A program made the position numbers and the translations under genes. Below are positions 1 through 20,469 of a DNA stretch of 20,469 bases, piece after piece. Origin of the DNA: JAUWCW01 sp030609125 [NCBI: Candidatus Rokuibacteriota bacterium]. GTDB taxonomy: Bacteria > JAUVQV01. Positions within the stretch are counted from its first letter, which is position 1. Each line of letters opens with the position of its first letter. The notes below the pieces were generated by a model, which worked only from the letters and a program-made list of their open reading frames with translations, searched no databases and was not told where the DNA came from. The stretch lies in the NCBI GenBank assembly GCA_030609125.1, contig JAUWCW010000010.1, positions 1-20,469 on the forward strand, written 5' to 3'.

Positions 1-144
1 ATCCAGACGCACCTGCTGGCCGGTGGTGAGGAGTGCGAAGAACACGTCCGCGACGGAGGGGCCTGCCCCGACTGCGGTGGTCCCGTCGAGCACGAAGGCG
101 GCTGCTGCGTCTGCCGCGCCTGCGGCTACTCCGAGTGCGCCTGA
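1..144 (+). CDS. nrdJ: Adenosylcobalamin-dependent ribonucleotide reductase, C-terminal end (partial)
   Basis: Only the last 47 codons are in the window; the reading frame is open from base 1 to a TGA at 142-144. The visible peptide is a cysteine-rich tail with CPDC at residues 22-25, then CCVC at 35-38, C41 and C46, in the pattern CPxCGGxxxxEGGCxxCxxCGYSxC. That pattern is the typical C-terminal zinc-ribbon-like tail of class II (NrdJ) ribonucleotide reductases, whose cysteines are thought to re-reduce the active-site disulfide. The enzyme makes deoxyribonucleotides with coenzyme B12 and without oxygen, which fits an anaerobic host. The identification rests on the tail alone; an unrelated zinc-ribbon protein cannot be wholly excluded without the upstream sequence. 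Confidence 0.8.
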   Translation: MQTHLLAGGEECEEHVRDGGACPDCGGPVEHEGGCCVCRACGYSECA

Positions 145-175
145 TCCGGCGCTTCCGTTTCTTAAGATATCAAGT

Positions 176-195
176 CGCTGTGGCTGACATGGCAC
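176..195 (+). repeat. 20-base leader element, copy 1
   Basis: CGCTGTGGCTGACATGGCAC lies 78 bases before the ATG of the two-CW gene. A copy with 18 of 20 identical bases (502-521) lies before the next small cysteine gene. Both are followed by AAAGGCC (220-226 and 531-537). It may be a regulator site or part of a structured leader RNA. Confidence 0.5.
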
Positions 196-234
196 CCCTC
201 CAGATCTGCCCCGGGGTGCAAAGGCCGGTGCCAT
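189..234 (+). promoter_or_regulatory. Leader with two mutually exclusive hairpins
   Basis: Arms ATGGCACC (189-196) and GGTGCCAT (227-234) are an 8-base perfect inverted repeat. GCACCCC (192-198) and GGGGTGC (213-219) form a 7-base perfect inverted repeat that uses part of the same left arm, so only one can form at a time. There is no T tract after the outer stem, so it is not a plain terminator. It sits between nrdJ and the two-CW gene; an attenuator or other RNA switch is possible but unproven. Confidence 0.35.
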
Positions 235-273
235 CAAGACTTTATGCCAGGGCGGGCAGGCAGGTACCATAAG

Positions 274-495
274 ATGAAATGCTGGGAATATCATAATTGC
301 CCGGAAAAAGTCAGGAGAACGTGCCCTGCTTTTTTGAAAGAAAATTGTCGGGAGTGCTGGCTGGTGACGGACAGGACATGTAAGGGTGGTTCCGCTACAA
401 AGGTGACGATTGAGGAAAAGCTGATCGAGTGCACCAGATGCAGTTTTTACAATAACGTATTGCAAAAGCAAATCGAGAAAAATACGGAAGCCTGA
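274..495 (+). CDS. Small two-CW-type cysteine-rich protein
   Basis: This 73-residue soluble protein has eight cysteines: C3, C9, C17, C25, C28, C36, C53 and C56. It carries two Cys-Trp pairs (CWEY at 3-6, CW at 28-29), a CPA at 17-19 and a final CxxCxFY at 53-59. This is the layout I know from two-CW domain proteins, found alone or attached to sensor and chemotaxis proteins in Deltaproteobacteria; their function is not established and metal binding is only a guess. I chose ATG 274 because the CWEY motif follows directly. An in-frame ATG at 244 would add ten residues unlike the family. The DNA is AT-rich compared with its neighbours. It stands alone with a 130-base leader containing the repeat element and hairpins. 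Confidence 0.7.
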   Translation: MKCWEYHNCPEKVRRTCPAFLKENCRECWLVTDRTCKGGSATKVTIEEKLIECTRCSFYNNVLQKQIEKNTEA

Positions 496-501
496 CACAC
501 G

Positions 502-521
502 CGCTATGGCCGACATGGCAC
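502..521 (+). repeat. 20-base leader element, copy 2
   Basis: CGCTATGGCCGACATGGCAC matches 176-195 at 18 of 20 positions and is 58 bases before the preferred ATG of the next small gene. The intergenic sequence around it is otherwise different from that around copy 1, so it is not simply a long recent duplication. Confidence 0.5.
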
Positions 522-579
522 GTAAGCTCTAAAGGCCCCCGTCTTCAATACGGTTAAAGTCTGCTGCAGGATGTATACT

Positions 580-825
580 ATGGGTATGAACAAGTGCCCT
601 GTCCTGGAGCAGTGCAGGTTCTTCAACAACGTCCTTGAGAATATGCCGGCCATCTCGGAATCGCTGATGGAGCAGTATTGCCTCGGTGACAATACAGAAT
701 GTGCGCGGTTCTTCATATTCGACGAGATAGGGAAGGAGCATCTTCCCGATGATGTTTTCCCGCACGAGATGGAAAAGGCGAAAAAGCTGGTCAGGAACTT
801 CAGGCACTACGGCAAGCCCAATTAG
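580..825 (+). CDS. Small cysteine-containing protein of unknown function
   Basis: This 81-residue protein has no signal peptide or membrane segment. From ATG 580 the cysteines are C6, C12, C34 and C41, in the order CPxLxxCxFFNNVLxxMP, then YC and CAR, followed by a helical, charged C-terminus with FP and KAKKLVRNF. I recall similar short proteins in Geobacter relatives but no named family. The segment CxFFNNVL echoes CSFYNNVL near the C-terminus of the preceding two-CW protein, suggesting a shared structural element. ATG 580 is preferred because AGGA at 568-571 is 8 bases upstream; ATG 571 and ATG 586 are possible alternatives. The leader carries copy 2 of the 20-base element, so the two small genes may be co-regulated. 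Confidence 0.6.
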   Translation: MGMNKCPVLEQCRFFNNVLENMPAISESLMEQYCLGDNTECARFFIFDEIGKEHLPDDVFPHEMEKAKKLVRNFRHYGKPN

Positions 826-948
826 ACCCCTATCGGACCCTCTGTGTTATGAACACTGAATGCCATCCGGCAATCCGGCGCGGTCTACATGTCGCGACTG
901 CGGACCGGCTCTTTCGTCTCCGCAGCGGAGGCGCCACAGGCGAGAGAG

Positions 949-1227
949 ATGAAAGACGCTGAAATCATACGAGTCCGTCTGCATGAGACCGCGATCGGTT
1001 TTGACGCGGCGAGAAGGAAGGCCGACGAAAAAGCGGGAGAGAAGCTGAAGGAGCCGCTGCTCGTCGCCTGGTATGACGGGGTCAAGGGGATCGGGCATCC
1101 TGACGTTCACGAGTGCACGGACAAGCCCGGGTGGATGACCTACGCCGAAAGCCGCGGGGGAAGCACTACGGTGAACGTGAACGACGGGAGGTACATCCTG
1201 ATCTATGCGGAGGGGTCGCTGGAATGA
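949..1227 (+). CDS. Small protein resembling the AF1514 family
   Basis: This 92-residue cytoplasmic protein has conserved-looking stretches in order: an N-terminal strand, an FDAARRKADEKA helix, PLLVAWYDG, then ECxxKPGWxxYAESRGGxxxVxVNxGxYxxIY. That arrangement matches my memory of small AF1514-type proteins of archaea and Deltaproteobacteria, whose function is unknown; the family name is recalled, not searched. ATG 949 is chosen because the family-like sequence starts there; a frame open from 889 would add 20 residues of low-complexity character. Its stop overlaps the ATG of the membrane cytochrome downstream by four bases (ATGA at 1224-1227), which implies translational coupling and a shared role. 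Confidence 0.6.
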   Translation: MKDAEIIRVRLHETAIGFDAARRKADEKAGEKLKEPLLVAWYDGVKGIGHPDVHECTDKPGWMTYAESRGGSTTVNVNDGRYILIYAEGSLE

Positions 1228-2156
1228 CCGGAGTCCGTGCGGGCCTGGTACGAGCCGCGCTGCCGGCGCTCATCCTGCTTTTCGCCAACGCCTCTCCGGC
1301 CTTCGCTACGCCGGAGTTCTCGGAGCGGACGGCCCAGTCGTGCGGCACCTGCCACCTGGACAGGGACGGCGGGGAGCTGTCCCGCAAGGGGCTGGAGTTT
1401 GCCGCCTCGGGGTACGTGTGGCCGCCGAGCGGGGGCTACCGGCTGCTGGGGCCTGTCAGGAAGAGAATTCGCTTCTTCATCGGCCTTTTTCACATCGTTG
1501 CGGCCTTCATCTGGTTCGGGACCATCCTCTACGTCCACCTCATGCTCAGGCCCGCCTACGCCATGAAGGGTCTGCCGAAGGGGGAGGTGGCACTCGGCCT
1601 CGTCTCAATGGCCGTCGTCGGGATATCCGGCGTCCTGCTGACGATTTCGCGGATACGAAGCCTGGACGTTCTCGTTCGGAGTCCCTGGGGAATCATCCTC
1701 TCCGTAAAGATCGCCCTGTACCTGGTGATGATCTCGTCGGCGGCCTTTGTCATCATGGTCGTCGGGCCCCGGTTGAAGAAGGGCAGAACGGCAGGGCCCC
1801 TGCCGGCGGACGGGCTCTTCGGGCCGGAGGAACTCTCGGCTTTCGACGGGAAGGAGGGCAGACCCGCGCTCATCGCCTTCAACGAGACGGTGTATGACGT
1901 CTCGGCATTGAAGATGTGGGCGGGCGGGATGCACATGAAGCACCTTGCGGGGACGGACCTGACGGACGCAATAAAGAGAGCGCCCCACGGCGAGGAGAAA
2001 CTCGAGGTGGCCAAGGCGGCGGGAACTTTCAACCTGGAGACGAAGCCGTCCCTCACGCCGTACCAGAAAGCGTTCTATGTCGTGGCGTACATGAACCTTA
2101 CCATCGTCTTCATCGTACTCGGCACGATAGCGTTCTGGAGGTGGGGGTTCTACTAG
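1224..2156 (+). CDS. Membrane cytochrome: CxxCH motif, CopD-like helices and cytochrome b5 domain
   Basis: This 310-residue protein combines three parts. Residues 1-28 are a signal sequence ending in AFA. Residues 40-44 are CGTCH, a c-type heme attachment site that would lie in the periplasm. Next come several membrane helices beginning FIGLFHIVAAFIWFGT, with a histidine inside the first helix as in CopD-like and b-type cytochromes. Residues about 200-268 are a cytochrome b5-like domain (VYDVS, WxGGMHxxHLAGxDLT, APHGEEKL), and a final helix occupies about 284-306. The likely role is electron transfer between periplasmic and membrane partners, possibly the quinone pool; no partner is shown. 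ATG 1224 is chosen because the signal peptide starts there; a longer open frame from 1113 lies inside the preceding gene. The gene converges on menA, with only 10 bases between the stops. Confidence 0.7.
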   Translation: MTGVRAGLVRAALPALILLFANASPAFATPEFSERTAQSCGTCHLDRDGGELSRKGLEFAASGYVWPPSGGYRLLGPVRKRIRFFIGLFHIVAAFIWFGTILYVHLMLRPAYAMKGLPKGEVALGLVSMAVVGISGVLLTISRIRSLDVLVRSPWGIILSVKIALYLVMISSAAFVIMVVGPRLKKGRTAGPLPADGLFGPEELSAFDGKEGRPALIAFNETVYDVSALKMWAGGMHMKHLAGTDLTDAIKRAPHGEEKLEVAKAAGTFNLETKPSLTPYQKAFYVVAYMNLTIVFIVLGTIAFWRWGFY

Positions 2157-2166
2157 GCTGAACGGG

Positions 2167-3081
2167 CTAGAGAACGATCCCTATGGCGAAGAAGAGGCAG
2201 AAGACGAGGGTGTAGCGCGCCGTGCCCGCCAGGGCCCGGTTCATCGCCGGCCCGTCCCGGTACTCTTTCTCCAGCGTCCGCAGAAGGGGGACCGTCATCG
2301 GCAGGGTGAAAAAGGGGAGAGTGATCCAGCCGTCCGCCGACCCCGAGAGCCACAGCGCCAGCAGGATCAGGTATGCCCCCGCGATGAGGGCGACGTACTC
2401 CGCCAGGGTCCCCCGCGGCCCGAGTCGGACCGCCAGCGTCCGCTTGTCCACCTTCGAGTCGGTTTCGATGTCGCGCAGGTTGTTCACCACCAGGATCGCC
2501 GTGATGAGCAGTCCCGGAGGGACCGCCGCCGCCAGGGCAAAAGGTGTCAGGGCGAGGGCCTGGACGTAGTAGGTGCCGCAGACCGCGGCGAGCCCGAAGA
2601 AGAGAAAGACGAAGATGTCTCCCAGGCCGTGGGAGGCGATCGGCCAGGGGCCGCCGCTGTAGGCGAGGGCCGCCAGGATCGACGCCGTTCCGACGGCGAG
2701 TATCGGCCACCCCCCGACGGCGATGAGGTAGATGCCGACCAGGGCGGCGAGAAGAAAAACGAGTGCCATCCCCAGCCTGATATCTTCCGGGGAGATCAGT
2801 CCCGCCTGTGTGACCCTCAGGGGGCCCTTGCGCCCGGCGGTGTCGACGCCTTTTTTGAAATCGAAGTAGTCGTTGGCGAGATTGACTCCAACCTGAAGAA
2901 GGAGAGCCCCAGCCAGGGCGGCCAGGGCGGGAAGAGGAGCGAATGAGCCGTCGCGGACTGCCACGGCGGTCCCCACCGCCACCGGGGCCACCGCGGCGGG
3001 AAGGGTCTTGGGCCTGGCGGCCAGCATCCACGCCTGCCGCCGGGAGACGCCGGCGGTGTCCTGCACGGGGCTACGGCTCAA
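2167..3081 (-). CDS. menA: 1,4-dihydroxy-2-naphthoate polyprenyltransferase (MenA)
   Basis: MenA attaches the isoprenoid tail to dihydroxynaphthoate in the membrane, giving demethylmenaquinone. The 304-residue protein has RPKTLPAA at 23-30, the first aspartate motif NDYFDFKKGVD at 70-80 (UbiA superfamily) and the second, NLRDIETDSKVDKRT, at 201-215 with D204, D208 and D212. The rest is hydrophobic helices. The match to MenA is good along its length (RPKTLP, NLANDY, GPLR, GLGDI, NNLRDI), better than to the futalosine-pathway enzyme MqnP as far as I can judge. The start is TTG at 3081, with GGGGAG seven bases upstream; it lies inside the end of ubiE (11-base overlap). An internal ATG at 3027 would leave out residues 1-18. 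It is the last gene of the five-gene operon. Confidence 0.9.
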   Translation of the reverse strand: MSRSPVQDTAGVSRRQAWMLAARPKTLPAAVAPVAVGTAVAVRDGSFAPLPALAALAGALLLQVGVNLANDYFDFKKGVDTAGRKGPLRVTQAGLISPEDIRLGMALVFLLAALVGIYLIAVGGWPILAVGTASILAALAYSGGPWPIASHGLGDIFVFLFFGLAAVCGTYYVQALALTPFALAAAVPPGLLITAILVVNNLRDIETDSKVDKRTLAVRLGPRGTLAEYVALIAGAYLILLALWLSGSADGWITLPFFTLPMTVPLLRTLEKEYRDGPAMNRALAGTARYTLVFCLFFAIGIVL

Positions 3082-3778
3082 CGGGGCGCTCCCCGACGTG
3101 CACCGCCATGGTGTTGAACATGAAGAGGTGGCAGCGGACCGCTGTCAGCCCGGACTCCCGCATGATCCGCGCCAGTTCCTCGGGAGACTTGAACCCCTCC
3201 GTCGACGCCGTCAGGTAGACGTAGGCCTCGCGATCGCCCGCCACCAGGCGTCCGAGGAGGGGGATGATGTGCCGGAGATAAAAAAGTATGAAAGGCCGCA
3301 GCAGCGACGGCGGCGGCGGGGTGGTGTCGAGACAGACCACTCTTCCTCCCGGCTTCACCACCCGGAGCTGCTCCCGGAAGGCGGCCTCCGCGTCGGGGAC
3401 ATTGCGGATCAGGTACCCGGAAGTGACGGCGTCGAAGCTCGCGTCGGGAAAGGGGAGGGCGAGGGCGTCGGCGGCGCACCAGTCGATCTTCCCGCCGCCG
3501 GGACGCGCCCTCCCGACGCGCATCATCTCCGTGGCAAAGTCTGCCCCTACCGCCCGCAGCTCCTCGATTTTCCGCATCGCTTCGAGGGCGATGTCGCCGG
3601 TGCCGCTGGCCACGTCAAGGAGGCGCTCCCCCCGGGCGAGGGCCGTCTCCCGCACCACCGCTTGCCGCCACGCGCCGTCCCGGCCGAAGGTCATGAGCCG
3701 GTTCATGAGCTGGTAGCGCCGGGCGATGCGGTCGAACATGGCCCGTACGTCGACGCCCTGTGCTTCCTTCTCCGCCAC
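3071..3778 (-). CDS. ubiE: Demethylmenaquinone C-methyltransferase (UbiE/MenG)
   Basis: This 235-residue enzyme methylates demethylmenaquinone with S-adenosylmethionine, the final step of menaquinone synthesis and the step after MenA. The UbiE signature YxxMNxxMTFGxxxxWR is at 22-38, the SAM motif LLDVASGTGD at 53-62, and the second signature RNVPDxxxxxxExxRVVKPGG follows in the middle of the protein. The C-terminus is the usual FNTMAVHVG type. The start is GTG at 3778, with GAGGGAAGG about eight bases upstream. Only five bases separate it from the stop of the permease gene, and menA overlaps its end, so all three are probably translated from one mRNA. Because menaquinone is made here, menG would be the better biochemical name. 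Confidence 0.92.
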   Translation of the reverse strand: MAEKEAQGVDVRAMFDRIARRYQLMNRLMTFGRDGAWRQAVVRETALARGERLLDVASGTGDIALEAMRKIEELRAVGADFATEMMRVGRARPGGGKIDWCAADALALPFPDASFDAVTSGYLIRNVPDAEAAFREQLRVVKPGGRVVCLDTTPPPPSLLRPFILFYLRHIIPLLGRLVAGDREAYVYLTASTEGFKSPEELARIMRESGLTAVRCHLFMFNTMAVHVGERPVEP

Positions 3779-3783
3779 GGTGT

Positions 3784-4542
3784 CTACCTTCCCTCGAGGT
3801 GCAGGTGAGGGTTTGTTCTTCTTTCCAGCCAGTCCAGCCCCGCGTAGAGGATCAGGCCCAGCAGGCTCATGGCCAGGATCCCCGCGTACATCTCCCGGTA
3901 GCGCAGGACCTGATAGGTCTCGACGACGATGTAGTAGCCGAGGCCGTAGCGGGTCAGGGACTGCTCGGCGATAAAGAGCACGGCGATGGCCGTGCCGGTC
4001 GTCACCCGCAGGGCCGTCAGGGTAGCCGGCAGGGAGGCCGGGATGTAGACGTAGCGAAAGAGCGCCTTGCGTCCGGCGCCGAGGGAGCGCACCGAGAGGA
4101 TCAGCTCCGGCCGCAGCTGGGCAGCCTCATCGCGGACCACGACGAGGATCTGGAAGAAGAGAATGATGGCGATGAGAAAGATCTTCGAGAAATTGGTGAT
4201 CCCCATGAGGACATAGATGACCGGGAGGAGCACGATCTTCGGGATCGGGTAGACGATGGCGATGAGGGGGGCGAAGATCCGGTCCAGGCGCTTCATCTGT
4301 CCCAGGGCAAGCCCGGCGGGTGCCGCCGTCGCCGCCGCCAGGGTGATGGCGGCCAGCACCCTGGCGGCGCTGGCGAGGGTGTGCAGCCCGAGCTCTCCCG
4401 GCATGAGGCGGAAGAAGATCGGCAGCACCTCCCCGGGAGAGGGGAGGATCGGCCGGTTGATGACCCAGGCGAACAGCTGCCAGAGGACGAAGAACATGAC
4501 AATGCCGACGGCGCTGTCGCCGAGCCTAGAGCGTTGCTTCAT
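3784..4542 (-). CDS. ABC transporter permease, SsuC/TauC type
   Basis: This 252-residue inner-membrane protein has about six hydrophobic helices and the cytoplasmic EAA-type loop SLGAGRKALFRYVYIPASLP that docks to the ATPase. The N-terminal ILPSPGEVLP is typical of BPD_transp_1 permeases of the nitrate/sulfonate/taurine class. The ATG at 4542 lies inside the ATPase gene (17-base overlap). The substrate cannot be read from this subunit. Its position directly before ubiE and menA is unusual for sulfonate or nitrate systems and hints at a substrate linked to quinone or aromatic metabolism (inference). Confidence 0.85.
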   Translation of the reverse strand: MKQRSRLGDSAVGIVMFFVLWQLFAWVINRPILPSPGEVLPIFFRLMPGELGLHTLASAARVLAAITLAAATAAPAGLALGQMKRLDRIFAPLIAIVYPIPKIVLLPVIYVLMGITNFSKIFLIAIILFFQILVVVRDEAAQLRPELILSVRSLGAGRKALFRYVYIPASLPATLTALRVTTGTAIAVLFIAEQSLTRYGLGYYIVVETYQVLRYREMYAGILAMSLLGLILYAGLDWLERRTNPHLHLEGR

Positions 4543-5329
4543 GGACTTCTCCGATAGCGGACCGCACCTGCTCGACCCTGGTCTGGTAAGCCTCGCTCCC
4601 GCGGTAGCCGGCTGCTCCGGCGCCGGGGTTGTCCAGAATACGAGGTGTGCGGTTGGGCGGGTGGCCGAGGACGAGAATCTTCTCGCCCAGAAAGGCCGCC
4701 TCCTCGATGTTGTGGGTGACGACGACGGTGGTCAGATCGCCTCCGCTCCCGGCCTCGCGTCGCAGCTCGTGGCTGAGCTCCTGCAGATCTTCCCGGGTCG
4801 GTGCGTCGAGGGCGGAGAAGGGCTCGTCCATGAGCAGCAGGTCCGGCTTGAGGGCCAGGGTGCGGGCAATGGCCGTTCTCTGGCGCTGCCCGCCGGAGAG
4901 CTGTGAGGGGTAGCTGGAGGCAAGATGGGCGATGCCGAGGCGCTCGAGCCAGTATTCAACCCGCCTCTTTGCCTCCTCCCGGTCGATTGTCTCGCCGGCG
5001 GGGGCGTGGAGGCCGTCGGGGCCGTAGAACTGCCGTATCGTGAGGCCCAGTATGGCGTTCTTCCAGACCGGCGCCCAGGGGAGAAGACCGTGGTCCTGCA
5101 GGATGAGGCCCGTCCCCGGCCGGGGTCTCTCCACGGCGCTGCCGGCGATGCGGACGCTGCCGGAGGCGGGGCGCAGCAGACCCGCCAGCAGGTAGAGGAG
5201 GGTCGTCTTTCCGCAGCCCGAGGCGCCGATGACCGCCCAGGACTCGCCGGCTCCCACGCGCCAGCTGAAGCTCTCGAAGATCGGCTGCTTCCGGCCGAAG
5301 GTGAACGTCAGATTCCGGACGTCAATCAT
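4526..5329 (-). CDS. ABC transporter ATP-binding protein, SsuB/TauB type
   Basis: This 267-residue cytoplasmic ATPase drives the importer. All catalytic motifs are intact: Walker A GASGCGKT (35-42), Q-loop Q78, signature LSGGQ (144-148), Walker B LLLMDEP (164-170), D-loop SALD and H-loop H206. An insertion of about 15 residues after the Q-loop region (FYGPDGLHAPAGETID) is longer than in many relatives. The C-terminal tail GYRGSEAYQTRVEQVRSAI extends past the core. The ATG at 5329 overlaps the stop of the binding-protein gene in an ATGA. Substrate specificity is set by the neighbouring binding protein. Confidence 0.9.
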   Translation of the reverse strand: MIDVRNLTFTFGRKQPIFESFSWRVGAGESWAVIGASGCGKTTLLYLLAGLLRPASGSVRIAGSAVERPRPGTGLILQDHGLLPWAPVWKNAILGLTIRQFYGPDGLHAPAGETIDREEAKRRVEYWLERLGIAHLASSYPSQLSGGQRQRTAIARTLALKPDLLLMDEPFSALDAPTREDLQELSHELRREAGSGGDLTTVVVTHNIEEAAFLGEKILVLGHPPNRTPRILDNPGAGAAGYRGSEAYQTRVEQVRSAIGEVHEATL

Positions 5330-6321
5330 TTAGATTGGGCGAGAAACTCCCCGGTGACGGAGGTGTCGTACGGCGACTCGCCGTCGATCAGGCCCTTGCC
5401 GGAGAGCCACGCCACGACGTCCCCCCACTGGTTCCGTGAGGGGATCTCGCCGATGGGGAAGGGGGGAATGGAAAATGTCTCCTGGACGTTCTTCGGCACC
5501 CGCACCTTCTGAAGGAGGAGCGCACGGTAGGCCGTCGGGTCGGCGTTGATCTCCTCCGCGGCGCGGTTCCAGACCGCCAGGAAGCGCCGCACCCCCTCGG
5601 GGTTCTCGCGGAGGGTGGCGTCCCTGAAGGCGAGGATGGTGACGGCGTAGATCGGGTGCGAGGCGTCGTCCACCACCAGGGTCGCCCCGGAGGTGATGGC
5701 GCTCTGGGCGAGGGGGTCGGGGAGGGTGGCGGCCCGGATCTTTCCTTCCATCAGCAGCTGGTAGCGCTCGGGGATGGCCGGGACCGACTGGCTGACGATC
5801 TCGTCCGGGCTCAGCCCCTCCGCCTGCAGGAGACGGTCGGTGATGTACTCGATGATGGTGTTCTCCGAGATGGCCACCGGCACGCCGGCCAGGTCGGCCG
5901 GGGTGGTGATCCCGCTTCCCGGCGCAGCGATCACGCGGAAGATGGGAGATCCCGCATAGGCCTTCCGGGCGGTCATCACGACACGGATGCGGGTTTCCTC
6001 GCGGTTGAAGATAGCTGCCGCCGCGAGCTCGCCGAGCATGCCGTCCACCTGGCCGGCCTGCAGGAGCTGGTCGCGCTCGAGGGCGCTCGAGACCGGGATG
6101 GCGGTTACGTCCAGACCCTCCTCGGTGAAGTACCCCTTCTCCTCGGCCAGGTAGAAGGGGAGGACGTCGGTGATGGGAAGAAGGGCGAGTTTCAGGGGGG
6201 CCGGAGGTGCGGATGCCGGCGTCCCGGCTGACGGTTTCTCTTTACCCCCGCCGCAGGAAAAGAGGGTGAAGGCGAAGAGGGCTGTCATGAACAGAACGGT
6301 ATATACACGGGATCTTGTCAT
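5326..6321 (-). CDS. ABC transporter substrate-binding lipoprotein (NMT1/SsuA-like)
   Basis: This 331-residue protein is exported and lipid-anchored: signal sequence 1-22 with lipobox LFSC and the acylated Cys at 23. The mature part is a type II periplasmic binding fold: PITDVLPFYLAEEKGYFTEEGL at the start, then LLQAGQVDGML, the hinge-type DLAGVPVAISENT, and LLMEGKIRAATLPDPLA. These are hallmarks of the NMT1/THI5-like and nitrate/sulfonate/taurine binding proteins, which bind small organic ligands such as sulfonates, pyrimidine precursors and aromatics. The ligand is not predictable here. The ATG at 6321 has TGGAGG about 12 bases upstream. It is the first gene of the operon that continues through ATPase, permease, ubiE and menA. 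Confidence 0.85.
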   Translation of the reverse strand: MTRSRVYTVLFMTALFAFTLFSCGGGKEKPSAGTPASAPPAPLKLALLPITDVLPFYLAEEKGYFTEEGLDVTAIPVSSALERDQLLQAGQVDGMLGELAAAAIFNREETRIRVVMTARKAYAGSPIFRVIAAPGSGITTPADLAGVPVAISENTIIEYITDRLLQAEGLSPDEIVSQSVPAIPERYQLLMEGKIRAATLPDPLAQSAITSGATLVVDDASHPIYAVTILAFRDATLRENPEGVRRFLAVWNRAAEEINADPTAYRALLLQKVRVPKNVQETFSIPPFPIGEIPSRNQWGDVVAWLSGKGLIDGESPYDTSVTGEFLAQSK

Positions 6322-6359
6322 CGATTGTCAGTGCCTCCAGAGTGGTTTTGAATGTTCGG

Positions 6360-6365
6360 ATAATA
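6360..6365 (-). promoter_or_regulatory. Possible -10 box for the ABC-ubiE-menA operon
   Basis: Read on the minus strand this is TATTAT (5 of 6 to TATAAT), 38 bases before the ATG of the binding-protein gene, in a locally AT-rich patch. No good -35 box is present at 16-18 bases, so an activator may be needed or the call may be wrong. Confidence 0.3.
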
Positions 6366-6537
6366 CAACAGAAACAGCCCAAAAGCACGCTGGAACAAAA
6401 CGCTTTCCACGACGCAGCGACCGCTCTTGCCGGGGGAGGGACGAGCAGTATGGCGTGCTGCCGGAGACAGGGCAGCCGAGCCGCGGTCCCCGCCGGTGGC
6501 GAAGCGCCTGATGAGAGGCTTCAGCTCCGGCATCGAT

Positions 6538-7641
6538 TCAGCGCGCTCGGTTGAGGGGGGCGAGGGAGGGGAGGGTGAACCGGCCCTTGGCGAAGACAGT
6601 CTTCCCGTCGATGACGACCCGGCCCGCGCGTCCCAGCCGGGTGACGATGTCCCAGTGGATTGCCGAGCGATTGCCGTTGAAGCAGCGGCGGTAAGCGTTG
6701 CCGAGGGCGAGGTGGATGGAGCCGAACATTTTCTCGTCGAAGAGGGTGCTCCCCACGGGCTCCCTGATCCTCCGGTTGGTGCCGAAGGAGAACTCGCCCA
6801 CGTACCTCGCGCCGGGGTCGATGTCAAGGATGCGGTTCAGCGCCCTTTCTCCCGACCGGCACGTTGCCTTTACCGCCTTGCCTCGCGAGAACTCGAGAAC
6901 GATGCTCTCGAAGGTTCGCCCGTCATAGGTCGTCGGGCAGTTGAAGGTGATGATCCCTTCCACCGAGCGCCTCACCGGCGCCGAGAAGACCTCCCCGTCG
7001 GGAAGGTTCCTCTGTCCGTCGGCCTTGACCCCGGGGAGCCCTTTGAGACTGAAGGAGAAGTCCGTTCCGGGAGCCTCGACATGGACCCTGTCGGCCCGCT
7101 CCAGGAGACGTCGCAGCGGCTCCTGCTTTCTCGACTCCCGCGCCCAGTCGAGATTACAGGCGCGGAAGGTGAAGTCCTCGTACTCCTCGAGGGACATCCC
7201 CGCGCTCTGGGCGGCGCCGTGGGTGGGATAGCGGCAGACGACCCAGCGGGTGTGATTTACGCGCCGGTCGAGGAGGGGGCGGAGGGTCTTCTCGTGAAGC
7301 AGCTGCAGCTCCTGGTCGGAGCCGGCGTAGACCTTCGAGTTCTGCACCGCCCCGATGCCGATGGAGACGTCGACCTTCTTCAGAAAGTCGAGCTTGTGGC
7401 GGGGAAAACGGGAGAGCTGCTCCCGCGTCCCGAAGCGGTAGAGATCCTTCGTGATCTCCGGGAAGCTGAAGGAGATCTCCACGTGGGCCGCCCGGCGGAG
7501 GAGGCAGAGGCGGTGCACCTCCTTGACGAGGGGCACGCACTCCTCCCCGACGGCGCTGATGAGGACTACGTCCCCCTTATTCACCGCCGTGGAGTAGTTG
7601 ACGATGATGCCTGCGAGCTTCCTGATTCTCGGGTCGTTCAC
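6538..7641 (-). CDS. Family M29 metallo-aminopeptidase (AmpS/PepS type)
   Basis: This 367-residue cytoplasmic enzyme should remove N-terminal residues from peptides with a pair of divalent metal ions. The metal ligands of the M29 family can be placed: E217 in LPDGEVF, E283 in GEFSFGTN, H310 in GSIHLALG, Y317, and H329 and D331 in SAIHWD. The spacing from E217 to E283 equals that remembered for S. aureus AmpS. The N-terminal half (DPRIRKLAxIIVxYSxxVxKGDVVLI) is also typical. It is somewhat shorter than the roughly 400-residue usual length. The start is GTG at 7641 with AAGGAGG 11 bases upstream; the gene begins seven bases after the acyltransferase stop, so the two form an operon. About 216 bases without a gene follow before the ABC operon. 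Confidence 0.87.
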   Translation of the reverse strand: MNDPRIRKLAGIIVNYSTAVNKGDVVLISAVGEECVPLVKEVHRLCLLRRAAHVEISFSFPEITKDLYRFGTREQLSRFPRHKLDFLKKVDVSIGIGAVQNSKVYAGSDQELQLLHEKTLRPLLDRRVNHTRWVVCRYPTHGAAQSAGMSLEEYEDFTFRACNLDWARESRKQEPLRRLLERADRVHVEAPGTDFSFSLKGLPGVKADGQRNLPDGEVFSAPVRRSVEGIITFNCPTTYDGRTFESIVLEFSRGKAVKATCRSGERALNRILDIDPGARYVGEFSFGTNRRIREPVGSTLFDEKMFGSIHLALGNAYRRCFNGNRSAIHWDIVTRLGRAGRVVIDGKTVFAKGRFTLPSLAPLNRAR

Positions 7642-7648
7642 TCTCTTT

Positions 7649-9028
7649 TCATCCTCCTTCGGAGTGCGCGTTGTCGCGGTACTCGACCGCCATCCCGGCG
7701 ACCTGGTCGGCCAGGGCCCGGCGCCGCTCTCTCAGGTCGTTCCAGACCCTGCGCCCGCCGCGGAGCCGGAGGTAGCTGAGAGACTCGCGCCAGAAGCTCC
7801 CGCGCTCCTCGTGGAAGTTCATGGCGATGTACCCGGTGAGCGGTGCAAGGAGGGCCGTCACGACGGCCCAGGTTCCCCCGAGAAAGATGCCGGCCAGGAC
7901 GGTCTCGAGGGCCCAGGCGATGGGGTAGATGAAGATGCCTCCGAAGATCTTCATGGTGCCCAGCATCTGCGGGGTTTCGCGCTCCTTGCGGGCGACGTGC
8001 TTTGTCGCCTCGTACGGGAGCCAGTTGAGGAGGGTCCCGATCAGGGCGATGGGCAGAAGAACGACCAGCCGGCCCAGCGTCCGCAGAAGGTAGCCCGCGA
8101 CGCGGCTCCGGGAGTAGCTCGATACGACCTGCTCGTCGCGCAGGCCGGTGGCGCGCAGCATCCTGTCGTAGCGTTCGACGTCGCGGGCCAGTGCGGCGAC
8201 CTGGTCCGGGGCGCGCTCCTTCATCACTTCGTACCCTTCGGCGAACCGCTTTCTCACCTCGAAGAGGCTGGCCATGCCGAGACGCTCGGGCAGCTCCGAG
8301 GGGCCCCGGGCGTAGAGGTCGCCGGCCCTTTCCAGGAGGCGCGCCTCCTCCCACGAACCGTAGTTGAGGGTGACGCCGCGGAGCGCTTCCTCCACGCGGG
8401 CGGTCAGGGCGTTGCGCGCTCCGCGCTGATCGTCCGCCTGGCGGGCAGCCTCCGCTGAGGGATCGACGGGTTCTCCAACGGTCAGGAGCGCCCTGGACCT
8501 GAAGAGGTGCTTGGCGTCGAAGGTCAGCCCCACGGGAACGATCTTTATGCCGAGGGGTCCGTATTTTTCCTCCGCGCCGAGGACGATGCGGGCCACGCCC
8601 GTCTTGACGGGCATCATGGACGGCTCGGTGTAGCTCACACCTTCGGGAAAAATGCCGATCACCGCTCCCTCGGCCAGCGCCCTGTAGCAGGCGTCGAAGG
8701 TCTGCAGGTTCTGCGAGGCCCGCGTTCCCTTGTCCTGTATCCGGTAGACGGGAACGCTGCCGGCGAGCCGGAGGAAGGGACGGACCGTCCAGATGTCCCA
8801 GAGGGTGTGTTTGGCGAGAAAGCGCGGTGTCCGCGGTAGAAAGCCGGTAACCAGGACCGGGTCCACCAGGGCGTTGGGGTGGTTGGCGGCGTAGACGAGC
8901 GGCCCCTCCCGCGGGACGCGGCCGGCTCCCTCGACCTGGATCTCCCGGAAGAAGAGTGAGCCCATCAGGCGGGCGAAGGCCCTGGTGAAACGCTCGAAAG
9001 CGCGGCGGGACCCCTGCGTGTCGGACAT
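7649..9028 (-). CDS. PlsC-type glycerolipid acyltransferase with C-terminal membrane extension
   Basis: This 459-residue protein has an N-terminal acyltransferase domain (about 20-230) with the catalytic NHPNALVD (H50, D56) and the substrate-binding FPEG (127-130). It should transfer an acyl chain to lysophosphatidate, glycerol-3-phosphate or a related alcohol at the membrane. Standard PlsC proteins are about 240 residues. Here a helical charged region follows, then two or more membrane segments (LGRLVVLLPIALIGTLLNWL and a stretch from IFGGIFIYPIAWALETVL through LLAPLTGYIAM) and a basic C-terminal helix. Similar long forms exist in several phyla and are usually annotated only as acyltransferases. 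The ATG at 9028 has GGAGG eight bases upstream. It is the first gene of an operon with the aminopeptidase and is transcribed away from the MFS gene. Confidence 0.8.
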   Translation of the reverse strand: MSDTQGSRRAFERFTRAFARLMGSLFFREIQVEGAGRVPREGPLVYAANHPNALVDPVLVTGFLPRTPRFLAKHTLWDIWTVRPFLRLAGSVPVYRIQDKGTRASQNLQTFDACYRALAEGAVIGIFPEGVSYTEPSMMPVKTGVARIVLGAEEKYGPLGIKIVPVGLTFDAKHLFRSRALLTVGEPVDPSAEAARQADDQRGARNALTARVEEALRGVTLNYGSWEEARLLERAGDLYARGPSELPERLGMASLFEVRKRFAEGYEVMKERAPDQVAALARDVERYDRMLRATGLRDEQVVSSYSRSRVAGYLLRTLGRLVVLLPIALIGTLLNWLPYEATKHVARKERETPQMLGTMKIFGGIFIYPIAWALETVLAGIFLGGTWAVVTALLAPLTGYIAMNFHEERGSFWRESLSYLRLRGGRRVWNDLRERRRALADQVAGMAVEYRDNAHSEGG

Positions 9029-9053
9029 GGAACAACCCTCCCGGAGAGGTTTT

Positions 9054-9083
9054 CTTGTACCCCCGCTGAGCCCGCCCTGTCAA
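9054..9083 (-). promoter_or_regulatory. Promoter for the acyltransferase-aminopeptidase operon
   Basis: On the minus strand there is a perfect -35 TTGACA (9078-9083), an 18-base spacer and -10 TACAAG (9054-9059, 4 of 6). Transcription would start near 9047, about 20 bases before the ATG. The -35 box is inside one arm of an inverted repeat shared with the divergent promoter. Confidence 0.45.
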
Positions 9084-9114
9084 GCAAGGGCTCAGGTCCG
9101 CACTCTTGACAGGG
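9075..9114. repeat. Perfect 10-base inverted repeat holding both divergent -35 boxes
   Basis: CCCTGTCAAG (9075-9084) and CTTGACAGGG (9105-9114) are exact reverse complements separated by 20 bases. Each arm contains TTGACA reading outward. The dyad centre is midway between the acyltransferase and MFS genes, a natural place for one dimeric regulator to control both. Confidence 0.55.
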
Positions 9115-9134
9115 GGCGCTCTGGACGCTATGAG
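9106..9134 (+). promoter_or_regulatory. Promoter for the MFS transporter gene
   Basis: TTGACA (9106-9111), a 17-base spacer and TATGAG (9129-9134, 4 of 6) make a good sigma-70 type promoter. The start of transcription would be near 9141, giving a leader of about 90 bases before the GTG at 9230. Confidence 0.5.
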
Positions 9135-9229
9135 TTCAATGCCGGGTTTTTGGGGCCGGCACAACGGGACTCTGTTACTCCTCTGACTCAATCCGGCAGG
9201 GGGCCGCAATCGGGAAAGGCGGTGCATCG

Positions 9230-10534
9230 GTGGGGCAGCTGAACAGGAAGGCGATCGCCGGGTGGAGCCTGTACGACTGGGCCAACTCCGCTTTCGCCAC
9301 CACGGTCATGGCGGGCTTCTTCCCCATTTTCTTCAAGCAGTACTGGAGTGCCGGCGCCGACGCGACGGTGAGCACCGCCCGCCTGGGACTGGCCAACTCG
9401 ATAGGAGGTGTCCTCGTCGCCGCCTGCGCCCCGCTCCTGGGGGCCATTGCCGACAGGGGCTCCTCCCGCAAGAGGTTCCTTATCTTCTTCGCCTTTATGG
9501 GAGTTGTGATGACCTCCTCCCTCACCTTCGTGGCCCACGGAAACTGGCAGCTGGCGGCTTTTCTCTTCGTCTGCGCCACCATCGGTTTTTCGGGGAGCAA
9601 CATTTTCTACGACGCCCTGCTCACCGTCGTCTCTCCCGAGAAGAAGCTGGACCAGATCTCGGCCCTGGGGTTCGCCGTGGGGTATCTCGGAGGAGGGGTC
9701 CTCTTTTCCTTCAATGTCTGGATGACACTGCGGCCAGAGACCTTCGGCTTCGCCGATGCCGTCGCGGCGGTGAAGTTCTCCTTCCTCACCGTGGGGATAT
9801 GGTGGGCGGTCTTTTCACTCCCGCTCATTATCTTCGTGAAGGAGCCCGACGGGGCGCGGGAGCAGGCGGGTTTCGCCATGCTGCGCGCCGGCGCACGGCA
9901 GCTCGGCAGCACGTTCAGGGAGATCCGCCACCTCAAGACCATCGCCCTCTTCCTGGCGGCGTACTGGCTCTACATCGACGGCGTGGACACCATCGTCCGC
10001 ATGGCCGTCGACTACGGCATGTCCATCGGCTTCGAGCCCAACGACCTGATCCTGGCCCTTCTGATGACGCAGTTCGTCGGCTTCCCGTCGGCCATCGCCT
10101 TCGGGCAGATCGGCAGGAAGATCGGCGCCAAGAGGGCGATCCTCATCGCCATCGGCGTCTACCTGATCATCTCCATCTGGGGGGCTTTCATGAAGGAGCG
10201 CCACGAGTTCTTCATCATGGCCGGCGCCATCGGCCTCGTCCAGGGCGGGGTCCAGGCGCTGAGCCGCTCTTTTTATGCCAGGATCATCCCCGCCGATAAA
10301 GCGGCGGAGTACTTCGGTTTCTACAACATGCTCGGCAAGTTCGCCGCCGTCATCGGGCCGGTGCTCATGGGGGGGACGGGTCTGCTCGTAAGGTCCCTCG
10401 GCTACAGCAGCGACACTGCGTCGAGGGTGAGCATCACGTCCCTGGCGCTTCTTTTCATCGCCGGCGGAACGCTCCTGCTCTTCGTCGACGAAGAAAAGGG
10501 AAGAAGGGAAGCGGCCTACCTCACCTCAAAATAG
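9230..10534 (+). CDS. MFS transporter, UMF1/Atg22-like family
   Basis: This 434-residue inner-membrane protein has about twelve hydrophobic helices in two halves. The N-terminus AGWSLYDWANSAFATTVMAG (10-29) is the hallmark of the UMF1 family related to yeast vacuolar Atg22, which exports amino acids; bacterial substrates are mostly unknown. Other family features are GAIADRGSSRKRF in the first cytoplasmic loop, the central helix-loop AAYWLYIDGVDTIVRMAVDYG, and QGGVQALSRSFYARIIP. The start is GTG at 9230, with AAAGGCGG upstream; no ATG is available before the conserved N-terminus. It is a single-gene unit, divergent from the acyltransferase and ending at a terminator shared with the opposing methyltransferase gene. 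Confidence 0.88.
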   Translation: MGQLNRKAIAGWSLYDWANSAFATTVMAGFFPIFFKQYWSAGADATVSTARLGLANSIGGVLVAACAPLLGAIADRGSSRKRFLIFFAFMGVVMTSSLTFVAHGNWQLAAFLFVCATIGFSGSNIFYDALLTVVSPEKKLDQISALGFAVGYLGGGVLFSFNVWMTLRPETFGFADAVAAVKFSFLTVGIWWAVFSLPLIIFVKEPDGAREQAGFAMLRAGARQLGSTFREIRHLKTIALFLAAYWLYIDGVDTIVRMAVDYGMSIGFEPNDLILALLMTQFVGFPSAIAFGQIGRKIGAKRAILIAIGVYLIISIWGAFMKERHEFFIMAGAIGLVQGGVQALSRSFYARIIPADKAAEYFGFYNMLGKFAAVIGPVLMGGTGLLVRSLGYSSDTASRVSITSLALLFIAGGTLLLFVDEEKGRREAAYLTSK

Positions 10535-10544
10535 AAGGCACGCG

Positions 10545-10593
10545 AAAAAGGTATCCGATGTGCTCTTGCGGGGAAGATAAATCAGATACCTTT
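10545..10593. terminator. Bidirectional intrinsic terminator between converging genes
   Basis: Arms at 10547-10559 and 10581-10593 pair over 13 positions with one mismatch (AAAGGTATC-GAT against ATC-GATACCTTT), around a 21-base loop. On the minus strand the stem ends in TTTTT (10545-10549), a good U tract for the methyltransferase transcript; on the plus strand it ends in TTTCTT for the MFS transcript. The methyltransferase stop codon (10582-10584) lies within the stem. Confidence 0.6.
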
Positions 10594-11193
10594 CTTGTGG
10601 ACGGAGAGGATGAGTTCGTCCTCCATGAGGTCGTCGTGAAGGGTCGCTGAAGGGGAGAGTTCTTCGCGGGCGAAGCCCAGCAGTGCCTCCGGTTCCTCGT
10701 AGTGCATGTCCATCTCCCTGTACGCCGCGCGGGCGGAAGGAACGTTGAGGTGGAGGCTCTCGCGGCACATCGGCATGAGCTTCCTGAGAGACGCGCGCAG
10801 CGAATCCGCGATCCCGGCGATGCGCAGATTGAAGACGCCGCAGATGAGGATCACATCGAAGGTGCGGTCCAGCCGCTCCTCTTCGATGTCGTGAACGAGG
10901 AACTCAACTTCCGGGTGCTTCCGCCGCGCCAGGCCGACGAGATTTTCATTGACGTCGATGCCGCAGTAGCGCACCAGACGCCCGCTGTCGCGAAAGAAAC
11001 CGTAGAGGTCTCCCTTGCCGCAGCCAAAGTCGAGGACATCCTTGCCCGTAAGGTCGCCCGCAGCTTCGAGGATGGCGAGGTATCTGGAGTGCTGGCCCAC
11101 TGAGGTCCACCGCAGCGCCTCCGGCAAGTCGCCGAACCTGGCAAGGTGACGGTCGTAGAACCTGAGCAGCTCGTCCTTGCCGTACGGATCCAT
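10582..11193 (-). CDS. Class I SAM-dependent methyltransferase
   Basis: This 203-residue soluble protein has the Rossmann-type SAM-binding core. Motif I is VLDFGCGKGDL (53-63), followed by the acidic motif II in YCGIDVNENLV, then EFLVHDIEEERLDRTFDVILICGVFNLR, where motifs III and IV are expected. A helical N-terminus (FYDRHLARFGDLPEALRWTSVGQHSRY) precedes the core. The substrate is unknown; the layout resembles small-molecule methyltransferases rather than RNA or DNA enzymes. The ATG at 11193 has no clear ribosome binding site: its upstream stretch on the coding strand is pyrimidine-rich. It follows the unknown gene at 11230-11646 by 36 bases and probably shares its transcript with pckG. Confidence 0.78.
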   Translation of the reverse strand: MDPYGKDELLRFYDRHLARFGDLPEALRWTSVGQHSRYLAILEAAGDLTGKDVLDFGCGKGDLYGFFRDSGRLVRYCGIDVNENLVGLARRKHPEVEFLVHDIEEERLDRTFDVILICGVFNLRIAGIADSLRASLRKLMPMCRESLHLNVPSARAAYREMDMHYEEPEALLGFAREELSPSATLHDDLMEDELILSVHKKGI

Positions 11194-11229
11194 GGGACTC
11201 GTTTCAGGAAAGAGGGGAGGGAGAGCGCA

Positions 11230-11646
11230 TCAGGCTTCCTTGAGATCCAGCTCTTTTTTCAGCCAGTCAACGATCTCGTCGGTGATGGCGTACATGGCAT
11301 TCGCCGGAGGGTCGGGTGGGGAATCGATGGCCCTCTTGAGCATTTCCGCGGGGATCTCGTCAATCCTGCCCACGGTGGTCATGACGCCTTCCTTGCCGAC
11401 CCTCATCAGCATGAGGGTTGGGGGATCCTCGTGGGTTTCGATGTAGAAGGAGCAGCCCGCGGTGTCCCTGACAGCCTTCGGTCCGACGCGGGGCGCCATG
11501 ATCATCTGCGGCGTCACGTCGAAGCGAATCCTCGCCAGGAGGTCGGGGCGTCTCTTGATGTCCTTCAGTTCCTGAAGGGCAAAGACGTTGAGGCTCTCGG
11601 CGAACTCGTTGAGTTCCTGTATCTTCTTCGGGTCTGTAGGATGCAT
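11230..11646 (-). CDS. Unrecognised soluble protein downstream of pckG
   Basis: I do not recognise a family. The 138-residue protein has no signal peptide or membrane segment. The first 40 residues are charged and helical (IQELNEFAESLNVFALQELKDIKRRPDLLARI). A strand-rich centre follows (FDVTPQMIMAPR, CSFYIETHEDPPTLMLMRVG, GVMTTVGRIDEIP), and a C-terminal helix DEIVDWLKKELDL closes it. There is one cysteine (C65). ATG 11646 is chosen because GGAAGG lies five bases upstream; a GTG six bases earlier is less well placed. It follows pckG by 17 bases on the same strand, so it is probably co-transcribed with it and possibly connected to PEP carboxykinase or central metabolism. Confidence 0.7.
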   Translation of the reverse strand: MHPTDPKKIQELNEFAESLNVFALQELKDIKRRPDLLARIRFDVTPQMIMAPRVGPKAVRDTAGCSFYIETHEDPPTLMLMRVGKEGVMTTVGRIDEIPAEMLKRAIDSPPDPPANAMYAITDEIVDWLKKELDLKEA

Positions 11647-11663
11647 GCTCACCTTCCTTTGAT

Positions 11664-13457
11664 TCAGGAACGTTCGAGTCGTTCCTTGAGTTTTCCCAGC
11701 TCTTTCCTGAGCCGCCCCGGCAGCCGGTCGCCGAACTGGTCGAAGTGGGCCTGGATATCGGGAATTTCGGCCTTCATCGCCTCGGTGTCGACGGTCAGGA
11801 GTTCGGTCATGTCCTCGGCACTGACGTCGAGGCCGCTGATGTCCAGCCCGCCCTCTTCGGGCATCAGGCCTATGGGGGTCTCCTTTGCCCCGACCGTTCC
11901 GTCAACGCGGTCACACATCCACTTCAGGACCCGGCTGTTCTCTCCAAAGCCCGGCCAGAGCCAGCGGCCGTCGGGGGTCTGCCTGAACCAGTTGACGTAG
12001 AAGATCCTGGGGGCTTTTTCCCCCAGCCGGTCGCCCATGTCGAACCAGTGATGGAAGTAGTCGCCCATGTTGTAGCCGCAGAAGGGCTTCATGGCGAAGG
12101 GGTCACGGCGCAGGTTGCCGACGGCGCCGATATTGGCGGCAGTGGTTTCCGAGGCGGCGGTGGCTCCGAGAAAGACGCCGTGGTTCCAGTTGAAGGCCTC
12201 GTGTACCAGGGGCACCACCGAGGTCCGGCGGCCGCCGAAAATGAAGATGTCGATGGGGACGCCTTCCGGGTTTTCCCAATCCGGGCTGATCGTCGGGCAC
12301 TGGGAAGCGGGGGCGGTGAAACGGGCGTTGGGGTGCGCCGCGGCCTCCGGGCTCTCAGGCGTCCAATCGCGGCACTTCCAGTCGATGGCGTGCGACGGGA
12401 CGGGCCCGTCCATCCCTTCCCACCAGATGTCGCCGTCGTCGGTGAGGGCGCAGTTGGTGAAGATGCAGTTTTCTTTCAAGGTGTCCATCGCCATCGGGTT
12501 GGTCTCATATGAGGTCCCGGGGGCAACGCCGAAGAAGCCGGCCTCCGGATTGATGGCGTAGAGCCTGCCGTCGGGGCCGACCTTCATCCAGGCGATGTCG
12601 TCCCCGATGGTCTCCACCTTCCATCCCGGTATGGTGGGCCGGAGCATGGCCAGGTTGGTTTTGCCGCAGGCTGACGGAAAGGCCCCGCCGATGTGGTACT
12701 GCTTCCCCTCGGGGCTGGTCAGGCGCAGGATGAGCATGTGTTCCGCCATCCAGCCCTCCCGCCTGGCAATCGCCGAGGCGATGCGCAGGGCGAGGCACTT
12801 CTTGCCCAGAAGGGCGTTGCCGCCGTAGCCTGAGCCGTAGGACCAGATGGTGTTCTCCTGGGGAAAGTGGCTGATGTACTTCTTCTCCAGCGGGGCGCAG
12901 GGCCAGGTGACGTCTTTCTGCCCGGGCTTGAGGGGTGCGCCGATGGAGTGCAGGCAGGGGACGAACTCCCCGTCCGTGCCGAGCACTTCCAGGACCCTCG
13001 ATCCCACCCGGGTCATGATGTGCATGTTGCAGACCACGTAGGGGCTGTCGGTGATCTCGACACCGATCTTCGCCAGCGGAGAGCCGACGGGTCCCATCGA
13101 AAAGGGGATGACGTACATTGTGCGCCCCCCCATGCAGCCGTCGTAGAGCTCCAGCATCCGCGGCTTGAGTTCGTCGGGATCCATCCAGTTGTTCGTCGGG
13201 CCCGCCTCGTCCTGCGTGGGCGTGCTTATGTAGGTCTGGTCCTCCACCCGGGCCACGTCCGAAGGGTCGGAGCAGAAGGCAAAACTGTTGGGTCTCTTCT
13301 TCAGGGGAGTGGCCCCTCCCTGCTCGACCATAAGGGCCATCAGGCGGTCGTACTCTTCCTTTGATCCGTCACACCATTCCACGCGCGCGGGCTTGCACAT
13401 CGCCGCCACTTCCTTAACCCAGCGGTTCAGCCCTTCATGGTTGCAGCTCACAGTCAT
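11664..13457 (-). CDS. pckG: Phosphoenolpyruvate carboxykinase (GTP)
   Basis: This 597-residue cytoplasmic enzyme interconverts oxaloacetate plus GTP with PEP, CO2 and GDP, the entry step of gluconeogenesis or an anaplerotic CO2-fixing step. Length is normal for the GTP class. The P-loop ACGKTN is at 263-268 with K266; C264 corresponds to the reactive cysteine of animal enzymes. Other class features are [35 protein letters not shown] and [13 protein letters not shown]. The open frame extends 32 codons further upstream, but ATG 13457 begins where the family begins and has GGAG about nine bases upstream. It has its own promoter (13606-13634) and heads a probable operon with the unknown protein and the methyltransferase. 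Confidence 0.95.
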
Positions 13458-13603
13458 CCGTCTTTCTCCATCTTCCAGACTCGCGTTTTCAGGCGGTTCC
13501 GGCTGATTTGCCGACTGCCGGCGCGAGTGCCTTGCACGAACCGTTGTGTTCAAGAGTAAATCAGCTCGAAATCACATCTGGGATAACAACGATTGCAGTT
13601 GAG

Positions 13604-13617
13604 AAAGTATATACTTT
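13604..13617. promoter_or_regulatory. 14-base perfect palindrome over the pckG -10 box (operator candidate)
   Basis: AAAGTATATACTTT is its own reverse complement. It overlaps the -10 box of the proposed pckG promoter, so a dimeric protein bound here would block RNA polymerase. Short AT-rich palindromes also arise by chance around -10 boxes. Confidence 0.4.
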
Positions 13618-13634
13618 TCCAGAGCGCCCGTCCA
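13606..13634 (-). promoter_or_regulatory. Promoter for pckG
   Basis: On the minus strand: -35 TGGACG (13629-13634, 4 of 6), a 17-base spacer, and -10 TATACT (13606-13611, 5 of 6). Transcription would begin near 13599, leaving an untranslated leader of roughly 140 bases before the ATG. The leader has GC-rich self-complementary stretches but no structure I can name. Confidence 0.5.
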
Positions 13635-13638
13635 CTCC

Positions 13639-13693
13639 GTCATTCTGAGCCCCTCATTTTGTCATCCCGAGCCCTTCGGCTTGTCATTTATCC
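13639..13693. repeat. Degenerate 22-base tandem repeat
   Basis: Units begin GTCATTCTGAGCCC (13639), GTCATCCCGAGCCC (13661) and GTCATTTATCC (13683, partial). The first 14 bases of units 1 and 2 agree at 12 positions, and the whole units at 16 of 22. The third runs into the trmO stop codon. The wording TCATTCTGAGC / TCATCCCGAGC resembles short dispersed intergenic repeats common in many bacterial genomes (from memory). Confidence 0.45.
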
Positions 13694-14098
13694 ATCAAGG
13701 CTCGGCCTGTGCGGCCGTATGTCAAGCACGGGTGTGCCGTCCACGGCGTCGACGCCGCGAACGCGAAGAGACGTACCCCGGACCTCCAGGAGTTCCACGG
13801 TGTAGATGGCAAAAGGATTGGGGCGCAGGGGGCTGCGGGTGGCGAAGACCCCACGGGCCGGGCTGGCGGGATCGCCCCGGGGGTTAACCTTCAGCCGGCC
13901 TCTCCCGGCGAGGTGGAGCCAGCAGACGACCAGGAGCCGTTCGTTTTCCTCAATCCCCGACAGCGCTTCCGCGTAGGCCGGATCGATCTCCAGGGTCGCC
14001 TCCGTGCCCGTGTCCCTCCCCTGCCGGGGAGCGTCGGCGGGGTCGGTGAGGGCGGAGCGGACTTTCCCGATAGGCACGACTGAGTAGCTCTCCGCCAC
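13688..14098 (-). CDS. trmO: tRNA N6-threonylcarbamoyladenosine methyltransferase (TrmO/TsaA family)
   Basis: The family adds a methyl group from SAM to the t6A base at position 37 of certain tRNAs. The 136-residue protein shows the family sequence in order: PIGKVRS (9-15), a central WLHLAGRGRL strand, the core RGVFATRSPLRPNP (82-95) and VRGVDAVDGTPVLDIRPH (113-130). It is the short single-domain form; E. coli TrmO has an additional C-terminal domain of about 80-100 residues that is absent here, so it might act on a different substrate, as other UPF0066 members may. The start is GTG at 14098, with GGGGAG about ten bases upstream, six bases after the sppA stop; the two genes form an operon. 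Confidence 0.85.
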   Translation of the reverse strand: MAESYSVVPIGKVRSALTDPADAPRQGRDTGTEATLEIDPAYAEALSGIEENERLLVVCWLHLAGRGRLKVNPRGDPASPARGVFATRSPLRPNPFAIYTVELLEVRGTSLRVRGVDAVDGTPVLDIRPHRPSLDG

Positions 14099-14104
14099 GG
14101 CGGC

Positions 14105-15109
14105 CTACTCCCCGGTGACCCCGGGAAGCCAGAGGTAGTGAAAGCCGGCCTCCACGGAGCCGACTGACGGCGGGAGGCCGAAATCGACCAGGTGCAGTTC
14201 ACCCGAGCCGCCCTGCGCGGCGGCGGTGTTGTAGAGGGTGTCGTCGGGGTAGCTGCGCCTGCGGTAGACGACGACCCTTGCATCCTCCCCCAGGCCCCCC
14301 AGCTGCCGTGCCCGGGCGAGAGCGTCGTCGAGGTATCCGATGCCGTCCACCAGCCCGAGCTCCCGAGCCTCCTCGGCGAGAAATACACGGGCCGTGGAGA
14401 TTGTTGCCAGGGCCGCCTCGCCGGGGTTGCGGTGGGTGGTGACAAGGCCGATGAAGCGCCGGGCGAACTCGTCGATCATCCCCTGGAGGATTTCCCGCTC
14501 CTCGGCGGTGTCGGGCCGGAAGGGGGAGCCCATGTCCTTGAGCTTCCCCGACTTGCTGACGATCACCTCCACGCCGATCTTCGAAATGAGGCCCGTTACC
14601 TTGGGCCGCAGGAAGATGACCCCCGTCGATCCGGTGACGGTCGTCGGGTGGGCCATGATGTAGTCCGCCGGGAGCGAGATGTAGTACGCGCCGGACGTGG
14701 CGGTCTTCATCAGGGCCGCCACGACAGGCACTTTCGCCCGTTCCCTGAAGGAGGCGATCTCGTGGTAAAGCACATCGCTGGCCGTGACGGTCCCTCCCGG
14801 TGAGTCAACCTGCAGAACAACGGCCCCGATCCTCTTGTCCTTCTCCGCTTTCTTGAGGCGGGAGACGACCTCCTGAACCAGGCTTGGCCGGGACCGCACA
14901 AATCCTCTCTTCGACGAGTCGGAGATGTTCCCCTGCACGGGAATGACCAGGACCTTCTCGTGCCCCGTTCCCTCCAGGGTGTGCTCCGTCAGGGGATCGG
15001 CGGCGTCAGGAAAAAGATTGAAATTCGCCGTTCCACAGCCGCCGTGGGCGAGCGCCAGAAGCAGGGCGGCCGCCGAAAGGGCGGGGACGCGACAGTGAGC
15101 GAAGGCCAT
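14105..15109 (-). CDS. sppA: Signal peptide peptidase SppA, short form
   Basis: This membrane-anchored serine protease degrades cleaved signal peptides. The 334-residue protein is the single-domain form, as in Bacillus, rather than the doubled 600-residue E. coli form. The serine-lysine dyad can be placed: S139 in TATSGAYYIS and K191 in SGKLKDMGSP, with the supporting VDSPGGTV at 101-108. The N-terminus has a hydrophobic stretch to residue 22 and a cysteine at 25 (LAHGGC), a poor lipobox, so it is either a signal anchor or an atypical lipoprotein. The ATG at 15109 has no ribosome binding site, and the -10 box is only five bases away. trmO follows by six bases. Confidence 0.88.
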   Translation of the reverse strand: MAFAHCRVPALSAAALLLALAHGGCGTANFNLFPDAADPLTEHTLEGTGHEKVLVIPVQGNISDSSKRGFVRSRPSLVQEVVSRLKKAEKDKRIGAVVLQVDSPGGTVTASDVLYHEIASFRERAKVPVVAALMKTATSGAYYISLPADYIMAHPTTVTGSTGVIFLRPKVTGLISKIGVEVIVSKSGKLKDMGSPFRPDTAEEREILQGMIDEFARRFIGLVTTHRNPGEAALATISTARVFLAEEARELGLVDGIGYLDDALARARQLGGLGEDARVVVYRRRSYPDDTLYNTAAAQGGSGELHLVDFGLPPSVGSVEAGFHYLWLPGVTGE

Positions 15110-15114
15110 GCATC

Positions 15115-15143
15115 TATCTAGCCGGAACAGGGCCTTCTGTCAA
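15115..15143 (-). promoter_or_regulatory. Promoter for sppA, close enough to give a leaderless mRNA
   Basis: On the minus strand: perfect -35 TTGACA (15138-15143), a 17-base spacer and TAGATA (15115-15120, 3 of 6). Only five bases separate the -10 box from the sppA ATG, so transcription would start at or next to the start codon. The weak -10 is the main doubt. Confidence 0.4.
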
Positions 15144-15186
15144 TGTCGCCCCGGATATCCTGCCGCCTGCCCGGGCGTGGAGGGAT

Positions 15187-15216
15187 TTGACTCGGGAAGG
15201 CGGGCGGGGGTACATT
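15187..15216 (+). promoter_or_regulatory. Promoter for the gsp operon
   Basis: TTGACT (15187-15192, 5 of 6), an 18-base spacer and TACATT (15211-15216, 4 of 6) precede gspE. A start near 15223 leaves a leader of about 16 bases that contains the GGAG ribosome binding site. Confidence 0.4.
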
Positions 15217-15238
15217 GATACGAAGGAGAAGGAGTCGA

Positions 15239-16849
15239 ATGGGCGATACCTCGTTGCCTCCCCGGGCTGAAGAAGAGACAGGCTCGCAGGCGATGTCCGA
15301 GAGCGGGCGGGACCTTGCGCGGCGTTTCGGTATCCCCTACCTGGAGGCGGACGATTACCCGGAGGCCCAGCTCCTCAACGGAAGTTTTTCCGTTAATTTC
15401 ATGAAACAGTACCTTTTTCTCCCTCTCTTTCTGGAGAACAACGTTCTGCAGATAGTCATGGCGAATCCCGCGGACATCGAAACCCTGGACGCGGTGCGTA
15501 TGCACACGGGGTACGAAGTGGAGCCCCGCGTCGGCGAGGAGGGAGTTATTCTCGAGGCCATCGACCGCCTCTACGGATCGGGGGTCACCACCGTCAGCAA
15601 GATCATCGAGGACATGGGCGGCGAAGAAATAGAGGTCATCTCCGGACCGGCGGAAGAGGACGAGGAGCACCTGCGGGACATGGCGTCCGAGGCGCCGGTG
15701 ATACGGCTGGTCAACCTTCTCATCCACCGGGCCGTCGAGGCGGGCGCCAGCGACATCCATTTCGAGCCTTTCGAGGAGAGGCTTGTGGTGCGGTACCGTA
15801 TCGACGGGGTGCTGCACGAGGTCGACTCTCCTCCCAAGAGGCTGCAGGCGGCGATCATTTCGCGCCTGAAACTCATGGCCAAGATGAACATCGCCGAGCG
15901 GCGCCTCCCCCAGGACGGAAGGATACGGGTGAGAGTTGAGGAGCGCAGCATAGACATCCGTGTCTCCACGGTGCCGACGGTCTTCGGTGAGAGTCTCGTG
16001 CTGCGCCTTCTTGACAGGAGCGCCGTCCTGATCACCCTGGAATCGCTCGGCTTCGACAGCGAGGCGCTCCGCCGCTTCGAGGGGCTCGTCTCGCGGCCGC
16101 ACGGCATGCTTCTCGTGACGGGACCGACGGGGAGCGGCAAGACGACGACTCTCTACGCCTCCCTGGACCGCATCAAGTCGGTGGAGAAGAAGATCATCAC
16201 GATCGAGGACCCTGTGGAGTACCAGATAGAGGGCATAAACCAGATCCAGGTCATGCCCCGCATCGGGCTCACCTTCGCCAACGGGCTCAGGTCCATCGTT
16301 CGCCAGGATCCGGACATCGTCATGGTCGGGGAGATCCGCGATCAGGAGACGGCGGACATCGCCGTACACGCGGCCCTGACGGGGCACCTGGTCTTCTCCA
16401 CCGTTCACACCAACGACGCCCCGGGCGCCGTGGCGAGGCTGATCGACATGGGTCTGGAGGGCTTCCTCATCGCCTCGTCGGTCACGGGCATTCTCGCTCA
16501 GCGGCTCGTGCGCAAGGTCTGCCCGGACTGCGCGGTGGAGAAGATGCCGGACCCCTCGCTCCTGGCAAGACTCAGCGGGGAAGGTGACTTCCCGCCGGGA
16601 GACTATCGGGCCGGAGAAGGCTGCGAGGCGTGCAACCGGACGGGCTTCAGGGGGCGCGTCGGCATCTTCGAGCTGATGGTGATGAGCGAGCAGATCAGAA
16701 GACTCGTCCTCAAACAGACAAGCGCCAGTGCCATCCGGGAGGTAGCCGTGGCGGAAGGGATGCGGACCCTGAGAGAAGACGGCATAGCCAAGGTGCGGCG
16801 GGGGATAACGACGCTGAGCGAAGTCCTGCGAGTCACCCAGGACGAATAA
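15239..16849 (+). CDS. gspE: Type II secretion / pilus assembly ATPase GspE
   Basis: This 536-residue cytoplasmic hexameric ATPase powers pseudopilus assembly. An N-terminal GspE_N-like domain covers about 20-125 (FGIPYLEADDYPEAQLL onward). The catalytic part has an Asp box (TIEDPVEYQIEGINQIQV), Walker A GPTGSGKT at 295-302, Walker B PDIVMVGEIRD and a His box (TGHLVFSTVHTNDA). The zinc site is intact with C428, C431, C462 and C465, as in GspE/PilB and unlike PilT. ATG 15239 is chosen because AAGGAGAAGGAG ends five bases before it; a TTG at 15215 is in frame but lacks this support. It heads a cluster with gspF, gspG and gspH. GspE of a secretion system and PilB of a pilus are hard to separate by sequence alone; the neighbouring gspG and gspH favour secretion. 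Confidence 0.9.
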   Translation: MGDTSLPPRAEEETGSQAMSESGRDLARRFGIPYLEADDYPEAQLLNGSFSVNFMKQYLFLPLFLENNVLQIVMANPADIETLDAVRMHTGYEVEPRVGEEGVILEAIDRLYGSGVTTVSKIIEDMGGEEIEVISGPAEEDEEHLRDMASEAPVIRLVNLLIHRAVEAGASDIHFEPFEERLVVRYRIDGVLHEVDSPPKRLQAAIISRLKLMAKMNIAERRLPQDGRIRVRVEERSIDIRVSTVPTVFGESLVLRLLDRSAVLITLESLGFDSEALRRFEGLVSRPHGMLLVTGPTGSGKTTTLYASLDRIKSVEKKIITIEDPVEYQIEGINQIQVMPRIGLTFANGLRSIVRQDPDIVMVGEIRDQETADIAVHAALTGHLVFSTVHTNDAPGAVARLIDMGLEGFLIASSVTGILAQRLVRKVCPDCAVEKMPDPSLLARLSGEGDFPPGDYRAGEGCEACNRTGFRGRVGIFELMVMSEQIRRLVLKQTSASAIREVAVAEGMRTLREDGIAKVRRGITTLSEVLRVTQDE

Positions 16850-16888
16850 TGTCGGTTGTTTTCATGAATCAAGACATTCCCTGAGACC

Positions 16889-18103
16889 ATGGCTGTATTC
16901 ACATACAAGGCGACGGACCGGGGCGGCAAGAAAGTCGAGGGGCGCATGGAGGCCAAGGATGCCGATGCCGTGGCGGCCCGTCTCCAGGAGCTGAACTTTT
17001 ATCCCCTCGGCATCAGCCGGAAGAAGGAGGGAGGGGGGGAGAAGGGCTTCGGTTTTCGTCCCCTGTCGCGGGTGCAGGGGCGCGTGCTGATCCACTTCAC
17101 CCAGCAGCTCGCTCTCCTTCTCGCCGCAGGGCTTCCTCTCGACAGGTGCCTCGCCATATCGGGCGAGCTCGTCCAGAGCGACTCCTTCGGCTCCGTGGTG
17201 GAAAAGGTGCGGCGGAGCGTAGAGGAGGGGAGCACCTTCGCCGATGCGCTGGCCCTCCACCCCCGGCACTTCTCCACCCTCTACGTGAGCATGGTGAGGG
17301 CGGGGGAGGCGAGCGGCAGCCTCGACAGGATCCTGACCAGGCTGGCCGAGTTCCTCGAAGAGTGGCAGCGCTTCCGGGATGTCATAGTCACCGCCCTGAC
17401 CTACCCGGCCTTTCTTTCCTTCTTCGCCGTGACGGCGGTCGGTGTGCTCCTGGGGTTCGTGGTTCCCAAATTCGGCGCCGCCTTTTCGGACATGACCGAC
17501 AGTATTCCCAGGCCGACACGCATTCTCATAGCCTTCAGCGAGGCCTTCCGGGACTACTGGTGGGTCCTCGCCGTCGCCTTGGCCTTGACGGCGGCGGCCG
17601 CCACCGCCTTTTTCCGCTCCCGGCAGGGAAAGGAGTGGTGGGACAGGAAGGTCCTGCGCCTGCCCGGTCTCGGGGGCCTGGTGGTGCGAATACAGGTCTC
17701 CCGGTTCTCCCGGGTCCTCGGCACGCTGATCCAGGGGGGGGTGCCGATCCTGAAGGCTCTCGAAATCGTCACCGACACGCTGACGAACACGGTCTTCTCG
17801 CGTTCGGTGGCGAGGGTGCAGACCGGGCTCAAGGAGGGGCAGGGGATCGCGGAGCCCCTGCGGAAAGCCGGCGTCTTCCCGCCGCTCTTTCTGCACATGG
17901 TGACCGTCGGCGAGGAAACGGGAAAACTGGAGGAGATGCTGCTGACCATAGCCACCGCCTTCGACAGGGAGGTCGAGAGGGGAGTGAAAAGATTGCTTTC
18001 CCTCTTTGAGCCAATTATCATCCTTGTCATGGGGATCGCCATCGGATCGATCATCCTTTCGATTCTCTGGGCGATCTTCAGTGTCAACCAGATGGTCTTC
18101 TGA
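16889..18103 (+). CDS. gspF: Type II secretion inner-membrane platform protein GspF
   Basis: This 404-residue polytopic protein forms the membrane platform on which GspE acts. It has the expected duplicated T2SSF domain: the first about 66-190 and the second about 272-395, each with the FxxQLxxLLxAGxPLxxxL-type pattern (LIHFTQQLALLLAAGLPLDR; FSRVLGTLIQGGVPILKAL). Membrane helices lie near 174-193, 225-242 and 374-396. The start MAVFTYKATDxxGKxVEG is typical of the family. It begins 39 bases after gspE, with no strong ribosome binding site, and ends 19 bases before gspG. It could also be called PilC-like; the pseudopilin genes that follow support GspF. Confidence 0.9.
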   Translation: MAVFTYKATDRGGKKVEGRMEAKDADAVAARLQELNFYPLGISRKKEGGGEKGFGFRPLSRVQGRVLIHFTQQLALLLAAGLPLDRCLAISGELVQSDSFGSVVEKVRRSVEEGSTFADALALHPRHFSTLYVSMVRAGEASGSLDRILTRLAEFLEEWQRFRDVIVTALTYPAFLSFFAVTAVGVLLGFVVPKFGAAFSDMTDSIPRPTRILIAFSEAFRDYWWVLAVALALTAAAATAFFRSRQGKEWWDRKVLRLPGLGGLVVRIQVSRFSRVLGTLIQGGVPILKALEIVTDTLTNTVFSRSVARVQTGLKEGQGIAEPLRKAGVFPPLFLHMVTVGEETGKLEEMLLTIATAFDREVERGVKRLLSLFEPIIILVMGIAIGSIILSILWAIFSVNQMVF

Positions 18104-18122
18104 AGAGGCGGGGAGAGTGAAG

Positions 18123-18509
18123 ATGAAGTATCTGCGCAGCCCGTCGGGGCTCACATTGATTGAGCTCATGGTGGTGCTCTTCATCCTGGCCCTCTTTTCC
18201 ACCATCGTGGTGCAGACCATCGGCCCCAAGGTCAAGAAGGCGGAACTGGAGACGGCGAAGCACCAGATGATGATCCTCGCCGTGGCCGTCGACACCTTCC
18301 GCCTCGACGAGGGGCGTTACCCCGACGCGCTGGAGGAGCTTCTCGAGTCGGCTTCGCCGAAGTGGAACGGTCCTTATCTGCGGCCCGCCAGGATTCCAAA
18401 AGATCCCTGGGGCAATGAGTACTTCTACCAGTCCCTCGAGGGCGGCACGGACTTCGAGCTCTACTCCACCGGCAGCGGCGAGAAGGAGATCCGCTTCGGC
18501 GGTGACTGA
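18123..18509 (+). CDS. gspG: Major pseudopilin GspG
   Basis: This 128-residue exported protein would polymerise into the secretion pseudopilus. The prepilin cleavage site is SPSG/LTLIE, with cleavage after G9 and E14 at +5, followed by a hydrophobic helix to about residue 32. The body has the GspG features DEGRYPDALEELLE, WNGPYL, IPKDPWGNEYFYQ and ELYSTGSG. The usual calcium-binding end (a GGxxxxxDIxxW-like tail) is replaced by a short EKEIRFGGD, so calcium binding may differ. The +1 residue is Leu rather than the common Phe or Met. ATG 18123 has GGGGAGAG about seven bases upstream. Its last bases overlap gspH. Confidence 0.88.
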   Translation: MKYLRSPSGLTLIELMVVLFILALFSTIVVQTIGPKVKKAELETAKHQMMILAVAVDTFRLDEGRYPDALEELLESASPKWNGPYLRPARIPKDPWGNEYFYQSLEGGTDFELYSTGSGEKEIRFGGD

Positions 18510-18972
18510 TATCCGCCGTCCATCCCCGGGGGGCTTCACCCTGCTCGAGATGCTTCTGGTGCTGTTGCTGATCTCACTGGCCGGCGCTCTTGTCTACCCG
18601 AACCTCCAGCCCCACCTTCAGAGAACCCGTAGCGAGGCGGCGCTGCGTAAGATAACCGCCACACTCGACGACCTCCGGCGCCGCGCGGTGGCGGGCGGAA
18701 AAGTCCTGGTTCTCACTTTCGAAGAGGAAGGAGGGGATTTGCTCCTGCGCGAGGAGGGCTCCGGGGAGGAGCCGGAGGCGCTGCCCGTGCCGGAGGGATT
18801 GGAGATCGTCTCCATGAGCCCGGCGCTGCTCAGGTACTTCCCCCAGGGGCACTCCAGTGGAGCCGTTCTGAAGACCGGCGAAAGACGCGGCGTCTCATAC
18901 CGGATAGAAGTCGGCTCGTTCACCGGCCTCGCCCGGGTATCCGGAGACGAGGAACGCCAGCGTGGGCGCTAA
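18502..18972 (+). CDS. gspH: Minor pseudopilin GspH-like protein
   Basis: This 156-residue prepilin-like protein has the cleavage site PGG/FTLLEM (after G11; E16 at +5) and a hydrophobic helix LLVLLLISLAGALV. The following region SEAALRKITATLDDLRRRAVAGGKVLVLTF matches the GspH/FimT pattern of a helix then a first strand; the rest is strand-forming and acidic. The start is taken as GTG 18502, inside the end of gspG (8-base overlap), because the signal sequence begins just after it; no ATG is suitably placed. Its stop overlaps the next gene by 11 bases. GspH caps the pseudopilus with GspI, J and K, but none of those genes is adjacent here. Confidence 0.78.
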   Translation: MTDIRRPSPGGFTLLEMLLVLLLISLAGALVYPNLQPHLQRTRSEAALRKITATLDDLRRRAVAGGKVLVLTFEEEGGDLLLREEGSGEEPEALPVPEGLEIVSMSPALLRYFPQGHSSGAVLKTGERRGVSYRIEVGSFTGLARVSGDEERQRGR

Positions 18973-20062
18973 GGTTCTAATCCGGGAGGCCGCCTACCCG
19001 GTGGAAGACGCCGTCGTCGGAGATCTTCTCGACGAGTTTGCCCCTTCCCTCGACGGGCGCACGGTGCTGGTCAAACCGAACTGTCTCATGGCCGCGGAGC
19101 CGGAGCAGGCGGTGACCACCCACCCCAGCCTGGTTCGCTCTCTCGTCGCTTCCCTGCGCCGCCGCGGCGCGAAAGTCATGGTGGGAGACAATCCCGGCGC
19201 GAGGGGCTACGGCGCCGGCGAGCACTGTTTCCGCGCCACCGGCCTGCTCGATGCCGCCGGAGACGCATTCGTCGACCTCGGCCGCAACACCGTCAGGGTG
19301 GGCATTCGCTCGGAGTTCGTCGACGAGGTCGTGGTGTCGCGGCACGTGCTGGATGCCGATTTCGTTATATCTGTCCCGAAACTCAAGACCCACTGTCTGA
19401 CCCTTCTCACCGGGGCCGTGAAGAACATGTACGGCATTCTCGCCGGCGGAGAAAAGGTGAAGCTCCACTCCCTCGCCCGGGGAAGAAAGGACTTCGCGGC
19501 GGCCCTCGTGGACGTTTACTCCCTGCGCCCTCCCGATCTTGCGCTGACGGACGCGGTGGTGGCCATGGAGGGGAACGGGCCCTCCCACGGGAGCCCGAGG
19601 GCGGTCGGCAGGATTCTGGCCTCCGACGATCCCGTGGCGGCGGACGCGGCGGCGGCGCGAATCATGGGTGTCGAGCCCGGGAGGATAGACCATCTGGCCA
19701 TCGCCGCCGCGAGGGGTCTGGGGAGCCTGGAGAAGATTGTCTTCGACGGCAACGTCTCCCCCGTGGACGGCTTCAGTCTTCCCTCCATGTTCCGGCTCGG
19801 ACTCATGACCTTTCTCTCCAATCGGCTGGTCTTCAACCTTCTCCGCAGGTCCCGCATACAGGTGGAAAAGGGCGAGTGCGTCGGCTGTGATGAATGCCGG
19901 CAAGCGTGTCCGGCGGGAGCGATGGTCGAAAGTGGGGGCCATTACACGGTTCGGCAGGAGCTGTGCCACCAGTGCTTCTGCTGCTATGAGCTCTGCCCGG
20001 AAGGGGCGATCAAGGTGCGGGGGGCCCTTGGGGCGCTCCTTGAAAAAAGGGAGAAGGTGTGA
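18962..20062 (+). CDS. DUF362 protein with two [4Fe-4S] ferredoxin motifs
   Basis: This 366-residue protein has an N-terminal DUF362 domain (about 1-265) with family-like stretches VLVKPNCL (35-42), THPSLVRSLVxxLRRRGAKVMVGDNPG (53-79), DADFVISVPKLKTHCL (131-146) and GAVKNMYG (151-158). A ferredoxin-like end carries two CxxCxxCxxxCP sets: C306, C309, C312, C316 and C335, C338, C341, C345, so two [4Fe-4S] clusters are expected. The family is widespread in anaerobes and its reaction is unknown; a redox role in the cytoplasm is the usual inference. The start is GTG 18962, overlapping gspH by 11 bases. yjbQ begins 13 bases later. No signal peptide is present, although it is coupled to secretion genes. 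Confidence 0.88.
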   Translation: MGAKVLIREAAYPVEDAVVGDLLDEFAPSLDGRTVLVKPNCLMAAEPEQAVTTHPSLVRSLVASLRRRGAKVMVGDNPGARGYGAGEHCFRATGLLDAAGDAFVDLGRNTVRVGIRSEFVDEVVVSRHVLDADFVISVPKLKTHCLTLLTGAVKNMYGILAGGEKVKLHSLARGRKDFAAALVDVYSLRPPDLALTDAVVAMEGNGPSHGSPRAVGRILASDDPVAADAAAARIMGVEPGRIDHLAIAAARGLGSLEKIVFDGNVSPVDGFSLPSMFRLGLMTFLSNRLVFNLLRRSRIQVEKGECVGCDECRQACPAGAMVESGGHYTVRQELCHQCFCCYELCPEGAIKVRGALGALLEKREKV

Positions 20063-20075
20063 GGAGGGAGATGCG

Positions 20076-20469
20076 ATGACGCTGATCAGCAGGACGCTCC
20101 AGGTCGCCACGAAGGGGCGGAGCCAGATGATAGATGTAACCGGTGAGCTGAGGAAGATAGTGGGCGAGGAGAAGATCGAACACGGAAGGATGACGGTGAG
20201 TGTCCCTCACACCACGGCGGGCGTCACCATCAACGAGCATGCCGACCCGGCCGTCGCCGAGGATATCCTCAGACACCTGGACCGGATGGTGCCCTGGGAG
20301 AGCGGGTGGCGGCACGCCGAAGGAAACTCGGCGGCTCACATCAAGACGGTCCTCGTCGGCAGTTCGGTCACGGTCCGGGTGGCGGATGGAGAGTTGGATC
20401 TCGGAACCTGGCAGGGGGTCTTTTTCTGTGAATTCGACGGTCCCCGCCGGAGGCAGATGCGGATCATGT
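20076..20469 (+). CDS. yjbQ: YjbQ/UPF0047 family protein (3' end cut by window)
   Basis: 131 codons are visible and the frame is still open at the window end; the family is about 135-140 residues, so only a few are missing. Family landmarks are HTTAGVTINEHADPAV (45-60), EGNSAAHIK (82-90), LVGSSVTV (93-100) and GTWQGVFFCEFDGPRRR (110-126). E. coli YjbQ has a weak secondary thiamine phosphate synthase activity, but the true role of the family is unresolved. ATG 20076 is chosen because GGAGGGAG ends six bases before it; an ATG at 20071 is followed at once by a stop. It is the last visible gene of the gsp-DUF362 transcript. Confidence 0.87.
   Translation, partial: MTLISRTLQVATKGRSQMIDVTGELRKIVGEEKIEHGRMTVSVPHTTAGVTINEHADPAVAEDILRHLDRMVPWESGWRHAEGNSAAHIKTVLVGSSVTVRVADGELDLGTWQGVFFCEFDGPRRRQMRIM

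Follow-up and report, generated by a model that had tools for sequence, protein, structure and literature searches.

A candidate ABC importer for a menaquinone head-group precursor encoded in one gene run with UbiE and MenA

Introduction

ABC importers whose binding proteins share the fold of the sulfonate-binding protein SsuA handle diverse ligands, including sulfonates, nitrate, bicarbonate and pyrimidines. Among their relatives, ThiXYZ-type operons are frequently, but not universally, preceded by a TPP riboswitch.

Menaquinone synthesis can be completed by either of two sets of late enzymes, both of which prenylate and decarboxylate a dihydroxynaphthoate. One is MenA with UbiE/MenG, the methyltransferase of the final step; the other, UbiA/UbiX/UbiD (MqnP/MqnM/MqnL-type), carries out prenylation and decarboxylation in the futalosine route, with MqnL as the decarboxylase that a 6-naphthoate requires.

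Some bacteria obtain quinones from others: Lactiplantibacillus plantarum has been shown to use quinones made by its neighbors (PMC10746273). A 2016 genome study stated that transporters taking up menaquinone precursors are to be expected, that they were unannotated at the time, and that prediction followed by testing was needed (PMC4746308). We found no named transporter of 1,4-dihydroxy-2-naphthoate (DHNA) or of any naphthoate in the open-licence literature.

Here, we analyze a stretch of 20,469 nucleotides from a Candidatus Rokuibacteriota bacterium (hereafter, the window) and propose, with a probability of roughly 60%, that it encodes an ABC importer for a menaquinone head-group precursor in one gene run with the finishing enzymes.

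Results

The run consists of five open frames on the minus strand, encoding a binding lipoprotein (SBP), an ATPase, a permease, UbiE and MenA, and is bounded by a convergent gene (Table 1). Pfam matches (NMT1/NMT1_2, ABC_tran, BPD_transp_1, Ubie_methyltran and UbiA) confirm the families that the sequence-only reading had assigned to all five. The same reading held that the importer genes run straight into ubiE/menG and menA, and the coordinates agree: the SBP and ATPase genes overlap by 4 bases, the ATPase and permease genes by 17, a gap of 5 bases separates permease from UbiE, and UbiE and MenA overlap by 11 bases, given a MenA start at TTG; an alternative in-frame ATG 54 bases downstream would leave a 43-base gap to UbiE. 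In profile searches, MenA exceeds both curated MenA models and UbiE exceeds TIGR01934, falling just below the cut-off of its closest equivalog model (212.1 versus 216). The SBP contains a lipobox-like LFSC motif. A scan of positions 6250-6600 for sigma-70 promoters and terminators gave no match.

Table 1. Features of the importer-menaquinone gene run, in window coordinates
Feature	Position	Strand	Profile matches
Substrate-binding lipoprotein (SBP; NMT1/SsuA-like)	5326..6321	-	PF09084 9e-24; PF13379 5e-15
ABC transporter ATPase	4526..5329	-	PF00005 (ABC_tran) 2.9e-31
ABC transporter permease	3784..4542	-	PF00528 (BPD_transp_1) 1.3e-16
UbiE/MenG methyltransferase (Ubie_methyltran)	3071..3778	-	TIGR01934 224.6 bits, cut-off 158.35
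MenA, 1,4-dihydroxy-2-naphthoate prenyltransferase (UbiA family)	2167..3081	-	NF004751 333.6, cut-off 264; TIGR00751 221.8, cut-off 102.15
Convergent gene bounding the run	1113..2156	+	

The structure model of the SBP (pLDDT 94.3) adopts an SsuA/TauA/PqqT-like fold, and its best PDB match by Z score, SsuA 2x26 (Z 28.2, rmsd 2.5, 279 aligned residues), together with the match to 6ssy (Z 26.7), places it in the type II periplasmic binding fold. The top family names are likewise SsuA/TauA-like, and SsuA and TauA are among the closest solved folds, as would be expected of a plain sulfonate, taurine or nitrate importer that is co-transcribed with quinone genes by happenstance. Against such an assignment, the SBP scores far below the sulfonate and taurine cut-offs (TIGR01728, 69.3 versus 163.5; TIGR01729, 18.7 versus 304.25), the ATPase (160 versus 357) and the permease (83 versus 295) likewise fall far short of curated cut-offs, and the nitrate importer (NrtABC) models are missed as well (TIGR01184, 151 versus 291.8; TIGR01183, 50.1 versus 209.05). 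Names of the sulfonate, taurine or nitrate kind are thus without support from curated cut-offs. Moreover, no sulfonate or nitrate genes were recognized by eye next to the importer in the loci read, and the quinone linkage described below is repeated across several phyla.

Thi5/ThiY-type proteins are also among the closest folds to the SBP, which would suit an importer of thiamine, riboflavin or another vitamin precursor. Against this stand the Rfam searches, in which the window yielded no family at gathering score and eight relatives' loci yielded 6S RNA and two tRNAs only, with no riboswitch; thi or rib genes were not recognized by eye in adjacent positions. Given the cut-offs, the partner genes and the absence of a riboswitch, we regard a sulfonate, taurine or nitrate importer as very unlikely and a vitamin-precursor importer as more improbable still.

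The sequence-only reading called for a survey of this SBP clade beside menA/ubiE in other genomes. Among 80 named loci with an SBP relative, we count 47 as linked, meaning that at least one late quinone gene lies no more than 4 kb away: MenA and/or UbiE in 25 and UbiA/UbiX/UbiD in 22, with no locus having both; in the latter 22, these neighbors lie on the same strand as the importer. When only the 42 loci that extend 7.5 kb or more to each side are considered, a late gene falls within 4 kb in 26 and in the 4-8 kb ring in only 4. The remaining 33 of the 80 loci, including all ten from Archaeoglobales as well as ANME-1/Methanophagales and Thermincola, are unlinked; some of these contigs are short and many are not. 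The gene order of the window recurs in L040, L053 and L094, which indicates that the five-gene arrangement is more than chance; L053, from an Anaerolineae MAG, encodes five proteins 59-76% identical to those of the window, with 1.5 kb separating permease from UbiE.

Carriers of the importer clade, most of them MAGs, belong to Desulfobacterota, Chloroflexota, Bacillota, Spirochaetota, Actinomycetota and Archaea; of two genomes compared in the host phylum, the second had no SBP match, and a search of viral contigs found no SBP relative. Residues E158 and R186 are invariant across all 66 aligned SBPs. On an SBP tree built by a quick method, in which long rows are placed with less certainty and related rows do not count as independent, the MenA label changes 7 times (shuffled mean 24.5) and the UbiD label 5 times (shuffled mean 19.6). 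Both late-gene sets are linked to the importer on several branches of this tree.

Several loci depart from the common arrangement. In the phylum of genome G109, the SBP adjoins a MenA-like gene and no ATPase or permease was found nearby; two such MenA-like proteins score 86.8 and 100.3 against the MenA cut-off of 102.15, with the MenA models still their best matches. Halanaerobium kushneri has the row UbiD-UbiA-UbiX-SBP-permease, its MqnL scoring 677 bits against a cut-off of 495.9, and in the loci of both H. kushneri and H. saccharolyticum the ATPase is absent beside the permease. In Maledivibacter (G300), the UbiA/UbiX/UbiD genes are on the opposite strand, at a distance of 4-7 kb.

Relatives of UbiA, UbiX and UbiD also serve 4-hydroxybenzoate, and the cargo could accordingly be this or another hydroxylated aromatic acid, such as a breakdown product, that the neighboring prenyltransferase and decarboxylase would use in catabolism or in making a different quinone. 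The UbiA of Moorella fits either assignment, scoring 343 on the 4-hydroxybenzoate model and 342 on MqnP, both below cut-off. However, all four UbiD partners checked are of the menaquinone type (TIGR03701, 645-677 bits, over cut-off), and the main-clade MenA copies checked exceed the DHNA models, except for the partial MenA of L041; MenA is not known to act on 4-hydroxybenzoate. We consider such a cargo improbable.

Profile searches found MenD over cut-off in none of 58 importer genomes and MenB in none of the 35 examined. The early futalosine genes were also not found in 32 of the 58 by our own count, which describes importer genomes only, rather than enrichment over importer-free genomes with MenA, and in which G241 and G249 were searched for MqnC only and a PF02621 match in G300, weak at 42 bits yet over the family cut-off of 26, was set aside. 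NrfD-type (quinone-reactive) proteins are over cut-off in 22 of 31 tested genomes without early genes. Three of the 32 have isolate strain names, Halanaerobium kushneri, H. saccharolyticum and Maledivibacter halophilus, and a profile search found no NrfD over cut-off in any of these three.

Among MenA/UbiE-linked genomes without early genes, 17 of 19 have no MqnL over cut-off. Part of the contrast of MqnL by linkage (Fisher p 1.2e-4) is circular, a UbiD-set neighbor being the very criterion for membership in the UbiD-linked class, and only the MenA half is informative. Early genes or MqnL are kept in 14 of the 16 importer genomes with an unlinked or truncated locus, a pattern that is independent of linkage.

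The other 26 of the 58 importer genomes possess early futalosine genes, and the host of the window is among them. It encodes MqnA, whose nearest solved chains are chorismate dehydratases, together with MqnC, MqnL and an MqnP-like fragment. The possibility raised by the sequence-only reading, that the host lacks the early genes, did not hold up; with futalosine genes on contig C152 and MqnL and the MqnP-like fragment on C290, we rejected the notion that a lost early route makes it depend on the importer. Import here would instead be salvage beside its own synthesis, and the host and the 25 other such carriers show that need for the importer is not general. We also considered the SBP as a stand-in for the missing MqnD of the host and set this aside, given that it carries a lipoprotein signal and comes with a permease and an ATPase of its own.

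Carriers without either early route might, alternatively, make the naphthoate ring by a third, unrecognized route, in which case the transporter would move an intermediate of that route or retrieve precursor leaked by the cell itself instead of scavenging from others. Such sulfate reducers are grown on defined media to which naphthoates are not known to be added, and this would point to a synthesis route yet to be recognized; the open-licence literature on Desulfobacula, Halanaerobium and incomplete sulfate-reducer pathways contained nothing decisive. Pointing the same way are large genomes such as a single-contig chromosome of 5.3 Mb (G256, locus L041), which has no MenD over cut-off and no MqnA or MqnC and keeps a MenA-type gene and NrfD; MenB-like proteins in G256 and G291 that score below cut-off (262 and 285 bits versus 342.7); and the genomes with neither menaquinone pathway noted in a 2026 survey of bacterial quinones (PMC13386864). 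On the other hand, no recurring candidate gene beside the operon was recognized by eye in the loci read, and there is no evident reason why synthesis would require an SBP-dependent importer. A third route thus appears unlikely, if somewhat less so than a different aromatic cargo.

Discussion

Precursor import would be the most economical reading of two observations taken together, the linkage in unrelated genomes and the carriers without early routes. These same observations, with linkage extending across phyla, lend good support to the suggestion of the sequence-only reading that the substrate is linked to quinone synthesis. Its further suggestion of a futalosine-type substrate fares worse for the window copy, for which DHNA is more likely because the partner is MenA and because MqnL is so rarely found in MenA/UbiE-linked genomes without early genes. 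We infer from gene context that the cargo is most likely DHNA beside MenA and probably 1,4-dihydroxy-6-naphthoate beside UbiA/UbiX/UbiD.

Under the import model, the lipoprotein would capture a dihydroxynaphthoate freed by neighboring organisms, most likely DHNA for the window copy, and the permease and ATPase would move it to the cytoplasm. There, MenA would exchange the carboxyl group of the naphthoate for a polyprenyl tail, and methylation of the product by UbiE would yield menaquinone. On other branches, with the importer beside MqnP/MqnM/MqnL-type genes, 1,4-dihydroxy-6-naphthoate would be the expected cargo. About half of the carriers examined would have no known source of the ring besides the importer; the host of the window would have it as a second source beside the futalosine route.

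More broadly, we see about an even chance that a single importer clade for menaquinone head-group precursors has, within bacteria, joined up on several occasions with one or the other of the late-step sets, and that about half of its carriers are obligate consumers of naphthoate produced by neighboring organisms. If so, menaquinone synthesis would be a shared service in anaerobic communities, respiratory capacity would be read differently from MAGs, and genomes seemingly without a menaquinone route would be accounted for, including those that the 2026 survey reports (PMC13386864). No system for the uptake of menaquinone head-group precursors is named in the open-licence literature searched; the import model would offer a specific candidate for one, with a ligand open to testing, a genetic context and carriers within cultured genera.

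In physiology, the closest parallel is DHNA cross-feeding, for example in Lactiplantibacillus plantarum, where one or more late genes occur without the early ones and DHNA or quinones come from neighbors; the relevant passages of these papers name no uptake system and describe transport genes as awaiting annotation or uptake pathways as awaiting identification (PMC10746273, PMC4746308). In anatomy, the importer shares its fold and three-part organization with SsuABC/TauABC and the NMT1 group (PF09084/PF13379), but the SBP is only 15% identical to SsuA 2x26 and the partners of the importer are menaquinone genes. The two-lobed fold of the SBP model is also that of the menaquinone enzymes MqnD (2czl, Z 20.6) and MqnA (6o9a, Z 17.0), a likeness that the sequence-only reading had remarked on and that structural alignment bears out; unlike the SBP, these proteins, 11-14% identical to it, are enzymes without a transporter, and the host encodes a true MqnA apart from the SBP. 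PqqT (9b1u, 9b1v and 9ooz) has the same fold (Z 25-26; 25.7 for 9ooz), and although it is 17% identical to the SBP and its ligand is already a finished cofactor, not a cytoplasmic precursor, the titles of its PDB entries describe it as solved with PQQ, a water-soluble aromatic redox quinone, and so offer an earlier example of this fold with a quinone as ligand.

An importer linked to menaquinone synthesis

We predict, with a probability of about 0.6, that the importer of the window (a substrate-binding lipoprotein, SBP, with its ATPase and permease) takes up a precursor of the menaquinone head group. The specific substrate is a strong prediction, and 1,4-dihydroxy-2-naphthoate (DHNA) is the favoured candidate cargo of MenA-linked copies such as this one; DHNA from outside would then supply the MenA of the host.

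The five genes are codirectional; neighbours overlap by 4, 17 and 11 bases at three junctions and are 5 bases apart at the other, the 11-base overlap of UbiE and MenA depending on TTG as the MenA start. The window coordinates confirm this arrangement as described in the sequence-only reading, and Pfam and NCBIfam concur with its gene identities. Because the transporter proteins miss the curated NCBIfam cut-offs (best scores: SBP, SsuA family, 69 against 163.5; ATPase, taurine ATPase, 160 against 357; permease, SaoP permease, 83 against 295), the labels "sulfonate", "taurine" and "nitrate" reflect no more than distant similarity. In neither the window nor the loci of eight relatives does a riboswitch reach the Rfam gathering score.

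The five-gene run in the window
Product	Position	Strand	Support
SBP (binding lipoprotein)	5326-6321	-	Pfam and NCBIfam
ABC ATPase	4526-5329	-	Pfam and NCBIfam
Permease	3784-4542	-	Pfam and NCBIfam
UbiE	3071-3778	-	over curated cut-off
MenA	2167-3081	-	over curated cut-off

Convergent with the operon, a frame at 1113-2156 (+) encodes a CopD-like membrane protein (barely above the Pfam cut-off) that carries a cytochrome b5-type heme domain close to its C-terminal end. At 18962-20062 (+), directly 3' of frames that by eye resemble type II secretion or pilus genes, lies a gene for a DUF362 protein that carries a 4Fe-4S domain at its C-terminus.

Gene neighbourhoods and phylogeny of the binding protein

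In a spread sample of 241 genomes, four, the host included, contain an SBP match at E 1e-15. Among them, genome G109 encodes an SBP of 36-37% identity with a MenA-like gene directly behind it; 8 of 12 genomes of its phylum have an SBP at E 1e-25, one of which (G251) carries SBP, ATPase and permease with no MenA found nearby. An alignment of eight SBPs, used to scan the GTDB genome collection, yielded 104 relatives. Among the best 80 of these 104 loci, 47 lie within 4 kb of a late quinone gene, which favours the earlier proposal of a substrate tied to quinone synthesis: MenA and/or UbiE in 25 and a same-strand UbiA, UbiX or UbiD in 22, with both partner sets together in none of the 80. Where at least 7.5 kb was available on each side (42 loci), 26 carry a late quinone gene within 4 kb and 4 carry one 4-8 kb away, a comparison that serves as an internal check on chance.

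The five-gene order of the window recurs in L040, L094 and L053, an Anaerolineae MAG with 1.5 kb between permease and UbiE. The order is UbiX-UbiD-UbiA-SBP-ATPase-permease in Moorella thermoacetica (L063), where the SBP frame abuts UbiA, and UbiD-UbiA-UbiX-SBP-permease in Halanaerobium kushneri (L096), with no ATPase found beside the permease. All four profile-checked UbiD partners (L063, L096, L085, L111) exceed the cut-off of TIGR03701, "menaquinone biosynthesis decarboxylase". Besides that of the window, nine MenA partners were profile-checked, with L041 as a tenth. Those of L033, L040, L046, L050, L053 and L057 exceed both DHNA models, NF004751 and TIGR00751, and that of L094 TIGR00751 only (113.3 against 102.15); the MenA-like proteins of L014 and L027, from the phylum of G109, fall under both (86.8 and 100.3 against 102.15 on the laxer one), MenA models nonetheless being their best matches. 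The L041 MenA frame (10510-11373 of CP070694.1, a single-contig MAG) is matched over residues 7-139 only, its first half, and this copy may be broken, frameshifted or misassembled.

Within the G109 phylum, the SBP lies beside a MenA-like gene in L014 (7079-9961), L027 (8238-10883), L028, L029, L025 and L030 (G241), where the SBP frame appears broken. A TetR regulator precedes the pair in L014, and L027 is similar by eye; no ATPase or permease was found near such SBPs within the stretches examined. Thermincola-type importers of the same clade (L058, 10540-11696; L070, 10521-11678) are followed by genes for a YkuD (L,D-transpeptidase) protein and a small FmdE protein, identified by domain check in L058 and by eye in L070, which occupy the place of the quinone genes; the cargo of these importers may differ.

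On a tree of 85 SBPs built by a quick method, the MenA label changes 7 times (mean of 500 shuffles, 24.5) and the UbiD label 5 times (mean 19.6), none of the 500 shuffles being as low for either; each partner set is thus spread over several branches. The importer appears to track the chemistry of prenylating and decarboxylating a dihydroxynaphthoate, not a single gene set, and comparative genomics indicates that it is genuinely and widely linked to quinone synthesis. The host SBP is 57% identical to the Anaerolineae protein with which it groups (support 94, not starred), on the border of a clade made up mostly of Desulfobacterota.

Menaquinone genes of the host

The host genome is a 2.3 Mb draft, 92% complete, from a phylum represented by two genomes in the comparison collection. 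On the question whether it lacks early menaquinone genes, in a profile search no MenD or MenB exceeds its cut-off, but MqnA, MqnC and MqnL are present. MqnA, the sole PF02621 match in the genome, is closest to chorismate dehydratases among solved chains (3e-58, against 2e-7 for MqnD). The contig that encodes it, C152, also carries genes for MqnC (473.8 bits against a cut-off of 428.1), a PF01048 phosphorylase and an amidohydrolase distantly like aminofutalosine deaminase; a short stretch at the edge of C152 matches the end of the MqnE model. Contig C290 encodes MqnL, the menaquinone-type UbiD (TIGR03701, 640.6 bits; cut-off 495.9), adjoined by a fragment of an MqnP-like prenyltransferase with 45-47% identity to Halanaerobium and Moorella counterparts and no significant match to the MenA of the window. 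Judged by its gene content, the host holds most of a futalosine route, with no MqnD seen, leading to 1,4-dihydroxy-6-naphthoate. Its MenA is the enzyme for the 2-carboxylate DHNA, genes for whose synthesis were not found in the host by profile search; this combination would be explained if DHNA is taken from outside.

A single PF02621 protein, and so no MqnD, was found in the host (L005, 3008-7277, on C152) and in Moorella genomes G276, G288, G289 and G294, where it sits between two MqnC/MqnE-type genes. The host phosphorylase gene that follows mqnC recalls mqnZ, a PF01048 protein put forward as a stand-in for mqnD in the account of Ravcheev and Thiele (2016, PMC4746308).

Pathway gaps in importer genomes

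We searched 58 SBP-bearing genomes whole: the host, 8 of the G109 phylum and 49 located by way of 50 of the best 80 loci. MenD exceeds its cut-off in none of these and, among all 63 genomes searched, only in G001, which has no importer match; MenB does so in none of 35, and the MenB-like proteins of G256 and G291, under that cut-off, may act as MenB. PF02621 (MqnA/MqnD) was found in 25 of 57 genomes, and MqnC exceeds its cut-off in 21 of 63. With presence defined by a strong PF02621 match or by more than 280 bits on the MqnC model, early genes occur in 26 of the 58 importer genomes and none in 32, a count in which G241 and G249 lay outside the PF02621 search and the match of G300 (Maledivibacter; 42 bits, family cut-off 26) was set aside as weak. 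By locus class, early genes are missing in 19/26 MenA/UbiE-linked, 9/16 UbiA/UbiX/UbiD-linked, 4/12 unlinked and 0/4 truncated cases. NrfD-type quinone-reactive proteins exceed their cut-off in 22 of 31 no-early genomes tested and not in the other nine, among them both Halanaerobium isolates and Maledivibacter.

MqnL over its cut-off is missing in 17 of the 19 MenA/UbiE-linked no-early genomes, as expected if the cargo is DHNA, since MenA alone prenylates and decarboxylates DHNA. The exceptions, G268 and G269 (Chloroflexota with near-identical SBPs), have only UbiE, with no MenA seen by the importer.

The strongest rival, which we regard as unlikely, is that these genomes use a third route and the transporter has a different purpose. 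Counting against precursor uptake are the unlinked Archaeoglobales, ANME-1, Thermincola and Aquicultor loci, the G109-phylum SBPs with no transporter genes alongside, and the growth of many Desulfobacterales in defined media. On the side of precursor uptake, 14 of 16 genomes with unlinked or truncated loci have early genes or MqnL, which suggests that the importer accompanies menaquinone synthesis even when not adjacent to it.

Comparison with known systems

Ravcheev and Thiele (2016, PMC4746308) state that microbes with menAG only could use DHNA from others, and that genes for transport of menaquinone precursors "remain to be annotated", their transporters needing prediction and then validation. 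A 2026 survey (PMC13386864) reports genomes with neither menaquinone pathway, its main text being free of the words uptake, scavenge and auxotroph; another account has quinone uptake by Lactiplantibacillus plantarum proceed by pathways yet to be identified (PMC10746273), and futalosine genes are described in ANME-1 genomes (PMC9012536). We found no named DHNA or naphthoate transporter in the open-licence literature.

In the SBP alignment, E158 and R186 are invariant (66/66), and E82, D84, S152, N154, T155, Y159 and D219 are identical in 57-64 of 66; the conserved arginine would suit an acidic ligand. The AlphaFold2 model of the SBP (mean pLDDT 94.3) best matches the solved folds of Thi5, TauA, SsuA, PQQ-bound PqqT and binders of nitrate and bicarbonate, and this predicted fold by itself does not identify the ligand. 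MqnD (Z 20.6) and MqnA (Z 17.0) align with the model after those best folds, which bears out the earlier remark that these futalosine enzymes share the fold of such binding proteins.
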